Source: an uncultured Armatimonadota bacterium (GTDB taxonomy: Bacteria > Armatimonadota > Fimbriimonadia > Fimbriimonadales > Fimbriimonadaceae). From it: 64,000 bases of DNA. Location of the stretch: NCBI GenBank assembly GCA_903927025.1, contig CAIYLG010000014.1, positions 62,001 to 126,000 of the forward strand. The letters are read 5' to 3'. The notes beneath the pieces were generated by a model. The model made no database searches, was not told the origin of the DNA, and saw only the letters and a program-made list of their open reading frames with translations. Position 1 is the stretch's first letter. Each line of letters starts with the position of its first letter. The translations under genes and the position numbers were made by a program. Shown in pieces: positions 1 to 64,000 of this stretch.

Positions 1-1117
1 GGTCGACTTCTACTGCCTTGGCAAGCAGGTAACCGGCGAATCCTGCCGCATGATCGACCGCTTCAGGATCCACATCGAAGTCGATGAGGAACGAGTGGAG
101 ATGAACCCCTGCTTCGGCGGCCATTCGAAGCTCATCAAGAACGATTGCGGATCGCTTTTCGTCGGCAGGACTGCCGAAGAACATGATGGGCGGATAAACG
201 CGATGATTTCGGACGAGGGTCGGGACTCCGTCTCGAATGACAACCTGAGGTGCCTCATCAGGAATTGAAACTACTGGCTTGGGTGGCGGTGCGGCAACTC
301 TCTCGCGTCGGAACGTCGGTTTAGGCGTTTCGGCAACCGGAGCTGGCGTAGCAGCTTCAACTGGCGCGTCTTCTAATTCTTCCGCTTCGTCAATGGATTC
401 TGAGTCAACTGTCGTCGCAGCTGTGGTGCCTGGAGCCTTTCGACGTCGATCTCTTCGGCGACGAGGACCACGGTCCTTTCCTTCGGGATCCACAGCCGCT
501 TCGTCCCCCTTTGGCTGACTGGCGGCTGCTGGAACAGGTTTGACCGCTGACTTCACGTGAGCGCGCCAAGTAGGGATCGGAAGTTCCTCGCCACTTAAGA
601 GGAGCGAGTCATCCACCGAGAAGACAGGAATTGGGATCGGAGAGACGTAATCTGCCGCGACCTCAACCGGAGTGGATGCATCCACAGTCGCCGGTTTGGT
701 GCGTGGTGTACCGCGCTTGGCCGCTCCAGCTTTGGCAACCGGCAACTCAACGGGCTTGGAGGCGACTTCCTTGACCGGAATCTCAACCTTACCGCCACGT
801 TTGCCCGTTTGCCTGGGTCGGAAGCTGATCATCGCGCGCTCCGCCTCGTCAAAGAGGTCTGCCAGCGGATCTACGACTGGTGCGTCGACGATTGGAGCAG
901 AAGCTTCAACCTTCTTTTCAGCTTTTTTGGCCGGCCGTTTGGGCTTGGGCGCGACTGTTTCTACAGCGGGAGCTGCAGCTTCAATTACGGGTTCAGGTGT
1001 TGCCGGCTTTCTGGCTCGTATGCTCTTCTTGGGCTTCGTGTCCGGGGCGGCAAGGCTTGGTGAAGTTTGTGTCGTTTCGACGGGATCGGTAGGTGTAGCT
1101 AGCTTCTTTCGGGGCAT
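1..1117 (-). CDS. Partial gene: long disordered basic tail plus glycosidase-like segment
   Basis: The minus-strand frame is open from an ATG at 1117 to the window edge, so about 372 residues are visible and the C-terminus is missing. Residues 1 to about 285 are low complexity, rich in Ala, Pro, Val and Glu, with Lys patches (KPKRPAKKAEKK) and an Arg cluster near residues 208-225 (GPRRRRDRRRK). An ordered segment follows from about residue 290 (DGVPTLVRNHRVYPP, then EAGVHLHSFLIDFDVDPEAV), which resembles the first strands of TIM-barrel glycosidases of the beta-galactosidase type. No signal peptide is visible, which is odd for a glycosidase. The start overlaps the last 19 bases of the upstream HAD gene, so the two are probably co-transcribed. 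Function is not assigned. Confidence 0.6.
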   Translation of the reverse strand, partial: MPRKKLATPTDPVETTQTSPSLAAPDTKPKKSIRARKPATPEPVIEAAAPAVETVAPKPKRPAKKAEKKVEASAPIVDAPVVDPLADLFDEAERAMISFRPRQTGKRGGKVEIPVKEVASKPVELPVAKAGAAKRGTPRTKPATVDASTPVEVAADYVSPIPIPVFSVDDSLLLSGEELPIPTWRAHVKSAVKPVPAAASQPKGDEAAVDPEGKDRGPRRRRDRRRKAPGTTAATTVDSESIDEAEELEDAPVEAATPAPVAETPKPTFRRERVAAPPPKPVVSIPDEAPQVVIRDGVPTLVRNHRVYPPIMFFGSPADEKRSAIVLDELRMAAEAGVHLHSFLIDFDVDPEAVDHAAGFAGYLLAKAVEVD

Positions 1118-1803
1118 GGCGTTTGTAAAAATGCGGACTCGGCCCAGGCGTACAGTTCTTCAGGAGTATCAACGAGAAAATCGGGATTCTCCGCCAGGAG
1201 TGTGTCTCGGTGGGCGGCACCGTACGCGACGGCGACGCAGGTTGCACCTGCTCCGCGCGCACAGCGAAGGTCATAAACCGAGTCGCCGATGAGGACGGCG
1301 CGAGCGGGATCTACATTGAGCCGCTGGCAGGCCAAAATGGCGCTTTCGGGGTTAGGTTTAGGAAAAACAACGTCGGAGGCGCAGACAGCTGTGTCCAGAT
1401 ACTGTGCTCCGTGAAAATCTTCTAGGAACGTAGCAAGCTCCATCGAATCCTTGCTGGTGACAAGGCCTGCTTTAAGGCCCTGCTTATGGCAGAGAATCAG
1501 TGCCGCTACGGCGGGGTCAAACAGCGATTCATGCTGTCGGTGAACCTCATAACGTCCGAGCGTGTATATCGACATCTCTGAAAGTCGCTCTTCCTCGATC
1601 TGAGTTTCAGAATAGAGGGCGAACTGGTCGCGGAGCGGCATGCCGATAAGATCGCGAATCTGACGGATTGAGGGGCGATGACCGAAGTAGTGCTCGATTG
1701 CGTCACCAAGGCCACGCACAATCATTTCCAGGCTGTCGACCAGCGTTCCATCTACATCAAACAGAACGGCGTCGAAATTCGACAGGGAAAGCCTCTCAGG
1801 CAT
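1099..1803 (-). CDS. HAD-superfamily phosphatase, phosphoglycolate phosphatase-like
   Basis: This 234-residue protein has all HAD motifs in order: motif I DVDGTLVDS near residues 16-24 with the nucleophilic and acid/base Asp, motif II in GLVTSKDS, the motif III lysine in FPKPNPE, and motif IV in LIGDSVYDL. An alpha-helical cap lies between motifs I and II, as in the Gph/PGP subfamily. It probably hydrolyses a small phosphorylated metabolite in the cytoplasm; phosphoglycolate is a guess from the subfamily. It heads a minus-strand unit and overlaps the next gene by 19 bases. The ATG at 1803 lies 7 bases after a CATACT hexamer and has no Shine-Dalgarno match. Confidence 0.85.
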   Translation of the reverse strand: MPERLSLSNFDAVLFDVDGTLVDSLEMIVRGLGDAIEHYFGHRPSIRQIRDLIGMPLRDQFALYSETQIEEERLSEMSIYTLGRYEVHRQHESLFDPAVAALILCHKQGLKAGLVTSKDSMELATFLEDFHGAQYLDTAVCASDVVFPKPNPESAILACQRLNVDPARAVLIGDSVYDLRCARGAGATCVAVAYGAAHRDTLLAENPDFLVDTPEELYAWAESAFLQTPCPERS

Positions 1804-1810
1804 CCTCGCA

Positions 1811-1816
1811 AGTATG
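1811..1816 (-). promoter_or_regulatory. Candidate -10 box (CATACT) for the HAD gene
   Basis: CATACT on the minus strand ends 7 bases before the ATG at 1803, placing the predicted transcription start on or next to the start codon. One base differs from TANNNT. Confidence 0.4.
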
Positions 1817-1852
1817 ACAGAAGCAAGGCACAGCGCGCCCGGATTCGGCGGG

Positions 1853-1858
1853 TATCCT
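1853..1858 (+). promoter_or_regulatory. Candidate -10 box (TATCCT) for ridA
   Basis: TATCCT ends 7 bases before the ridA ATG, consistent with a leaderless mRNA. No ribosome binding site is present between box and start. Confidence 0.5.
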
Positions 1859-1865
1859 GCCCCGG

Positions 1866-2246
1866 ATGATGAGAGAGAGGATATCCACTACCGATGCCCC
1901 TGGGGCAATTGGCCCTTACAGCCAAGCCATTCGAGCTGAAGGACGCTTCCTGTTTTTGAGTGGGCAGATCCCTCTTACACCCGATGGTCAGCTCCTCGTA
2001 GGTGATGTGAAGCTCCAAACCGAGCAGTCCATGACCAACATCAAGGGTGTCCTTACCGCTGCGGGCCTTACATTTGCCAATGTTGTAAAGACCACTATCT
2101 TTTTGAGCAGCATGGACCACTTTGCTTCGGTCAATGAAGTGTATGGCGCCTACTTTGAATCTGATCCTCCTGCCCGATCGACCGTTGCCGTTGCGGGACT
2201 TCCTCGCGGCGTCGATGTCGAAATCGAAATGATCGCGGTTTACTGA
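1866..2246 (+). CDS. ridA: RidA family enamine/imine deaminase
   Basis: This 126-residue protein belongs to the YjgF/YER057c/UK114 family, which hydrolyses reactive 2-aminoacrylate and related enamines made by PLP enzymes. The family hallmarks are visible: GPYSQAI near the N-terminus, FLSGQIPL, and the C-terminal PARSTVAVAGLP containing the substrate-binding arginine, followed by VEIEMIAV. Length matches the usual 125-130. It is divergent from the HAD gene across 62 bases. Two ATG codons are adjacent (1866, 1869); the first is exactly 8 bases past a TATCCT box and is preferred. It may be co-transcribed with the gene at 2330, 83 bases downstream. Confidence 0.9.
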   Translation: MMRERISTTDAPGAIGPYSQAIRAEGRFLFLSGQIPLTPDGQLLVGDVKLQTEQSMTNIKGVLTAAGLTFANVVKTTIFLSSMDHFASVNEVYGAYFESDPPARSTVAVAGLPRGVDVEIEMIAVY

Positions 2247-2329
2247 GAGTGCCTTTCACGGCGATCTAACGTCTTATCCAAAGCCGCAGTCTGGGCGCCG
2301 CCTCCGGGATTGCGCAGCAGGGAACACCT

Positions 2330-3235
2330 ATGAAGCACGTTGTTTCGATTAGTCTAGGAACCAGCAAGCGCGACAAGCGCGATGAGGTTGAGATTCTGGG
2401 AGAAAAATTTCTTCTGGAGCGCATCGGCACAAACGGAGACATGGGCCAGTTCGCCCAGATGTTTAAAGACCTAGACGGGAAAGTTGATGCCCTGGGTGTT
2501 GGCGGTGCCGATATCGCGGTGGTGATTGAGGACAGGAAATATCCGTTCCGAGAGATACTCGGCCTCATTAAGGGCGCGGTGAAAACACCGGTTGTGGATG
2601 GTGGCGGACTCAAGCACACGTTGGAGCGCGATACCATTCGGTCCCTTCAGGCGGACGGCATTATCGACTTCAAGAAGGAGAAGGTGCTCCTCGTGTGTGC
2701 AGTAGACCGTTTCGGAATGGCGCAGGCGCTGGATCAAAGCGGGGCGGACGTCGTATTTGGGGACTTTCCATTCACGATTGGCATGCCGATCAAGCTGACC
2801 AAATACAGTCAAGTTAAAAAACTTGGGGGCCTCATTCTTCCCATCGCGACCAAGCTGCCGTTCAAATGGTTCTATCCCACCGGCGAGAAGCAGGAGAAGC
2901 GAACGCCGAAGTATCCCGAGTTCTTCAAGGGCGTCACCGTGATCTGCGGAGACTGGCACTACATCCGTAAATTCATGCCAGACAACCTTGAGGGAGTGAC
3001 GATCATCACCCAAACCCTGCGAACCGCAGACCTGGAGCTGCTCAAGCAGTGCAAAGCCAAGCGGGCGATCACGACGACTCCGATCATTGGGGGAGAAACG
3101 TTCGCCACAAACGTCATGGAAGGAGTCCTTGTGGCCCTCATCGGCAAGAAGCCGGAGCAGATCACAGAACAAGATTATCGTGATAAGCTCTCGGAACTTG
3201 GCTGGAAGCCGAATGTCATCGAACTGACACCGTAG
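2330..3235 (+). CDS. Conserved protein paired with an acyl-ACP-reductase-like gene
   Basis: This is a 301-residue soluble protein with no signal peptide or membrane segment. The N-terminus is MKHVVSISLGTSKRDKR; later segments are LGVGGADIAVV, TPVVDGGGLKHTLER and TTPIIGGETFATNVMEG, where glycine-rich turns at strand ends suggest an alpha/beta nucleotide- or phosphate-binding fold. I recall relatives in databases under the name quinate 5-dehydrogenase, but nothing in the sequence shows that activity, and the name may come from its neighbour. It starts at an ATG with AGGG 8-11 bases upstream and is followed after 47 bases by the reductase-like gene. A shared pathway is inferred from the pairing only. 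Confidence 0.6.
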   Translation: MKHVVSISLGTSKRDKRDEVEILGEKFLLERIGTNGDMGQFAQMFKDLDGKVDALGVGGADIAVVIEDRKYPFREILGLIKGAVKTPVVDGGGLKHTLERDTIRSLQADGIIDFKKEKVLLVCAVDRFGMAQALDQSGADVVFGDFPFTIGMPIKLTKYSQVKKLGGLILPIATKLPFKWFYPTGEKQEKRTPKYPEFFKGVTVICGDWHYIRKFMPDNLEGVTIITQTLRTADLELLKQCKAKRAITTTPIIGGETFATNVMEGVLVALIGKKPEQITEQDYRDKLSELGWKPNVIELTP

Positions 3236-3282
3236 TTAAATAGTATTGGCGCTGGTTTGTGGCGCTCTGCAGAGGAACAAAT

Positions 3283-4359
3283 TTGAATCGATTCGGATTT
3301 ATCATCCATCCCCTCTTCCCAAAGGACCTCGCTCGATACTATCCGATCGTCAAGTATCTGCCGGATCGTGTTATTGAGGAGTTCCTGAAGCGAAAGAGCC
3401 CAGTGACTGCCAGCAACATCACGGGAATCGTTTCGAAGACGGGCATTGAGACAGAGGGCTGGTTCATGGGCCTTCCCCTGGTTCCTAGGCAGATTCAGAC
3501 CCTTCCTGTCGAATTTGTCTATGAGAAGATTCTGGGCTGTGTGGAACTCGCCGCCCAAAACGGTGCTGCCCTTTGCGGTCTGGGTGCGTTTTCGAGCGTG
3601 GTTGGAGACGGAGGACTGACGGTATCGCAAAAGGCGAGCATTCCCGTCACCACCGGAAACAGCTACACAGTAGCCACTGCGATCTCCGGCACCCTCCAGG
3701 CCTGTGAAATGCTTGAAATTGATCCAGCCAACTCAACCCTAGCAGTAGTTGGAGCAACCGGATCGATTGGCAAGACTTGCGCAAAGGTATTGGGCCGCCA
3801 ATTTGGACGCATCATCGTGATTGGCCGCGATCTGGAGCGCACCCAGGCGGTTGCGAATGAGATTCCGAACGCAGAATCCAGCATCAATCTGGATGACCTC
3901 AAGGTCGCGGACGTTATCGTCACCGTGAGTTCGGCGGGTAAGGAATTGATCTTGCCAGGTCACCTGAAGCCGGGATGTCTCATCTGCGACGTTGCTCGTC
4001 CAAGAGATGTTTCCGAGAGAGTGAGAAAGGAGCGCCCGGACGTTTTGTGCATCGAGGGCGGTGTGATCAACGTTCCCGGCCACGTCGAGTTCAATTTCCC
4101 CCTTGGGTTTCCTCCCAAGACAGCCTATGCCTGCATGAGCGAAACGATGATGCTGGCACTGGAAGGCGATCCGTCACTCTATAGCTTCACGGTTGGAAAA
4201 GACGTGACGGTGGAGCAGGTTGACAAGATATCCCAGCTCGCTGACAAGCACGGATTTACGTTGGCTGGCCTGAGGTCTTTCGAGAAGGCACTGGATCCGG
4301 AAGCGGTGATTCGAGCGAGGAAGGCCCGAATGATGGCTCCAACCGTCGCCCGGGTCTAA
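3283..4359 (+). CDS. Long-chain acyl-ACP reductase-like NAD(P)-binding enzyme
   Basis: The 358-residue protein resembles cyanobacterial acyl-ACP reductase, which reduces fatty acyl-ACP to fatty aldehyde through a cysteine thioester. Three features match that family: FSSVV followed by VTTGNSYTVA, a Rossmann motif VVGATGSIGKT at about residues 155-165, and YACMSETMMLALEG, whose Cys (about 284) aligns with the acyl-accepting Cys of the cyanobacterial enzyme. I choose TTG 3283 as start because AGAGGA lies 6 bases upstream; the in-frame GTG at 3259 has no such site. No aldehyde-deformylating oxygenase is nearby. Weak shikimate-dehydrogenase-like annotation is possible because of the Rossmann domain. 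The substrate is inferred. Confidence 0.7.
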   Translation: MNRFGFIIHPLFPKDLARYYPIVKYLPDRVIEEFLKRKSPVTASNITGIVSKTGIETEGWFMGLPLVPRQIQTLPVEFVYEKILGCVELAAQNGAALCGLGAFSSVVGDGGLTVSQKASIPVTTGNSYTVATAISGTLQACEMLEIDPANSTLAVVGATGSIGKTCAKVLGRQFGRIIVIGRDLERTQAVANEIPNAESSINLDDLKVADVIVTVSSAGKELILPGHLKPGCLICDVARPRDVSERVRKERPDVLCIEGGVINVPGHVEFNFPLGFPPKTAYACMSETMMLALEGDPSLYSFTVGKDVTVEQVDKISQLADKHGFTLAGLRSFEKALDPEAVIRARKARMMAPTVARV

Positions 4360-4362
4360 AGT

Positions 4363-4914
4363 TCAGTACTGGGCGCCGGCAAGGCTGACCGACCCTGCTG
4401 GAAGCATTTCAAAGAGTGCCTCGCGCCTTAAGCCGCCGATCTTCGCGAAGAAGCGGTGGGGATACTGTTCAATGGTTTCGTTATAGTGGTGAACCACTTC
4501 GTTGTAGTACTCCCTGGCCAACGCTATCTTCTGTTCCGCCAATTCAACCTGCATGTGTATGAGGGCTGCTTCGTCGTCCCGATGGAGTTCGACACACCCT
4601 TTTGAAACCACAAAGAGGTGATGCAGTGCGTGACTCAGATGAGTTGAAGCAAGAATTCGCTCTTCCAATGTGCGCGCTGCAAGTAGCCTGCTACGGGCAT
4701 CGATGACGTGCTCGATGATCCAGGCTTCGTGGCGGACGTATTCTGAAACTGCCAAGAGAAGGTCAGGAATCGTCGCGTGGTGACCGCTGAGCTCGTCAAT
4801 GTGCTGAAGCGCGTTTCGGCTCTGCATACGCAGCCAAAGCAGCCGGTAGTAAATCAAACCGCCGTAGGCCGTAAAGCCAGCCGGCACCAAAATCAATAGA
4901 AAAGACGCCCTCAT
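4363..4914 (-). CDS. LemA family membrane-anchored protein
   Basis: This 183-residue protein has one N-terminal membrane segment (about residues 3-25) followed by an all-helical domain. The C-terminal part ALAREYYNEVVHHYNETI followed by a Pro-rich turn and F..KIGG matches the LemA signature, in which a helix with AR..YN..V..YN ends before a Phe-Pro-rich turn. LemA proteins have no settled biochemical role. Basic residues follow the membrane segment; orientation is not clear. The gene lies 24 bases after the lipoprotein gene on the same strand and is probably co-transcribed. It converges on the reductase-like gene with a 3-base gap. Confidence 0.78.
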   Translation of the reverse strand: MRASFLLILVPAGFTAYGGLIYYRLLWLRMQSRNALQHIDELSGHHATIPDLLLAVSEYVRHEAWIIEHVIDARSRLLAARTLEERILASTHLSHALHHLFVVSKGCVELHRDDEAALIHMQVELAEQKIALAREYYNEVVHHYNETIEQYPHRFFAKIGGLRREALFEMLPAGSVSLAGAQY

Positions 4915-4938
4915 TTTGAAGTCGCGGAATACCTATTG

Positions 4939-5394
4939 TTACGGACGATCCTTGACTCCCGTTGCGACTCGCAAAAGCTTCACTTCTGATGCATCCATGG
5001 CTTTTGGATCACGATATCGAATCGATCCATCTGGCTGCATGTCGAGGTAGATCGGACCGATGTTCGCCTTGGTGGCCTCAGACTGCTCGTTCACATCGAT
5101 GTTGGCGATCTTGGTTACTGTCAACACTGCGTGCATCCCGTCCACCGCAATCGTTCCAGACTTGGGCACGCTGAGATCTTTAAGGTCGAACCGGCCGCTG
5201 GGATAAATGTAGAGCAGGACCTGACTGGCGGAAAAAAGGACGTAGGAAGGAACGCCGGGCCGCGGAGCCATCGCACGGTGGCCATCCCACTTTCCAAAGA
5301 AGTCTGCGCGTGGACCACATGACGCAAGCATTAAGCCTGCCGCTAGGGCAGTCAGGGGGGCTCCGCCAGATATAATCCTTGAGATGCCCCTCAT
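4939..5394 (-). CDS. Predicted lipoprotein
   Basis: From ATG 5394 the protein has 151 residues. The N-terminus MRGISRII is basic, then a hydrophobic stretch runs into the lipobox LASC, so it is probably lipidated and exported. The mature part is short and beta-rich (DFFGKWDGHR, GTIAVDGMHAVLTV, IYLDMQPDGSIRYRD), similar in style to small lipocalin-like proteins that are often annotated as hypothetical. An earlier ATG at 5418 would place eight residues before the signal peptide and is less likely. The chosen start overlaps the purL start head to head: the first 11 bases of both genes lie on the same DNA. A TACACT box ends 9 bases upstream. Confidence 0.6.
   Translation of the reverse strand: MRGISRIISGGAPLTALAAGLMLASCGPRADFFGKWDGHRAMAPRPGVPSYVLFSASQVLLYIYPSGRFDLKDLSVPKSGTIAVDGMHAVLTVTKIANIDVNEQSEATKANIGPIYLDMQPDGSIRYRDPKAMDASEVKLLRVATGVKDRP
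5371..5376 (+). promoter_or_regulatory. Consensus -10 box (TATAAT) for purL
   Basis: A perfect TATAAT ends 7 bases before the purL ATG, which would put +1 at the start codon. It lies inside the signal-peptide codons of the divergent lipoprotein gene. No good -35 match is seen 16-18 bases upstream. Confidence 0.6.
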
Positions 5395-7630
5395 CACTCC
5401 TGAAGTGTACACGTCCATGGGATTGAACGCGGAGGAGTTCGCGCTAATCCTTGAGCTTCTTGGCCGAGAGCCCAGCTACACAGAACTCGGAATGTTCGCC
5501 GTGATGTGGAGCGAGCACTGTGGCTACAAATATTCTCGCCCCGTCTTGGCGTATTTCAAGCGCTACAAAGAGGCGATGGAAGGCGATGGGCTGGAGAATG
5601 CCGGCATCGTGGATATCGGAGATGGCATAGGCATCACGATGAAGGTGGAATCACACAACCACCCATCGGCGGTTGAGCCCTATCAGGGCGCTGCCACCGG
5701 CGTCGGCGGCATCATTCGAGACATTCTCACGATGGGCGCAAGGCCGATAGCTGGTCTCAACTCCCTGCGCTTTGGTCCGATTCGCGACAACGAAGCTTCG
5801 CCGGAGATCATTGAGCGCAACCGCTATCTGTTTGAGCACATCGTCGCGGGTATTGCCGGATACGGCAACTGCGTGGGCGTCCCCACCGTCGCAGGCGAAG
5901 TTGGCTTCCATCCTCGCTACAGCGGAAACCCGCTGGTCAACGCCATGTGCGTCGGAATTCTCAAGCTGGATGAAGTGACGACCGCGGCGGCGGCTGGAAT
6001 TGGCAATCCTGTGATCTACTTAGGATCCGCGACAGGAAAGGACGGAATCCACGGTGCAACGTTCGCCAGCGACGCGCTTGGAGAAGACAGCGAAGCCAAG
6101 CGTCCGAACGTGCAGATCGGAGATCCGTTTGCTGAGAAGCTATTGATTGAGGCGACCCTCGAGGCGCTTGCGACAGGAGCCATCGTGGCCATACAAGATA
6201 TGGGTGCGGCCGGCTTAACCTGCTCGACGGTGGAAATGGCGAGCAAGGGAAGTGTTGGCATGGATGTCGACCTTGACCTCGTCCCGATGCGAGAGGACGA
6301 TATGACGGGCTATGAACTGATGCTCAGCGAGAGCCAAGAGCGCATGCTTGCGGTAGCAGAACTCGGCAGAGAGCAGGAAGTCCTCGACGTGTTCCGCAAA
6401 TGGGGGCTGAAGGCCGAAGTCATCGGATATGTCACCGACAACGGACTGGTCACTATCAAGCGGTGGGGACACGTTGAGGCTCAAGTGGACCCAAAGCTGT
6501 TGACAGACCATTGCCCTGTGTATAAGAGCACCACCGAGATTCCGGACTACTTCCATCGGGCCGCCAAGTTTGACCCAACGTCACTGCCCAAGATCGACCT
6601 CCATGCGGCGTTGACTCAGCTGCTCAGCTCGCCAGAGATCTCAAGCAAGCGATGGGTTTTTGAGCAGTACGACCAACAGGTCCAAACTCAGACAACACTC
6701 TCCTTCGGACGCGGAGACGCTGCCGTTTTAGCACCTCGGGGAACTGAGAAGGGAATCGCGCTGAAGATTGATGGCAATGCCAGGCAATGCTATCTGCACC
6801 CGTATCGCGGCGGTCAGCTAGCGGTAGCAGAGGCTGCTCGAAATGTTGCGTGTACCGGAGCCACACCGGCTGCCGTTACGGACGGCCTGAACTTTGGCAA
6901 TCCGACCTATCCCCATGTCTACTGGCAGTTCAGCGAAGCGGTCAAAGGAATTGCCGATGCAGCAGAGGTCATGCAGACACCGGTCATCAGCGGCAACGTC
7001 AGCTTTTACAATCAGAGCGATCTGGGAGAAGTTCCTCCGACGCCGTTAATCGGAATGCTTGGCATTCTCGATGACGCGCGACAGCGAGTCGGTATCGCTC
7101 CTGAATCTGGAATGGAACTCGTTCTGCTTTCTACGGTCAAAAACGAAGTGGAACAACAGGGCCTAGGGGCAAGCGCGCTGCTTGCTGAAGTCTATGGCCA
7201 AGAAGATGGCTACCCAGAGGCACCCGAGATGCTGGATGAGTACCGACTATGCCAGGCTTTGGCAGAAGGGGTGAAGGAAGGGATCGTCCTTGCCGCCCAT
7301 GACCTCAGCGATGGGGGGCTAGCGGTTGCAGCGGCAGAAATCGCAGTGGCTGGCGCTGGAGTGCAGATTGTTTCCGTTCCCCGTCCGAAGCATCGAGATG
7401 AAGCAAGGCTTTTTGGCGAAATTCCAGGTCGAGTCCTCGTTTCTACCAAGTCCGTTCTCAAGCTGGAACAGCTAGCAGACAAATACTCTTTGAATCTGAT
7501 GCCAGTGGGTCATGTTGGATCTGGAGAGGGTTTGCAGATTGCGCTTGGCGATGTGAAGCTTTCATGGACCAAGCGGGAACTTGAAGACGCCTTCGAAGGT
7601 TCAATTTCACGCGTGATGGCGGGCGCTTAA
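5384..7630 (+). CDS. purL: Phosphoribosylformylglycinamidine synthase subunit II
   Basis: The 748-residue protein is the small-type PurL of the PurSLQ complex, which uses ATP and glutamine-derived ammonia to convert FGAR to FGAM in purine synthesis. Motifs include YTELGMFAVMWSEHCGYKYS, KVESHNHPSAVEPYQGAATG and GARPIAGL, and in the second half TDGLNFGNPTYP and AAHDLSDGGLAVA. Length and N-terminus match the Bacillus-type enzyme. purS and purQ are not in the window. The ATG at 5384 follows a consensus -10 box by 7 bases, so the mRNA is probably leaderless. Its first 11 bases overlap the start of the divergent lipoprotein gene. Confidence 0.95.
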   Translation: MPLITPEVYTSMGLNAEEFALILELLGREPSYTELGMFAVMWSEHCGYKYSRPVLAYFKRYKEAMEGDGLENAGIVDIGDGIGITMKVESHNHPSAVEPYQGAATGVGGIIRDILTMGARPIAGLNSLRFGPIRDNEASPEIIERNRYLFEHIVAGIAGYGNCVGVPTVAGEVGFHPRYSGNPLVNAMCVGILKLDEVTTAAAAGIGNPVIYLGSATGKDGIHGATFASDALGEDSEAKRPNVQIGDPFAEKLLIEATLEALATGAIVAIQDMGAAGLTCSTVEMASKGSVGMDVDLDLVPMREDDMTGYELMLSESQERMLAVAELGREQEVLDVFRKWGLKAEVIGYVTDNGLVTIKRWGHVEAQVDPKLLTDHCPVYKSTTEIPDYFHRAAKFDPTSLPKIDLHAALTQLLSSPEISSKRWVFEQYDQQVQTQTTLSFGRGDAAVLAPRGTEKGIALKIDGNARQCYLHPYRGGQLAVAEAARNVACTGATPAAVTDGLNFGNPTYPHVYWQFSEAVKGIADAAEVMQTPVISGNVSFYNQSDLGEVPPTPLIGMLGILDDARQRVGIAPESGMELVLLSTVKNEVEQQGLGASALLAEVYGQEDGYPEAPEMLDEYRLCQALAEGVKEGIVLAAHDLSDGGLAVAAAEIAVAGAGVQIVSVPRPKHRDEARLFGEIPGRVLVSTKSVLKLEQLADKYSLNLMPVGHVGSGEGLQIALGDVKLSWTKRELEDAFEGSISRVMAGA

Positions 7631-7645
7631 TCGCGAGCTTCGTCG

Positions 7646-7651
7646 TACAAT
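7646..7651 (+). promoter_or_regulatory. Candidate -10 box (TACAAT) for the TPR gene
   Basis: TACAAT ends 12 bases before the ATG at 7664, giving a predicted leader of only about 5 bases. Confidence 0.4.
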
Positions 7652-7663
7652 CAGTTCAAGGGG

Positions 7664-9112
7664 ATGTCAGTACTTAAAGTTGGATTTATCGTCAGCGGAG
7701 TTCTTGCCGCTGGCCTAGTCTTCGGCCAGGCTGTTTCGGAGAAGGATTTCCAAAAGCAGCTGACGGCTGCCGTGGCCCTTTATCGCCAAGGCAAGCTCGA
7801 CGACGCACTGGCTCAGTTCACGGAGCTTCACAAGGTGAATCCGCGAAGTTCGGAAGTGGATGTCTGGCTTGGCTTTCTGCTCCTGCGCCAAAACAAGGCC
7901 GCCGAGGCAATCCCACTGCTGGAGTCCGCGGAAAAGCAGCGTCCGCTTGATCTGGAGATTCAGATCAACCTGGGCAACGCCTATATGATTTCCGCCGACA
8001 ATGAGAAGGCGCTGGAAAACTACCGCAATGCAATGCACCTGAGCCCTTCGATGTTCGAGCCGCACTACAATAGCGGCACGATTTACCTGCGCCTAAAGCA
8101 GTTTACGAAGGCGGTGACGGAGTTTGGCGTCGCGGCAAAGCTCAAGCCGAACGACCCGTTTGTTCAGAACAACCTTGGCGTTGCCTACGACAACCTCAAG
8201 TCGCAGACCCTCGCAGCGGATGCATTCAAAAAGGCGGCTGACTTACGGCCTGATAACACAACGTTTGCCCACAATGCAGGCCTTGCCCTATCCAAGCTGA
8301 GAAGACCTGAGGCGCTGACCTACCTCGAGCGCGCGCTCGGAGATGGCAGCGATCCTGCGATTGCTCTCGCGCTTGGCGATTCCTACGCTCGGGCGGGCAG
8401 GAAGGCAGATGCTCTGAAGTACTACGAGGCGCTTAGGGTTCCTGAGGCCAAGAATCCCGTGTTTTGGTTCAACCTTGGGGTAATCCGAGCCCAAAATCAG
8501 GATCTTCCTGGTGCGGAACAGGCTTACCGCCGTGCGCTGGAGCTCAATCCCGTGGACCTGGATGCGCTGAATAACCTTGGACTGTTGGTTTTCCGCAAAG
8601 GGCAATACGACGAAGCGAAGAGCCTTTTTGAGAAGCTCGCTGGTGCAAATCCGAGTTCTGTATCCGCAAAGCTGAACTACGGCGCCGCCGCCGCCAAGTC
8701 GGGCGATCTCAAAGCCGCGGCGGAGGCCTGGAAAGAGGTCATCCGACTGGACCCGAAGAGAGTTGCCGTCCGTCTTGACCTTGCCAATGCGCTTTGGGAG
8801 TTGGGCGACGTTGAGAATGCGCGCTTCCACTACCTCCAGGTGCTGGCTGCAGAAAAGGACAACGCTGAGGCGCTCAATGGAGTCGGGCTTTGCTATCTGA
8901 AAGGTGGAAAGCTAGTGCAGGCTGAAGCCGCGTTTCGATCCAGTGTCGAGGCAGATCCAAAGATGATGAGTGCCTACAACAATCTTGCGGTCACCTTGCA
9001 GCGTGAGAATCACACTTCTGAGGCGATCAAGATTCTCGAGAAGGCACTGAAAATTGCTCCAAACAACGAGGAGATTTCGACGAACCTCCAGCGAATGCGA
9101 GGCGGCGAGTAG
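7664..9112 (+). CDS. Secreted tetratricopeptide-repeat protein
   Basis: This 482-residue protein has a signal peptide (residues 1-21, hydrophobic core ending in VFGQ) and then about 12 TPR repeats to the C-terminus. Repeat signatures include A.YRQGKLDDALAQF, INLGNAYMISADNEKALENY, NLGVAYDNLK, FNLGVIRAQNQDLPGAEQAYRRAL, LDALNNLGLLVFRKGQYDEA and AYNNLAVTLQRENHTSEAI. TPR solenoids are protein-binding scaffolds; the periplasmic or cell-surface partner is unknown. The stop codon at 9110-9112 is directly followed by the TTG start of nadK, so translation of the two is probably coupled. Confidence 0.85.
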   Translation: MSVLKVGFIVSGVLAAGLVFGQAVSEKDFQKQLTAAVALYRQGKLDDALAQFTELHKVNPRSSEVDVWLGFLLLRQNKAAEAIPLLESAEKQRPLDLEIQINLGNAYMISADNEKALENYRNAMHLSPSMFEPHYNSGTIYLRLKQFTKAVTEFGVAAKLKPNDPFVQNNLGVAYDNLKSQTLAADAFKKAADLRPDNTTFAHNAGLALSKLRRPEALTYLERALGDGSDPAIALALGDSYARAGRKADALKYYEALRVPEAKNPVFWFNLGVIRAQNQDLPGAEQAYRRALELNPVDLDALNNLGLLVFRKGQYDEAKSLFEKLAGANPSSVSAKLNYGAAAAKSGDLKAAAEAWKEVIRLDPKRVAVRLDLANALWELGDVENARFHYLQVLAAEKDNAEALNGVGLCYLKGGKLVQAEAAFRSSVEADPKMMSAYNNLAVTLQRENHTSEAIKILEKALKIAPNNEEISTNLQRMRGGE

Positions 9113-9973
9113 TTGCGCGTCCATATCGTAGGAAACGTTTACCGACAGGATGCCCTTAAGGCTGTATTGTCCACAGCCGCATGGCTGTCGAAGAAGGGCC
9201 ACCAAGTGGCGGTCGACAATGAAACTGGCCGCCATGCCGATTTGCCCGTGGTGCCCACTACGGATTTTGCGGCAGCGGACCTCGCGATCGCCTTTGGCGG
9301 AGATGGCACCCTCATCCGAGCGGCCCACCTCTGCGCGGAAGTCGGCACTCCCATTCTAGGGGTGTACTACGGCCGATTCGGCTTTGTCACTCAGTGCACA
9401 GGCGAGAATGTTCTGGGCTGCATCACGGACTTTTTCGATGGGAAAGCCGAGGTGGAAAGCAGGATGATGCTGCGGGCAGAGCTGATTCGTGGCGGGCAGG
9501 CAGTTGCGGAGATTCACGCTTTGAATGAGATCGTCCTCCAGAGAGACGTCACTGCCAGGATGATGGTTTTCAAGGTCGATGTAGACGGTCGAGAACTGAC
9601 GAGCTACCCGGCGGACGGCGTGATCCTATCAACCCCGACCGGATCGACCGGCTATAACCTGTCAGCAGGAGGTCCGATCATGGACCCTGCTGTTCAGGCG
9701 TTCCTTCTGACACCGGTTTCACCCCACACTCTCTCAGCGCGATCCCTTATCCTGTGCCCCAACTCAAAGGTGAACCTGACGGTGGGCAGTCGAGGGGAAG
9801 CGGTGGCTTCTGCTGATGGACAAATTCGACTTCACATCCTCAGTGGCGATGAAGTCTGCATCACCAAGTCGCCAAGGGTGACAAACTTAGTGACCGTGGA
9901 AAAGGACGATTTCCTCATCAAGATCGGTCAGAGACTGTTTTCAACCCCCAATATGCTTGAGGATTCGTTTTGA
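9113..9973 (+). CDS. nadK: NAD kinase
   Basis: The 286-residue protein phosphorylates NAD to NADP using ATP or polyphosphate. The family motifs are clear: AFGGDGTLIRA near residues 60-70, LNEIVLQRD, and STPTGSTGYNLSAGGPI, with GEAVASADGQ near the C-terminus. The start is a TTG with no spacing after the upstream stop, and no separate promoter is seen, so it is read as the second gene of a unit that starts at 7664. The 3' end overlaps the next TTG start by four bases (TTGA). Confidence 0.93.
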   Translation: MRVHIVGNVYRQDALKAVLSTAAWLSKKGHQVAVDNETGRHADLPVVPTTDFAAADLAIAFGGDGTLIRAAHLCAEVGTPILGVYYGRFGFVTQCTGENVLGCITDFFDGKAEVESRMMLRAELIRGGQAVAEIHALNEIVLQRDVTARMMVFKVDVDGRELTSYPADGVILSTPTGSTGYNLSAGGPIMDPAVQAFLLTPVSPHTLSARSLILCPNSKVNLTVGSRGEAVASADGQIRLHILSGDEVCITKSPRVTNLVTVEKDDFLIKIGQRLFSTPNMLEDSF

Positions 9974-10890
9974 GCCAAGCCCTCCTTGAAGTCAAAGATG
10001 CCAGCGTTGAGTTCAACGTCCAGGGCGGATCCGTCCGTGCGCTAGATGGCGTCTCCTTGAACGTTTACCCAGGCGAAACGGTTGCCGTGGTGGGTGAATC
10101 TGGCTGCGGGAAAACCACCCTCGCTCGGAGCGTTCTCGGCCTGCAGGGCCTTGCGGGGGGACATATTGTTCTTACCGGTGAAGAGGTCAAGGGAACCCCG
10201 AGGCGACTTGCTGAGCGGGTCGGCATGGTTTGGCAAGATCCATATGCCAGCCTCAACCCAAAGTGGAAAGTCGGGCGATCTGTGCTTGAGGCGATGAACC
10301 TCAGCGGAAAGAAGGGCGATGCCGGTGCCATTTTCAAAGAAGTTGGCCTCGATCCCAGATTTGTCGATCGATACCCTCATCAGCTAAGCGGCGGACAGCG
10401 TCAGCGCGTGGCCATCGGCCGCGCCCTTGCACTCAAGCCGCCTCTGGTCATCTGCGATGAACCGACTGCGGCGCTGGACTTGAGCATCAGAGCTCAGATT
10501 CTCAATCTGCTGAAGGACATCCAGAAAGCGAACGGTTGTTCCTTCCTGTACATTTCGCACGACCTCACCACTGTCCGCTTCTTGGCTGACCGAGTTGCGG
10601 TGATGTACATGGGACGAATTGTGGAGCAAGGGCCCACCGAGGAGATTTTCAGCTCACCTCGTCACCCTTATACTGCCGCACTTTTGGAATCGGCCCCAAG
10701 TCTCGAAAAGCTGATGCACCTCCCCGAGCCGCCCGTCGGCGAAGTGCCAGATCCGAAGACACGATTCGTGGGATGTCGATTTGCGAGCCGTTGCCCGAAT
10801 GCCGAAGACTTGTGCCGAAGCCAAGACCCTGGGGCCACGGTTGAAGGCGATCGAATCACCTTTTGCCATTTCCCTGTGAAGAGTTCTTAA
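9970..10890 (+). CDS. ABC transporter ATPase, DppF/OppF (oligopeptide) family
   Basis: The 306-residue ATPase has Walker A GESGCGKTT, Q-loop MVWQDPYASLNP, signature LSGGQRQRVAIGRALA, Walker B LVICDEPTAALD and the H-loop ISHD. The C-terminus has the oligopeptide-type extension with cysteines (GCRFASRCPNAEDLC) typical of DppF/OppF. Such proteins normally work with a DppD-type ATPase, two permeases and a binding protein, none of which is in the window, so it must partner with products encoded elsewhere or act alone. The TTG start overlaps the nadK stop by four bases. Confidence 0.88.
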   Translation: MSQALLEVKDASVEFNVQGGSVRALDGVSLNVYPGETVAVVGESGCGKTTLARSVLGLQGLAGGHIVLTGEEVKGTPRRLAERVGMVWQDPYASLNPKWKVGRSVLEAMNLSGKKGDAGAIFKEVGLDPRFVDRYPHQLSGGQRQRVAIGRALALKPPLVICDEPTAALDLSIRAQILNLLKDIQKANGCSFLYISHDLTTVRFLADRVAVMYMGRIVEQGPTEEIFSSPRHPYTAALLESAPSLEKLMHLPEPPVGEVPDPKTRFVGCRFASRCPNAEDLCRSQDPGATVEGDRITFCHFPVKSS

Positions 10891-10921
10891 CAATAAGCAC
10901 TCTCTAGGGAATCACGCCAAG

Positions 10922-10927
10922 TACGAT
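10922..10927 (+). promoter_or_regulatory. Candidate -10 box (TACGAT) for phoU
   Basis: TACGAT ends 10 bases before the GTG start at 10938, leaving a leader of about 3 bases. Confidence 0.35.
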
Positions 10928-10937
10928 AAGCGTCGTA

Positions 10938-11630
10938 GTGAGTGTGGAATCTCCCAGCTACGCGCGGCAGGCGTACAACCTCGAAATCAGCGAGCTTGAG
11001 CACGACCTGTTGGACATGGGAAGTCGAGCCGAGCAAATGGTTGCCATGGCTGTCGACTCTCTTTGCAGCCTGAATGTCGATCAGGCGCGCGCCGTCATGC
11101 TTCGAGATGACGATATCGACGAAAGGGATCTGGCAATTGAGGCGAAGTGCCTCCGGCTTCTCGCACTTCAGCAACCGATGGCAGGCGACTTAAGGCAGAT
11201 CGGTACCGCGATGAAGATGATTACCGACATCGAGCGGGTCGGCGATCTTTCGGTAGACATCGCCAAGATCACACTGAAAGTAGAAAAGGAATTCGGACAG
11301 ACAAGCTTCATCGACATCCCAAAGATGGCCAAGGTTGCCGGGCTGATGCTCCACGAAGCGCTTGAGGCGTACGTTCACAGAGATCTCAACCGCGTTCAGG
11401 AAGTCTGCGAGCGTGATGAAGAGGTCGACGCGCTGTATCGCGAGCTCCGATCCCAAATCTTTGCGAATATGGTTGATGATCCGAGTCAGGTGGTCGCCGA
11501 TGGCTGGCTTTTGATGGCGATTCACCACGTCGAGAGAATTGCGGACCATGCCGTGAATATCGCCGAGCGAGTAAATTTCATGGTCACAGGCGAATTCAAG
11601 CTCCTCGCCAAGCAATCAGACGGCAACTAA
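10938..11630 (+). CDS. phoU: PhoU-type phosphate signalling regulator
   Basis: The 230-residue all-helical protein has the duplicated PhoU three-helix repeat. Each repeat has the acidic metal-cluster signature: first DMGSRAEQMVAMAVDSL with later MKMITDIERVGDLSVDIA, second MLHEALEAYVHRD with later MAIHHVERIADHAVNIAE. PhoU links the Pst phosphate transporter to the PhoR kinase and dampens phosphate uptake. No pst or phoR/phoB gene is adjacent. The start is GTG 10938, chosen because the following MSVESPSYARQAYN gives the normal family length. Confidence 0.9.
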   Translation: MSVESPSYARQAYNLEISELEHDLLDMGSRAEQMVAMAVDSLCSLNVDQARAVMLRDDDIDERDLAIEAKCLRLLALQQPMAGDLRQIGTAMKMITDIERVGDLSVDIAKITLKVEKEFGQTSFIDIPKMAKVAGLMLHEALEAYVHRDLNRVQEVCERDEEVDALYRELRSQIFANMVDDPSQVVADGWLLMAIHHVERIADHAVNIAERVNFMVTGEFKLLAKQSDGN

Positions 11631-11644
11631 GCCGCCCGCAGTCC

Positions 11645-11650
11645 TATACT
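11645..11650 (+). promoter_or_regulatory. Candidate -10 box (TATACT), gene at 11658
   Basis: TATACT ends 7 bases before the ATG, the same geometry as at purL and ridA. Confidence 0.55.
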
Positions 11651-11657
11651 TTGCCGC

Positions 11658-13832
11658 ATGGGATGGATTTCCGCCCTTTTGTCGCTCTCGATCTTTGGTC
11701 AGACCCAAGCCAGCATCCCAAGTCCAAAGCCGTGGGACACTAGAAGCGATACCTGGGCAGCCACGGATCGCCTCGGCCGAACCTTGCCGGAATTCGCAGA
11801 GGTAGGTCCTCGTCGGCGAGACAAATTCGTGGGGATGTTCTATTTCCTCTGGTCTGGGAGCTTCAACTCGGGTGGCCCGTACGACGTTTCCAAGATTCTG
11901 GCCAGTGATCCGTTGGCGATGTCCAAGCCCACAATGCCGCCTTGGGGAGGGGTTTTTGCGCCCCACCACTGGGGAGAGCCGTTGTTTGGATATTACGTAG
12001 ACGACGATGACTTTGTGCTGCGAAAGCATGCTCAGATGCTTTCCGATGCTGGAGTCGATGTGATCATCTTCGACACAAGCAACGATGTCACCTACAAGCC
12101 AGTATATATGCGTCTGCTTGAGGTCTTTCGTCAGGTGAGAGCGGCTGGTGGAAGAACACCACAAATTGCCTTTCTATGCCCGTTTGGCACGCCAGGACGG
12201 GTCGTGCGGGAACTGTATCGAGACTTGTACGCTCCTGGGCTCTATCCGGAACTGTGGTTCCAGTGGAGGGGAAAGCCCCTGATCCTTGCCGACCCGGTTC
12301 GGCTCGGAGTTGCGGACGCCAACACGATTCATTTGGAGCCAGTGGATATGGATGCCGCCGATGTGCTGACTGAGGAGTTCACGGCTTCTGCGCCATTTGT
12401 GGGAGCCGCGCCAGAAGTTGCCACGTACGCACACACCGATTCTGCCGCGACGGTCAGCCTGTTGGATGAAGCTGGACGTCAGCTCGCGTCAAAGCGATTT
12501 GAGAATGTTGCCGACAATGGCTACCTTAAGCTTCGCTTCCGGAAGCCCCTGCCCGCCGGCAAGTATCAGCTTAGGATTTCTCAGTCCAAAGGAAGGTTCG
12601 CCTGGTGGGGACTCAAAACAGCACAGCCAGGCGTAGGGCCAGCTTCGGTTAATGGCAAGCCTTCGCAGGCTCATCTCTCCATCAATCTCACTTCACCTGA
12701 GCCGAACGGTATTCAGCCAGAAGACTTCTTCACGTTTCGAGCGCCTCAGCCAAGCTACTTCGCTGGACCTACCAAGCCAGATATGTGGAGTTGGCTTGAG
12801 GTGCACCCGCAGCACACCTTTACGGATTCCAGGGGCGCGCCAGAGCAAGTCTCAGTGGGTGTCGCCCAGAATGCCGTCGATGGCCGTCTGGGTTCGATGA
12901 GCGAGAAAGGCTCCCACGGCCGAGGATGGCATGATGGCCATAACGATTCGGCCGGAGTCGCCGAAGGATTCAACTTCAAGGAGCAGTTCGAGCGTGCGCT
13001 GAAGCTGGATCCGGAATTCATTTTTGTGACGGGCTGGAATGAGTGGATAGCCGGTCGCTTTGAAGAGTTTTCCGGCGTTCGAGAGCCAGTGATGTTTGTA
13101 GATGAGTTCAATCAAGAGTTCAGCCGAGACATTGAGCCGATGCGCGGAGGACACGCCGACAACTACTACTACCAGCTTGTCTCCTTCATCCGACGCTACA
13201 AGGGTGTCAGCAAGCCACCCAAAATTGTCGGTGAAAAGTCGATCAATCTCGATGGACCGTTTTCGCAGTGGAATTCGGTTGCCCCAGAATTTCGAGATGA
13301 TTCTGGCGATGCCGCAAGGCGCGACTATCGCGGATGGGATCCTGCGGTTCGATACGTGAATACGACCGGACGCAACGACTTCGTCTCGATGAAGGTTTCG
13401 AGAGATCGTCAGAATCTCTACTTCTATGCGCGGACGGCATCTGATATCAGTCGGGCAACGGACTCGCACTGGATGATGATGTTCCTGAAAATAGCAGGCA
13501 GTAGCCTGCCGAATTGGGAGGGGTATTCGTTCGTGCTGAACCGAGTGTCGCCCGATGCGACAGATGCAGTGTTGGAGCAGAGCCAAGGCGGCTGGAAGTG
13601 GGCTGAGAAGGCAAAGGTGAAGTATCGCGTCTTGGGCCGGGAGATAATGGTTCAGATCCCGCTGTCAGCCTTTGGCGATGTACTGAACAGGAACAGCTGG
13701 CGGCTGGAGTTTAAGTGGTTTGACAACATGCAGCACGAAGGGGACGCGTCCGACTTCGACCAGTATGGCGATGCCGCTCCCAACGGCCGGTTCAACTACA
13801 TCTACAGTGTGGGATCGGGGTCTGGTTCATAA
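11658..13832 (+). CDS. Secreted GH71/GH99-like glycan-active protein
   Basis: The 724-residue protein has a short signal peptide (about residues 1-18). Its first 500 residues resemble the glycoside hydrolase 71/99-like barrel found in polysaccharide loci: FVGMFYFLW, HHWGEPLFGYYVDDDDFVLRK, GVDVIIFDTSN, and TGWNEWIAG near residue 460 with the WNEW signature. From about residue 525 a second, beta-rich domain follows (FSQWNSVAPEFRD, YFYARTASDISRA), which looks like a carbohydrate-binding module of the DOMON/CBM9 type. It probably acts on extracellular glycans; substrate is unknown. The next gene, a glycosyltransferase, begins 20 bases later. Confidence 0.7.
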   Translation: MGWISALLSLSIFGQTQASIPSPKPWDTRSDTWAATDRLGRTLPEFAEVGPRRRDKFVGMFYFLWSGSFNSGGPYDVSKILASDPLAMSKPTMPPWGGVFAPHHWGEPLFGYYVDDDDFVLRKHAQMLSDAGVDVIIFDTSNDVTYKPVYMRLLEVFRQVRAAGGRTPQIAFLCPFGTPGRVVRELYRDLYAPGLYPELWFQWRGKPLILADPVRLGVADANTIHLEPVDMDAADVLTEEFTASAPFVGAAPEVATYAHTDSAATVSLLDEAGRQLASKRFENVADNGYLKLRFRKPLPAGKYQLRISQSKGRFAWWGLKTAQPGVGPASVNGKPSQAHLSINLTSPEPNGIQPEDFFTFRAPQPSYFAGPTKPDMWSWLEVHPQHTFTDSRGAPEQVSVGVAQNAVDGRLGSMSEKGSHGRGWHDGHNDSAGVAEGFNFKEQFERALKLDPEFIFVTGWNEWIAGRFEEFSGVREPVMFVDEFNQEFSRDIEPMRGGHADNYYYQLVSFIRRYKGVSKPPKIVGEKSINLDGPFSQWNSVAPEFRDDSGDAARRDYRGWDPAVRYVNTTGRNDFVSMKVSRDRQNLYFYARTASDISRATDSHWMMMFLKIAGSSLPNWEGYSFVLNRVSPDATDAVLEQSQGGWKWAEKAKVKYRVLGREIMVQIPLSAFGDVLNRNSWRLEFKWFDNMQHEGDASDFDQYGDAAPNGRFNYIYSVGSGSGS

Positions 13833-13852
13833 TTCAGAACCGGTTCCTTGCC

Positions 13853-14854
13853 ATGCCACCGCGCGTTTCTATCGTCATCCCCAGCTACAACCACGGCCGC
13901 TTTCTGCGTGAGTGTCTGGACAGGGTGCTTGCCCAGACCTTTGAGGATTGGGAACTGATCTTGGTGGACGATGGAAGCAAAGATGACAGTGTGGCGATCG
14001 CTCGCACGTACAAAGACCCGCGCGTCCACGTCCACGTCAATGACAAAAACCTTGGCACCTACGGCACGCAGCAGGCCGGCCTCAATTTGGCCACTGGCGA
14101 GTTCGTAGCCATTTTGAATTCCGATGACCTGTGGGAGCCGCGGAAGCTGCTGCTTCAGGTGGACTTGCTGGGCAAACACCCGGAGGCATCTTTCAGCTAC
14201 TGCCTAGGCTGGAAGGTTGATGATGCCGGCAAGGTGGACACCACTGATGATGTCCACGCAAATTGGCCAACGGAGCCGATTCAGGATGTTCTCCCCTATC
14301 TGCTCTTTGAGAATCGGATACTTGCCTCCAGTGTGCTGTTTCGCCGCGAACAGTTGAGATTTGAGACTTCCTGCCGTTACTCCGGAGATTGGGTCGCGCT
14401 GCTCGAACAGGCGTATTTGGGTCCTGCCGCCTGCGTCACTGAGCGAGTGTCCTATTGGCGGATGCACGACAACAACACCTTTACCGCGTCTCCCAAACAG
14501 CGTGCGGAAGAGGTGCGTGTTCGCAGGAGTATCGGAGCAGTTGGCAACAAGTGGGCGGTACGCGGACAGTCCCATGCCGCGATTCATCGCGGCTTGGGCC
14601 TGAACGAACTGAACCTCTGTGCGTTGAGCCTCAGTTTTGGAGACAGGGCGGGAGCAATCAAAGCCGGAATCAAGGCATTCATGTTGGGACCGTTCAAGCG
14701 AACCGCACTCAAGCGTGCATTGTCGGCTCTGTTGCCGCTTTCCGTGGCTAGAAAGCGATTCGCCGCTGGAGGATTTCCGGAGTTGGCGGCAACCGGCAAC
14801 GACGAACTGAAGAGCCTCCTCCAGGGAATTCAGCCCATGACTTTTAAACTCTGA
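13853..14854 (+). CDS. Family 2 glycosyltransferase
   Basis: This 333-residue GT-A enzyme begins with the family 2 core RVSIVIPSYNHGRFL, has the nucleotide-sugar site LILVDDGSKDDSV, and the metal-binding motif region AILNSDDLWEPRK (DXD equivalent SDD). Later PEASFSYCLGW and a Trp-rich segment SYWRMHDNN match the acceptor-side part of the family. It has no membrane segments and should act at the cytoplasmic side on a lipid-linked or protein acceptor. It follows the GH-like gene by 20 bases. Its 3' end overlaps the convergent ribokinase gene by 11 bases. No promoter or clear ribosome binding site was found at its start. Confidence 0.85.
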   Translation: MPPRVSIVIPSYNHGRFLRECLDRVLAQTFEDWELILVDDGSKDDSVAIARTYKDPRVHVHVNDKNLGTYGTQQAGLNLATGEFVAILNSDDLWEPRKLLLQVDLLGKHPEASFSYCLGWKVDDAGKVDTTDDVHANWPTEPIQDVLPYLLFENRILASSVLFRREQLRFETSCRYSGDWVALLEQAYLGPAACVTERVSYWRMHDNNTFTASPKQRAEEVRVRRSIGAVGNKWAVRGQSHAAIHRGLGLNELNLCALSLSFGDRAGAIKAGIKAFMLGPFKRTALKRALSALLPLSVARKRFAAGGFPELAATGNDELKSLLQGIQPMTFKL

Positions 14855-15755
14855 GAGCCGCCTCGACTTCGCTAAACGTCGGCATGGACGATGCTGCGCC
14901 CATCTTGGTGGTCGAAAGCGCTGCCGCAACGGCGGCAAATTGAATCGCTGACTCCATGGACCAGCCCCTCGCCAGTCCCATCGCGAGAGCTCCACTGAAC
15001 GCGTCTCCTGCGGCGGTGGTGTCAATGGGTTGGACTGGGAAAGCAGGGAAGTGTCGGTGCCCGTTTGGGCCCGCGTAGTAGCAGCCGCGGCCTCCCAGGG
15101 TGATGATAATGTGCTTGGCGCCCCGCGAGAGAAGCGCCTCGGCTGCAGCCTGACAAGACGCATGATCGGTTGGAAGAATGCCAGTCAGGGAATGGGCCTC
15201 CGTCTCATTGGGGGTGATTACATCCACCAGCTTCACCAGGTCATCTGGCAGCTGGCGGGCAGGGGCTGGATTCAATATGAACACGCTTTCTGCCGCATTC
15301 TGCGCGGCAGCTATCACCGTTTCGAGTGGGATCTCAAGTTGGGATAAGACTACTTTGCCAGGAGAGCCGCCGAAGGCTTGGTCGACCTCTTCTGCTGAAA
15401 GGAGGGCGTTGGTGCCTGGAGAGACGACGATGGTGTTTTGTCCGGAATCATCCACCGTGATGAGCGCCACTCCCGTGGAGACGTCGGTGTCACGGTAGAT
15501 CGAGGAACAAATGACGCCGCATTCGGTCAGAGAACCCATCAAAGAATCGCCAAATGCATCGCTTCCAAGCTTGGCAACCAGCTTTACCCTTGAACCTAGT
15601 TTTGCGGCGGCACATGCTTGGTTGGCGCCCTTTCCGCCGGGGAACGTTTGGAATGTGGACCCCGTAAGAGTTTCACCTGGCTCAGGGAATCGAGGGGCAC
15701 GAATCACGAGATCCATGTTTGCGCTCCCTACCAACATCACTTCGAGCTTCTCCAT
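14844..15755 (-). CDS. rbsK: Ribokinase (PfkB family)
   Basis: The 303-residue sugar kinase shows both PfkB signatures: GGKGANQACAAAKLG near residues 39-53 and DTTAAGDAFSGALAMGL near residues 240-256 with the catalytic Asp and anion hole. MLVGSANMDLV and PGETLTGSTFQTFPGG are typical of ribokinase rather than fructokinase or adenosine kinase. It phosphorylates D-ribose to ribose 5-phosphate. No rbsD or ribose transporter gene is adjacent, so it may serve nucleoside salvage. A TAATTT box ends 7 bases before the ATG, but AAGGA in the same gap could also act as a ribosome binding site. Confidence 0.88.
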   Translation of the reverse strand: MEKLEVMLVGSANMDLVIRAPRFPEPGETLTGSTFQTFPGGKGANQACAAAKLGSRVKLVAKLGSDAFGDSLMGSLTECGVICSSIYRDTDVSTGVALITVDDSGQNTIVVSPGTNALLSAEEVDQAFGGSPGKVVLSQLEIPLETVIAAAQNAAESVFILNPAPARQLPDDLVKLVDVITPNETEAHSLTGILPTDHASCQAAAEALLSRGAKHIIITLGGRGCYYAGPNGHRHFPAFPVQPIDTTAAGDAFSGALAMGLARGWSMESAIQFAAVAAALSTTKMGAASSMPTFSEVEAALRV

Positions 15756-15762
15756 CGTCCTT

Positions 15763-15768
15763 AAATTA
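15763..15768 (-). promoter_or_regulatory. Candidate -10 box (TAATTT) for rbsK
   Basis: TAATTT ends 7 bases before the rbsK ATG. It lies in the 21-base divergent gap shared with the FKBP-like gene. Confidence 0.4.
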
Positions 15769-15776
15769 CACCTAGC

Positions 15777-16274
15777 ATGCTGATCCTAACCTTTATCTCT
15801 GCCAGTATGCTGGCCCCCCGGCTCGTCACGGGTCTTCAGTTTGCTCATATCCCCAAGCGTGCCGCCGTAAACGTCGACCTTAGGGTAGGGCAGGGCAAGC
15901 TTGTTGAAGATGGTGACAAGGTCACGATTCAGTACCGAGTCTGCGACCCAAACAAGAAGGAACTCGCAAATTCGATGAAGCGTGGGATGCCCTATACGCT
16001 TGTGTTTGGTGGCAGGAACTCTGACCCGCTCGTCTCGGTTACCTTAGCTGGCATGCACGTAGGCGGCTCTCGCTACACGGTGCTTCCGGCGGAGCAGCTG
16101 CCAGGAGGGATTGGCAGCATTGTGCCAGCCAATACGGATTTGACGATATGGGTTCATGTGATCGCGGCGAAGGCGCTGAATACCGCAAAGGTAGAATCAT
16201 CAAATGCTGAGCGAGCTCAAGGAGCTGTGGAAGTTCCGCGAGCTGTTGCTCACGATGGTCCAACGAGAAATTAG
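15777..16274 (+). CDS. Exported FKBP-type peptidyl-prolyl isomerase-like protein
   Basis: The 165-residue protein has an N-terminal hydrophobic signal segment (MLILTFISASMLAP). Residues 35-135 follow the FKBP pattern: LRVGQGKLVEDGDKVTIQYR, a central loop, LAGMHVGGSRYTVLP and a final strand DLTIWVHVIAAK. The usual GW..GL..M hairpin is altered (SVTLAGMHVGG), so isomerase activity is uncertain. The last 30 residues are low complexity and their codons overlap the next gene by 71 bases, which is long for bacteria; the frame has no earlier stop, so the tail is either real or tolerated. It is divergent from rbsK. Confidence 0.6.
   Translation: MLILTFISASMLAPRLVTGLQFAHIPKRAAVNVDLRVGQGKLVEDGDKVTIQYRVCDPNKKELANSMKRGMPYTLVFGGRNSDPLVSVTLAGMHVGGSRYTVLPAEQLPGGIGSIVPANTDLTIWVHVIAAKALNTAKVESSNAERAQGAVEVPRAVAHDGPTRN
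16192..16197 (+). promoter_or_regulatory. Candidate -10 box (TAGAAT) for the Wzm-like gene
   Basis: TAGAAT ends 6 bases before the ATG at 16204 and lies inside the 3' end of the FKBP-like gene. Confidence 0.45.
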
Positions 16275-17082
16275 GATTCGATACAAGAATTCTGCCCTCG
16301 GCTTTCTCTGGTCCATGCTGAATCCGCTCATCACCGTTTTGGTGATGTCGTTCATGTTTTCGAACTTCCTGCATAAGGACACGCCCAGCGTTACCGCCTA
16401 TATCCTCGCGGCGTACCTTCCGTTCACGTTCTTTCAGCTCTGCCTTCTGGATTCGGCACAGTCGATCCTCATTGCGATGCCGCTGCTGAAGAAGATCTAC
16501 CTTCCACGCGAGATTTTGCCTATCGCCAGCGTGATCAGCAACTTCATCCACCTGCTCCTGGCGTTCTGCACGTTCTTCCTATATCTGCTGGTGGTGTATG
16601 TGTTCTTCCCTGGGGAGCATGGGCTTCGACAGTGGCCGTTTCAGATCGGTACGCTCCTCCTGCCTGTCCTTCTGCTGATCAACTTGGCTCTGTCACTTGG
16701 ATTGAGCTTCTTTATCAGCGCGCTCAACACGTTTTATGAGGACGTGAAGTACATCGTTGCGGTGGGCGTGTATCTGATGCTGTTCATGTGCCCGATCCTC
16801 TATTTCGAAGAGGACGTAGCGTTTTCCACCCTGAACAACCCTCAGCACTGGCACGGGTTGCTGTACAACGCGATGAACCTCAATCCGGTGTTCGCGCTGT
16901 CCAATGCGTATCGAAAGCTCCTGATTGCACCGAACAAGATCAAGGTGGATGGCCATCTCGTGGATCCGTTACCACTTGACTGGCGATATGTCGGCTGGGC
17001 AGCGATTGTGTCCGTGGTGATTCTCATCACCGGTTACAACACGTTCAACAAACTCAAGTGGAGATTTGTGGAGCGACCTTGA
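16204..17082 (+). CDS. wzm: ABC-2 polysaccharide export permease (Wzm/TagG type)
   Basis: The 292-residue protein has six predicted membrane helices and the family start REIRIRYKNSALGFLWSMLNP, in which a cytoplasmic amphipathic segment precedes TM1. The loop ALNTFYEDVKYIV and the C-terminal NLNPVFALSNAYRKLL are typical of O-antigen or teichoic acid exporters. With the next gene it should move a finished, lipid-linked glycan across the inner membrane. It overlaps the FKBP-like frame by 71 bases and the Wzt gene by four. Transcription could start at its own TAGAAT box. Confidence 0.85.
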   Translation: MLSELKELWKFRELLLTMVQREIRIRYKNSALGFLWSMLNPLITVLVMSFMFSNFLHKDTPSVTAYILAAYLPFTFFQLCLLDSAQSILIAMPLLKKIYLPREILPIASVISNFIHLLLAFCTFFLYLLVVYVFFPGEHGLRQWPFQIGTLLLPVLLLINLALSLGLSFFISALNTFYEDVKYIVAVGVYLMLFMCPILYFEEDVAFSTLNNPQHWHGLLYNAMNLNPVFALSNAYRKLLIAPNKIKVDGHLVDPLPLDWRYVGWAAIVSVVILITGYNTFNKLKWRFVERP

Positions 17083-17822
17083 GCATCGAACCGGCAATCA
17101 TCATCAAGGACTTGCGAAAGGAGTTCCTCCTCAGCACCTCGGGGGCGAATTCTCTTAAGACTGCGCTGCTTTGGTGGCGTCGACGCAAGAAGGTTCATCT
17201 GGACGTGCTCAAGGGAATCTCCTTTGAGGTGAACAAGGGCGAGTGTGTGGCGGTCGTCGGCCGAAACGGGGCGGGGAAGAGCACGCTGCTTGCGCTGATG
17301 GCGAGGGTCTACAAGCAGACCTCCGGGACGATTGAAATCCGGGGTCGCCTGGCGCCGCTTCTGGAATTGGGCGCAGGCTTTCACGATGACCTGACCGGTC
17401 TAGAGAACATTTACTTCAACGCCATCATCTTGGGTCTCACCCGAGAGCAGGTGCGAGAGCGGATTGACAAGATCGTCGAATTCTCGGAGTTGGGTGAACA
17501 CGTTCATTCCCCCACCCGAACGTTCTCCAGCGGCATGATCGCCCGCTTAGGCTTTTCCATCGCCGTCCATGTTGACGCAGACATTCTTTTGGTCGATGAA
17601 GTTCTTGCGGTAGGCGACTTTGAATTCGAGAAGAAGTGCTACGCCAAGATTGATGAGTTCCGGGCCAAGGGCGGCACGATCCTGGTGGTATCTCACAACC
17701 CAACGGCGGTGAAGCGGATTGCCGACCGCTGCGTTTGGCTTCACAAGGGCCACATCAAGATGATCGGTAAGCCGGAGGACGTGATCCCCGTTTACGAATC
17801 CACCTCCATGACGGTGGACTAG
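17079..17822 (+). CDS. wzt: ABC polysaccharide export ATPase (Wzt/TagH type), no C-terminal domain
   Basis: From TTG 17079 the protein has 247 residues. It shows Walker A VGRNGAGKST, RLAPLLELGAGFHDDLTG (the Gly/Glu-rich loop specific to polysaccharide exporters), signature TFSSGMIARLGFS, Walker B DILLVDEVLAVGD and the H-loop VSHN. It stops after the nucleotide-binding domain, so it lacks the carbohydrate-binding domain that Wzt uses to read capped O-antigen; TagH/KpsT-like exporters also lack it. TTG is preferred over the in-frame GTG at 17058 because GGAG lies 7 bases upstream and the four-base overlap TTGA is common here. Confidence 0.88.
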   Translation: MSIEPAIIIKDLRKEFLLSTSGANSLKTALLWWRRRKKVHLDVLKGISFEVNKGECVAVVGRNGAGKSTLLALMARVYKQTSGTIEIRGRLAPLLELGAGFHDDLTGLENIYFNAIILGLTREQVRERIDKIVEFSELGEHVHSPTRTFSSGMIARLGFSIAVHVDADILLVDEVLAVGDFEFEKKCYAKIDEFRAKGGTILVVSHNPTAVKRIADRCVWLHKGHIKMIGKPEDVIPVYESTSMTVD

Positions 17823-18727
17823 ATCCGCGGGGCGGTGAGGACGCGCCAGAAGCAGCCGGCCTGGGATTGCGCCCGCTTTGCTTTGACCGGAATCATCAGT
17901 ACCCAGATCAGGAGCCTCAGAAGGGCACCTAGGCGGTCCATCACCAGGCAAACGGTGGAAGCACTGGCTCCGTGGTTAATCTTGAAGTACAACTCCTTGC
18001 CTCGGTTGTAGCGAGTAATGCCCAGCGATGGGTCTTTGGCGCTGCTGGACCCTAAGTCGTGCACAAACGTGGCTTGGGGAACATAGACCAGGTCACCGTG
18101 GCGCTGAAGCCGCAAGCAAAGGTCGGTGTCCTCGCAGTAGAGGAAGTACCGCTCGTCGAATTCCTCAACGGGGGTGCCTTGGTTGGCCCTGACCATAAGG
18201 CTCGCGCCCATCACTTGGGCCGTGCGGCTAACGGCGTCGGTGGCGGCGAGCCGGTTCGTGGTCCAGTATGGACTCAGCAAGGCTGAAGTGGGGAAAGCCT
18301 TCTCCAAAAGTGTCTGCTCGCAGAACACTGCCCACAAGGTTAAGTTATTGGCGGTGCTTGCCTGAAGGCTCAGATCGGGATTGAGGAGTTTGCCGCCGGC
18401 GGCAACTATGTTGGGGTCCTTGAATGCGTCGGCTTGCGTGTCTATAGAGCCAGGATCGGCATAGGCGTCGCTGTTGAGAAACAGGACGAGATCCTGAGAA
18501 GCAGATCGGCATCCCAAGTTGTTCGCGGGGCCGAAACCGAGGTTTCGGTCGCAACGTATCAGCTTCACATGCGGAAATTGAGTCGCGACCATGTCCGCCG
18601 ACCCATCAGCCGAGGCATTGTCCACAACGATGACCTCATGATGCGCCTCAAGACACGCGAGGCAGCGCTGAAGCTTCTCTCGGGTGTTGTAGCTAACGAT
18701 AACAACGCTGACGCGCGTAGGAACCAT
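17819..18727 (-). CDS. Family 2 glycosyltransferase (rhamnosyltransferase-like)
   Basis: The 302-residue protein begins RVSVVIVSYNTREKL and has VIVDNASADGSADMV, NLGFGPANNLGCR and LFLNSDAYAD, the arrangement of bacterial rhamnosyltransferase-like GT2 enzymes. The catalytic-base region FDERYFLYCEDTDLCLRLQ is also present with its acidic residues. The C-terminal part has a hydrophobic stretch (ALLRLLIWVLMIPV), perhaps membrane associated. It converges on the Wzt gene with a four-base overlap, and probably adds a sugar to the glycan exported by Wzm/Wzt. No clear promoter or ribosome binding site precedes the ATG at 18727. Confidence 0.85.
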   Translation of the reverse strand: MVPTRVSVVIVSYNTREKLQRCLACLEAHHEVIVVDNASADGSADMVATQFPHVKLIRCDRNLGFGPANNLGCRSASQDLVLFLNSDAYADPGSIDTQADAFKDPNIVAAGGKLLNPDLSLQASTANNLTLWAVFCEQTLLEKAFPTSALLSPYWTTNRLAATDAVSRTAQVMGASLMVRANQGTPVEEFDERYFLYCEDTDLCLRLQRHGDLVYVPQATFVHDLGSSSAKDPSLGITRYNRGKELYFKINHGASASTVCLVMDRLGALLRLLIWVLMIPVKAKRAQSQAGCFWRVLTAPRI

Positions 18728-18835
18728 TTAAGTGCGAGTTGCGCTAGAGGCTCCTTCACACTGCCAAGAAACGGCAGGTTCAAAGGGATTCGTAGGCAAC
18801 GCTTGAAGCAGGATGGCAGAAAACCAAGGAGATGC

Positions 18836-18841
18836 TACAAT
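18836..18841 (+). promoter_or_regulatory. Candidate -10 box (TACAAT) for greA
   Basis: TACAAT ends 9 bases before the greA ATG, giving a leader of 2-3 bases. Confidence 0.4.
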
Positions 18842-18850
18842 AACCGTCCC

Positions 18851-19321
18851 ATGAGCAGGGAAAATCAAGTTACACGGGAGGGCTTCGAGAAGATGCGCAA
18901 AGAGCTCGAAGAGCTAAAAGGCCCCACCCGTCTTCGAATCGCCGACTCTATTCGCGAAGCAAAGTCTCACGGCGATCTGCGTGAAAACGCAGCCTACCAT
19001 GAATGCAAGCTCAACCAGTCTCGGCTTGAAAGCCGCATCGCAGAACTGGAAAAGGCTGTTCAACTCGCCAGGATCGTCGAGCGCCCCGAGGGTGAGGAGC
19101 AGACAGCCCATTTAGGCTCCAAGGTGCGCCTCTTGGACCTCGAATTTGATGACGAATTAGTTGTCACACTTGTCGGGAGCTTTGAGGCTGACCCATCGAA
19201 GGACCTGATCTCAATCGGTTCGCCGTTGGGAGAGGGAATCATCGGCAAGCAGGTGGGGTCCGAATTTGAGGTCGCCGCTCCTGCTGGGATTAGTCGCTAC
19301 CGAATCGTCGGAGTGGATTAA
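18851..19321 (+). CDS. greA: Transcription elongation factor GreA
   Basis: The 156-residue protein has the N-terminal coiled coil with VTREGFEKMRKELEELK and HGDLRENAAYHECK, whose acidic tip (D and E) enters the RNA polymerase secondary channel to stimulate transcript cleavage, and the C-terminal FKBP-like domain ending AAPAGISRYRIVGV. Length fits the usual 156-158. The frame is open upstream to 18434, but that extension is antisense to the glycosyltransferase and has no family similarity, so the ATG at 18851 is used. The TAA stop at 19319-19321 is followed after one base by the TTG of the next gene. Confidence 0.92.
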   Translation: MSRENQVTREGFEKMRKELEELKGPTRLRIADSIREAKSHGDLRENAAYHECKLNQSRLESRIAELEKAVQLARIVERPEGEEQTAHLGSKVRLLDLEFDDELVVTLVGSFEADPSKDLISIGSPLGEGIIGKQVGSEFEVAAPAGISRYRIVGVD

Positions 19322-19322
19322 G

Positions 19323-20009
19323 TTGAAGGCTCGGCTGCTTGGTCCTGCGGCGATAGGGGTTGTTCTGGCGGGATGTCAGAGCTCCGAACCCGTGGCTCAG
19401 CAGCCGATTCCCATTACGGTGCCCCGAAAGGTGACCGCCGTGGACAAGCCACGTTCCGTGACCCCGACGAAGATTGGACTTGTCGTGAGGCGCGGACTCC
19501 CAATTACAGTCGGCTTCGGCTCGCCCAGCAAGGCTTTTGATCCTTTCCGAGACCCCAAGCAGTTCGTCTCGGAATTCAATGACCTGCCTGCCAAGTTTGA
19601 GTACCCATACACCGCTCGAACTTGGGAAACCGGAAAGATGGGGTTGGGTGAGATACTGTATGACGGCGACCTTGTCGCAGCGGTCTATCACCAGGATCAG
19701 GTGACTCAGGACCGAGTCGACGAAATTGTCGCCGCCCACGGCGAGCAGATTGGCCGCTCTCGGCCAGATACGCTGGTGACCAGCAAGCGCGTGCAGTACT
19801 GGTTCTGGCAGATCGAAACCCAGCGGCTGATGATCTGCGCCTATCAGAAGGACCAGAAGGGAATCGAACTCACCGTGGCGATGGGAGATGAGGTCGTGAT
19901 GGATGGCCTTGGAATGAGCCCGGCACAAGCGGATATTGACAAGCGCAAAGTGGACGAAGCCGCGGAGAAGGGAACAGGCAAAGCCATTTCCACTGCCACC
20001 AAATCCTGA
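19323..20009 (+). CDS. Predicted lipoprotein of unknown function
   Basis: From TTG 19323 the protein has 228 residues. It starts MKARLLGPAAIGVVLAGC, a classic lipoprotein signal with lipobox LAGC. The mature protein has a Pro/Val-rich linker (about residues 20-45) and a mixed domain with GRSRPDTLVTSKRVQYWFWQ and QRLMICAYQKDQKG; no family is recognised. The C-terminus is Lys/Ala-rich. TTG is supported by GGAGTGGA about 5 bases upstream and by the signal peptide; the longer in-frame start at 19266 would run inside greA. It is co-transcribed with greA. Confidence 0.65.
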   Translation: MKARLLGPAAIGVVLAGCQSSEPVAQQPIPITVPRKVTAVDKPRSVTPTKIGLVVRRGLPITVGFGSPSKAFDPFRDPKQFVSEFNDLPAKFEYPYTARTWETGKMGLGEILYDGDLVAAVYHQDQVTQDRVDEIVAAHGEQIGRSRPDTLVTSKRVQYWFWQIETQRLMICAYQKDQKGIELTVAMGDEVVMDGLGMSPAQADIDKRKVDEAAEKGTGKAISTATKS

Positions 20010-20039
20010 ACCATTCGCAAGCTAGCAGGCGTATCTATA

Positions 20040-20207
20040 TCTAACCTGTAATTCAGGAGGTGGTGTATTACGATGGAATCGAACCGTACTCACCAGGGAA
20101 GCTGTGGGTTTTAGCGACCCGCAATGATCCGAGAAAGGGCTCGTCATGAACCCACTCCCTGGCAATTAGATAAAACGCTCCGGTAAGTCTGCCGGAGCGT
20201 TTTTTTA
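20040..20207 (+). ncRNA. Candidate structured RNA with intrinsic terminator
   Basis: No protein explains this 195-base gap before the convergent lysS stop. The strand can form a closing stem between 20050-20062 and 20153-20167, or alternatively pair CCAGGGA/GTGGGTT (20092-20110) with AACCCAC/TCCCTGG (20149-20162). A local hairpin TGTGGGT (20103-20109)/ACCCGCA (20117-20123) competes with the latter, and a third, ATGA..CGAG/CTCGTCAT, spans 20124-20147. The transcript ends at a strong terminator. AGGAGG at 20055-20060 precedes a 13-codon frame (ATG 20073 to TAG 20114; MESNRTHQGSCGF). It matches no RNA family I can recall; 6S RNA is possible given the long closing stem. Confidence 0.4.
20172..20206. 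terminator. Intrinsic terminator, bidirectional
   Basis: AAAACGCTCCGG pairs with CCGGAGCGTTTT around an 8-base loop and is followed by a T run on the plus strand. It closes the greA/RNA side and, with fewer T residues, lysS on the minus strand. Confidence 0.85.
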
Positions 20208-21758
20208 TGCTTCGTCAGTGGTCTGCGGGGCACCACCAGAAACTGGGCGCATGGTGGGGAACAGCAGCACTTCGCGAATGTGATCGGAGCCGGTAAGCAG
20301 CATTGCCATTCGGTCGATACCGATGCCGCAGCCGCCGGTAGGAGGCATCCCGCCTTCTAGCGCATAGAGGAACTCCTCATCGAGAGGATGCGCCTCATCA
20401 TCGCCTTTGGCACGTTCACTGACCTGTTGCTCAAACCGCTCGCGCTGATCGATGGGGTCGTTGATCTCTGAGAAGGCGTTGCAAAGCTCTCGGCCGCGCA
20501 CATAGCCCTCGAACCGTCTCGTCATTCTCGGATTGTTTGGATCCTTCTTGGCGAGAGGGGAAGTCTCGATCGGATAGCCGATGACAAACGTGGGCTGGAT
20601 GAGGGTCGGCTCGACAAACTTCTCAAGAAGCTTTTCGATGATGCCGCCTAGGTTGTGCTCGTTCTCGGTAGGAAGTCCCACCCGCTCCATTGCCTTGCGA
20701 GCGGTCTCCAGATCCTGAAGTTCCTCTCGCTTGACTCCAGCGAGGTCCTCGATGGCGGTGAGGAGGTCCAGACGTCGCCATGGCTTGCCAAAGTCGAGCA
20801 CCACGCCCGTTTCGGAGGCCTCGTGCTCCGAGACTTCAAGATCGGGGTCACTTGATATGGCAACCTGCGTTGTGCCGAACACTTCGGTGGCAACGTGGGT
20901 GAACATCTCTTCGACCAGGCACATCATGTCTTCCAGATTGCTGTAAGCCTCATAGAATTCAAACATCGTGAATTCGGGGCTGTGCCGGTTGCTGACGCCC
21001 TCATTTCGGAAGACTCGGCCAATCTCGTACACCTTGGGGATATCGCCACAGATAATTCGCTTGAGGTAGAGCTCCAGCGAGATACGGAGTTTGACGTCCA
21101 GCTCATAGGCGTTGTAATGGGTCAGGAACGGCCTTGCAGCCGCACCTCCGGCTTCCATTTGGAGCATCGGTGTTTCGACTTCAAGATAGCCGCGAGCGTC
21201 CATAAACCGCCTAACCGCTGCCGTCATTCGCATACGGGCAATCAGCGCCTTTCGTGCCTCAGGGTTGCAAATCAGGTCCAGGTGGCGATGGCGGTAGCGC
21301 GTGTCGACGTCGGCGAGACCAGAGAAGATGTGTCCATCTTTCTCCTTGCCCATCGGGAGGGCCTGCAGGCACTTGCTGAGCGGCGTCACCGAGGTGATGT
21401 GGATCGACTTCTCGCCCGTCTTGGTGACGAAAAGGAAGCCTTCGACGCCCACATGGTCGCCAAGGTCGAGGAGGTTGTACAGTTCCCAACCGGTTTCCCC
21501 GAGATCGTCCTTTCGGAAATAGCCCTGGATTTTGGCCTCACCGTCACTGAGGTGGGCGAAACCTGCCTTGCCCATCAGGCGGTACGAGACGACACGACCG
21601 GCAAAGGAAACCCGTTTTTCCTCTTCGAAGCCGTCAAGCATCTGCTTGGCGGAGTGGCTTCGGTCATATCGTTCGACCTTATACGGGTCGTGACCCAACT
21701 CGCGCATGCGCGCAAGCTTCTGAAGTCTGACTTCGCGGAGGGATAACTCTTCACTCAT
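20205..21758 (-). CDS. lysS: Lysyl-tRNA synthetase, class II
   Basis: The 517-residue protein charges tRNA-Lys. An OB-fold anticodon-binding domain comes first (VSFAGRVVSYRLMGKAGFAH near residue 50), then the class II core: motif 1 near VRRFMDARGYLEVETPM, motif 2 YEIGRVFRNEGVSNRHSPEF and motif 3 GCGIGIDRMAMLLTGS. The length is typical of bacterial LysS. ATG 21758 (MSEELSLREVRLQKL) is preferred to the in-frame ATG at 21884, which would add 42 residues with no family match. A TACACT box lies 11 bases upstream of the chosen start. Confidence 0.95.
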   Translation of the reverse strand: MSEELSLREVRLQKLARMRELGHDPYKVERYDRSHSAKQMLDGFEEEKRVSFAGRVVSYRLMGKAGFAHLSDGEAKIQGYFRKDDLGETGWELYNLLDLGDHVGVEGFLFVTKTGEKSIHITSVTPLSKCLQALPMGKEKDGHIFSGLADVDTRYRHRHLDLICNPEARKALIARMRMTAAVRRFMDARGYLEVETPMLQMEAGGAAARPFLTHYNAYELDVKLRISLELYLKRIICGDIPKVYEIGRVFRNEGVSNRHSPEFTMFEFYEAYSNLEDMMCLVEEMFTHVATEVFGTTQVAISSDPDLEVSEHEASETGVVLDFGKPWRRLDLLTAIEDLAGVKREELQDLETARKAMERVGLPTENEHNLGGIIEKLLEKFVEPTLIQPTFVIGYPIETSPLAKKDPNNPRMTRRFEGYVRGRELCNAFSEINDPIDQRERFEQQVSERAKGDDEAHPLDEEFLYALEGGMPPTGGCGIGIDRMAMLLTGSDHIREVLLFPTMRPVSGGAPQTTDEA

Positions 21759-21769
21759 TTGAGCCCTAG

Positions 21770-21775
21770 AGTGTA
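21770..21775 (-). promoter_or_regulatory. Candidate -10 box (TACACT) for lysS
   Basis: TACACT ends 11 bases before the lysS ATG; the predicted leader is about 4 bases. The -35 region is weak. Confidence 0.35.
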
Positions 21776-22171
21776 CTGTGCCTGGAACCGAAGCCGTAAA
21801 AAGGGACTGAACAGCAACTAAATTAAAATTAACGTTGTGTCTGCCTATTGAAAATGGCTGTAGCAGAAACGTCATCCACCACAAAAGATCTACTGTGATA
21901 GTAACAGACAGCCGCTCTCCACACGGAAACGTCTAGCTTCAGGAAAATCGCCTTTATCCTATTGCAAGTGATAGTGAAGCGAGTTAAAGTTGATGTAAGC
22001 GACGGCCCCGGTCGGCAACAAAGCGGGCGTCTAGTACGGTTGTTGCTTGGGTGACGAGTGATTCGAACAACGGCCCTGATTGAAGTTCGATATTTTGGCG
22101 CTCAAATGATCGGAGAGACAAAGCCAGATGCTTATCCGGTCGGGAAGGGGTTCTAACCTGCTTGTCTGACC
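21776..22171. other. Intergenic region between lysS and the str promoter
   Basis: About 400 bases hold no supported gene. The lysS side is A/T-rich (around 21818-21835). An 83-codon minus-strand frame at 21984-22235 crosses the str promoter, has no recognisable motif and is not accepted. Nothing else was identified. Confidence 0.5.
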
Positions 22172-22201
22172 TTGACAACGGCATAGGCGAGCGTTCATAC
22201 T
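22172..22201 (+). promoter_or_regulatory. Sigma-70-type promoter of the str operon
   Basis: TTGACA (22172-22177) and CATACT (22196-22201) are separated by 18 bases. It is the best -35 match in the window and drives a leader of nearly 200 bases before rpsL, unlike the leaderless style of other genes. Confidence 0.65.
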
Positions 22202-22314
22202 CCTTGATTGTCTGGAGGCATACGTCTCCGGTCAATTACGCATCAGGAGGCGCGGGCCGGGTTCGAAGGAACTACGTTACAACGCTATAAGCCAGGACTC
22301 ACGGAGTCAGTGTG

Positions 22315-22344
22315 CCCCTGTCGCGCAATGCGAAGGGGTTTTTT
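22315..22344 (+). terminator. Terminator-like hairpin in the rpsL leader
   Basis: CCCCT-g-TCGC pairs with GCGA-AGGGG around a five-base loop and is followed by six T. It sits between the str promoter and rpsL, so it must be read through, or regulated, for the operon to be expressed. Upstream hairpins (GGAG..CTCC near 22213-22230 and GACT..AGTC near 22296-22308) could form part of a switch. Confidence 0.65.
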
Positions 22345-22404
22345 GTTGCCAAACAACAGAAATCCCATAGGAAAAACAGATTAGGAAAATGCAAAGAGGT
22401 ATGA

Positions 22405-22809
22405 ATGCCAACCGTTAACCAATTGGTGCGCAAGGGACGCAACGTCCCGAAGGTGAAGTCAAAGTCGCCCGCATTGAAGAGCAACCCCTTCAAGCGCGGA
22501 GTCTGCACTGTCGTGCGGACGATGACCCCGAAGAAGCCTAACTCGGCTCTTCGGAAGACTGCCCGTGTGCGTCTGACCAATGGAGTGGAAGTTACGGCAT
22601 ACATCCCCGGAGAAGGCCATAACCTTCAGGAGCACTCCGTAGTGCTCGTCCGTGGCGGTCGTGTCAAAGACCTCCCCGGCGTGCGCTATCACATCGTTCG
22701 CGGCACCCAGCAGACTGCTGGCACTGCTAAGAGGATGCAGGGTCGTTCGAAGTACGGAACGAAGCGTCCAAAGCCAGGCCAGGTAGCTGCCGCAGGAAAG
22801 AAGAGATAA
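22405..22809 (+). CDS. rpsL: 30S ribosomal protein S12
   Basis: The 134-residue protein is the decoding-centre protein S12. Family motifs: [11 protein letters not shown] at the start, [17 protein letters not shown] containing the lysine of streptomycin-resistance fame, and [13 protein letters not shown]. It heads the str operon with a ribosome binding site AAAGAGGT upstream of ATG 22405. The leader before it contains a terminator-like hairpin at 22315-22344. Confidence 0.97.
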
Positions 22810-22833
22810 GCCGAAAGGTCTAAGAGAAAGTCT

Positions 22834-23304
22834 ATGCCAAGAAAAGGACCCGCAACAAAGAGAGTCACGCTTCCGGACCCAATTTATGGTTCGGAACTGA
22901 TGACCCGATTCATCAACCGCATGATGGTCGACGGCAAGAAGGTAACGGCCGAGAAGATTTTCTACGGCGCCATGGCCATCTGCGAAGAGAAGGCTGGCGC
23001 ACCGGCGATCGAGATCTTTGAGAAGGCGCTGCAGAACGTTATGCCCGCCGTTGAGGTTCGGCCTCGACGTGTTGGCGGTCAGACGTATCAGGTTCCAATG
23101 GAAGTCCGACCGGACCGACGACGAACCCTCGCTCTGCGCTGGATGATCGGAGCCGCTCGAAAGCGGTCCGGCAAGACGATGATCGATCGTCTTTCATCAG
23201 AGATTTTGGATGCCTACAACGGCACCGGAAGCACGATTAAGAAGCGTGAGGACACGCATCGAATGGCGGAGGCCAACAAAGCCTTCGCCCACTATCGTTT
23301 TTAA
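22834..23304 (+). CDS. rpsG: 30S ribosomal protein S7
   Basis: The 156-residue protein nucleates the 30S head. It shows [40 protein letters not shown] and the C-terminal [15 protein letters not shown]. Length is normal. It is 24 bases after rpsL and 12 bases before fusA, in the usual order S12-S7-EF-G-EF-Tu. In E. coli S7 represses this operon; no equivalent site could be identified in the short spacer here. Confidence 0.97.
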
Positions 23305-23316
23305 CAAGGACGAATC

Positions 23317-25446
23317 ATGGCACGAAGTCACCCACTCGAACTGGTCAGGAATATTGGTATTGCCGCGCACATTGACGCCGGCAAGACCACAACAACTGAG
23401 CGCATCCTGTACTACACAGGTAAGTCGCACAAGATCGGAGAGGTGCACGACGGCGCTGCAACGATGGACTGGATGGAGCAGGAGCAGGAGCGAGGAATTA
23501 CGATTACCTCGGCTGCTACCAGCTGCTTCTGGAAGGGCAGCAACAAAGACCGACCTGAGCACAAGATTAATATCATTGATACTCCAGGTCACGTTGACTT
23601 CACAGTTGAAGTTGAGCGCTCCCTGCGAGTCCTCGATGGCGCTGTGTGCGTTCTCTGTGCCGTAGGCGGCGTTCAGCCGCAGACGGAAACTGTTTGGCGA
23701 CAGATGAACAAGTACGTTGTCCCTCGGATCATCTATGTAAACAAGATGGACCGACTGGGCGCCGACTTTTACACCGTTCTCGCACGAGTCAAAGAGCGAT
23801 TGGGTGCCAACGCGGCCCCGATTCAGCTTCCGATTGGCGCTGAGTCGCTGTACATCGGATACGTTGACCTCATTCGCATGAAGGCAACGATCTACAAGTC
23901 TGACGACGGAAAGACTTCTGAAGAGACCGAGATTCCGCCAGAGATGGCTGAGAAGGCCGCCGAGTACCGAGAGAAGCTCATTGAGTCGATCTCTGAATTT
24001 GACGACTCGATCATGGAGCGATTCCTCGAAGGTGCCGACATTTCTGAGGCTGACGTCCTCAAGGCCCTCCGTGAGGGAACGCTGGCCAACAAGATCGTTC
24101 CGATGTTGTCTGGGTCCTCGTTCAAGAACAAGGGCGTGCAGGCGATGATCGATGCGGTCGTTGACTACCTTCCGTCTCCTCTGGACGTTGCTGTGGTCAA
24201 GGGTGTTCACCCACGATCCGAAGAAGTCATCGAGCGAAAGCCGGACGATAAGGAGCCATTCGCGGCTCTCGCGTTCAAGATCATGTCGGACAAGTACGTT
24301 GGCCGTCTCACCTTCCTTCGCCTTTATTCAGGCGTTTTGAAGAAGGGTACGGCAGTTGCAGTCACTTATCGTGATCCGCAGACTAACGACTTCCGCATTC
24401 GAACGGAGCGCATTGGCCGAATTCTGGAAATGCACGCGAACAGCCGAAACGACATCGATGAGGTGTACGCCGGTGAAATCGTGGGTGTTATCGGACTCAG
24501 CGATGTCAACACGGGTCACACGATCTGCGATGAGGACAATCTGATCGCTCTGGAAAGCATTAAGTTCCCAGAGCCGGTTATTCAGATCGCGATCGAACCA
24601 AAGTCGAAGGCAGACCAGGAAAAGCTTGGTTCTTCGCTGATGCGATTGGCTCAGGAAGACCCTACGTTCCGAGTGTTCACTGACCAGGAATCTGGCCAGA
24701 CGATCATCTCTGGAATGGGTGAGCTTCACCTTGAAATCATCGTCGACCGACTGAATCGAGAGTTTGGCGTTCAGGCGAACCAGGGCAAGCCCCAGGTTGC
24801 CTACCGCGAAACGGTGCGAATCTCGGCCAAGGGCGAAGGGCGCTTTATTCGACAGACGGGTGGTTCCGGTCAGTACGGCCACTGTTGGATCGAGATGGAG
24901 CCACTGCCTGCCGGTTCGGGCTTCGTGTTCGAGAACAAGGTTGTTGGCGGTTCGATTCCTAAGGAATACGTTCCTGCGATCGAAAAGGGTGTCCGTGAGA
25001 GCCTCCTTGCAGGAGTTCTCGCCGGGTATCCGGTTGTCGACATCAAGGTCAAGCTTCTTGAGGGTTCGTATCACGAAGTTGACTCAAACGAAAACGCTTT
25101 CAAGCAGGCTGGAATCCTCGCTTTCAAGGAAGCGATGAAGAAGGCCAACCCGGTTCTTAAAGAGCCGATCATGCATGTTGAAGTAACGACGCCCGAGCAA
25201 AACGTGGGCGACGTTATCGGAGACATCAATGGTCGACGAGGCCGGATCGAAGGAATGGAGAATGCGCTCGGTGGCGTGACAGTAGTCAATGCCCATGTGC
25301 CGCTCTCCGAAATGTTCGGGTACGTTACAACGCTGCGATCGCTTACACAGGGTCGAGCGCAGCCGAATGTAACGCCTTCTCACTATGAGGAGGTTCCGAA
25401 CAGTATCGCAGCCGAGATCACGGCTAAAGCGCAAGGCGGCCGCTAA
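23317..25446 (+). CDS. fusA: Elongation factor G
   Basis: The 709-residue translocase has G1 [20 protein letters not shown]3 DTPGHVDF and G4 NKMDR in the GTPase domain, then domains II-V, including the domain IV segment with [13 protein letters not shown] and the C-terminal [15 protein letters not shown]. The length and sequence are of the ordinary translational EF-G type. It has AAGGACGA before the ATG. The 34-base spacer to tuf has GATAGGAG as ribosome binding site. Confidence 0.97.
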
Positions 25447-25480
25447 AAGCGCCGGATTAGATTAGATAGGAGCACAATAA

Positions 25481-26689
25481 ATGGCAAGAGCTAAATTCGA
25501 GAGGAAAAAGCCCCACGTCAACATCGGCACCATTGGCCACGTTGACCACGGCAAGACGTCGCTTACGGCTGCGATCACAGGCACCCTGGCACTAAAGGGT
25601 TTGTCAAAGAAGGTTTCTTACGCAGAAATCGACTCGGCACCTGAAGAGAAGGCCCGCGGTATCACGATCAACATTTCGCACCAGGAGTACGAAACGGCGA
25701 CCCGGCACTATGCCCACGTCGACTGCCCTGGACACGCGGACTTTATCAAGAACATGATCACCGGTGCCGCTCAGATGGACGGCGCGATCCTGGTTGTTTC
25801 GGCCACAGACGGTCCGATGCCCCAGACGCGAGAGCACATTCTGCTGGCCCGCCAGGTCGGTGTTCCTCACATCGTGGTTTACATCAACAAGGTTGACCTC
25901 GTTGACGATCCTGAACTGATTGAGCTGGTTGAGATGGAAGTTCGCGACCTCCTCAACAAGTACGGTTTCCCTGGAGACGACACACCCATCATCAAGGGTT
26001 CAGCTGTTCAGACGCTGGACGCACTTGAGAAGGGAACGCCGATCGACAGCGACGCCTACAAGTCTGTTCTCGACTTGATGGAAGCGGTTGACACGTTCAT
26101 CCCAACCCCAACTCGAGATAAGGACAAGCCGTTCTTGATGGCCGTCGAAGACGTGTTCACCATCACCGGTCGCGGTACCGTTGCTACGGGCCGTGTCGAG
26201 CGCGGACAGCTCAAGTCGATGGAAGAAGTTGAGATCGTTGGTCTCAGCGAAGCTCCTCGAAAGACGGTCTGCACCGGTATCGAAATGTTCCGCAAGACCT
26301 TGGACTACTGTGAGGCTGGCGACAACGTCGGTCTTCTGCTCCGAGGCGTCGATCGAACTTCGATCGAGCGCGGAATGGTTTGCTGTAAGGTCGGTTCGAT
26401 CAAGCCGCACACCAAGTTCAAGGCAGAGGTCTACGTTCTCTCGAAAGAAGAGGGCGGACGACACACCCCGTTCGTTTCGGGCTACCGACCGCAGTTCTTC
26501 TTCCGCACCACTGACGTGACCGGAACGTTGAACCTTCCGGAAGGTGTCGAGATGGTTATGCCTGGTGACAATATCACCATGACCATCGAGCTCATCTCAA
26601 ACGTGGCCATGGAGCAGGGTTCCAAGTTTGCTATTCGTGAAGGCGGCCGAACGGTCGGTGCTGGAACGATTACTGAAATTGAACTCTAA
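25481..26689 (+). CDS. tuf: Elongation factor Tu
   Basis: The 402-residue protein delivers aminoacyl-tRNA to the ribosome. The P-loop reads [14 protein letters not shown], where the residue after the Mg-binding Thr is Ser instead of the common Thr; switch I is [15 protein letters not shown]3 is DCPGHADF and G4 is NKVD. Domains II and III are complete to [11 protein letters not shown]. It is the last gene of the str unit and is followed by a hairpin at 26698-26729 before rpsJ. Whether a second tuf exists elsewhere is not known. Confidence 0.97.
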
Positions 26690-26697
26690 AGGAAATC

Positions 26698-26729
26698 AGA
26701 AGCCCTCGTCCAATCGGATGAGGGCTTCT
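26698..26729 (+). terminator. Hairpin between tuf and rpsJ
   Basis: AGAAGCCCTC pairs perfectly with GAGGGCTTCT around a 12-base loop. The trailing T run is short (TTCTT), so it may act as a leaky terminator or an mRNA processing site between the str and S10 units. Confidence 0.55.
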
Positions 26730-26746
26730 TACTGAAAAAGCAAACA

Positions 26747-27058
26747 ATGGCAGGCATCAAAGTAAGAATCAGGCTCCGCGCCTATGATCACCGAATCATC
26801 GACCAATCGGCCGAGAAGATTACGGATACGGCAAAGCGCACGGGAGCCCGTGTCGCAGGTCCGACTCCACTTCCGACGAACATTCGACGGTTCTGTGTCA
26901 TCCGCGGTCCGCACATCGACAAGGAGTCCATGGAGCATTTTGAGCTCAGGACCCACAATCGGCTTATCGATATTCTCGAGCCGACCAACAAGACGATCGA
27001 CGCTCTGATGAGATTGGATCTCCCCAGCGGCGTAGACATCGAAATCAAGAGCGCTTAG
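26747..27058 (+). CDS. rpsJ: 30S ribosomal protein S10
   Basis: The 103-residue protein (also the NusE antitermination factor) shows [36 protein letters not shown] and RTHNRLIDI. Length is normal. The ATG is preceded by AAAAAGCAAACA with no strong Shine-Dalgarno site. A long 124-base spacer follows before rplC. Confidence 0.97.
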
Positions 27059-27080
27059 GCCTCTCGGTTTCAACGACAAA

Positions 27081-27092
27081 TCTATATATAGA
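27081..27092. promoter_or_regulatory. TCTATATATAGA palindrome in the rpsJ-rplC spacer
   Basis: A perfect 12-base A/T palindrome lies in the 124-base gap. It contains TATATA and could be an internal promoter -10 or a protein site; no good -35 was found. Confidence 0.25.
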
Positions 27093-27182
27093 CGCTTCAA
27101 AGGCAAGGTACCGGCGACCCAACGGCAAAGAGGGCAACGCACACAAACGGTCCGAGCGCAGTGGAAGCGAAGAGGGTGAATT

Positions 27183-27809
27183 ATGTTGCCAGGAATTCTG
27201 GGCACAAAAATTGGAATGACCCACGTCTTCACGGACGATGGGAAAATGGTGCCGGTGACAGTCGTACAGGCTGGACCGGTGTTTGTCACGCAGCTCAAGA
27301 CTGCGGACACTGACGGCTACACGGCAGTTCAGGTTGGTTACGGCGAGGCTAAGGAAAAGAATCTTACTTTCCCCAAGTTTGGCCACCTGAAGAAAGCTGG
27401 CGTGAGCAAGCACCTTCGCACGCTGAAGGAGTTTCGAGTGGATTCCACCGAGGGCTTGACCCTTGGACAGGAAATCACTGTAGACATCTTCGCTGAAGGC
27501 GAGAAGATCACTGTTACCGGAACGAGCAAGGGTCGCGGCTTCGCCGGCGGCGTCAAGCGCTACCACTTCAAGGGTCAGCACATGACGCACGGTTACATGA
27601 CGCACCGACGACCGCTGTCTAACGGCGCTACTGGTCCTCAGAGAGTTTTCAAAGGTAAGAGAGGCCCTGGTCACATGGGTGATGCCACTGTGACGCAGAA
27701 GGGTCTTAAAGTCGTTAAGGTCGATGCAGAGCGAAATCTAATTCTCATCGATGGCAGCGTGCCCGGCCCCAACGGCGCCCCCGTGATCATCAGCAAGGTG
27801 GCGAGGTAA
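27183..27809 (+). CDS. rplC: 50S ribosomal protein L3
   Basis: The 208-residue protein begins LPGILGTKIGMTHVF and has the loop segment GFAGGVKRYHFKGQHMTHG and KRGPGHMGDATVTQKGL that reaches the peptidyl transferase centre. Length is normal. AGAGGGTG precedes the ATG. It is four bases from rplD. Confidence 0.96.
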   Translation: MLPGILGTKIGMTHVFTDDGKMVPVTVVQAGPVFVTQLKTADTDGYTAVQVGYGEAKEKNLTFPKFGHLKKAGVSKHLRTLKEFRVDSTEGLTLGQEITVDIFAEGEKITVTGTSKGRGFAGGVKRYHFKGQHMTHGYMTHRRPLSNGATGPQRVFKGKRGPGHMGDATVTQKGLKVVKVDAERNLILIDGSVPGPNGAPVIISKVAR

Positions 27810-27813
27810 GGCA

Positions 27814-28485
27814 ATGGCAGAGATTCAGATTCAAGGAAAAGACGGCAAGGCGCTGGGCAATCATACGTTCAGCAAGGCTATTGCCGAAGCTAAGGTAAGT
27901 GCAGTTACCGCACACAGAGCTGTTGTTGCTGAAGAAGCCAACAGCCGACAGGGAACGCAGTCTGCAAAGACTCGATCCGAAGTCCGTGGTGGCGGTCGAA
28001 AGCCTTACAAGCAGAAGAAGACTGGTAACGCACGTCAGGGTACGGTTAGCGCGCCTCACTACCGACATGGTGGTATGGCGATGGCCGTTAAGCCTCGCGA
28101 CTACGAAAAGAAGATCAACAAGAAGGAGCGACGAGCTGCTCTCTTGGGTGCCCTTGCCGCTCACATCGAAGCCGGCAATGTCAGCGTGATCGATTCAATC
28201 GTATTTGCTGAGCCAAAGACCAAGGATGCGGTGGCTTTCCTAAGCGCCCTCGGTCTTGCCAATCAGCGACGCGTTCTCATCATCGTTCCGCAGTACGACC
28301 AGATAACGCTGAAGTGCTTCCGAAACCTTCCGAACGTCACGGTGAAAACCGCTCCGTCGTCTTCGGCTGGTGGAGCAGAGGCAGCGAAGACTGCTGTGTT
28401 CTCAACCCGAGACCTGCTGGTATCCCAGAAGATCGTGGTTGCACAGGACGCGCTCACCAAGATCGAGGAGGTCTGGGCTAAGTGA
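27814..28485 (+). CDS. rplD: 50S ribosomal protein L4
   Basis: The 223-residue protein has the extended loop motif GGGRKPYKQKKTGNARQGT that lines the exit tunnel, followed by HYRHGGMAMAVKPRDY, and the C-terminal STRDLLVSQKIVVAQDAL. In E. coli L4 represses the S10 operon; a regulatory target here would have to lie before rpsJ or in the rpsJ-rplC spacer. It overlaps rplW by four bases. Confidence 0.95.
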   Translation: MAEIQIQGKDGKALGNHTFSKAIAEAKVSAVTAHRAVVAEEANSRQGTQSAKTRSEVRGGGRKPYKQKKTGNARQGTVSAPHYRHGGMAMAVKPRDYEKKINKKERRAALLGALAAHIEAGNVSVIDSIVFAEPKTKDAVAFLSALGLANQRRVLIIVPQYDQITLKCFRNLPNVTVKTAPSSSAGGAEAAKTAVFSTRDLLVSQKIVVAQDALTKIEEVWAK

Positions 28486-28823
28486 AGAACCCACACGATA
28501 TCATCCTGAGACCGCATATTACGGAAAAGGCCGTTGGCCTGTCGTATGGCGATCCTCGGATTAAGGACGAGGCTGACCTCGTTCGAAAGTACACCTTTGA
28601 AGTAGCAACCTCCGCCAACAAGATTGAGATCAAGCAGGCGCTGGAAGCGATTTACAACGAGGGCAAGAAGAAGGACCAGGCCATCAACATCGAGTCAGTC
28701 CGAACCATTAAGGTTCTGGGCAAGAAGCGACGTCGAGGCAAGAGCGTTGGTTACGAACCGAATCGAAAGAAGGCTGTTGTAACTCTCGCTAAGGGCCAGA
28801 TGCTCGAGGATTACGGAGTCTAA
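28482..28823 (+). CDS. rplW: 50S ribosomal protein L23
   Basis: The 113-residue protein begins [19 protein letters not shown] and ends near [18 protein letters not shown], typical of L23 at the tunnel exit, which also docks trigger factor and SRP. It is slightly longer than average because of an inserted segment ([14 protein letters not shown]). The start is GTG 28482, overlapping the L4 stop. Confidence 0.94.
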
Positions 28824-28824
28824 G

Positions 28825-29655
28825 ATGCCAACGAGAGTTTATAAACCAACCTCACCAGGTCGACGCGGTATGATCGGCGCGACCTACTCTGAGGTCACGA
28901 AGATTGGTCCGGAGAAGTCACTGACAACTCCAAAGCCGAAGACCGGTGGTCGAAACAGCAGCGGGCGTCTGACTTCCAAGAACCGTGGCGGCGGAAATAA
29001 AACCCGTTACCGCGTCGTCGACTTCAAGCGAGAGAAGGACTCCGTGAAGGCAAAGGTCGTTGCGATCGAATACGATCCTAACCGAACCTGCCGAATCGCA
29101 CTCCTTCACTACCTTGATGGCGAGAAGCGATACATTCTTGCTCCTCGACATCTTGAGGTCGGAACGATCGTGGAGAGCGGCGAAGGCGCAGACATTCTGC
29201 CCGGCAACGCGCTTCCGCTGAAGAACATCCCACTTGGTACGCTCGTGCACAACATCGAGCTTCAACCAAAGAAGGGTGGTCAGATGGTTCGATCCGCTGG
29301 CGCTTCTGCTCAGGTTATGGCGAAAGAGGGTAACTATGTGACCCTCCGACTTCCAAGCGGAGAAATGCGAATGGTGCACAACACCTGCCGCGCAACCGTC
29401 GGAGAAGTTGGCAATGCTGAGCATGAGAACGAAGTTATCGGTAAGGCCGGTAAGAATCGCGGCCTCGGCCGCAAGCCGCACGTTCGCGGCGTCGTGATGA
29501 GCCCACGCGACCACCCACATGGTGGTGGTGAAGCTAAGTCGCCGGTTGGACGCAAGAAGGGTCCTGTCGACCGATGGGGCAACAAGGCTATTGGCCAGCA
29601 CACGCGCCACAACAAGCGGACAGAAAAGTACATCGTTCGACGGAGGACGAAGTAG
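28825..29655 (+). CDS. rplB: 50S ribosomal protein L2
   Basis: The 276-residue protein has the N-terminal [28 protein letters not shown], and the C-terminal peptidyl-transferase segment [18 protein letters not shown] with the conserved histidine. By hand count 12 of its 28 arginine codons are CGA, an unusual preference for a highly expressed gene. A 123-base spacer with a hairpin follows before rpsS. Confidence 0.97.
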
Positions 29656-29668
29656 GAGAACGCTGAAC

Positions 29669-29712
29669 GCTAGGCTCTGGGATTGGGTGAAAGCCCTGAC
29701 TCAGCGCCTAGC
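29669..29712 (+). promoter_or_regulatory. Hairpin in the rplB-rpsS spacer
   Basis: GCTAGGC(t)CTG pairs with CAG(c)GCCTAGC. The spacer is 123 bases long where most bacteria have a few. It may be an autoregulatory site or an RNase target; there is no T run, so it is not a terminator. Confidence 0.45.
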
Positions 29713-29778
29713 ATTCGACGCCTCTCCAATGTGAGTGCACTGCCCAGCCAAAAAGCTAAGGGGCAACACAGGAGAAAA

Positions 29779-30066
29779 ATGGCAAGAAGCTTAAAGAAAG
29801 GATTTTTTGTCGATGACCATCTCATGAAGAAGGTTTTCGACTTGAACGCTAAAGGCGAAAAGAGGCTGATCAAGACGTGGAGCCGACGCTCTACGATCAC
29901 ACCTGACATGGTGGGTCACACATTCGCTGTCCACGACGGACGAAAGCACGTTCCAGTGTTCGTGACCGAGAACATGATTGGTCATAAACTGGGTGAATTT
30001 GCTCCGACGCGAACGTTCCGCGGCCACGCTGGTGGCCTCGCCGAGAGGGGGACGAAGCTAAGATAA
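29779..30066 (+). CDS. rpsS: 30S ribosomal protein S19
   Basis: The 95-residue protein begins [19 protein letters not shown] and ends with the [16 protein letters not shown] motif that contacts 16S rRNA. AGGAG lies 6 bases before ATG 29779, which settles the start; the frame upstream to 29683 has no family match. Confidence 0.96.
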
Positions 30067-30084
30067 CCCCCGCCGGGTAAAATA

Positions 30085-30116
30085 AGCGGCTTTGCGCGAG
30101 GTTCGCGGCAGCCGCT
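30085..30116 (+). promoter_or_regulatory. Hairpin in the rpsS-rplV spacer
   Basis: AGCGGCT pairs with AGCCGCT across an 18-base loop. TAAAAT at 30078-30083 lies just upstream, so an internal promoter is also possible. Confidence 0.35.
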
Positions 30117-30130
30117 AGAGGCAACAGACG

Positions 30131-30718
30131 ATGGAAGTAAGAGCAATCGCAAAATATGTAAGAGTGCAGCCTCGCAAGGTGCGCATCATCGCGGACGAAG
30201 TTCGCGGTAAAAACGCGCTGCACACGGTAAGCGTTCTGCGCTACCACACCAGCAAGGGTGCCAAGGAACTGCATCAGGTTCTCGTGTCGGCTATGGCCAA
30301 CGCGCAGGAAAACCATGGCCTATCGCCAGAGCAGCTCCGAATCGCAACCATTACGGTTGACGAAGGGCCCCGCCTGAAGAGAATGCAGGCACGAGCCATG
30401 GGTCGCGGAAATCAGATTATCAAGAAGACCAGCCACATCACCGTGGTGGTCGAAGATTACGAAGCTCCGAAGCCAGTTAAGCCACACGGCACTAAAGCCA
30501 AGGCTCGACCGACTTTCGCTGCACCGTCACGACGCAAGGCCAAGGCCGCCGCTAAGGCAGCTGAAGTCGCCGAGACGCCTGCAGAAGAGACAGTAGTAAT
30601 CGAAACAGCACCGGAAGCGGTGGCTGAGGCTCCAGCAGTGGAGACCACGACGACGGAGACGGTCAATGAGACCGCAGGTGTTGAGGCCGAAGCCTCGGAC
30701 GAAAAGGGAGCGGAGTAA
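30131..30718 (+). CDS. rplV: 50S ribosomal protein L22 with C-terminal extension
   Basis: Residues 1-112 are ordinary L22: VRAIAKYVRVQPRKVR, EDYEAPK and the tunnel-lining hairpin PRLKRMQARAMGRGNQI. The protein then continues for about 80 residues, first basic and Ala/Lys-rich (SRRKAKAAAKAAE) and then acidic with repeated Glu, Ala, Thr and Val. Normal L22 is about 110 residues, so the total of 195 is unusual. The tail would lie on the solvent side and is probably disordered. The stop is followed by the TTG of rpsC two bases later. Confidence 0.94.
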   Translation: MEVRAIAKYVRVQPRKVRIIADEVRGKNALHTVSVLRYHTSKGAKELHQVLVSAMANAQENHGLSPEQLRIATITVDEGPRLKRMQARAMGRGNQIIKKTSHITVVVEDYEAPKPVKPHGTKAKARPTFAAPSRRKAKAAAKAAEVAETPAEETVVIETAPEAVAEAPAVETTTTETVNETAGVEAEASDEKGAE

Positions 30719-30720
30719 CT

Positions 30721-31497
30721 TTGGGTCAAAAGATTCATCCAGTTGGCTTGCGCGTCGGAGTCATCCGTGGCTTCGATAGCCAGTGGTATTACGGTAAGAA
30801 GGGTTACGGCCCAGCACTGCTGCAGGACCACCAAATTCGACAGTTTATCAAGAAGCGAACCGGGCTCGGAAACGTCAGCCGCGTTGAGATCGAGAGAGCT
30901 GCCAACCGCGTGAAGGTTACGATCTTCACAGCGCGACCTGGCGCTATCATCGGACGCGGTGGAAAGGGCATCGATGAGCTCACAGACACGCTCAATCGAA
31001 TGGTTCGAGCACGGGACAAGACCAATGTCGTTCAGGTGAACGTCACGGAAGTCCGACAGCCAGAGCTTGATGCTCAGCTCGTCGCAGAGAACGTCTGCCA
31101 GCAGCTCGAAAAGCGAATCAGCCACCGCCGCGCTATGCGACAGGCAATGACTCGTGTCATGAGAATGAACGGCCGTGGCATCAAGATTCAGGTGTCCGGA
31201 CGACTTGGCGGTTCAGAAATTGCTCGACGTGAGGGTGACAAGATCGGAAAGATCCCCCTTCACACCATTCGAGCCGACATCGACTACGGTCAGGCAACTG
31301 CCCATACGATGTACGGATCGGTTGGATGCAAAGTCTGGATCTACAAGGGCGAAGTTCTTCCTGAGCGCCGCCTACGAGACATGGAGCAGACTCCTCGCGA
31401 GCCACGAAGATCTCGTGCGCCACGTGAGAACGCTGAGCCACAGGCATTCGCTGCTGTAACGACACCGGAAGCACCGAAGGAAGGAACTGTAGCCTAA
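30721..31497 (+). CDS. rpsC: 30S ribosomal protein S3 with C-terminal extension
   Basis: The 258-residue protein starts [19 protein letters not shown] from a TTG. The KH domain motif is [14 protein letters not shown], and the C-terminal domain has [19 protein letters not shown] and [14 protein letters not shown]. About 40 extra residues follow ([13 protein letters not shown] and a Pro/Glu/Ala end). Its last base is the first of the rplP start. Confidence 0.95.
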
Positions 31498-31961
31498 TGT
31501 TGATGCCTAAGAGAGTTAAACATCGTAAGATGCACCGCGGACGCATGAAGGGCAAGGCCACTCAGGGCAACCGCGTTTCATTCGGCGAATTCGCAATCGT
31601 CGCGCTTGAGCCAGCCTGGATCACGTCGCGACAGATCGAAGCCTCTCGAATTGCAATGACCCGTCACATCAAGCGTGGCGGAAAAGTGTGGATTCGAATC
31701 TTCCCAGATAAGTCGTACACTAAGAAGCCTCTCGAAACCCGTATGGGTAAGGGTAAGGCGCCTGTGGAAGGCTGGGTCGCCGTCGTCAAGCCGGGTCGCG
31801 TCATGTTCGAAATGAGCGGCGTCTCGGTGGAAGTGGCGAAGGAAGCCATGCGGCTTGCTATTTTCAAGCTGCCCATTAAATGTAAGTTCGTCACCAAGGC
31901 AGACCTTGATGCCCTAGACATCATCGTCCACGAGGACACCGCTGAGGAGACGGCAGCCTAA
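31497..31961 (+). CDS. rplP: 50S ribosomal protein L16
   Basis: The 154-residue protein has [36 protein letters not shown] and [18 protein letters not shown], the standard L16 features around the A-site tRNA. A short acidic tail ([10 protein letters not shown]) extends it. Two starts are possible: ATG 31497 overlapping rpsC, or ATG 31503 giving MPKRVKH, which is the usual N-terminus. Confidence 0.95.
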
Positions 31962-31970
31962 AACGCTCCT

Positions 31971-32204
31971 ATGAGCGTTCTGGATCAGCAAACTGAAATG
32001 AAGGATACAAAGACAGCAGAACTTCGGGACAAGAGTGTTCCCGAGCTTGAGCAGTTGGTTCGCAATGAGCGAGCCAGTCTGTACAACGCTCGACGAGACC
32101 TCGTTTTCCGACGGATTACCGACACCGCCAGCGTCAAGGTGCGACGACACAACATCGCCCGCATGATGACTCTGATTGCGGAGAAGAAGCGAGGAAACGC
32201 GTAA
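31971..32204 (+). CDS. rpmC: 50S ribosomal protein L29
   Basis: The 77-residue protein is mostly two helices: [16 protein letters not shown] and [14 protein letters not shown]. The N-terminus is about ten residues longer than usual; a second ATG at 31998 ([13 protein letters not shown]) would give the normal length. It overlaps rpsQ by one base (TAATG). Confidence 0.9.
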
Positions 32205-32512
32205 TGGCCGCAGCAAAGAAGAAAGCAGAGGAGACCGCATCCGTGGAAGCTCCAGTTCAGGATGAGCGTGGCCGACGCAAAACCCGTCAGGGCATCGTCG
32301 TCTCCAACAAAATGGAGAAGACTGTTGTCGTGAAGATTGAGCGACGTGTGCAGCACCCGATCTACGGAAAGGTCGTTTTGCGTACAAAGAAGTTCAAGGC
32401 ACACGACCTCCTCGGATGCGATGAGGGTGACACTGTCGAGATTATGGAAACGAGACCGATCAGCCGAGACAAGTGCTGGCGCGTCACCCAGATCCTCGAG
32501 AAGGTCAAGTAA
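32204..32512 (+). CDS. rpsQ: 30S ribosomal protein S17 with N-terminal extension
   Basis: The OB-fold core is clear: [33 protein letters not shown] and [17 protein letters not shown]. Before it is a 20-residue Ala/Lys/Glu-rich extension ([17 protein letters not shown]) not found in the typical 85-residue S17. It is the last gene before a 117-base structured spacer. Confidence 0.95.
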
Positions 32513-32519
32513 TAAGTTA

Positions 32520-32605
32520 GGCAGGCTCAGCCTGCCGATCGGCTGGAGGCAGAGGAAACTCTGCCTCTAAGCCATGTCAAGCCTCCGCCAGCTCGCTGGA
32601 ATGGC
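32520..32605 (+). promoter_or_regulatory. Three consecutive hairpins in the rpsQ-rplN spacer
   Basis: GGCAGGCT/AGCCTGCC (32520-32536), GAGGCAGAG with a GAAA tetraloop and CTCTGCCTC (32546-32567), and GCCAT..ATGGC enclosing CCAG-CTCG-CTGG (32571-32605) follow one another. None has a T run. The position, at the boundary between the S10 and spc parts, fits a translational control or processing element; function is inferred. Confidence 0.55.
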
Positions 32606-32629
32606 CTCTGAGAAAAAAGGGAAAATAAA

Positions 32630-33001
32630 ATGGTTCAGCAATTTACACGGCTCAAAGTAGCCGACAACTCAGGAGCGCGAGAAGTTATGTGTATTCGCGT
32701 TCTGAAGGGCTCGCAGCCCCGCTACGGCGGAGTCGGCGACGTCATCGTGGCAGCTGTCAAGGTGGCCACTCCAAACATGCCAGTCAAGAAGGGCGACGTC
32801 ATCAAGGCCGTCATCGTTCGCACTAAGCGAGCCATGCGCCGAGTCGATGGATCTACGCTCCGATTTGACGACAACGCATGTGTGGTTATCAACCCACAGA
32901 ATTTAGAGCCCCGCGGCACCCGAATTTTCGGACCGGTGGCTCGTGAGCTGCGCGACAAAAACTTCATGAAGATTGTCTCGCTTGCACCGGAGGTGCTGTA
33001 A
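32630..33001 (+). CDS. rplN: 50S ribosomal protein L14
   Basis: The 123-residue protein has [20 protein letters not shown] and [20 protein letters not shown] and ends [13 protein letters not shown]. Length is normal. AAAAAAGGG lies about 9 bases before the ATG. It overlaps rplX by one base. Confidence 0.96.
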
Positions 33002-33414
33002 TGCCTACCAAAGCCGAAATTAAGCAGAAAGCCACGCACATCAAGCTCAAAGTCCGAAAGGGCGATAAAGTTGTGATCATCTCGGGCAAAGACAAGGGCG
33101 AAATTGGCTTCGTAGCCGCGGTTTCTCCTAAGGACCAGAAGGTCATCGTTCTCAAGGAGAACGAAGAGAATCCCGAGCAGCCGTTCCCGTTGAACGCCGC
33201 CATCAAGCACCGTAAGGCGCGGAACCAGGGCGAGCGATCGATGAGAATTAAAATTCCAGTGCCCATCCACATGAGCAATGTGATGGTCATCGATTCCACC
33301 ACCAACCTGCCAACGCGAGTTGGACGCCGACTCGAAGATGGCAAGCTTGTACGCTATGCCAAGAAGTCTGGCGCCAAGCTCGTTGATGCAGTGGTGATGG
33401 AACCTAAGCAGTAG
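33001..33414 (+). CDS. rplX: 50S ribosomal protein L24
   Basis: The 137-residue protein has the KOW motif KLKVRKGDKVVIISGKDKGE and a later SNVMVIDSTTNLPTRVG. It is longer than the usual 100-110 because of an insertion in the middle (KENEENPEQPFPLNA). It initiates 50S assembly. A 46-base spacer with a small hairpin follows. Confidence 0.94.
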   Translation: MPTKAEIKQKATHIKLKVRKGDKVVIISGKDKGEIGFVAAVSPKDQKVIVLKENEENPEQPFPLNAAIKHRKARNQGERSMRIKIPVPIHMSNVMVIDSTTNLPTRVGRRLEDGKLVRYAKKSGAKLVDAVVMEPKQ

Positions 33415-33418
33415 TTAG

Positions 33419-33442
33419 TGATTGAGGCCTGGTCAGCAATCA
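33419..33442 (+). promoter_or_regulatory. Hairpin in the rplX-rplE spacer
   Basis: TGATTG pairs with CAATCA across a 12-base loop that includes CCTG. It is weaker than the other spacers' hairpins. Confidence 0.3.
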
Positions 33443-33460
33443 GGCGAATAAGGAAAGAAA

Positions 33461-34057
33461 ATGGCACGAAAAGAGAAAGATACAGCACCGGCAGGTCCCG
33501 TTACCCTTCCGGCACCGCGACTAAAGGCAAAGTACAAGGCAGATGTGGTGCCTAAGCTCCTAGAGGAGTTCAAGTACAAGTCCGTGATGCAGGTCCCCAA
33601 GCTAGACAAGATTGTCATCAACATGGGCACCGGCAGCAAGGAAAAGAACGGCGACAAGAACCTTGAGAACTCGGTACGAGACATGACCCTCATTTCGGGT
33701 CAGAAGCCGATTGTCACCAAGGCTAAGAAAGCTATTTCGAACTTTAAACTTCGAGAAGGAATGGACGTTGGCTGCAAGGTAACCCTCCGCGGCAACCAGA
33801 TGTACCACTTCTTCGACAAGCTCGCCACCGTAGTTCTCCCCCGCATCCGAGACTTTCAGGGCCTTTCGCCCAAGTCATTTGACGGTCGCGGCAACTACGC
33901 GCTCGGTTTGAAAGAGCAGCTGGTTTTCCCTGAGATTCCATATGACACGTTCGACCGAATCCGCGGTATGGACATCATCATCTGCACAACGGCCAAAACT
34001 GATGAAGAGGCCAGAGTGTTCCTGAAGTCAATGGGTCTTCCACTTCGCGAGAAGTGA
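33461..34057 (+). CDS. rplE: 50S ribosomal protein L5
   Basis: The 198-residue protein has the L5 segments [38 protein letters not shown] and [23 protein letters not shown] 20-residue N-terminal extension ([19 protein letters not shown]) precedes the usual start. It binds 5S rRNA. It is the last ribosomal gene here and is followed by a strong terminator, whereas rpsN and rpsH normally come next. Confidence 0.96.
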
Positions 34058-34080
34058 GGGCACACTCACTGTAAGGTCAA

Positions 34081-34117
34081 GGGCTCCGAGCATTCCGCTC
34101 GGGGCCCTTTTCTTTTT
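34081..34117 (+). terminator. Intrinsic terminator after rplE
   Basis: GGGC(t)CCGAGC pairs with GCTCGG(g)GCCC around a five-base loop and is followed by TTTTCTTTTT. It ends the ribosomal transcription unit. Confidence 0.88.
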
Positions 34118-34138
34118 GAAATTGGTGTCAAGTTCGGT

Positions 34139-34163
34139 CCGGCAGGTTTGCCGGTGCAATAAT
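34139..34163 (+). promoter_or_regulatory. Promoter with inverted repeat before the ABC-2 permease
   Basis: AATAAT (34158-34163), preceded by TGC as an extended -10, ends 7 bases before the ATG. A perfect inverted repeat CCGGCA-ggtt-TGCCGG (34139-34154) sits directly upstream in the spacer region and could be an operator. Confidence 0.45.
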
Positions 34164-34170
34164 TCATCCC

Positions 34171-34971
34171 ATGTATTGGACCCTTAGGAAGTGGAAGGCG
34201 GTGTTCTCCATCTACTTCCAAGATGGCATTGCCTACCGAGCAAGCGGTCTGATTTGGGTCACGATCGATCTGGCAACGGCTGTCACCATGCCGTTAGTTT
34301 GGGCACGTGCCAGTAAGTCGGGGCCGATTGGCGGATTTTCCACCAGCGACTTTATTCTGTATTACCTCTGCATGCTGTTTCTGGGCAGCTTTGTCACCAG
34401 CCACCTAATGTGGGAGCTGGCGATGGATATTAAGGAAGGGCAGTTTTCGACGATGCTGCTGCGTCCGATGAGTTTCTATCAGATCAACTTCTTTAGGAAT
34501 CTTGCCTGGCGGATGATTCGCCCGATGTTGTTCGCCCCGTTCTTCGTCCTGCTCCTCTACGCGTACCGAGCCGATCTGCAGCATGCGACCATTCACATTG
34601 GCTGGGAGTTTTGGGCGTCACTGGTCATGGGGCATCTCGTAAGCTTCTCATTTGTGATGATGATGTCGATGCTGGCGCTGTTCACTCAGGAAGTCAGCTC
34701 CATCTTCGAGCTTTACTACATCCCAATGCTGTTTCTGTCGGGGCAGCTCTTTCCAGTTTCCATTCTGCCGGAGTGGGGAGCGCGGCTTGCGAAGCTGTTC
34801 CCGTTCTACTTCACAACCGGTGCTCCCACTGAGATTCTCATTGGCCGTCTCCACGGCCCAGCCGTGATTCAGACCTTGGAAATGCAGGTCTTCTGGATCG
34901 CGTTGAGCTATGGCGTTTCCAGGCTGTTGTGGCGGACCGGCCTCAAACACTACTCCGGTGTGGGGATGTAG
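34171..34971 (+). CDS. ABC-2 family permease (DUF990/ABC2_membrane_6 type)
   Basis: The 266-residue protein has six predicted membrane helices. SIYFQDGIAYRASGLIW at the N-terminus, GQFSTMLLRPMSFYQINF in the first cytoplasmic loop, and FYFTTGAPTEILIGRL near the end fit the six-helix permeases annotated as ABC-2 family or DUF990. Such proteins usually come as two permeases with one ATPase, but here no partner is adjacent. Substrate is unknown. The start lies 7 bases after an AATAAT box. Confidence 0.75.
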   Translation: MYWTLRKWKAVFSIYFQDGIAYRASGLIWVTIDLATAVTMPLVWARASKSGPIGGFSTSDFILYYLCMLFLGSFVTSHLMWELAMDIKEGQFSTMLLRPMSFYQINFFRNLAWRMIRPMLFAPFFVLLLYAYRADLQHATIHIGWEFWASLVMGHLVSFSFVMMMSMLALFTQEVSSIFELYYIPMLFLSGQLFPVSILPEWGARLAKLFPFYFTTGAPTEILIGRLHGPAVIQTLEMQVFWIALSYGVSRLLWRTGLKHYSGVGM

Positions 34972-35002
34972 GTGCTCTCAGCCGGCTCTTGCTTTCAGCC
35001 GG

Positions 35003-35008
35003 TAGTCT
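35003..35008 (+). promoter_or_regulatory. Candidate -10 box (TAGTCT) for the SDR gene
   Basis: TAGTCT ends 6 bases before the ATG at 35015. Confidence 0.35.
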
Positions 35009-35014
35009 ATTAGA

Positions 35015-35758
35015 ATGCGTTCGAAGCGAGTTTTGGTCACTGGGAGTTCGCGAGGAATTGGAAGAAAGATTGCCGAGCGACTGGCGAAGGATGGCTGGTC
35101 AGTTGCGATCCACTACACATCAGCCGAATCTGAGGCCAAGTCAGTTCAAAAAGCGCTCGGTTCGGCATGTTCCGGTGTCTATAAAGCCGACCTTTCCGAC
35201 CGGAAGCAGGCTGCTCCATTGTTCCATGCCGCCCTGTCCGAGGGACCCATTCACGCCGTGGTCAACAACGCCGGCGTCTACCTGCCGCTGGACTTCCTGA
35301 AGTCTGGCGACGCGGCCTTCAGTGCCAATTTTCATAAGACGTTTGCAGTCAACTTTGACGCTCCCGTCGCCATCACCCGAGCTGCCTGCCGCCACTTTGT
35401 GGAGACCGGTGGGGGGAAGATTCTCAACGTCGCAAGCCGTGTGGGCTTCAAAGGAGAAGGAGGAGCGGCGCTCTATGCGGCATCCAAAGCTGCCGTCATC
35501 AATCTCACTCGCAGCCTTGCGGTTGAACTTGCCCCCAAGAACATCCAGCTTTTCGGGATTGCCCCCGGCTGGGTGGATACCGCAATGGTCAGAGAGGGAA
35601 TTCAGGATCGCCTCAACGAGATCAATGACTCAATTCCGCTCGGTCGAATGGCAAACGCGAATGACTGCGCGGCAACCGCCGCCTTCCTGCTCTCCGACGA
35701 TGCCTCGTATCTCAGCGGGGTTGTGATCGATATCAACGGCGCGAGCTACTTCCACTGA
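35015..35758 (+). CDS. Short-chain dehydrogenase/reductase, FabG-like
   Basis: The 247-residue oxidoreductase has the cofactor motif TGSSRGIGRKIA at residues 9-20, NNAGVY, a catalytic Ser in LNVASRVG and YAASKAA with catalytic Tyr and Lys, and the C-terminal LSGVVIDINGA. It looks like a 3-oxoacyl-ACP reductase homologue, but that name covers many SDRs with other substrates. It stands alone between the permease and the M16 pair, so the substrate cannot be inferred. Confidence 0.85.
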   Translation: MRSKRVLVTGSSRGIGRKIAERLAKDGWSVAIHYTSAESEAKSVQKALGSACSGVYKADLSDRKQAAPLFHAALSEGPIHAVVNNAGVYLPLDFLKSGDAAFSANFHKTFAVNFDAPVAITRAACRHFVETGGGKILNVASRVGFKGEGGAALYAASKAAVINLTRSLAVELAPKNIQLFGIAPGWVDTAMVREGIQDRLNEINDSIPLGRMANANDCAATAAFLLSDDASYLSGVVIDINGASYFH

Positions 35759-35820
35759 TTTGTTGGCGGTATGTCCGCCAACGATCAAGGGATTTCAGCG
35801 CGTCATACTAACTACCACGC

Positions 35821-36966
35821 ATGCTTGCTCTCATCGCCTGCTTCGCCGCTGTGCAGGTTCAAATTGATCAGCCGCCCCGCCTTCGAACAGTCTTCAGCAA
35901 CGGCGCTTCTGTGCTCGTTGAGAAGGCACCTGCGTCCAAGAGCCTGATCTTGGAACTGCTGATCTCCTCTCGAGGCACGGAGGAATCACCGGTGACAAAC
36001 GGACTTCGGCACCTTCTGGAGCACCTTTCCGCCCGCGGACCAAAAGGCGAGCTTGATGCCCAAGTCGAGACAGCCGGGGGCTTTCTGTCGGCGGACACTT
36101 TCCGCGACGCGATGCGATTTAAGCTTTCCCTCCCCCCCGGCCAACTTTCATTTGGGCTCAAAGTGATGGAGAAGCTGATGCAAATGCCTCAGGTGACGCC
36201 AGAGTCGATCAAATTGGAGGCAGATATCATCGCCCAAGAAGCGGCACTTGCTGAAGACCCAGCTCACCTATCGGCAGCCGCATGGACTCATGCTTTTGGC
36301 GATCAGGGCGCGGATGTGATCGGCAACGATGACGTCATGCGCAACGCCACGCCAGAAATGTTGAGCAAGCTTCACCATTCGGAATTCGTCGGGCCAAATC
36401 TTGCCCTCGTCGTTGTCGGCGATGTGGACTTAGATGCGACGACGACGGCCTGCAACGCCCTTCTAAGCCATGCTCCCGGAACGGTGCCGGTTGCAAAGCC
36501 CAGGCTTAAGCTGCAATTCGGGCGAACGTCCGCTCGTGCCGACAGCCAGGTTGTTGCCGTCGCCGCATCTGGATGGCGATCACCAGACACGGCCGCAAAA
36601 GTTGCCGCTGTGTTTGCCCTTTCAACCGTGGTCGAAGACAGCTTTGTGGTCTACACCCCCTCATCAGGGTACGGCCTGATCCAATTGGGAATGCCCAAGG
36701 ATGCGCCGAGCCTTGCCAGTGTGGTCGGCAAGGAGAACAAGTCCGAACTCTTTTTGCTGGGAAGGGAAGTGGCTCGGCAGTGGGTCCGCTCGACGCTGCG
36801 CACACCCTCTGAGGTTGCCGACAGCCGCGGGCTCTTGTTGGTTCAGCAGGTAGACCTCAAGCCCGAAACGCTTCTGGAGAACCTGGACACAATGTCATTT
36901 CAGAGATTCAAAGAGGCACTGGAAGAGTTTCTTTCCGAGAAGACCATCACGGTGGTTGGGAAATGA
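35821..36966 (+). CDS. Exported M16 metallopeptidase-like protein with zinc motif
   Basis: The 381-residue protein starts with a short signal-like segment (MLALIACFAAVQV). The inverted zinc motif HLLEH is at about residues 64-68 (NGLRHLLEHLSARG), and a glutamate about 75 residues later (KLEADIIAQEAAL) fits the third ligand. It therefore looks catalytically competent. M16 enzymes fold as two homologous halves and often act as heterodimers with an inactive partner. Here the partner is probably the next gene, with which it overlaps by four bases. It likely degrades small peptides in the periplasm. Confidence 0.8.
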   Translation: MLALIACFAAVQVQIDQPPRLRTVFSNGASVLVEKAPASKSLILELLISSRGTEESPVTNGLRHLLEHLSARGPKGELDAQVETAGGFLSADTFRDAMRFKLSLPPGQLSFGLKVMEKLMQMPQVTPESIKLEADIIAQEAALAEDPAHLSAAAWTHAFGDQGADVIGNDDVMRNATPEMLSKLHHSEFVGPNLALVVVGDVDLDATTTACNALLSHAPGTVPVAKPRLKLQFGRTSARADSQVVAVAASGWRSPDTAAKVAAVFALSTVVEDSFVVYTPSSGYGLIQLGMPKDAPSLASVVGKENKSELFLLGREVARQWVRSTLRTPSEVADSRGLLLVQQVDLKPETLLENLDTMSFQRFKEALEEFLSEKTITVVGK

Positions 36967-38144
36967 TTCCACTCTTGGCTGCGTTTGCGTTTCGGTTTGA
37001 GCAGACCATCGTTGAACTGCCCAAGCCGGATGCGCGAGCCATCAGCATTCAGGCGATCTTGAAAGTGCCGGATTTGGGTTCCAAGGACTTTGCCAAGCTC
37101 CAAATCATCGCTCGAACCATTCCCAAGCAGACTCAGCCGTTTCCGCGCAGGGAAATGATGATGATCACGGATGGCGCTCCTGTAAAGTGCCAGATCACTC
37201 CAGACCGAATTCGAGTGGTGGTAAACGTCGCGCCCGGGAAGCTTAAGGCGGGTATCAGCCTGCTTTACGCACTGATGAATGAGGCGACTCTGACCCAAGA
37301 TAACTTGGATGCCTCTGAGCTTCAGGTTCAAAGAGTGGATTATTGGTCGGCGGCCCTCAACCCTGTGCTGGTTCCGCGAGTCAAGTTGGGCGCTGAGGAA
37401 GCTCAAGTGCTCTATCACAAGGTCTTTCAGATTCAATTGGCTACCATCGCTGTGGGCGGTGCGTTTCGCTCTGGAGAGGCTGAGGCGCTTCTCACTGCCA
37501 AAGAAGCCCCAGCACCGGCGCCCAAATTGCCGCAGCGGGGAGTCATCGACCGCTCTGTCCTTCCGGTAAGAACCGAGGGGCCGGGGTCGGTGAGCACGAT
37601 TGATCTGGTGGGTCCGCCCATCGTGGTCAACGACGTCGCGATTCCCCAAAAGCTGTTGGCTCTCTACGCCCTCGGGGTCGGCAAGGAGGGAAGTCTCTTT
37701 CGGATTGTCCGCCAAAAGCATGCGTGGAGTTACCGTCAGGAGGCGATTCTCTCTCCGACAAAGGATGGGTGGGTGCCCCGGCTGGTGATTGCAAGTATTC
37801 CGTTTACCGATGCGACTCGGGTCAAGACGATTCAGTCTGAGCTGCTCGAAGACGTTTCGCACTGGGATGAGAAGACTCGACTCCGTGCGCTGGGGATGGC
37901 GGAGGCGGTCATGCTGCGCGGCGTCCGTCAAGATCCGGTGTACGTGTATGGCGCCCATCCGGCGGACAACTCGCTAGAAGATGAAACGTACCTCGCCGCC
38001 TATTGGCCAGTCAAAGCCGGTCGCCCCTGGGACCAGGCCTCGTTATTGGAGTCCATGCGCAAGGTCACACTCGCGGACCTCAAAGAACAAGCCGAATCGA
38101 TCGTTGGTTCAGCGATCCCAAGGGTTTTGCAGGGCCAAGGCTAG
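36963..38144 (+). CDS. M16-like protein lacking the zinc motif
   Basis: This 393-residue protein has an N-terminal hydrophobic segment (MIPLLAAFAF). Its M16 fold is suggested by GISLLYALMNEATLTQDNLD and by GSLFRIVRQKHAWSYRQEA, which resembles the second-half Arg/Tyr motif of the family. No HXXEH is present. This is the pattern of the non-catalytic subunit in heterodimeric M16 proteases, where the active-site residues are split between two chains. Overlap with the upstream gene supports 1:1 production. Confidence 0.7.
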   Translation: MIPLLAAFAFRFEQTIVELPKPDARAISIQAILKVPDLGSKDFAKLQIIARTIPKQTQPFPRREMMMITDGAPVKCQITPDRIRVVVNVAPGKLKAGISLLYALMNEATLTQDNLDASELQVQRVDYWSAALNPVLVPRVKLGAEEAQVLYHKVFQIQLATIAVGGAFRSGEAEALLTAKEAPAPAPKLPQRGVIDRSVLPVRTEGPGSVSTIDLVGPPIVVNDVAIPQKLLALYALGVGKEGSLFRIVRQKHAWSYRQEAILSPTKDGWVPRLVIASIPFTDATRVKTIQSELLEDVSHWDEKTRLRALGMAEAVMLRGVRQDPVYVYGAHPADNSLEDETYLAAYWPVKAGRPWDQASLLESMRKVTLADLKEQAESIVGSAIPRVLQGQG

Positions 38145-38353
38145 AGAAGGTTGTTGCGTGCCCCAAGGGGGCAGATTCTGCACATCCCTGGGACTGCGGT
38201 GCGCCATCGAGACCCTACCGCAAGGCGGTTTGTTTTCCGGGAATGTGGAGGGACGTACGGTTGATGTCGCGCGACCCGCATGGGACGGTGTTTCCGGGTT
38301 TCCGGAGAAACAGCGCCGTTGGCGATGGACAGCCGGGTTGGTCGCCGTTACCA
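38145..38353. other. Intergenic, no gene seen
   Basis: About 210 bases between the M16 pair and the terminators. Overlapping plus-strand frames continue from the preceding gene's other frames but have no recognisable motif. No feature is supported. Confidence 0.4.
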
Positions 38354-38379
38354 GGATAAGCCGCCGGAGCGGCTTATCC
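38354..38379. terminator. Perfect hairpin, terminator-like
   Basis: GGATAAGCCGC pairs perfectly with GCGGCTTATCC around a four-base loop. There is little T run. It lies between two convergent units. Confidence 0.6.
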
Positions 38380-38385
38380 TTCGCT

Positions 38386-38418
38386 TAGCCGAAACTACCC
38401 CTTTGGGGTGATCGGCTA
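38386..38418. terminator. Second convergent hairpin
   Basis: TAGCCGA pairs with TCGGCTA and encloses ACCCC-TTT-GGGGT. It overlaps the stop codon of the nuclease gene and may serve both strands. Confidence 0.5.
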
Positions 38419-39180
38419 GGCTTCCGGGAAGTCTGGATCCTGCTTGCACAGGGTGAGGAAGTCGCAGTAATCACACATGGGCTTTCTCACGGCTTTCCGC
38501 TGATCGAAGTCTTCGGTGAGGATCATGCGAGCCAGGGTGGTGATGTCTCGCTCAAAGGTTTCGAGCTCTTCGCCGGCAAGCGAGTGTGCGGCGGTGGTTC
38601 CAGTGCGCAGGGCGAGGATTCTTGCTCTGGTCGGGCGTCCGGGATACTTCTTGGAGAGGAGAAGCTGATAGCAGCACATGGCGATATCGGCGGCGACGTC
38701 CTCCTCTGTTACTGCGGTGCGACCTGACTTGTAGTCAACAACTTCGAGAGTCCCGTCTTCATATTCGTCCACACGGTCGATTCGGCCGATGAGCACGAAG
38801 TCTCCAAAGTCGTGGCGCAGCTGGCGTTCGACGAACAGAGTTTTCGCTTCCACCGGCTTTTCCTGAGCCTCTGCAACATAGCGCTCAAGGATTTCCTTCC
38901 CTTCGCCGTACGCTTCCGCCATCTCTTCCGCGGAACTGAAGCCAGCGTCGATCCAGCTTTCATCGTATGCCGCGAGGACTTCGGATGTCGTCGTGACCCC
39001 AGAGTCTCCGCTATCATGAAAGCGCTGAAGAACTCGGTGCAGGGTGCTGCCAAAGCTGTAGTAAGACTTTGCCCGCAGGAGCCACTTGGCACGGTCATCC
39101 AAGTAGGTGAATCGGTACTTCACCGGACAGGCCAGGTAAGTCGTGATCTTGCTAGGGCTGATGGACGGCTTTCTCGGCAC
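38416..39180 (-). CDS. PD-(D/E)XK nuclease with Fe-S cysteines (RecB/Cas4-like)
   Basis: From GTG 39180 the protein has 254 residues. It starts PRKPSISPSKITTYLACPVKY, the hallmark of RecB/AddB-type nucleases. The catalytic core is LIGRIDRVDEYEDG followed by LEVVDYKSGR (D...DYK), and Gln-Tyr-like motif CCYQLLLSKKY follows. Cys18 and Cys236, Cys239 and Cys245 (CDYCDFLTLC) have the spacing of a 4Fe-4S cluster as in AddB and Cas4. No CRISPR or helicase gene is adjacent. GTG was chosen because the longer frame to 39339 overlaps the divergent mqnD leader. Confidence 0.82.
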   Translation of the reverse strand: MPRKPSISPSKITTYLACPVKYRFTYLDDRAKWLLRAKSYYSFGSTLHRVLQRFHDSGDSGVTTTSEVLAAYDESWIDAGFSSAEEMAEAYGEGKEILERYVAEAQEKPVEAKTLFVERQLRHDFGDFVLIGRIDRVDEYEDGTLEVVDYKSGRTAVTEEDVAADIAMCCYQLLLSKKYPGRPTRARILALRTGTTAAHSLAGEELETFERDITTLARMILTEDFDQRKAVRKPMCDYCDFLTLCKQDPDFPEA

Positions 39181-39313
39181 GTGACTAGTTTGGCGCAATC
39201 GACTACGAGATAGAGTGAGTGAATCAAGTGAGAGCTGATGTGACCAGCGCTTTCTGCACTGGCAATTTCCCTCGGAAAATACCGTCGGGTGAACTTTCAC
39301 TAGAAATTGAAAG

Positions 39314-39319
39314 TAAACT
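39314..39319 (+). promoter_or_regulatory. Candidate -10 box (TAAACT) for mqnD
   Basis: TAAACT ends 7 bases before GTG 39327 and supports that codon as the start. Confidence 0.5.
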
Positions 39320-39326
39320 GATTTCC

Positions 39327-40187
39327 GTGAGTACAGCATCTACCTCAAAGATTCGCCTGGGCCATTCTCCAGACTCTGACGACGCCTTTATGTTCTGGGG
39401 ACTAGCAAGCGGAGAGGTGGACACCCACTACGAATTTGAGCATATCCTGAGGGATATCCAGACGCTGAACGAGTGGGCGTTTGAAGGCCGGCTTGAATCT
39501 ACAGCCGTCTCAGTTCACGCTTTTGCCTATGTAGCAGACAAATACGCGATGCTTCGGCATGGCGGTTCGTTTGGCGATGACTACGGACCCATGATTGTGT
39601 CCAAGAAGGACTTGACGCTTGAAGAGCTCAAGGACACCGTCATTGCCATTCCTGGACTACAGACTTCCGCTTTCCTTGCACTAAACCTATTCTTTGCGGA
39701 CAAGTTCGGTCCCGATGTGAAGCCCAAGTTTGAAGTCGTCAATTTCGATGACATCATTCCCGCCGTTCAAGAAGACAAGTATGTTGCCGGGCTTATCATT
39801 CATGAAGGCCAACTGACCTACGAGCGAGACGGCTTGAAGCTGATCGCGGACATGGGCGTATGGTGGAAAGCGCTTACCGGTCTTCCTCTCCCGCTAGGAG
39901 TCAACCTCGTCCGGAAGGATCTCGGCCCAGAGGCTGTGACTGAAATTAGCCGATGCATGCGAGAATCCATTTCCGCCGGTCTCACCCACCGCGAGAAGGC
40001 TCTGGATTACGCGCTTCAGTTTGCGAGAGGGATGGACGTTCCCACTAGCGATGAGTTTGTTGGCATGTACGTCAACGAGCGAACGCTCGATATGGGAGAT
40101 GAGGGTGTGGCCAGTATCCGGCTGTTCCTCAAGCGGGGAAGCGAGATCGGTCTCGTTCCAGCTCTCGAAGTCGAAGTAGTCGATTGA
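39327..40187 (+). CDS. mqnD: 1,4-dihydroxy-6-naphthoate synthase (futalosine pathway)
   Basis: From GTG 39327 the protein has 286 residues. It has the type II periplasmic-binding fold used by MqnD, with KIRLGHSPDSDDAFMFWGL near the N-terminus, ILRDIQTLNEWAFEG, SVHAFAYVADKYAMLRHGGS and AGLIIHEGQLTYERDG. MqnD converts cyclic de-hypoxanthine futalosine to 1,4-dihydroxy-6-naphthoate in menaquinone synthesis. The other mqn genes are not in the window. The longer frame from 39219 has no family match; GTG 39327 gives the normal N-terminus and is 8 bases after a TAAACT box. Confidence 0.88.
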   Translation: MSTASTSKIRLGHSPDSDDAFMFWGLASGEVDTHYEFEHILRDIQTLNEWAFEGRLESTAVSVHAFAYVADKYAMLRHGGSFGDDYGPMIVSKKDLTLEELKDTVIAIPGLQTSAFLALNLFFADKFGPDVKPKFEVVNFDDIIPAVQEDKYVAGLIIHEGQLTYERDGLKLIADMGVWWKALTGLPLPLGVNLVRKDLGPEAVTEISRCMRESISAGLTHREKALDYALQFARGMDVPTSDEFVGMYVNERTLDMGDEGVASIRLFLKRGSEIGLVPALEVEVVD

Positions 40188-40192
40188 TCTGC

Positions 40193-40209
40193 TGGCCCGT
40201 TAAGGGCCA
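40193..40209. terminator. Short hairpin between mqnD and the M56 gene
   Basis: TGGCCC-gttaa-GGGCCA lies between the convergent stops at 40187 and 40216. It lacks a T run. Confidence 0.45.
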
Positions 40210-40215
40210 ACTGAT

Positions 40216-42069
40216 TTACTTCGCGGCGGTATTTGGATAGAGGTGGAGTCCCTTCAGCTTCACCCATTCGTAGTCCCGTACTTCCAATTCATATCGGCTG
40301 ATGGAGTCTGGATCGGCAAAGCAAGTTGCAGTGATCAAGGGCCGTCTCAGTTTTCGAAGTTTGTAGCCCCAGCCGTCGTCGGAGACGAGAAGGGTAGGAA
40401 GCTTTCCGTCTTTGTCGTAAGCAGCCAACCGCCACTCCTTGCCCATTGCTGACTGTGGCAATTCAAAACTCAGTTCGCCAATTGGTACAACCTCATCTTT
40501 CTCCACTAATGTGCCCTTGGCGTCCGTATGTCCGGATTTTTGATGGGTCTGCCTTGTTGTGACCTTCAGACGGAAATTGCCCTTACCGGATTCGTACTCT
40601 GCAACCTTGTGAAACGGTCCGACTCCGAGCGGCACTTCCAGGTCAGCTTTCTGAAAGCGCTGTGGCATTTCGAATTGGTAGATGCAGTTAAGTGCATTGG
40701 GAGAACCTCCACTCGACCCACCGTTGGAGAGTCGGCCTGCAAGCTTGGCGGGTCGAAACATTGGGTTGGGTCTAAGGGTAGTGGTGATATTGTCCGGCAT
40801 CCCCATGTAGTTGAAGCAAACTGCCACCCGGTTTTTGCCGTTATAGAACTGAGCATTTCCAGGACTGCCTCCCCCGTACGTGGATCCGTGAGCCTTGGGG
40901 GAGTCGTGGCTCGGTGATCCATCCGGGTTCCAAACTGGGAGATCGCTTGCTGATCCAGGCCCTATAAAGAGAACCTTAACCTTAACGCCGTTGCTAAAGC
41001 TTGCTGTGTAGGTTCCGGGAGTGCTTGTGTCCTCTTCTGCCGACGTAGGTGTCGAGTGAAGCTTCAAAAGAGAGGTTGTTGGGGTGCAGACTGCCAAAGT
41101 AATGCCTATCGTGCAGAAGCAGAACCCGATGCCGGCTGCGACCTTCCGGCTGGAGTGGGTGCGATTTCGGTTTGGTGCGAGGATGTTTTTCATGCGGTCT
41201 GAGATTCCTTGGCGGCGGGCCATGCCGACAGCTGCGGCGTTTGAAGTGTCGAGGATTGAGGCGAACGAGAGAAGTTCGGAGGCATAGGCGCTCGCTGTGA
41301 ATCCAGCGGCGAGTACGGCGTTATCGGCACACTCTTCCGCAGTTGCCCTTAGCTTTGCAGTGAGCAGCCATGCGGCAGGGTTGAACCACTGCAGGGCAGT
41401 GAGCGCGACCCCGGCCGTCTGCCAGATCCAATCTTGACGCTCCAGGTGGGACCACTCGTGAAGGAGGACTGCCTCCAGTCGAGGGGTGGGCCACGATTCG
41501 ACATCAGCCGGCAGCACGACGACGGGGCGAACAAATCCCAATGCGATCGGGACTCGCAGCTCCGTCGCGCTTGTCTTAAGCGTGATACGAGAACCATAGT
41601 AGGGCTCGGATAATCGGCAAATTCGCCTAACACTGGCAAGTGAAATTAGCCACCGAATCACGTAGAACCCAACACCTAAGAAGTAGGCCAAGCAGAGGAT
41701 CCTAAAGTAGTTTGGGCCGTACTGAGGCGTTAATCGCAATGGTTCCGATGCCTCTTTCAGAGGTGCACCACCGACGAATTCGGTATTGGGATTCACTGAC
41801 GCGGGATTGAGCGAACTTCTCGACGCATTCCAAATCTGAACCCTGTTGGCGGCTGGGGTTGACGTGGCAGGCAAGACTGGCAATGAGATTCGTTGACCTG
41901 CGGCCAGCAAAAACCCACTTAGGAGGCAGGTCGCCAGCGAACAGCGCCAGAGCAGGTTGTGGGTGGAGGCAGGCGCTTTGCGCAGAGCCCAGCAAATGAG
42001 TGCAGTTGTTGACGAGACCACCGCGGTTCGAACCGTCCAGCCAAGCAAGAAGCCAAAGAGCGGTGTCAT
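40216..42069 (-). CDS. BlaR1-like M56 membrane metalloprotease with novel C-terminal domain
   Basis: The 617-residue protein has membrane helices near residues 8-28, 40-57, 120-145 and 310-328. The M56 zinc motif HEWSH is at residues 204-208 (VLLHEWSHLERQDW), and EECADNAV at 245-252 gives the third ligand. In BlaR1 and MecR1 the C-terminal domain is a penicillin-binding sensor; here residues 353-617 are instead a beta-rich domain (TYTASFSNGVKVKV, VWNPDGSPS, RPAKLAGRLSNGG, KEWRLAAYDKDGK, LEVRDYEWVKLKG) without the SXXK motif of beta-lactam sensors. The same domain occurs in the next two genes. It overlaps blaI by four bases. Confidence 0.85.
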   Translation of the reverse strand: MTPLFGFLLGWTVRTAVVSSTTALICWALRKAPASTHNLLWRCSLATCLLSGFLLAAGQRISLPVLPATSTPAANRVQIWNASRSSLNPASVNPNTEFVGGAPLKEASEPLRLTPQYGPNYFRILCLAYFLGVGFYVIRWLISLASVRRICRLSEPYYGSRITLKTSATELRVPIALGFVRPVVVLPADVESWPTPRLEAVLLHEWSHLERQDWIWQTAGVALTALQWFNPAAWLLTAKLRATAEECADNAVLAAGFTASAYASELLSFASILDTSNAAAVGMARRQGISDRMKNILAPNRNRTHSSRKVAAGIGFCFCTIGITLAVCTPTTSLLKLHSTPTSAEEDTSTPGTYTASFSNGVKVKVLFIGPGSASDLPVWNPDGSPSHDSPKAHGSTYGGGSPGNAQFYNGKNRVAVCFNYMGMPDNITTTLRPNPMFRPAKLAGRLSNGGSSGGSPNALNCIYQFEMPQRFQKADLEVPLGVGPFHKVAEYESGKGNFRLKVTTRQTHQKSGHTDAKGTLVEKDEVVPIGELSFELPQSAMGKEWRLAAYDKDGKLPTLLVSDDGWGYKLRKLRRPLITATCFADPDSISRYELEVRDYEWVKLKGLHLYPNTAAK

Positions 42070-42449
42070 CGACCCTCCTCTTCGGCTTTATCGATGAGCC
42101 GTCTTAGCTCCACGATATCCCGAGCCGTCAGTTTGTCTTTCTCTTGATCCAGCAATGTAGACACTGCGGCGGAGATGGACCCTCCGAAGAAGGTGCTTAA
42201 GAGTCGAGCGGTTTCCACTCGCGCCACTTCATCCCGGGGACGAGTTGGAAGGTAGGCGAACTTGCCTGGTTCTTCCACGTGGCGAAGAAATCCTTTGGCC
42301 TCTAGGGAACGAAGGTGGACGCGTATTGCCGAGTTAGAGGGCTTGCCCGGAAGTAGTTCTTCCAGCTCACCTGACCCAATACTTCCGCGTTCATAGGCCA
42401 GATCCATGATCTGGTGTTCGCGTTTCGAAAGATTTCCGCCGAGCTTCAT
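42066..42449 (-). CDS. BlaI/MecI family transcriptional repressor
   Basis: The 127-residue protein has the winged-helix DNA-binding domain of the Penicillinase_R family (LSKREHQIMDLAYERGSIGSG, then SNSAIRVHLRSLEAKGFLRHV) and a C-terminal dimerisation helix (LLSTFFGGSISAAVSTLLDQ). In BlaI the M56 protease triggers cleavage of the repressor between these parts. It starts 4 bases before a 30-base inverted repeat that should be its own operator, and overlaps the protease gene by ATGA, so both are made together. Confidence 0.88.
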   Translation of the reverse strand: MKLGGNLSKREHQIMDLAYERGSIGSGELEELLPGKPSNSAIRVHLRSLEAKGFLRHVEEPGKFAYLPTRPRDEVARVETARLLSTFFGGSISAAVSTLLDQEKDKLTARDIVELRRLIDKAEEEGR

Positions 42450-42452
42450 AAG

Positions 42453-42482
42453 ATATCTCCGTTAGTATTCTAACCGAGATAT
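42453..42482. promoter_or_regulatory. Operator-like inverted repeat and promoter of the blaI-M56 unit
   Basis: ATATCTCCGTTAG (42453-42465), TATT, then CTAACCGAGATAT (42470-42482) form 13-base arms with one mismatch. On the minus strand it contains TAGAAT (42472-42467) as -10 and GGAGAT as ribosome binding site, so a bound repressor would block both. The half-site differs from the TACA/TGTA boxes of staphylococcal BlaI. Confidence 0.75.
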
Positions 42483-42556
42483 TCAGGATTGCCAAACAAT
42501 TTTTTGAAATGCTTTGACAGTCGGCGCCGGGCATTTCTCTAGGGAAAAGAGGGAAG

Positions 42557-43489
42557 CTAGCGGTTGGGCTTCAGGCGAACATTCTTGAACCTGACCCATT
42601 CGTAGTCTCGGACTTTGAGAATATAGGTCAGCTTTGCGCCTGGGTAAGTTTCACACCAGCCAAAGCCGTCTCGAACCATTTCGTCTGGTCTCGAAGATGC
42701 CAATCGGTCCCCAACACCAGAAATTCTTTGCGGCTTGCCGTTCGAATCCACGGCAGATAGGCTCCATTGCTTTCCTTCTACGCTTCGCGGAAGTTCGAAA
42801 TCAAGGTTTTTCGTTTCAGCGGTGCGCTCAACTTGATGGATCTTTCCATCCTTGCCCTGCTCGTTGACGCGATCCGTTCGCTTATAGGATTGCTCTTTAA
42901 TCTTCAGCCGTTTCGCACCCTTGCGGCTTGAGGCGACCTCGCGAAACTCACCCATTCCGACCGATGCTTCGAAATCTGACTGTGTGAGGTTAGTAGGAAG
43001 GTGGAATTTGTACAAAAAGGTCATCGCTTGGTTCGACCCGATCGCATAGCCACCTTGACAAACGAGCCCCGCCAACTTTGCGGGAAGAAAGGCTGTGGTT
43101 ATTGAGTTTGGTTGGGGTTTGGGAAGCCCCTTGTACTCAAAGCAAACGGTGAATCCTTCGGTGAGGATTCTTCCATTGCGACCATCCATAACTGAATTTG
43201 GCCCATCTTTCGTCGGAGTTCCATCAGGGTTCCACGACGGAATGTTGTCTGACATCGCGTTACCCACAAATCGGATCCGAACCTCAGCGCCGTTTTTGAA
43301 CTTTGCCGTGTAGGGGCCAAGTTTGCATCCGACCGATGTTGGGGGAGGTGTGCAGGACGCGGCTACCGCAATGAGCGTCCAGGTGCCGGTCAAAACAGGA
43401 ACGAGCCACTTTCCGGGCCTTAGATGCTGGTAGAGGAATTGACCGCATCTAACTTGAGATCTCAAATAATTCAGAAGTAGGTTCATCAT
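42557..43489 (-). CDS. Lipoprotein-like paralogue of the M56 C-terminal domain
   Basis: The 310-residue protein has a hydrophobic segment at about 30-47 ending in AVAASC, which could be a lipobox or an anchor. From about residue 57 it matches the C-terminal domain of the M56 protein: PYTAKFKNGAEVRIRFVG, SWNPDGTPTKDGP, LPAKLAGLVCQGG, FELPRSVEGKQWSLSAVD and LKVRDYEWVRFKNVRLKP. It has no protease. The residues just before the domain (CTPPPT) also resemble the M56 protein's CTPTTS after TM4, which suggests descent from a truncated copy. AGGA lies 6 bases before its ATG; it follows the next paralogue after 45 bases. Confidence 0.75.
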   Translation of the reverse strand: MMNLLLNYLRSQVRCGQFLYQHLRPGKWLVPVLTGTWTLIAVAASCTPPPTSVGCKLGPYTAKFKNGAEVRIRFVGNAMSDNIPSWNPDGTPTKDGPNSVMDGRNGRILTEGFTVCFEYKGLPKPQPNSITTAFLPAKLAGLVCQGGYAIGSNQAMTFLYKFHLPTNLTQSDFEASVGMGEFREVASSRKGAKRLKIKEQSYKRTDRVNEQGKDGKIHQVERTAETKNLDFELPRSVEGKQWSLSAVDSNGKPQRISGVGDRLASSRPDEMVRDGFGWCETYPGAKLTYILKVRDYEWVRFKNVRLKPNR

Positions 43490-43534
43490 TGAGTTCCTGG
43501 ACGGAGCTGTTGTTGTCAGACGTCAACCGGCTAC

Positions 43535-44434
43535 CTACTTTGCTGAAGAGGTCTCACTCGGTGTCAGGTGGATATCCTTCACTTTGAGCCACTTGAAGTC
43601 TCTTGCTGACAGTTCAAGTCGCTTGATTTGTTTGGCATCGCACTGGCACTGTGCATGCCATTGCCTTTCGCTTCCGGGTTCGTCGGGATTCTCGAAGCCG
43701 CCAAATATCACCCATGTGCGGACCGGCTTTCCGTCCTTGTCGAAAGCGCGAAGGCACCATTGCTTGGTGGCGATGGCTGCAGGAACTTCAAATGTGATTT
43801 CGGTGTAGTCGTTCAGCGAGTAAATCGATTCAGTCTTCCCGTTGTAAGTTCGGTACGAAGTTTGCTTCTTGTGCTTCGAAGTTAAGTTGGCCTTCAATTC
43901 ACCTTCACCGTCAACATTTGAAGCCACCACACGAAAGTTGCCGCTTCCGATCGCGACTTGGAGATCAGCGGTCTTGAGCCGATCTGGCACGGAAAATCCA
44001 TAGCAGCTCACCGAGTCAGTAGAGGAAAATCCACTTCGCGATCCTCCCTGATTTAGCTGTCCCGCTAGCTTGGCGGGAACGAGCGTATTTCCAAAAGCGA
44101 ATGGTTCAATGCCCGCTGCATCGATGCCAGACAGCTCAAAGCAAATTCTAACTTGGCGACGCTTTGATAATTTGCCTTCTGAAGAGTACGTCGTGTGGAT
44201 ATTGTCGGGACCATCTGAGGTGGCGCTGCCGTCGGGTGCCCAGACCTTTAGTTTGCTGGATTCACCTGGACCGACAAAGCGAACTCGCACTTGCTGACCG
44301 CCGGGCAACTTGGCTGTGTAGCTGTCCTGGTTTGCAATCTTGGCTACAGCGAGGGAAGTTGCCGCAACCGCAAATGCGAGGGTGCTCGCAATTGTGCAGA
44401 GACCGATTTTAGTGTTTTGCCTGAGAGACTTCAT
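43535..44434 (-). CDS. Exported paralogue of the M56 C-terminal domain
   Basis: From ATG 44434 the protein has 299 residues. The signal sequence or anchor spans about residues 9-31 (LCTIASTLAFAVAATSLAVA). The rest is a third copy of the domain: SYTAKLPGGQQVRVRFVG, VWAPDGSATSDGPDN, LVPAKLAGQLNQGG, FEVPAAIATKQWCLRAFDKD and LSARDFKWLKVKDIHLTP. A cluster of cysteines (AQCQCDA) is specific to this copy. The frame is open upstream to 44542, but that part is not conserved in the two paralogues and has no ribosome binding site. It heads a two-gene unit with the lipoprotein-like copy. Confidence 0.72.
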   Translation of the reverse strand: MKSLRQNTKIGLCTIASTLAFAVAATSLAVAKIANQDSYTAKLPGGQQVRVRFVGPGESSKLKVWAPDGSATSDGPDNIHTTYSSEGKLSKRRQVRICFELSGIDAAGIEPFAFGNTLVPAKLAGQLNQGGSRSGFSSTDSVSCYGFSVPDRLKTADLQVAIGSGNFRVVASNVDGEGELKANLTSKHKKQTSYRTYNGKTESIYSLNDYTEITFEVPAAIATKQWCLRAFDKDGKPVRTWVIFGGFENPDEPGSERQWHAQCQCDAKQIKRLELSARDFKWLKVKDIHLTPSETSSAK

Positions 44435-44459
44435 AACGTAATCCGAAAGTTTCCCAGTG

Positions 44460-44465
44460 ACTATA
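44460..44465 (-). promoter_or_regulatory. Candidate -10 box (TATAGT) for the 43535-44434 gene
   Basis: TATAGT ends 25 bases before the ATG, with TTGGCT 18 bases upstream as a possible -35. No copy of the blaI operator was found here. Confidence 0.3.
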
Positions 44466-44592
44466 CGAAACAGTTTGTCTTCAAGCCAAATGTTTTCTGC
44501 TTTCAGCCTCGCAAGTGAAAGCCCGGAACCCGCTACGAACATGCTTCACGGAATTGAACAAAGCTCTCCCACTTGTTCGAATGAGCACCTAG

Positions 44593-47526
44593 CTACTTCT
44601 TTGCCGGAACCGGCTTTTCCAAATCAAGACCCATCGTTTTGCCCTTCTGCGTGGCCGGGACTCCCTTGGACATCCAAACCGGCATCGGCTGATCCATCAG
44701 GTAGTGGTCAAAGAATTGGGACAGCCGAATCGTCCAGTCCTTTCGGTTCTTTCGTTCGACGATGTTGTGATCCTCACCGTTGTATGAGACCATCCAGGCT
44801 GGCTTGCCCAACCTGCGGAGGCCGGAGAAAAGTTCGATCCCCTGGGTGAAGGGCACCGCTCCGTCCTTGTCGTTCTGCATCATCAGAAGCGGAGTCTCGA
44901 CCTTGTCCAGCCAGAAGAGTGGAGAGTTCTCGAGGTAGCGAAGTGGCTTCTCCCAGATTGAGCCGCCAATTCGGCTCTGGCCGTGCTCATATTGCCCCTC
45001 ACGAAGAATGCCGGTGCCGTAGCGAATGCCGCCGTAGGCGCTGAACATGTCCGCGACGGCGGCGCCAGAGCAGGCGCACTTGAATAGGTTTGATTGGGTT
45101 ACGAGGTAGGCAACCTCGTAACCGCCCCAACTCTGACCCTGAATACCAAGGCGGGAAGGATCCACGTAGCCTCGATTCACGATGCTGAGAACGCCAGGGA
45201 TGATCGCGCTTAGCGAGCTCTCTCCGGGGTAGCCAGTTTTGTAGGCAATGTCCGGCACAAACATCACGTAGCCGTTGCTGGCAAAGTAGGTGAGATTTAC
45301 GGTGCTCGCACTCGGAGCCGGCGAGTGATAGGTGTTCAAGCTGTCTGAAAGCCGTTCGTAGAAGTAGGTGATCATTGGATACTTCTTGTCATAAGAGAAG
45401 TTTTCCGGCTTGATCAAAATCCCCTGTAGTCTCTGGCCATCTGCTGATATCCAGTTCACCAACTCGGTGGTGCCCCAGTTGTATTGAGTCTGCTGAGGGT
45501 TGGCATTGCTCAGCTTCTTGGCCTCGCTGAAATCTGCCTTAGCGACCCAAACATCTGGGAATTCAACAAAGTCTTGTTGGGTGAACCAGATTCGGTTGCC
45601 CGTTTTGGACTTCACCGGGCTCGAATAGGTCTTGTCGCCCGAGATCAATCGGACCATCGAGTCGACGCCCTTGAAGGCATCAAAGCTGATTATCGCGGCT
45701 TTCTTCGAATCCGGATCAAATGACGAGAGCAGAATTGGCTTGGCAAGATCTACAAAATGAGCCTCTGGGTCGAGGTTCAGATACCGAAGCCGAGTTCCGC
45801 TCATGAGCCCAGTTCTAGCGGTGAGGTTTTTTGGTCCCGATTTTCCAGTTGGGTCGATAGCCCAGATGTCGTGGGCATCGTAAATCAAAAGCTGGGAATC
45901 GTCCTTGGTCCAGCCTGCGACTCCGTAGGCGCCTGGGTTGCTTGGGGTGTCCTCAATTTCATTGAACAGCGGGGTTCCTGTCTTGAATCGAAGGGTGACC
46001 CGAGAGGCAAGGTTGATGACGAAGTAGTCTCGCAGAACTGGATCGTAAGCGTAGAGATACTTCGCATCGGGTGAAAACGTTAGGTGAGCTTCGCTCTTTC
46101 TGAGCAGGAATTTGCTTTGGCCACTCTCCATGTCGATGAGAGATTCGTCGCTCCGATCAGCGTCCCAGGATGCCTGAAGTCTGTAGTTCAGGTCCGAGGA
46201 TCCAAGCGCCCACTTGCCCTCTCCGCGCGCGCTGACGGTGACAGATTGCCTGGTCTCTGTTTCGAGTTGAAGCACCTTCTTGGTTGCCAGCGTGTAGGCC
46301 GCCATGTAGCTTCTATTTCTCTCGGCTGTCGCCTGAAGAATCTGCTGGGGCATGATCTGCTTGTCCTGCCAGTTCCAGATGTCCACGCTCACTTTTTCGC
46401 TGTCGGGCGTGTCGTCTTTCTTTTCCTCAGCCGGGCGAGGGATGGAACCGAAGAAGACTCGGGATCCTTTCTCTGAGAATGTGATGGCTCCGTGGTCACT
46501 GATAACCCAACCCCTGGTGAGCCCAGCGGTGTCCGTCTTAACGACGACTTCCGCCTTGTCCTTGCCGGCAGGGGAGAAGTAAAGCGCCAGGTCAGCAGGC
46601 TTTGAAGGCTTGGGTGCTGCGGCAGGAGCTTCTGCTTCGCTTTCCTCGCCGTCATCTGCTGGCTTGGCTGGCTTGGCAGTTGAGGGGAGAGTGGCCGCAG
46701 CTAAGAATGCAACAGCCTTTGTTTCATCGCTCACAGCGATTTGGGCGATCTTCGTCTTAGCCTTGAAAAGAGCGTGAACGGCGCCTTTGGCAAGGTCCCG
46801 AACATACACTCCATCCTCTTTGCCTTCTTTGGAGATGATCGTGTAGACGAGGATGCTGCCGTCTTTTGGCATGAGGGCCTCGCCAACGTTTTCGAGCTTC
46901 TGCTCAACTCCGGTCGCCAAGTTTCGCAGAACCATAGGGGTTCCGGTGGCAGGAGCAGCCGCTCCAGCTCCGCCTGCGCGACCCGCTCCGCGTCGGGTGC
47001 CTCCCGCTGGACGTGTGGGAGCGGCTGTTCCGGTCGCGGCCGGAGCCGGTGTTGCCGCCTTGGGTGGTACCGGGCGGTAGGTCAGCCAGCCCTTATCCTC
47101 TTTTGAAAGCTGAAATGAGGTGACTGCGTCGATCTTCGTCTGCTTCCCGTCCGCGAGGTTGAGAATCAGCAGCGCATTCTTTGGCATGTCTGCGGCTGCG
47201 ACTTTGTCTTTAGTTGCCTTCTTTACATCTGCTAGCGCCGGCACGATGCTGGCAACCAGGAAATGTGAGTCCGCACTGAATTGGACGGTGCCGCCGCGTG
47301 CAAACTCATAGTGCCTCCCATCGGTCAGCGACTTAACCTCTACTTGGCTGTCTCCCTCCTGTGGGGCCACGACATAGACAATCCAGTTTCCGTCCGCGCT
47401 GAACGTGGTTCCGCGGATGGTTTTCCAGGAGTCGTAGACCGAGTGGTCAAGCGGCTTCTTTTGGGCCAGACCAAGGGAACTGAGCGCGATGATGGCGCTA
47501 AAGACGAGAAGCGAATGAGTTCTCAT
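44593..47526 (-). CDS. Secreted S9-family (prolyl oligopeptidase/DPP-like) peptidase
   Basis: The 977-residue protein has a signal peptide (residues 1-21, ending GLAQ). The N-terminal two-thirds is a beta-propeller-like region with repeated FSADGNW, FSPDAKYLYAYD and SWDADRS segments. The C-terminal hydrolase has the serine nucleophile in GIQGQSWGGYEVAY, the Asp in NDKDGAVPF and the His in YNGEDHNIVERKN, in the correct order. An Ala/Gly/Pro/Arg-rich insertion lies near residues 163-200 (TRRGAGRAGGAGAAAPA), probably a flexible loop in the propeller. It is likely an exported peptidase for extracellular peptides. Confidence 0.85.
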   Translation of the reverse strand: MRTHSLLVFSAIIALSSLGLAQKKPLDHSVYDSWKTIRGTTFSADGNWIVYVVAPQEGDSQVEVKSLTDGRHYEFARGGTVQFSADSHFLVASIVPALADVKKATKDKVAAADMPKNALLILNLADGKQTKIDAVTSFQLSKEDKGWLTYRPVPPKAATPAPAATGTAAPTRPAGGTRRGAGRAGGAGAAAPATGTPMVLRNLATGVEQKLENVGEALMPKDGSILVYTIISKEGKEDGVYVRDLAKGAVHALFKAKTKIAQIAVSDETKAVAFLAAATLPSTAKPAKPADDGEESEAEAPAAAPKPSKPADLALYFSPAGKDKAEVVVKTDTAGLTRGWVISDHGAITFSEKGSRVFFGSIPRPAEEKKDDTPDSEKVSVDIWNWQDKQIMPQQILQATAERNRSYMAAYTLATKKVLQLETETRQSVTVSARGEGKWALGSSDLNYRLQASWDADRSDESLIDMESGQSKFLLRKSEAHLTFSPDAKYLYAYDPVLRDYFVINLASRVTLRFKTGTPLFNEIEDTPSNPGAYGVAGWTKDDSQLLIYDAHDIWAIDPTGKSGPKNLTARTGLMSGTRLRYLNLDPEAHFVDLAKPILLSSFDPDSKKAAIISFDAFKGVDSMVRLISGDKTYSSPVKSKTGNRIWFTQQDFVEFPDVWVAKADFSEAKKLSNANPQQTQYNWGTTELVNWISADGQRLQGILIKPENFSYDKKYPMITYFYERLSDSLNTYHSPAPSASTVNLTYFASNGYVMFVPDIAYKTGYPGESSLSAIIPGVLSIVNRGYVDPSRLGIQGQSWGGYEVAYLVTQSNLFKCACSGAAVADMFSAYGGIRYGTGILREGQYEHGQSRIGGSIWEKPLRYLENSPLFWLDKVETPLLMMQNDKDGAVPFTQGIELFSGLRRLGKPAWMVSYNGEDHNIVERKNRKDWTIRLSQFFDHYLMDQPMPVWMSKGVPATQKGKTMGLDLEKPVPAKK

Positions 47527-47636
47527 GGCAACAGGGAGGACCCGGGGAAAACCCAGGAACGCGAAGATTACCCGCCGCTCTGTTGAACCTGAATGGGAGG
47601 TCGCGTAAGGTAATTGATTTCAAACCTGAAGCAGGT

Positions 47637-49250
47637 TTATTCGCCGGACGCCTTCAGGAATTTCACTTCGCTCACAGTCCAACCAAGCACGTTCGACATC
47701 TTAAAGCGCCCACCCAATGACCGGGCAAGATTGTCCACGATTTTTAAGCCAAGGTTGCTGACTTTGGATGGGTCGAACCCCTCAGGAAGGGAATCTCCGC
47801 TGTTGGAAACCCAGATGGAAACCTCTTCATCTTTCTCTTCAACATTGATGTGAATCTCTCCGCTGGCCGTCGATTTGAACCCGTGCTCCATCGCGTTCTG
47901 GATGAGCTCATTGAGTACCAGCGCGAGTTGGGTGGCCTGGGACATGTTGAGCGTGACATCCGTGCCGCGAACTTCGAAGTTGATGTGCCTGTCCGGCATC
48001 ATCAGCGAACTCTGCTGGTGGTGGACAAGAGACTCTGCTATCGACCGAATTCCAACGTGATCCAGGTCCTCTCTGCTAAGTAGGTCGTGCACCGACGAGA
48101 TCGCAAGGATTCTCGAAAGGCAGTCGTTGAGTGCCTCTTCCAGCGATTTGTAATTGCTGTGGCGCATCTGAAGGCCGAGAAGGGACGCCACCTGCTGGAG
48201 ATTGTTCTTAACCCTGTGGTGCATCTCCTGCATCAGGGTCGTACGTACTGCGAGCTTCGCATGCTCAATTGAAACGGCTGCCTGCTGGGCCAGGGTCTCC
48301 AGAGCCTCGATCTCATTGGGAAGGAAGTCCCGCACTTCGCTGGTGTAGCAGCTCAGAACGCCAATCGGTCGATCTTGGAGGGTGAGAGGGACGCAGACCA
48401 TGGACCGCAGACCTTGCTCAACAGCGAGGTCGTGGCCGATATAGTCGTCCTCAATCTGAACGTCCCGAACGATGATGGGTCGGTTCTCGGCGATTGCGCG
48501 GCCAGCGATTGACTCACCCAGCTTGATAGCGCGCTTGCGCTGGTACGCCTTTGCAGGAGCCTGAGTTGCGCGAAGTACCAATTCACCACGGCGCTCATCA
48601 AGCAGCCTAACTGTGCAGACTCGGTACTTGAACTGCTGAGCAGTCAGATTGACGAGCAACTGAAGGATCTCTTCAAGATATGGGCTTGCGGCGATCGTTC
48701 GAGAGACCTCAGAGAGGGCACCCAGACGGTTGATTTGGGCTCCTGCCTGATAGGCAGAGTTGTAGCTTCGGAGGCAAGCGGAAACCACATCCGCTACTTC
48801 AAGCAGCCTCAGCTTTTCTTTGGCAGTGATTCTCCAGGGAAGGACGCGACGGAACAGGAGCACGCCGAACGGCTGAGGGCCAGTTCCGTGAAGGGGGAGG
48901 ATGATCAGAGATTCAAAGTGATGATCGGTGAAACCTGGATATTTGGCGTAATTGGGGTGCTTAGTGGCGTGCTTGGAGATGAAGACCGGCTCATCCGTAA
49001 CCAAAACTTGGCCGGACAGCCCTACACCTTTCCCCAATTTGAGTCGGTTGTTCAGTTCTGGAAAGATGCTGCTTGCGCGCAGCACCAATCCGTCTCCCGC
49101 TTCACGGTACAGAATGTCGCACGAATCGCAGCCGACACTGGTGACGCAGGCAGCCACCATCTCCGAAACCAGTTCTTCCTTGCTATCCGACCGAGTGGCA
49201 ACTTCAAGGTAGTTCAGAAGCGGATTTTTGGCAGGGACAGCTGCGTTCAT
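47637..49250 (-). CDS. GAF-GAF sensor histidine kinase, HisKA_2 type
   Basis: The soluble protein has two GAF domains (about residues 25-165 and 185-335), then the HisKA_2 dimerisation box EMHHRVKNNLQQVASLL with the phospho-accepting His near residue 345, and an HATPase_c domain with N-box NELIQNAMEHGF and G-box SNLGLKIVDNLARSLGG. No membrane segment is seen, so the signal is cytoplasmic. ATG 49250 (MNAAVPAK) is chosen; an in-frame GTG at 49259 shares a base with the upstream stop. It is last in the FAH-like/M16/kinase unit. Its response regulator is not identified. Confidence 0.87.
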   Translation of the reverse strand: MNAAVPAKNPLLNYLEVATRSDSKEELVSEMVAACVTSVGCDSCDILYREAGDGLVLRASSIFPELNNRLKLGKGVGLSGQVLVTDEPVFISKHATKHPNYAKYPGFTDHHFESLIILPLHGTGPQPFGVLLFRRVLPWRITAKEKLRLLEVADVVSACLRSYNSAYQAGAQINRLGALSEVSRTIAASPYLEEILQLLVNLTAQQFKYRVCTVRLLDERRGELVLRATQAPAKAYQRKRAIKLGESIAGRAIAENRPIIVRDVQIEDDYIGHDLAVEQGLRSMVCVPLTLQDRPIGVLSCYTSEVRDFLPNEIEALETLAQQAAVSIEHAKLAVRTTLMQEMHHRVKNNLQQVASLLGLQMRHSNYKSLEEALNDCLSRILAISSVHDLLSREDLDHVGIRSIAESLVHHQQSSLMMPDRHINFEVRGTDVTLNMSQATQLALVLNELIQNAMEHGFKSTASGEIHINVEEKDEEVSIWVSNSGDSLPEGFDPSKVSNLGLKIVDNLARSLGGRFKMSNVLGWTVSEVKFLKASGE

Positions 49251-49258
49251 CTTTATCA

Positions 49259-50485
49259 CTAGAATGGGCCGATCGCCGTTGTGCTGACCTTGTCTGCGGA
49301 GAGAATTTCGTTAGCCATTGCGACAATGGAGTCATTGGTGACGGCTTCAAGCTTTGCCAAAGTCTCCTCAAGCGGAATGTCTCGCTCATGCATCAGTTCG
49401 TTGCGGCTCATCCGCATCATTCGTGAGCTCATGCCTTCAAGCGCAAGCACGATGTTTCCGGAGATATGTCGCTTTGTTCTTGCGAGTTCTTCAGCGTCGA
49501 CTCCTTCCTTCATGATTTTGTCGAACTCTGCTCGTACAAGCTCCTGAACCATTGGCCAATGTTGCGGGCTCGTTCCACCGTAAACGGTGAACGCTCCACC
49601 GGCAGAGTAGCTGAGCGTGTAGCTACCGACGGAGTAGACCAGACCGCGCTTCTCCCGAATTTCTTGGAAGAGTCGACTGGACATGCTCCCGCCGAGTGCC
49701 GCATCCAAGACCACAAGCGTGTGATAGTCGGCGTCAAAAATCGCACGGCCATCTCCGCCGATGCAGAAGTGAACCTGCTCAACATCCTTTGTGACGAGGT
49801 CGATGCCTGCGGTGCCTGTTGGTCTCGTCAGCGGCGTATCTGCACTGGTGTGGGGGATTTTGCCCAGCGTCGCCTCTGCGGCAGCCTTGACCGTCTCAAG
49901 GCTCACGTTTCCAGCGACGGACAGGATCACGTTCTCGGCTCGATAGCGTCGATCTAGATATCTCCTTAGGTCCGCCGACTCAAACGAGCTGACGGATTCC
50001 GGTGTTCCGATAATTGGCTTCCCGAGCGGATGGCTGCCCCATCGATTTTCCAGGTGAAGTTCGTGGACATGGTCACTGGGTTCATCAAGGCTACGCTTAA
50101 TTTCTTCGAGAACCACGCCTTCTTCTCGCTTGAGCTCTTCAGGGTCGAGCAGCGAGTGAAGCATCATGTCACCGAGGACTTCCACCCCGTTGGCGACATC
50201 GTCGGCCAGAGTTCGGCAGTAGTAGCACGTGGACTCTTTGTCCGTAAAGGCGTTTAATGAACCGCCTCTGCCCTCGATCGCCTCAGCAATCTGCTTGGCC
50301 GTTCGATTCTCAGTGCCCTTGAACAGCATGTGTTCGATGAGGTGGGTGATCCCCGCCTCATTGTCGAACTCATGGCGACTCCCGGTTTTGCACCAAAGAC
50401 CAATCGCGGCGGACTTGACATGGCCGACAGACTCGACGAGGACGCGCACACCGTTGTCGAGGATGATTTTTTGTATTTCGCTCAT
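49259..50485 (-). CDS. M16 zinc protease (processing-peptidase-like)
   Basis: The 408-residue cytoplasmic protein has the inverted zinc motif HLIEH at about residues 48-52 (AGITHLIEHMLFKGT) and the third ligand in REEGVVLEEIKRS about 75 residues later. GKRGLVYSVGSYTLSY-like text in the second half (EKRGLVYSVGSY) is the Arg/Tyr substrate motif. It is of the single-chain bacterial type related to mitochondrial processing peptidase beta subunit and YmxG. Its start overlaps the FAH-like gene by four bases; its stop overlaps the kinase GTG. Confidence 0.92.
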   Translation of the reverse strand: MSEIQKIILDNGVRVLVESVGHVKSAAIGLWCKTGSRHEFDNEAGITHLIEHMLFKGTENRTAKQIAEAIEGRGGSLNAFTDKESTCYYCRTLADDVANGVEVLGDMMLHSLLDPEELKREEGVVLEEIKRSLDEPSDHVHELHLENRWGSHPLGKPIIGTPESVSSFESADLRRYLDRRYRAENVILSVAGNVSLETVKAAAEATLGKIPHTSADTPLTRPTGTAGIDLVTKDVEQVHFCIGGDGRAIFDADYHTLVVLDAALGGSMSSRLFQEIREKRGLVYSVGSYTLSYSAGGAFTVYGGTSPQHWPMVQELVRAEFDKIMKEGVDAEELARTKRHISGNIVLALEGMSSRMMRMSRNELMHERDIPLEETLAKLEAVTNDSIVAMANEILSADKVSTTAIGPF

Positions 50486-51282
50486 TGTAGTAGGGAAAGT
50501 TTGAGTGAGATGGCTCCGAGGTGTTCCACGGCAAGCTGAACCTCATCGCCCGGGTCTAAATACACGGTGGACTCATCGTTGAGCACGACCGGGCCCAGAG
50601 CGATGATGTCTCCTGCCTTCACCGTACAGGTTTGACTGGCAGAGCTTATCGCCTCTGCAAAGGAGAAGGGAAGGTCGGCCAGATCTCCTCGAAGTCGCTC
50701 GACGCCATTAACGCGGAGTACCGCGCTCATGGCATACCGCTTACCGGAGGATGCGTCGGTGATATGGTCGTCTAGCTCATCGGGCGTCGTGAGGACCGGT
50801 CCTATCGCGGCCCCGATATCATGCGAGCTACCGAGAGCGCCATAGATTCGCTCAGTTCTCTCTCCGTCCACGCTGGTGAGCATGATCATAAGAGTGATAC
50901 CGAGAATGAGGTCGTCCGCATCCTCGATCTCAACTTGATAGGCGTCCGCGACAACCACGGCCGCTACAAACGGCTGGACCGTTACCGCACCGATCGCCTC
51001 AGGGAACGTCACGATTTGGCTGGCACCCACCAAGCACATTGGGTTGCCATAGAAGAACTTGGGGGATTCGGCATCATTGCCTGCCAGGACTTTTGGCTGG
51101 AGGTCTGAGCGGAAGATTCGAAGGCTGGGAGCGTGCGGAATAGGGGCCAATGGCCTTACGCTGTCTGCTTCGTGAACAGCAATCGCGTTTGCGCCGTCTG
51201 TCTCATATATCTTGCCGCTGTACACCATGCCAGACCGGATTTCGCCGGGGCTGGACTTCAGTTCGAAACGGCACAGCTTCAC
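50482..51282 (-). CDS. FAH-fold protein, metal site apparently degenerate
   Basis: The 266-residue protein has the fumarylacetoacetate hydrolase fold: FYGNPMCLVGASQIVTFPE, then FVAAVVVADAYQVEIEDADD, LILGITLMIML, SHDIGAAIGPVL, and the C-terminal TVKAGDIIALGPVV with a final strand. In active enzymes a E-x-E pair and an Asp in the N-D-x-S segment bind metal; here the corresponding positions read V-A-A-V and M-I-M-L-T-S, so catalysis is doubtful. It starts at GTG 51282, 7 bases after TAACCT, and leads the FAH-like/M16/kinase unit. Confidence 0.72.
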   Translation of the reverse strand: MKLCRFELKSSPGEIRSGMVYSGKIYETDGANAIAVHEADSVRPLAPIPHAPSLRIFRSDLQPKVLAGNDAESPKFFYGNPMCLVGASQIVTFPEAIGAVTVQPFVAAVVVADAYQVEIEDADDLILGITLMIMLTSVDGERTERIYGALGSSHDIGAAIGPVLTTPDELDDHITDASSGKRYAMSAVLRVNGVERLRGDLADLPFSFAEAISSASQTCTVKAGDIIALGPVVLNDESTVYLDPGDEVQLAVEHLGAISLKLSLLQ

Positions 51283-51288
51283 TGTAAT

Positions 51289-51294
51289 AGGTTA
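51289..51294 (-). promoter_or_regulatory. Candidate -10 box (TAACCT) for the FAH-like gene
   Basis: TAACCT ends 6 bases before GTG 51282 on the minus strand. Confidence 0.4.
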
Positions 51295-51347
51295 CCTAGC
51301 GGGGTGAGGCTGTCTGTGGTTCAACAAACTGGCATAAAAGGTTTAGA

Positions 51348-51767
51348 ATGACGAAACCAGGAGCGCAATCAATGTCGGAACCCCAATCAACGGACGGTGA
51401 AAGTGCTGGACAGCAGCCGCTGGTTCTCGTGTGCGACGACGAACCGCATATCCTAAGGCTGATTCAGGTGAATTTGGAGCGGATGGGCTACCGAGTGGCA
51501 ACCGCTGCCAACGGCAGAGAGGCGCTTCAGCAGCTTCGAGCGATAAAGCCATCCATGGTGATGCTCGACGTGATGATGCCCTACGTCGACGGATACGAGG
51601 TTTTACGCTGGATTCGTGGGAATCCGAAGACTGCAAAGCTCCGTGTGATCATGCTCACCGTGCGGGCTCAAGATGGCGATGCGGCCCGTGCGTACGATAT
51701 TGGAGCCGATGGCTACCTCACAAAGCCGTTTAACCCCGAAGAATTGCGGCGATTTCTTGAGCAATGA
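51348..51767 (+). CDS. Single-domain response regulator (receiver only)
   Basis: The protein of up to 139 residues is a stand-alone receiver: LVLVCDDEPHILRLIQ (acidic pocket), MVMLDVMMPYVDGYEV (phospho-Asp), VIMLTVRAQ (switch Thr) and GADGYLTKPFNPEEL (conserved Lys). It has no output domain. The N-terminal 18 residues are polar linker. ATG 51372 with AGGAG 8 bases upstream is an equally good start. It is divergent from the FAH-like/M16/kinase unit and closely similar to the next gene. Confidence 0.88.
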   Translation: MTKPGAQSMSEPQSTDGESAGQQPLVLVCDDEPHILRLIQVNLERMGYRVATAANGREALQQLRAIKPSMVMLDVMMPYVDGYEVLRWIRGNPKTAKLRVIMLTVRAQDGDAARAYDIGADGYLTKPFNPEELRRFLEQ

Positions 51768-51865
51768 GCGCGGAATGGTGCAGGAATTGCACATCCACGG
51801 TGGAAGACAGGATAACCTTATGCGGCGAGTACGATCCACCTGGCGGAGAAGTTCCGGCAGGGGGT

Positions 51866-51894
51866 TTGACTTGCCCTGAAACATCAGGTAGGAT
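51866..51894 (+). promoter_or_regulatory. Sigma-70 promoter with internal inverted repeat
   Basis: TTGACT (51866-51871), a 17-base spacer and TAGGAT (51889-51894) form a near-consensus promoter. The spacer holds CCTGA-aaca-TCAGG (51875-51888), a possible operator. The predicted leader is about 32 bases with AGGAGA at 51923-51928. Confidence 0.65.
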
Positions 51895-51932
51895 GCCATC
51901 AACATTTGGTGAGGACAAGCTTAGGAGAACCC

Positions 51933-52340
51933 ATGCCCCTTAAAGTTTTGGTTTGTGACGACGAGAGACATATTGTGCGCCTTATCCAGGTGAACCTGGA
52001 ACGACAAGGTTACACTGTCGTCACTGCGTTCGATGGCAAGGAGGGTCTGGAGAAAATTCGATCCGAAAAGCCAAATCTAGTCGTACTAGACGTGATGATG
52101 CCGTATATGGACGGCTTTGAAGTTCTCAAGACTATCCGACGAGAGCCCGAGACTGAAAACCTTCCCGTAATCATGCTTACAGCGAAGGCGCAGGATAAAG
52201 ACGTTTTTGAAGGTTATCACTATGGTGCAGATATGTATCTCACCAAGCCGTTTAACCCGATGGAGCTCGTGACGTTCGTGAAGCGAATTGCGCAGGGAAC
52301 GGATGATCCCGGTTCCGGCAGCAAGCGATACGACATCTAA
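51933..52340 (+). CDS. Single-domain response regulator (receiver only)
   Basis: From ATG 51933 the protein has 135 residues and is a receiver domain: VLVCDDERHIVRLIQ, LVVLDVMMPYMDGFEV with phospho-Asp, VIMLTAKAQ and GADMYLTKPFNPMEL. AGGAGA just upstream fixes the start; the longer frame from 51906 has none. It is a tandem paralogue of the previous gene but has its own promoter and is followed by a strong terminator, so it is independently expressed. CheY- or Spo0F-like relay roles are possible. Confidence 0.9.
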   Translation: MPLKVLVCDDERHIVRLIQVNLERQGYTVVTAFDGKEGLEKIRSEKPNLVVLDVMMPYMDGFEVLKTIRREPETENLPVIMLTAKAQDKDVFEGYHYGADMYLTKPFNPMELVTFVKRIAQGTDDPGSGSKRYDI

Positions 52341-52360
52341 GGCTTTTCGTTAAAACAATA

Positions 52361-52398
52361 ACCGCCAAGTTCACTGAACTTGGCGGTTTTTGTTTTTG
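52361..52398 (+). terminator. Intrinsic terminator after the second response regulator
   Basis: ACCGCCAAGTTC pairs perfectly with GAACTTGGCGGT around a three-base loop and is followed by TTTTTGTTTTT. Confidence 0.92.
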
Positions 52399-52493
52399 GA
52401 ACCTCATAATGTTGCTGGGATGCGTCTCCAACTTATGGCCGACCGTATATCCAAATCAAGCGTTGCCGTTCTATGCGGCATACAGGGAGCAGC

Positions 52494-53420
52494 GTGGCTC
52501 AACTGAATATATCAACAGACCAAATACCGATGGGCTTGACAACGACGGAAGCCCCATTTATCGAAGTCGCGCGTGAACAGGGCGCTCTTTACATCCAGCA
52601 GCCTTACGAGCTTTATTCCGACTCGAACCACCTGGCGTGGGCGCACCTCTACGAGCGAATGCATGATCGGTGGTTGACATATGCGAACCAGCATTTCCTA
52701 AAGGGGATCGAGTCTCTGTGTCTTGACCCGACTCGTGTGCCGCGTCTGTCGGATGTCAATCGCTTTCTGGAGCCCCTCACGCACTTCAGCGCGAAACCTG
52801 TGAGCGGCTATGTGCCGGCATTTAAGTTTTTTGACTGTCTTCGCAACCGGGAATTTCCAACAACTATTACGGTGAGGAGGCTCGATCAGCTCGATTACCT
52901 GCCCGAACCTGATATTTTTCACGACATTGCTGGGCACGTTCCGATGCACACGGATCCTGCGTTTGCGGATGCCCTCGTTCGATTTGGGGATTGCGCCCAC
53001 ACTGCAGCAGAATTGGCGGCTTCAATCTCCGACGAACAAGAGCGAATGCGCCGGCTCACGAGCATCATTCGGGCCATGGCCCGCTTCTTTTGGTTCACCG
53101 TCGAATTTGGGCTTATGAATTCACAGAATGGCCTGAAAGTTTACGGAAGCGGGCTTTTGAGCTCCTACGGTGAAATCAAGCACTGCATCGAATCGCCTCA
53201 GGTCCAGCGATTTCCGATTCAACTGGAGTGGGTGATCAATCAATCTTTCGAAATTGATCATTACCAACCTCTCCTTTTCTATGTTGAGGGCTTTGATCAC
53301 CTGTTTGAGCTGGTTGATCAACTGGAGAAGTGGATGCGAGAAGGCAAGCTAGACAACGTTGCACCGGGTGAACCGGGTGTCAATGCAGCGGACCTAGCAA
53401 GTTTTGCAGAGCACAGTTGA
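52494..53420 (+). CDS. phhA: Phenylalanine 4-hydroxylase
   Basis: The protein has about 308 residues from GTG 52494. The iron-binding facial triad is visible: PDIFHDIAGHVPMHTDP supplies both histidines, and FWFTVEFGL supplies the glutamate. PVSGYVPAFKFFDCLRNREFP and SSYGEIKHCIES are also family-specific. It hydroxylates phenylalanine to tyrosine with tetrahydropterin and oxygen, so the organism should respire oxygen. GTG 52494 has AGGGAG 4 bases upstream; an ATG at 52473 lacks such a site. Confidence 0.92.
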   Translation: MAQLNISTDQIPMGLTTTEAPFIEVAREQGALYIQQPYELYSDSNHLAWAHLYERMHDRWLTYANQHFLKGIESLCLDPTRVPRLSDVNRFLEPLTHFSAKPVSGYVPAFKFFDCLRNREFPTTITVRRLDQLDYLPEPDIFHDIAGHVPMHTDPAFADALVRFGDCAHTAAELAASISDEQERMRRLTSIIRAMARFFWFTVEFGLMNSQNGLKVYGSGLLSSYGEIKHCIESPQVQRFPIQLEWVINQSFEIDHYQPLLFYVEGFDHLFELVDQLEKWMREGKLDNVAPGEPGVNAADLASFAEHS

Positions 53421-53454
53421 TCGGAACGGGGCACAAGGGTCGTTCACTCCCCGG

Positions 53455-53460
53455 TATCAT
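53455..53460 (+). promoter_or_regulatory. Candidate -10 box (TATCAT) for the E2 gene
   Basis: TATCAT ends 8 bases before ATG 53469. Confidence 0.4.
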
Positions 53461-53468
53461 TACTTTCT

Positions 53469-54761
53469 ATGGCCGTCGAGATTTTGATGCCCGAATTGGG
53501 TGAATCCGTACACGAAGGAACCGTTAGCCGCTGGCTCAAGAAGGTTGGAGACTTCGTAAAAGAGGACGAGCCCATCGTCGAAATCATGACCGACAAGGTC
53601 AATACGGAACTTCCTTCCCCCGCGACTGGCATTCTTTCTAAAATCCTTATCCAAGAAGGGGATAACGTCGAAGTTTTCCATGCGATGGGAATTATCGAAG
53701 AGCAGGCAGGTGCCGGCGCTTCTGCCCCTGCGAAATCACCAGATGCTCCCGCCGCAGAAGCTCCTGCCGCAGCACCAGTCGCCGCACCCGCAACCGCTCC
53801 GGCGGTTAGCCCTGAGTCTGGTGACAAGAGGTGGTTTACGCCAGTCGTGAAGGCGATCGCGAAGGAGCAGGGTCTTTCAGACGCCCAGCTTGCAACAATT
53901 GTCGGCACCGGAGAGGGTGGCCGAGTTACGAAGAAGGACGTTGAGGCGTACCTGGCAACCGGAGGGACCGCGCAAAAGCCTGCCCCCGCCCCAACTCCGA
54001 CAACAAAGCCGGTAGCCCCCGCACCACAACCAAAGCCAGCGGCACCTTCTGTGGCGGGTCCTGAGCAAACTCTGACACCGCTGGTTGGAATGCGAAAGAT
54101 GATTGCCGATGCGATGATCCGCAGCTCACAGGTGCCCACAGTTTCGACGGTAACTCAAGTGGACGTTACCAACATGGTGAAGTTCCGAGAGCGAAACAAG
54201 GAAACCTTCCAGGAGACCTACGGGGTTAAGCTCACCTATACGCCGTTTTTCATCAAGGCACTTGCAGAAACACTGTTGGAGTTCCCAATCGCCAATTCGA
54301 GCCTAACGCCGGACAATCAGATTCTCGGCAACAAGGGCGTGCACATCGGTATTGCGGTAGCGTTGGGTGCCAAGGGTGATGAGGGGCTCATCGTTCCTGT
54401 CATCCGGGACTGCCACTCCAAGACTCTGATCGATATCGCTCGAGACTTGGAGGGAATTGCAAAGGCGGCAAGGAGCAACAGCCTGAAGCCAGCCGATGTT
54501 CAGGGCGGAACGTTTACGCTAACGAACCCTGGAACATACGGAGCGCTGTTTGGCACTCCCATGATCAATGCTCCACAGGCTGGGATCCTTGGCACCTACA
54601 GCATCCAGAAGACACCTGTGATCGTCGATGACATGATTGCCATCCGGTCGATCATGCATCTGGTTCTCACCTATGATCACCGGATCATCGATGGTCTCGT
54701 TGCAGGAAAGTTTCTCGCCGCTGTACGCGATCGCCTCCAAGCCTTCGACTTCTTCAAATAG
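53469..54761 (+). CDS. 2-oxo acid dehydrogenase E2 (lipoyl acyltransferase)
   Basis: The 430-residue protein has a single lipoyl domain (residues 1-76; the lipoylated lysine is in EIMTDKVNTE), an Ala/Pro-rich linker, a peripheral-subunit-binding domain (RWFTPVVKAIAKEQGL through GRVTKKDVEAYL, about residues 119-160), a second Pro-rich linker and the catalytic domain with VLTYDHRIIDGLVAG (His and Asp of the acyltransferase). The sequence is closest in style to the branched-chain or 2-oxoglutarate type; which complex it serves is not decidable, since E1 and E3 are not adjacent. The linker gives a spurious antisense frame. Confidence 0.92.
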   Translation: MAVEILMPELGESVHEGTVSRWLKKVGDFVKEDEPIVEIMTDKVNTELPSPATGILSKILIQEGDNVEVFHAMGIIEEQAGAGASAPAKSPDAPAAEAPAAAPVAAPATAPAVSPESGDKRWFTPVVKAIAKEQGLSDAQLATIVGTGEGGRVTKKDVEAYLATGGTAQKPAPAPTPTTKPVAPAPQPKPAAPSVAGPEQTLTPLVGMRKMIADAMIRSSQVPTVSTVTQVDVTNMVKFRERNKETFQETYGVKLTYTPFFIKALAETLLEFPIANSSLTPDNQILGNKGVHIGIAVALGAKGDEGLIVPVIRDCHSKTLIDIARDLEGIAKAARSNSLKPADVQGGTFTLTNPGTYGALFGTPMINAPQAGILGTYSIQKTPVIVDDMIAIRSIMHLVLTYDHRIIDGLVAGKFLAAVRDRLQAFDFFK

Positions 54762-54767
54762 TACGGC

Positions 54768-55235
54768 TTAGAGCGATCGCTCCAGGTAAACGATATCGGG
54801 TTCGGGATTGAAGTTGTACGCTTCAATCTCGACGAATCCGAGAGATTCATACAGCGCCAAAGCGGGTGCCAGTCGCCGAAGTGTATCCAGCCGAACAATT
54901 CTGTATCCTGCGATTTCAGATCTTCGGATAAGTTCCTGCGTGATCACTTTGCCCAACCCTTTGCCACGGTAGGAAGGCACTACATAGATCCGCTTCAATT
55001 CGACCACATTTTCTCCTAGGTCTCGAAAAGCGCCGCAGCCGGCGATCTCCCCATCGACCCTGAGAAGCAGGAGGCAGCCCCTTGGAGGCGCGTACTTGCC
55101 AGGAAGCACCAACAGCTCTTGCTGAAAGCCTTGAAAGCAAAGGTCTACCCCTAGCTCGCGTGCGTAGTCTTCAAACATCTGCCGCACGCTGTCGAGCAGG
55201 ACGTCCTCGGCAGATTCAACTGAGATGAACTCCAT
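54768..55235 (-). CDS. GNAT family N-acetyltransferase
   Basis: The 155-residue protein has the GNAT core: GCGAFRDLGENVVELKRIYVV, then the acetyl-CoA pyrophosphate loop PSYRGKGLGKVITQELI (Q/RxxGxG/A) and the final YESLGFVEIEAYN. The substrate cannot be deduced. Its ATG shares one base with the stop of the PhzF-like gene (TGATG), so it is co-translated with it. It converges on the E2 gene with a six-base gap. Confidence 0.9.
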   Translation of the reverse strand: MEFISVESAEDVLLDSVRQMFEDYARELGVDLCFQGFQQELLVLPGKYAPPRGCLLLLRVDGEIAGCGAFRDLGENVVELKRIYVVPSYRGKGLGKVITQELIRRSEIAGYRIVRLDTLRRLAPALALYESLGFVEIEAYNFNPEPDIVYLERSL

Positions 55236-56014
55236 CAGCAGTAGAGAACTCCTTCGAGGACGGTGACTGCATCGCCAAGCAGGATCGCCCGCTCTGGAGT
55301 CAGCCTGATTCCTACGACCCCTCCTCGCGAACTTGCCTGAAATGCCTTTAGCGAGGACTTACGAAGTTTTGCTCCCCAATAGGGCCCCAGGCAACAATGT
55401 GCCGACCCGGTGACGGGGTCCTCATCGACCCCAGATTGGGGAGCGAAAAATCTTGATACAAAGTCAAATTCACCGGGTGACCTGGCTGTCACCTGAAGGC
55501 CCCTTAAGCCTAAGGAACTGATGTTTTGGAAATCTGGCACAAAACTTCTAACCTCGGCCTCATCTGCAACTTCCACGATCCAGTCCATGCGGTTTCTTCC
55601 TGTCCAAATTGGGTCCAGACCCGGGATCGGGTGGGGAAGTTGGGCTGCCTGCGGTCCCTCAAGCGGGAAATCAAGTTCAATGTGTTCAGATTTTGTGGCG
55701 GTAAGCAAACCGCTGCGTGTTTGGAAGTGGGCCACCTGCGTGGTTGCCAGCCTGCCAGTTGACCATAAGGCGTGGGCACTTGCTAGCGTCGCGTGTCCAC
55801 ATAGATCGACTTCAGTTGTTGGTGTGAACCAGCGCAGGGAGAATCCCCCGTCAACCAAGGGGTACACGAATGCTGTTTCTGCGTGCTTCATTTCCGAAGC
55901 AACGCTCTGCATCCACGGTTCTTGGGCGGGACCTTCAAGAAGGCATACTCCTGCAGGATTTCCCGTGAATGGTCCTGTTGCGAACGCATCTACGACGAGA
56001 ATGGGCGTGGGCAT
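55235..56014 (-). CDS. PhzF family isomerase-like protein
   Basis: The 259-residue protein shows FATGPFTGNPAGVCLL near the N-terminus, the catalytic-Glu motif MKHAETAFVY, TEVDLCGHATLASAHAL and DEDPVTGSAHCCLGPYW, all diagnostic of the PhzF/DAP-epimerase fold. In phenazine producers PhzF isomerises dihydro-hydroxyanthranilate, but most homologues, like this one with no phz genes nearby, have unknown substrates. The start lies 7 bases after a TAAATT box. Confidence 0.87.
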   Translation of the reverse strand: MPTPILVVDAFATGPFTGNPAGVCLLEGPAQEPWMQSVASEMKHAETAFVYPLVDGGFSLRWFTPTTEVDLCGHATLASAHALWSTGRLATTQVAHFQTRSGLLTATKSEHIELDFPLEGPQAAQLPHPIPGLDPIWTGRNRMDWIVEVADEAEVRSFVPDFQNISSLGLRGLQVTARSPGEFDFVSRFFAPQSGVDEDPVTGSAHCCLGPYWGAKLRKSSLKAFQASSRGGVVGIRLTPERAILLGDAVTVLEGVLYC

Positions 56015-56020
56015 CTAGAT

Positions 56021-56026
56021 AATTTA
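56021..56026 (-). promoter_or_regulatory. Candidate -10 box (TAAATT) for the PhzF-like gene
   Basis: TAAATT ends 6 bases before ATG 56014 on the minus strand. Confidence 0.4.
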
Positions 56027-56083
56027 CCAACCGCGATAGCGATGCTGGCTCTGGCGGTTGGCAATTACGGGGCAATCCGAAGA

Positions 56084-57226
56084 TTAGCGAACCAGAATGC
56101 GGAGGTCATCCTCGTCAACTTCTTTTTTGGTATCGGCAAGCTTAAGAAAGTCTGTGTAGATTTCTTCAAATCGCTCGTCTGAAAATGCGAATCCTATTTC
56201 GGCAAGTCGGTGCTTCAGCCCGTGTCGGCCGGATCGAGCTGTTAGGATGATTTCGCTCTTTTCGGCGCCCACCAGGAGCGGATCGATAATCTCGTAAGTG
56301 CTTCGCTCTTTAAGCACGCCATCCTGGTGGATACCGCTGCTGTGCGCGTAGGCATTAGCTCCGACTACAGCCTTGTTTCGCTGAACGACCATGCCGGTTA
56401 GACGAGATACCATTCTCGAAGTCGGAATCAGCTGGGTCGTGTCTAGCCGAGTGGTGACCTCAAACTTGTCTTTACGAATATGGAGCGCCATGACGACTTC
56501 TTCAAGTGCGGTATTGCCAGCGCGTTCTCCGATTCCATTCACGGTGACTTCGACCTGCCTTGCTCCGGCCATCACACCGGCGAGGGTGTTTGCCGTTGCC
56601 ATCCCCAAGTCGTTATGGCAATGGCATGAGAAAACCGCCATGTCTGAATTCGGGACGTTCTCGATGATCCCCTTGATGAGGTGGTAATACTCGTTTGGGT
56701 AGGTGTAGCCAGTGGTGTCCGGCACGTTGATGGTCGTGGCTCCGGCCTTGATGACTTCCTCCACTACTTTGTAGACGTAGTCGAGATCAGCTCGACCGGA
56801 GTCTTCCATGAAGTATTCAACGTCATCAGTGAACTGTCGGGCGCATCTCACGGCTTTCACGCCTGTTTCCAGCGCTTCCTCGCGAGTCATGCGAAGCTTA
56901 TGCATCAAATGGTTGTCACTGACACCCAAGCCTGTATGAATTCGACGTCGGCGTGCGGGCGCAAGCGCTTCAGCGGCTACTTCAATGTCCTTTTCTCGGG
57001 CTCTGGTGAGACCGCAGATAGTGACGTCTCGCAACTCCGTGGCAAGCATGTTGACGCTGGCAAAGTCTCCCGGCGAACTGATGGGAAAGCCGGCCTCGAT
57101 GATGTCCACGCCAAGCTTCTCGAGCTGTCGACCAATTTCCAGTTTCTCTTCAAGCGAAAGTCGGACTCCAGGGCTTTGTTCTCCGTCTCTCAGGGTCGTA
57201 TCAAAAACTAGTACGCGGTCGCTCAC
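56084..57226 (-). CDS. leuA: 2-isopropylmalate synthase lacking the regulatory domain
   Basis: From GTG 57226 the protein has 380 residues. The DRE-TIM barrel has [15 protein letters not shown] at the N-terminus, [12 protein letters not shown], the metal-binding [14 protein letters not shown] and the LeuA-like [17 protein letters not shown]. It then has subdomain I ([14 protein letters not shown]) and stops at DEDDLRILV, just before the leucine-binding LeuA_dimer domain, which is absent; normal LeuA has about 510 residues. Feedback inhibition by leucine would be lost or indirect. Homocitrate or citramalate synthase are alternatives. GTG lies 7 bases after a consensus TATAAT. Confidence 0.83.
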
Positions 57227-57232
57227 AAATGA

Positions 57233-57238
57233 ATTATA
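57233..57238 (-). promoter_or_regulatory. Consensus -10 box (TATAAT) for leuA
   Basis: TATAAT ends 6 bases before GTG 57226 and decides that start over the longer frame to 57415. Confidence 0.6.
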
Positions 57239-57332
57239 CGGTGGGATTGGACAGGAATCTTGTAGGTTGAAATCTTTCCGAGCCAATGCGATACCCACAA
57301 GGTGCCAGGGTCCGGTATTCTGCCTACATACT

Positions 57333-57572
57333 ATGGCGCACGTCGATGTTAACGTGACGGCTGGAAGAGAGCAGGTCCAAGAACCTTGGATCTGGCGACT
57401 TAGCCGAGATTTCAATGTAAGGGTAAATGTCCGAAAGGCGAATATCGACGCGGACTTTGGCTGGATTCAGCTTGAGCTTGAAGGCTCCATCGAAGAGATT
57501 CAAAGGGCAACAGCTTGGCTGATGACAACTGGACTCACCGTTGAAGCCCTCCAACGCGCCGTTGGTGCATGA
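57333..57572 (+). CDS. Stand-alone NIL-domain protein
   Basis: The 79-residue protein is a single ferredoxin-like alpha/beta domain: VDVNVTAGREQVQEPWIWRL, FNVRVNVRKANIDADFG and WIQLELEGSIEEIQRATAWL. This matches the NIL domain usually found at the C-terminus of the methionine ABC transporter ATPase MetN, where it binds methionine as a regulator; free-standing copies also exist near sulfur-metabolism genes. Its stop overlaps the next start by four bases. TATTCT lies 11 bases before the ATG. It is divergent from leuA. Confidence 0.75.
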   Translation: MAHVDVNVTAGREQVQEPWIWRLSRDFNVRVNVRKANIDADFGWIQLELEGSIEEIQRATAWLMTTGLTVEALQRAVGA

Positions 57573-58471
57573 CCCCGTTTCAACCCTACCCACCAGAAGA
57601 CTTTGAGGAATTCTGGCTTGAGGCCGCGGCCGAAGCGCTTGCGGTCCCGTTGAATTACAAGCGAAGTCTAAACAACGATTTCGACCTTGATGGATTTACG
57701 GTAGAGACGCTTGAGTTCTCTGGGATGAGCGGTCGTACTCTGCACGGCTGGTTTGCTTACCCCCAAGGAGCTCGCCGTATTCCGGCATTCCTGTGGGTTC
57801 CGCCTTACGGACGAGAGTCCCTTTTGCCCAACTCTTATGGAACACGTGAGAGTTTTGCAAGCCTAAGCTTTAACTTCTTTGGGTATGGTCCTTTCCACCA
57901 GGAAAAGTACGTGCCTGGGCAGGGCTATTTTGCAGAAGGTGCAGAGTCTCCTGAGACTTGGATTTTTCGACGCATGTTTCAAGATGCCTTAATCGCCGTG
58001 AAGGTGCTGCAGGCACAGGTCGAAGCCGACGAAGATCGAATTGGGGCGATGGGTATGAGTCAAGGGGGAGGCATGTCGATCTGGCTGGGGGCGTGGAGTC
58101 CCATCATCAAAGCCGTATGTGCTGATATGCCGTTTCTCGGTGCCATCGATTCCACATTGAAGGGCAAGGTATTCCGTTATCCGCTAAAGGAGCTCACTGA
58201 TTACATGGATGTCCTGCCAGTCGGAGAAGCTAGAGTTCTGAACACCGTTAGCTACTTCGATACGATGAATATGGCTTCCCGATGCGAGAAGCCGACCCAA
58301 GTTTCTTTAGGCGTCAGCGACCCGGCTGCACGTCCGGATAACGTGAGAGCAATATTTGACGCCCTACCCGCGAAAAAGGCCCTTAGGACCTATGCTTGCG
58401 GTCACGAGTGGTTTCCAGACATGATTGAGAGTAATCGCGCCTGGATGCTGGAGAACCTTCAGAAATCCTAA
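57569..58471 (+). CDS. Alpha/beta hydrolase, acetyl-xylan-esterase-like
   Basis: The 300-residue protein begins like AXE1/cephalosporin C deacetylase enzymes (PPEDFEEFWLEAAAEA), followed by GRTLHGWFAYPQGARRIPAF. The nucleophile is in GAMGMSQGGGMSIWLGA (Ser near residue 170), and YACGHEWFPD at the C-terminus carries the His. No signal peptide is seen, so it probably removes acetyl groups from imported oligosaccharides or small esters. It overlaps the NIL gene and is followed after two bases by a glycosyltransferase, so a role in sugar modification is plausible. Confidence 0.82.
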   Translation: MTPFQPYPPEDFEEFWLEAAAEALAVPLNYKRSLNNDFDLDGFTVETLEFSGMSGRTLHGWFAYPQGARRIPAFLWVPPYGRESLLPNSYGTRESFASLSFNFFGYGPFHQEKYVPGQGYFAEGAESPETWIFRRMFQDALIAVKVLQAQVEADEDRIGAMGMSQGGGMSIWLGAWSPIIKAVCADMPFLGAIDSTLKGKVFRYPLKELTDYMDVLPVGEARVLNTVSYFDTMNMASRCEKPTQVSLGVSDPAARPDNVRAIFDALPAKKALRTYACGHEWFPDMIESNRAWMLENLQKS

Positions 58472-58473
58472 AA

Positions 58474-59565
58474 ATGAAGATTCTGCAGATTGGAAGTTCC
58501 CTGGAGTCCTGGGGAGGCATCGAACGGTACATCGCCTATCTAAGCGAGGGACTGGAGCAGCGTGGTCACGATGTAACAGTGGCTTGTGCCCCTTCAAGTC
58601 CGTTGGCACTACATGTATCGGCAAAGACAATTCCAATTCGCGTTCGCAGGAAATTTGACTTCCAGGCTTTCGCGCAGTATTTGAAATGCTTTCGCCACAA
58701 TCGGTTCGATGCGGTGCATGTGCACTTCAGTCCAGATTTCCTTTTGCCTGCGATGGCCGCCCGAATAACGCGACAACCTGCGTCCATCATGACGCGTCAC
58801 GTGGTTCTGCCCTGGACATCAACCAAGGTTCAGCTCTATTGCACCTTGTTCGATCACTTTATTCCAGTGTCGGACGCGGTTGAGAGAGTCCTCATCAGTT
58901 CTGGAGTTCCTAAATCCAGAATGACCGTGGCCAAAGCTGGCTGCCCACCTCTTCAGCCTAAAGTAGATCGTTCCGCTCTTCGAGCTCAGTTGGGCGTGTC
59001 TCAAGATGGCGTTGCTTTTGGTTTCTTCGGGCGGCTAGTCGTCGAAAAAGGTATTGACACACTCATTGAGGCGAGTCAGGCGCTTCCAGCCAATGCGTCA
59101 TATGAAGTATTTGGTTCTGGCCCGTTGTCAGATGAACTACAGCAAAGAGCAAAGGCCTCTGGAGGACGAGTCCATTTCCATGGATTTCGCGACGACGTGC
59201 CTGAATGTATTCAGGCAATGGATGCTGTAGTCATACCTAGTGTTTGGGAAGAGGCTTTTCCCTACGCCGCACTGGAAGCCATGTCCGTCGGAAGACCAGT
59301 CATTGCCAGTCGGGCGGGCGGCATGCCGGAGATCGTCTCCAATGGAGAGACTGGCTTCCTGTTCGATAAAGGTGACTCCCAAGAGCTTGCGCGCATTGTG
59401 GCGCGACTTTCTGCAGACCCAGCCTTGTTGACTGCGATGGGAGCAAAGGGACAAAAGGAGCACCGCTGCCAGTACACCGTTGAGTGTATGGCCGAGCGAA
59501 TTGAGGGTGTTTACAAGAGCCTCAAGGTTCCGTCTCCTCAGAAGCGGCACCAGCCAGCACTTTAA
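58474..59565 (+). CDS. Family 4 glycosyltransferase
   Basis: The 363-residue GT-B enzyme starts MKILQIGSSLESWGGIERY with the acceptor-side glycine loop. The donor side shows FGFFGRLVVEKGIDTLIEA, and the EX7E motif region EEAFPYAALEAMSVGRPVIAS, typical of GT4 retaining enzymes. It should build a lipopolysaccharide or capsule oligosaccharide at the cytoplasmic membrane. It follows the esterase gene by two bases and precedes the DsbD-alpha-like gene by 37 bases; kdsA is the gene after that. Confidence 0.88.
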   Translation: MKILQIGSSLESWGGIERYIAYLSEGLEQRGHDVTVACAPSSPLALHVSAKTIPIRVRRKFDFQAFAQYLKCFRHNRFDAVHVHFSPDFLLPAMAARITRQPASIMTRHVVLPWTSTKVQLYCTLFDHFIPVSDAVERVLISSGVPKSRMTVAKAGCPPLQPKVDRSALRAQLGVSQDGVAFGFFGRLVVEKGIDTLIEASQALPANASYEVFGSGPLSDELQQRAKASGGRVHFHGFRDDVPECIQAMDAVVIPSVWEEAFPYAALEAMSVGRPVIASRAGGMPEIVSNGETGFLFDKGDSQELARIVARLSADPALLTAMGAKGQKEHRCQYTVECMAERIEGVYKSLKVPSPQKRHQPAL

Positions 59566-59602
59566 GGGAGCAGTCTTGCCGCTCGCGGCAGTAAAATCAG
59601 AC

Positions 59603-60112
59603 ATGGCTTCCTCACGGGCGATTTGTTCCATTCTTGCTCTCGCTGCTTGCGCGACTTTTGTTTATGCGCAGGGAGATACGGCTCCAAAAGCGACTCTTTC
59701 GCTAAGTTCTCCAAAAGCGTTTGCTGGGAAAACTTACAAAGCAGTGTTGACTGTGACTTTCGCCGAGGGGCTTCACGGTTACCAGAACCCGCCATCAGAT
59801 CCGACTCTTATCCCTGTGACCGTAAAGCTGGCGGACAAGACATTTAAGCTGGTTGCGGTCTCCTATCCAAAGGGTGTTCCTGCAACAGTTGGTGGGGAGT
59901 CAAAGCCGGTCAACGTTTACGAGGGAACTGTGAAGATCCCGATCACGCTCACGGCGCCCACAAAGCTTGGCAAGACGTCACTAAACCTCACCTTTGGTTA
60001 CCAGCAGTGCAATTCTGCTGCGTGCTTTCCTCCTGGGACCGTTACGGTTAAGGCAGTCGTTACGGTAATCAAAGCTCCTCCGGTAAGCCCAACCGCCAAG
60101 GCTGCTCTGTGA
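59603..60112 (+). CDS. Exported DsbD N-terminal-domain-like protein
   Basis: From ATG 59603 the protein has 169 residues with a signal peptide (residues 1-22, ending VYAQ). The mature domain is an immunoglobulin-like fold: LHGYQNPPSDP, then YQQCNSAACFPPGTVTV, in which two Cys flank four residues exactly as in the DsbD alpha domain (Cys pair that passes electrons to periplasmic partners). The transmembrane and thioredoxin parts of DsbD are absent, so it must be paired with another DsbD/CcdA protein. TAAAAT ends five bases before the ATG. The stop overlaps the kdsA start. Confidence 0.75.
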   Translation: MASSRAICSILALAACATFVYAQGDTAPKATLSLSSPKAFAGKTYKAVLTVTFAEGLHGYQNPPSDPTLIPVTVKLADKTFKLVAVSYPKGVPATVGGESKPVNVYEGTVKIPITLTAPTKLGKTSLNLTFGYQQCNSAACFPPGTVTVKAVVTVIKAPPVSPTAKAAL

Positions 60113-60933
60113 AGCCCTTCGGAGTTTTTGATTTTCAGGTAGGTGATGGTGGTCTGACGGTCATAGCGGGACCCTGCCTTGCGGAATCTGCAGACCTTTG
60201 CGCCGAGGTCTGCGAGCAGATGCAGAATCTTTGCGCAGAGTTCGGATTCAACTACATATTCAAGGCTTCTTTCGATAAGGCCAACCGAACATCAGCCGGT
60301 ACAGTGCGCGGAGAGGGGATCGAGGCTGGACTAGAAATTCTGCGTCGAATGAAATTTCAGTTTCAGGTACCCGTGACAACCGACATTCATCTTCCTGAGC
60401 AGGCGGGAATGGCCGCAGAGGTTGCAGATATCCTCCAGATACCTGCCTTTCTCTGTCGCCAATCAGATCTACTGGAAGCCGCGGCAGGAACGAAAAGACC
60501 CGTCAATGTCAAGAAGGGGCAGTTCTTAGCTCCGCATGACGCAAAGAACATCGTTGATAAGCTTGCATCCTTCAATGCAGTAGGCACCATGCTTACCGAG
60601 CGCGGAACCAGCTTTGGCTACAACACCCTGATCGTGGATATGCCAGGACTGGAAGTCATGAGAAGCTTTGGCGTTCCCGTCTGCTTTGATGCGACGCACT
60701 CCGCGCAGCGGCCGGGCGGAGCTGGCACCTCATCGGGTGGGGTGCGAGAATCGATTCCTGCAATGGTGAGAGCCGCCGTTGCGGTGGGAGTTGACGCTCT
60801 CTTTCTTGAGGTGCACCCTAATCCAGAAAAGGCGCTGTCGGATGCCGCAACTCAATGGCCCTTGGCGAGAGCGAGAGAACTTATGGAACAAGTGAAGGTG
60901 CTTTCGGAAGCACGCGCTTCCATACAGCGCTAA
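60109..60933 (+). CDS. kdsA: 3-deoxy-D-manno-octulosonate 8-phosphate synthase
   Basis: The 274-residue protein joins arabinose 5-phosphate and phosphoenolpyruvate to give Kdo-8-phosphate for lipopolysaccharide. Motifs: VIAGPCLAESADL, FKASFDKANRTS, FLCRQSDLLEAAA, VNVKKGQFLAPHDAKN, DATHSAQRPGG and VHPNPEKALSDAATQWPL. The Cys in AGPC with the His, Glu and Asp in the last three motifs form the metal site of the Aquifex-type, metal-dependent class; E. coli KdsA has Asn there. The start is GTG 60109, overlapping the previous stop. A strong terminator follows. Confidence 0.95.
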   Translation: MKPFGVFDFQVGDGGLTVIAGPCLAESADLCAEVCEQMQNLCAEFGFNYIFKASFDKANRTSAGTVRGEGIEAGLEILRRMKFQFQVPVTTDIHLPEQAGMAAEVADILQIPAFLCRQSDLLEAAAGTKRPVNVKKGQFLAPHDAKNIVDKLASFNAVGTMLTERGTSFGYNTLIVDMPGLEVMRSFGVPVCFDATHSAQRPGGAGTSSGGVRESIPAMVRAAVAVGVDALFLEVHPNPEKALSDAATQWPLARARELMEQVKVLSEARASIQR

Positions 60934-60934
60934 C

Positions 60935-60967
60935 AAAAAAGGCCCCCTAAGTCAGGGGGCCTTTTTT
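60935..60967. terminator. Bidirectional intrinsic terminator, kdsA/sdhB
   Basis: AAAAAAGGCCCCCT pairs perfectly with AGGGGGCCTTTTTT around a five-base loop, giving T runs on both strands between two convergent genes. Confidence 0.95.
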
Positions 60968-60968
60968 G

Positions 60969-61748
60969 TTAGCCGCCAAACCAGCGTTTGAGCCTATACA
61001 GGGTGGTGTCTCGATTCAATTCCGCAATCGCTCGCGTCAGTGGGACGGACTTCGGACAGACCTTCACGCAGTTCTGGGCGTTACCGCAACCGGTAATCCC
61101 TTCTTCACCCGCTAAGAAGTCAAGCCGATCATGCTCAAGCGTTTTTCCTACCGGATGGCGGTTGAAGAGAAGTGCCTGAGCCATCGCGGCGGGACCCACA
61201 AAATTTGATCGCTCGTTAATCTGAGGGCAGGCCTCCAAACAGCACCCGCAACTCATGCATCGTGAGATCGCGTACCGGAGATGGCGAATCCCATCATCCT
61301 GCGGCTGAGCCATTCCAAGGTCGAAACTACCATCAATCGGAACCCAAGCCTTAACCTTCTTGAGGTTGTCAAACATTTTGGCTCGGTCAACGATGAGGTC
61401 CCTGACGAGAGGGAACTTCTTCATCGGCTCCAGGCTAACTTCGTAAGTGTCGCCACTTAGCTCTCCCACATCTTCGATGAGGGCAGTGCACGCCTGCCGT
61501 ATACGGCCATTGATGTTCATGGTGCACGAACCACAAACTTCTTCGAGGCAGGCAGCCTCCCATGCAGGTGGGTGAACGGTCTTTCCTTCGGTGGTTACGG
61601 GATTCTTTCGAACCTCCATGAGTGCCGAAATAACATTCAGCTTTTCTTTGAAAGGAACTTCAAACGTCTCCCAGTGCTGAGGCGCCCCAGGGGCGGACTG
61701 TCGCAATACCTTGAGTCTGATTTTTGTTGGCGTCGCGGTCGCGGTCAT
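60969..61748 (-). CDS. sdhB: Succinate dehydrogenase/fumarate reductase iron-sulfur subunit
   Basis: From ATG 61748 the protein has 259 residues. The [2Fe-2S] ferredoxin domain has CLEEVCGSCTMNINGRIRQAC. The C-terminal domain has CMSCGCCLEACPQ and CGNAQNCVKVCPKSVP for the 4Fe-4S and 3Fe-4S clusters. The sequence is closer to the Bacillus-type enzyme that works with menaquinone, in line with mqnD. sdhA and sdhC are not adjacent. The start is decided by TAGAAT ending 7 bases upstream and by the absence of family sequence in the longer frame to 61985. Confidence 0.92.
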   Translation of the reverse strand: MTATATPTKIRLKVLRQSAPGAPQHWETFEVPFKEKLNVISALMEVRKNPVTTEGKTVHPPAWEAACLEEVCGSCTMNINGRIRQACTALIEDVGELSGDTYEVSLEPMKKFPLVRDLIVDRAKMFDNLKKVKAWVPIDGSFDLGMAQPQDDGIRHLRYAISRCMSCGCCLEACPQINERSNFVGPAAMAQALLFNRHPVGKTLEHDRLDFLAGEEGITGCGNAQNCVKVCPKSVPLTRAIAELNRDTTLYRLKRWFGG

Positions 61749-61755
61749 CACTTCT

Positions 61756-61761
61756 ATTCTA
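61756..61761 (-). promoter_or_regulatory. Candidate -10 box (TAGAAT) for sdhB
   Basis: TAGAAT ends 7 bases before ATG 61748. Confidence 0.55.
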
Positions 61762-61812
61762 CTGAGTTGAAGAACAGTTTGTTGTGCGAGTACCCCCGGC
61801 ATTAGCACCGTG

Positions 61813-61818
61813 TAAACT
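61813..61818 (+). promoter_or_regulatory. Candidate -10 box (TAAACT) for the WecG-like gene
   Basis: TAAACT ends 8 bases before ATG 61827. Confidence 0.45.
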
Positions 61819-61826
61819 GTTCTCTC

Positions 61827-62567
61827 ATGGCGGATGGTGGCAAACGAGACTGTCTGCGGATTCTTGGAATCCCAGTGGACCGAGTCACACTCAAGGAGAC
61901 ACTGTGTCGAATCGAGACTTTTATCGCCAGTGGCAAGCCACATCTCGTGGTGACTGCAGATGCAACCGCTATTGTAATTGCGCACAGCGATGCCAACTTC
62001 AGGTCACTCGTTGAGTCAGCAGACCTGGTGACTCCAGACGGGAATGGAATCCTGTGGGCAGGAAAGTACAAGGGGCACCGATTTGCCGAACGCGTCAGCG
62101 GTGTAGACATCCTGGAGCGCCTGTGTGCGCTCAGTGCGGAGAAGGGTTACAGACTCTACTTTCTTGGCGCAGAGCCAGGGATTGCTGATTTGGCGGCCCG
62201 CCAGCTCCAAGCTAAATACCCCGGCTGCAAGATCGTGGGATCACACCATGGATACTTTCCGTCGGACAGCGACATTGAGGTTGCCCAGAAAATCGCAATG
62301 ACTCAGCCTGATGTTCTTTTTGCGGCAATGGGAATGCCGCGCCAGGAGCAATTCATACGTGCAACTGAGGATCTTATAAGAGCTAAGGTTGCGATGGGTG
62401 TAGGGGGATCCTTTGATGTTTATAGCGGCAAGACCAAGCGCGCACCGATCCTCATTCAGCGGATAAAGCTCGAGTGGTTGTGGCGATTGATGCTAAACCC
62501 GTCCAAAATTTCGAAGGTTAGGCTGTTGCCTCGATTCGTACTCCTCGTAAGGAAGGAAGGACGATGA
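61827..62567 (+). CDS. WecG/TagA/CpsF family glycosyltransferase
   Basis: The 246-residue protein has the GT26 signature: VVTADATAIVIAHSDANFR, ADLVTPDGNGILWAGKYKG with the catalytic Asp, RVSGVDILERL, YFLGAEPGIADLAARQL and VAMGVGGSFDVYSGKTKRAP. It transfers an N-acetylmannosamine-type sugar to a polyprenyl-diphosphate-GlcNAc acceptor, an early step in wall or surface polysaccharide synthesis. The C-terminal amphipathic helix with KLEWLWRLMLNPSKISKV anchors it to the membrane. It overlaps the next gene by four bases. Confidence 0.9.
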   Translation: MADGGKRDCLRILGIPVDRVTLKETLCRIETFIASGKPHLVVTADATAIVIAHSDANFRSLVESADLVTPDGNGILWAGKYKGHRFAERVSGVDILERLCALSAEKGYRLYFLGAEPGIADLAARQLQAKYPGCKIVGSHHGYFPSDSDIEVAQKIAMTQPDVLFAAMGMPRQEQFIRATEDLIRAKVAMGVGGSFDVYSGKTKRAPILIQRIKLEWLWRLMLNPSKISKVRLLPRFVLLVRKEGR

Positions 62568-63115
62568 GAATATATACGAAATCGGGCGATGCAGGGGACA
62601 CTGGGCTCTACGGTGGAGACCGAATCGCAAAGCAAAGCCCTAGAATTCACGCGATAGGAGACGTTGACGAGCTGAACGCGGCCATTGGATTGGCACGTGT
62701 CTACTCGGGCGGATCTGAATTGGATCCGATCCTCTATCAGATCCAGAATTGGCTCTTTGACACGGGTGCCGAACTTGCATGCGCCCCAGGCAGTAAGTTT
62801 TCAGTCGCTGCAGTCCAGCAGAGGCACTCTGAACTCCTTGAACAGTCCATGGATGAACAGTCGGAGGCTCTTCCGGAACTGAAAAACTTTATCCTGCCAG
62901 GTGGTTCGGCGTTGGCCTCCCACCTTCACATTGCGCGAGCGGTTTGTCGCCGAGCAGAGCGATCGGTCCTGGCGCTTCATGAGTTGGAACAGGTTAGGGA
63001 AGAGGTGCGTATCTTTTTGAACCGACTGTCCGATTGGCTCTTCGTCGCTTCGCGAACCGCAAATCATGTTGAGAACGTCAACGATATTGCGTGGAAATTA
63101 TCGGAGAACATCTGA
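62564..63115 (+). CDS. PduO-type ATP:cob(I)alamin adenosyltransferase
   Basis: The 183-residue five-helix protein has the ATP-binding N-terminus IYTKSGDAGDTGLYGGDRIAK, DVDELNAAIGLAR, and the later RAVCRRAERSV with the conserved arginines and LNRLSDWLFVASRTAN. It makes adenosylcobalamin, so at least one B12-dependent enzyme should exist elsewhere. It overlaps the WecG-like gene by ATGA although the functions are unrelated. Confidence 0.93.
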   Translation: MRIYTKSGDAGDTGLYGGDRIAKQSPRIHAIGDVDELNAAIGLARVYSGGSELDPILYQIQNWLFDTGAELACAPGSKFSVAAVQQRHSELLEQSMDEQSEALPELKNFILPGGSALASHLHIARAVCRRAERSVLALHELEQVREEVRIFLNRLSDWLFVASRTANHVENVNDIAWKLSENI

Positions 63116-63116
63116 A

Positions 63117-63875
63117 ATGAACCTTAACTCTCTCGTTCTGCTTCTCAGCATGGTTTCTGCACCCCAGGGGGATGCGGCTGGAACTAAGTCGACCCCGTCC
63201 GAGATTCTCACGAAGATGTTTGCACGGTACGCATCGGCGAACTCGATTTCGGGAACTATTGCGATGACTCAATCGGCCAACGGTGCATCCATACATACGA
63301 ACACCGAATTGCAGTTTGATCGTCCATCTCAGCTTTATCTTCGGCAGGTCCGTGATGGCAGCACCGCCCGACAATGGCTGGTGACGAGCGACGGCACCGA
63401 GTGGACCTATGACCGACCGGAGAGTCAATCTGGTGCATTTGGGAAGCCACGATATCGAGAGTACGTCACTCAGCACGGGTATCGGATGACTATGTCTGAC
63501 TTCCTGACTGGAGCTAGCTCGAGCTTGGGAGATGTAAACGCCATGCTCATCTCAGCAATGTCTTCCAAGGAATGGATGAAGAGGCTCACCGGACAGTGGG
63601 CGTCGCTGCAATATGATGGAAAGTCAACGCTTGACGGCCAGTCCGTCCTAAAGATATCAGGTCAATATCGTGAGAATCCGAGCCTGGCTCCAAGTGGCAC
63701 GTTTGAGATCTACGTCTCCGAAGCCGGTGACTTCCTTCGGTACGCGACTCGCCAGCGAATGCAGTTTCCGAAGATTTCGCAGGACCCAATTGAGATCGTG
63801 ACAGTGTGGAATTCAACCCTCAAAATTGGTGCTGTCACTGATCCAAAACTGTATCGCGTCGTCATTGCTAACTAA
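63117..63875 (+). CDS. Exported LolA/DUF2092-like protein
   Basis: From ATG 63117 the protein has 252 residues with a signal segment (MNLNSLVLLLSMVSAPQG). It has the pattern of the LolA-like half-barrel: ILTKMFARYASANSISGTI, ELQFDRPSQLYLRQV, SDGTEWTYDRPE, and late GTFEIYVSEAGDFLRYAT. DUF2092 proteins of this kind bind lipids or act in envelope stress sensing, but function is unproven. The frame is open upstream to 63066, inside the previous gene; GGAGA about 11 bases before 63117 supports the later start. Confidence 0.65.
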   Translation: MNLNSLVLLLSMVSAPQGDAAGTKSTPSEILTKMFARYASANSISGTIAMTQSANGASIHTNTELQFDRPSQLYLRQVRDGSTARQWLVTSDGTEWTYDRPESQSGAFGKPRYREYVTQHGYRMTMSDFLTGASSSLGDVNAMLISAMSSKEWMKRLTGQWASLQYDGKSTLDGQSVLKISGQYRENPSLAPSGTFEIYVSEAGDFLRYATRQRMQFPKISQDPIEIVTVWNSTLKIGAVTDPKLYRVVIAN

Positions 63876-63955
63876 GGAATTGACGGGGTGTAGTGATTTC
63901 TGACCACACCACGTGAAAAGGTTGTTTTTGACGCCTCAAAATATACGTTTTTGGG

Positions 63956-63961
63956 TAGATT
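63956..63961 (+). promoter_or_regulatory. Candidate -10 box (TAGATT) near the window end
   Basis: TAGATT ends 6 bases before ATG 63968. Confidence 0.3.
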
Positions 63962-63967
63962 GATTAC

Positions 63968-64000
63968 ATGGTCCTCGGTGGAACAGTCGCAATGAGTTTT
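63968..64000 (+). CDS. Possible gene start cut by the window edge
   Basis: ATG 63968 opens the frame MVLGGTVAMSF to the last base. The only support is its position after a TAGATT box in the geometry seen at other genes. No function can be given. Confidence 0.3.
   Translation, partial: MVLGGTVAMSF

Follow-up and report, generated by a model that had tools for sequence, protein, structure and literature searches.

The window, that is the whole stretch of 64,000 nucleotides analysed here, contains a BlaI/M56 regulatory locus accompanied by two genes, D1 and D2, whose products correspond to the C-terminal domain (D domain) of the M56 protein. All four genes are on the minus strand and are transcribed in the order D1, D2, BlaI and M56, with gaps of 45 bases between D1 and D2 and 107 bases between D2 and BlaI, and an overlap of 4 bases between BlaI and M56. 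The genes and protein features were located as follows.

39219..40187, plus strand: flanking gene of the VitK2_biosynth (menaquinone biosynthesis) family (PF02621), a synteny anchor outside the system
40216..42069, minus strand: M56 (BlaR1-like) receptor of 617 aa, a membrane metalloprotease with a C-terminal D domain (PF05569, zinc motifs)
40219..41028, minus strand: C-terminal D domain of M56, approximately residues 348-617, a predicted extracytoplasmic sensor without SxxK (homology, motif scan)
41086..41145, minus strand: last transmembrane helix of M56, about residues 309-328, preceding the extracytoplasmic domain (hydropathy peak 310-328)
41446..41460, minus strand: HEWSH zinc motif, M56 residues 204-208
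42066..42449, minus strand: BlaI-type repressor of 127 aa, overlapping the M56 start by 4 bases (PF03965)
42557..43489, minus strand: D2, a stand-alone D domain of 310 aa with a hydrophobic N-terminus (homology)
43535..44434, minus strand: D1, a stand-alone D domain of 299 aa with a signal-like N-terminus (homology)
44593..47526, minus strand: flanking S9 prolyl oligopeptidase-like gene (PF00326), a synteny anchor outside the system, with the same neighbour in the sister locus L020

An alternative start of D1 lies upstream at 44542, and the last M56 helix was placed at residues 309-327 in a low-confidence full-length model (pLDDT 46). The N-terminal region of D2 contains VAASC, which we take to be lipobox-like. 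The position given for HEWSH in an earlier note on this DNA, residues 204-208, was verified in the 617-aa protein; the three D domains, described there as tandem copies, are not strictly tandem, since BlaI separates D1 and D2 from M56.

The M56 protein matched PF05569 with an E value of 2e-22 and 80.1 bits (curated cut-off 31). Its zinc motifs, H204EWSH and E245ECAD, are spaced by 41 residues, with D249 as the third residue, which agrees with H201EXXH, E242XXXD and D246 given for BlaR1 (PMC9834060) and supports a core of the same BlaR1 type in the window. BlaI matched PF03965 (E 4.5e-20), and its family profile matched the MecI/BlaI structures 1sd6/1okr (E 3e-20) and 1sd4 (E 2e-17). The BlaI cleavage site Asn101-Phe102 (PMC9834060) is absent from the window BlaI, where the aligned residues are T98-L99 and the hydrophobic residue after the cut is kept. 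By these family tests, the locus is a BlaR1-like switch with predicted protease and repressor-cleavage activities. At E <= 0.001, M56 was matched 12 times in the window genome; 11 of these matches exceeded the Pfam cut-off, and the C-termini varied. Compared with the sister species, the M56 of the window was 39% and BlaI 82% identical; among reciprocal-best matches between G000 and G028, the M56 proteins were 36-44% and the BlaI proteins 65-82% identical, M56 diverging far faster. Fast evolution of M56 was considered as a special property of the window locus and was dropped as evidence, because it is general among the reciprocal-best M56/BlaI matches compared.

No SxxK was found after residue 340 of M56, no transpeptidase or beta-lactamase family was matched by the genes scanned with Pfam and NCBIfam, and the NCBIfam blaR1 model gave M56 49.9 bits, below its cut-off of 400. 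Lacking SxxK, the locus is not a classical penicillin sensor, in line with the earlier note, which saw no penicillin-binding sensor at this BlaI/M56 locus. Relatives of BlaI and M56 control beta-lactam resistance in Staphylococcus (PMC9834060), and an unusual penicillin-binding domain sensing beta-lactams might be imagined here as well; set against the missing SxxK and family matches and against a D domain predicted, with moderate confidence, to be all-beta, such a reading is hardly credible.

Inspection of the intergenic regions revealed three candidate regulatory sites.

42453..42482, minus strand: candidate BlaI operator, a dyad (ATATCTCGGTTAGAATACTAACGGAGATAT, 30 nt) in which the -10 box lies (1/200 shuffles as good)
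42467..42495, minus strand: BlaI-M56 promoter-like site TTGGCA-17-TAGAAT (consensus match 10/12)
44460..44489, minus strand: D1-D2 promoter-like site TTGGCT-18-TATAGT, without palindrome (consensus match 9/12)

Both promoter calls (10/12 and 9/12) are consensus matches alone, of which 1.5 would be expected by chance in the stretch; an equivalent BlaI-M56 site was read from the sister locus, where the core of the operator is also kept as GGTTAGAATTCTAACC. At up to 1 mismatch the palindrome is unique in the window genome, and no significant dyad was found upstream of D1. Since the palindrome is absent there, D1 and D2 are not visibly co-regulated with BlaI and M56. The switch might conceivably have D1 and D2 among its targets, as genes under BlaI repression that are co-induced with it, and in another genome (G134) the corresponding copies follow M56 in the same orientation and could be co-transcribed; with the only palindrome of the window genome at BlaI and none upstream of D1, we consider this quite improbable. 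It was also noticed that several BlaI genes of G000 (L001-L010) carry differing palindromes near the start codon, and that 4 of eight other upstream regions had a palindrome that fewer than 10 of 200 shuffles equalled. Differing palindromes of this kind could keep paralogous switches separate.

Pairwise comparison revealed 34% identity over 297 aa between M56 and D1 (E 2e-46), 33% between M56 and D2 (E 1e-45) and 29% between D1 and D2 (E 4e-37), and a three-way alignment of about 260 residues contained many invariant columns. These regions are thus homologous, as had been claimed from the shared motifs, all of which were present in the alignment except that W.K.K reads W.R.K in D2. The domain had been called unfamiliar, and indeed D1 and D2 had no significant match in Pfam or NCBIfam, nor had the D domains of the other members scanned a match in Pfam. 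A model of the D domain was all-beta at moderate confidence (pLDDT 66.8, pTM 0.63) and had no Foldseek match at E <= 0.001; with VIA-align, the best Z was 5.1, and the rows were largely Ig-like, with Z about 5 or less over residues 140-246, which at this quality of model speaks neither for nor against a particular fold. A sequence search of solved structures gave a single chain, 7dm0, a biofilm-associated surface protein (E 1e-5); it was rejected, as it covered a stretch of only 53 positions and was gone with a broader profile.

The HMM search proposed in the earlier note was run with a nine-member profile, which detected the D domain in 22 of 291 Armatimonadota genomes, and with a 40-member profile, which detected it in 34 of the 291, at M56 loci and beyond them. 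The members were 1) fused to M56, 2) stand-alone and exported, with a signal-like start, or 3) tandem. Among 40 members, the tryptophan of W.PDG was invariant, and three G columns and one R column were nearly so. Two M56 proteins (L085:3954-6800 and L072:4208-6667) carried two D domains per chain. No match was obtained in a plasmid collection searched with one pair of D-domain members, and a single scan of genome contigs with two peptide patterns yielded one relative, again from Armatimonadetes and of the same genus. Most of the stand-alone D domains found, in many genomes, had no M56 nearby and lay in unrelated gene contexts. The D domain is therefore not confined to M56 loci and can work without the receptor.

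In a 50-row tree, the D domains of the window M56, D1, D2 and the sister M56 formed one clade (100/99), which was nested in a clade otherwise consisting of M56-fused domains (97/98). The same four grouped together again in a reduced-set tree (99/99), and a single clade of all stand-alone copies was rejected (p-AU 0.0001). These results show that D1 and D2, both without the protease, originated within the M56-fused branch and, being nested there, derive from part of an M56 receptor and were not recruited from elsewhere. A duplication later than the divergence from the sister species was favoured in the large tree (99/81) but lacked clear support in the smaller one (74/66), the alternative not being rejected (p-AU 0.28). 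The N-terminus of D1 aligned with the last membrane helix of M56 (CTIASTLAFAVAATSL and CTIGITLAVCTPTTSL, respectively), with about 1-8 of 1000 shuffles as good, whereas that of D2 aligned no better than shuffles. The earlier claim that both short copies start at the last M56 helix thus holds for D1, in which the membrane-helix segment is, on this alignment, kept as a signal-like start, but found no support in the comparison of D2. The catalytic-helix arginine of M56, R292, had no clear counterpart in D1. A catalytic-helix motif common to all copies was also tried and rejected; the HMM match was weak for D1 (34/400 shuffles) and D2 (13/400) and no better than controls, and the motif was clear only in the copy of G136 (HMM) and in copy A of G134 (pairwise).

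The sister locus (L020, on the same contig as G028:C106) consisted of the S9 peptidase gene, an acetyltransferase gene on the opposite strand, BlaI, M56 and the VitK2_biosynth gene, with both D1 and D2 absent from this syntenic BlaI-M56 locus. The sister species therefore manages without them, which counts against a role of D1 and D2 as modulators. In two further species of the genus (L105 and L107; G029 and G026), the S9 and VitK2_biosynth genes were separated by about 1 kilobase, an interval that contained a 296-aa gene and nothing matching BlaI or M56. The adjacent genes scanned, S9 peptidase and VitK2_biosynth, belonged to neither a toxin nor an effector family, leaving the "immunity-like partner" of the earlier note without specific support.

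When divergence down to 34% identity was simulated under neutrality, none of the 400 copies escaped stops, the mean being 9.5 stops per copy. Since neutral copies at such divergence would carry stops, D1 and D2 seem to be kept by selection; together with their origin in M56, the open frames bear out the earlier proposal that two truncated copies were retained. Turnover of partial duplicates, with D1 and D2 simply not yet lost and without a selected role, would fit their lineage-specific occurrence, including absence from the sister locus, and the fact that copies are found in a minority of M56 loci (see below). It is of low probability, considering that the reading frames are intact, that the motifs are conserved at 29-34% identity and that none of the 400 simulated copies stayed open.

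Each neighbouring gene without a protease was compared with the C-terminal half of its own receptor (E <= 1e-5) in 91 distinct M56 proteins from 90 stretches, most of them from the genus of the window. An own-locus copy was found at 6 of 91-92 M56 loci, in a sample that is biased because the window and eleven stretches entered it for holding the D domain; at about 86 of the 92 no copy was detected. As a control, these 6 of 92 were set against 35 distinct pairs with a hit among 8188 cross-locus comparisons (0.4%), many of them to the same copies, so that adjacency of a copy to its own receptor was about 15 times commoner than between loci. All adjacent copies were on the strand of the receptor, and several unrelated sensor types were represented. 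Domain-only genes beside M56-BlaI pairs, which the earlier note had suggested looking for in related genomes, thus recur.

Besides the window, the six comprise one locus each in G134 and G136, a second locus of the window genome and two loci of G030. In G134 the M56 gene is accompanied by two copies with 34-37% identity, and an incomplete BlaI reading frame lies where the contig ends. In G136 (L087:5021-7048, plus strand), a 675-aa gene directly downstream of BlaI-M56 carried the last-helix segment of M56 in two copies, with a D domain after the first of them, and the adjoining M56 frame was interrupted. At the second BlaI-M56 locus of the window genome, where the sensor is pilin-like and different from D, a gene of 247 aa (L146:7786-8529, minus strand) copies the receptor of that locus without its protease, at 61% identity across 211-225 aa. 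Of the two G030 loci, one has CarboxypepD_reg repeats and the other is a weak case; among the six, the match in L221 was weak (25%, E 8e-7). Separately, in L199:1535-4180, the frame after a 456-aa M56 gene, 403 aa long and in the same orientation, matched the sensors of other M56 proteins; this receptor may be split or interrupted. Recurrence of the copies in Armatimonadota suggests that these bacteria tune a BlaI/BlaR1-type switch with spare sensors.

The main alternative is that D1 and D2, although derived from the receptor, are now independent exported binding proteins without a signalling role, lying nearby by descent. Many D-domain proteins do stand alone in unrelated contexts with no M56 nearby, the promoter-like site of D1-D2 is separate and lacks the BlaI palindrome, and D1 and D2 have diverged from each other about as much as from M56. 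Nevertheless, adjacency recurs with several unrelated sensors at about 15 times the cross-locus frequency, each adjacent copy being on the receptor's strand, and we regard independent binders as somewhat unlikely. We tentatively favour, at slightly less than an even chance, D1 and D2 as sensor-only modulators, either decoys or partner subunits, of the BlaR1-like receptor in this one-component switch.

In BlaR1 (PMC9834060), the outside sensor changes state, the inside protease cleaves BlaI and the operator is freed. By analogy, the M56 sensor would detect a ligand or stress beyond the membrane, the M56 protease would then be activated inside, and BlaI would be cleaved, freeing its own operator at 42453-42482. 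On the outer side of the membrane, D1, predicted to be exported, and D2, possibly a lipoprotein, would interact either with this ligand or with the receptor itself and, as decoys or partner subunits, would set the activation threshold. The BlaR1 sensor domain can be cut free by signal peptidase (PMC9834060), which provides a precedent for a free sensor; a separate sensor-only product serving as decoy or partner subunit is thereby plausible. A broader proposal, that protease-less copies form a recurring layer in Armatimonadota in which truncated subunits join full-length M56 as co-receptors or dominant-negative brakes, appears unlikely; such subunits would provide a membrane helix and a sensor in trans, as the domain-swapped dimer of BlaR1 would allow.

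BlaR1-type switches are known mainly through beta-lactam resistance. In the window, the repressor-protease core of this type bears another sensor, and sensor-only copies of the receptor recur beside such cores. If D1 and D2 tune the switch, they would offer a natural tool for studying communication between sensor and protease in M56 and would represent a new bacterial way of setting the threshold of a proteolytic switch. No description of adjacent sensor-only copies of M56 receptors was found in the literature searched, which covered few subscription journals, and this is weak evidence of novelty.

The locus resembles BlaR1/BlaI and MecR1/MecI of Staphylococcus and Bacillus in having a BlaI-family repressor with an M56 protein, equal HEXXH/EXXXD spacing, a last membrane helix followed by a C-terminal extracytoplasmic domain, and a palindrome over the promoter. 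It differs from them in its sensor, an uncharacterised domain without SxxK, in its two extra sensor-only genes, and in having T98-L99 at the BlaI position given as Asn101-Phe102 (PMC9834060). An extra gene modulating a switch of the BlaI/M56 type, as proposed for the window, has a parallel in MecR2, the mec accessory anti-repressor (PMC3406092); by the description there, MecR2 promotes proteolysis of the repressor, whereas D1 and D2 are predicted exported sensor copies. A comparable setting is found in other Armatimonadota M56 proteins with CarboxypepD_reg or pilin-like sensors, which are unrelated in sequence to the D domain but likewise show varied C-terminal modules, some with adjacent protease-less copies.
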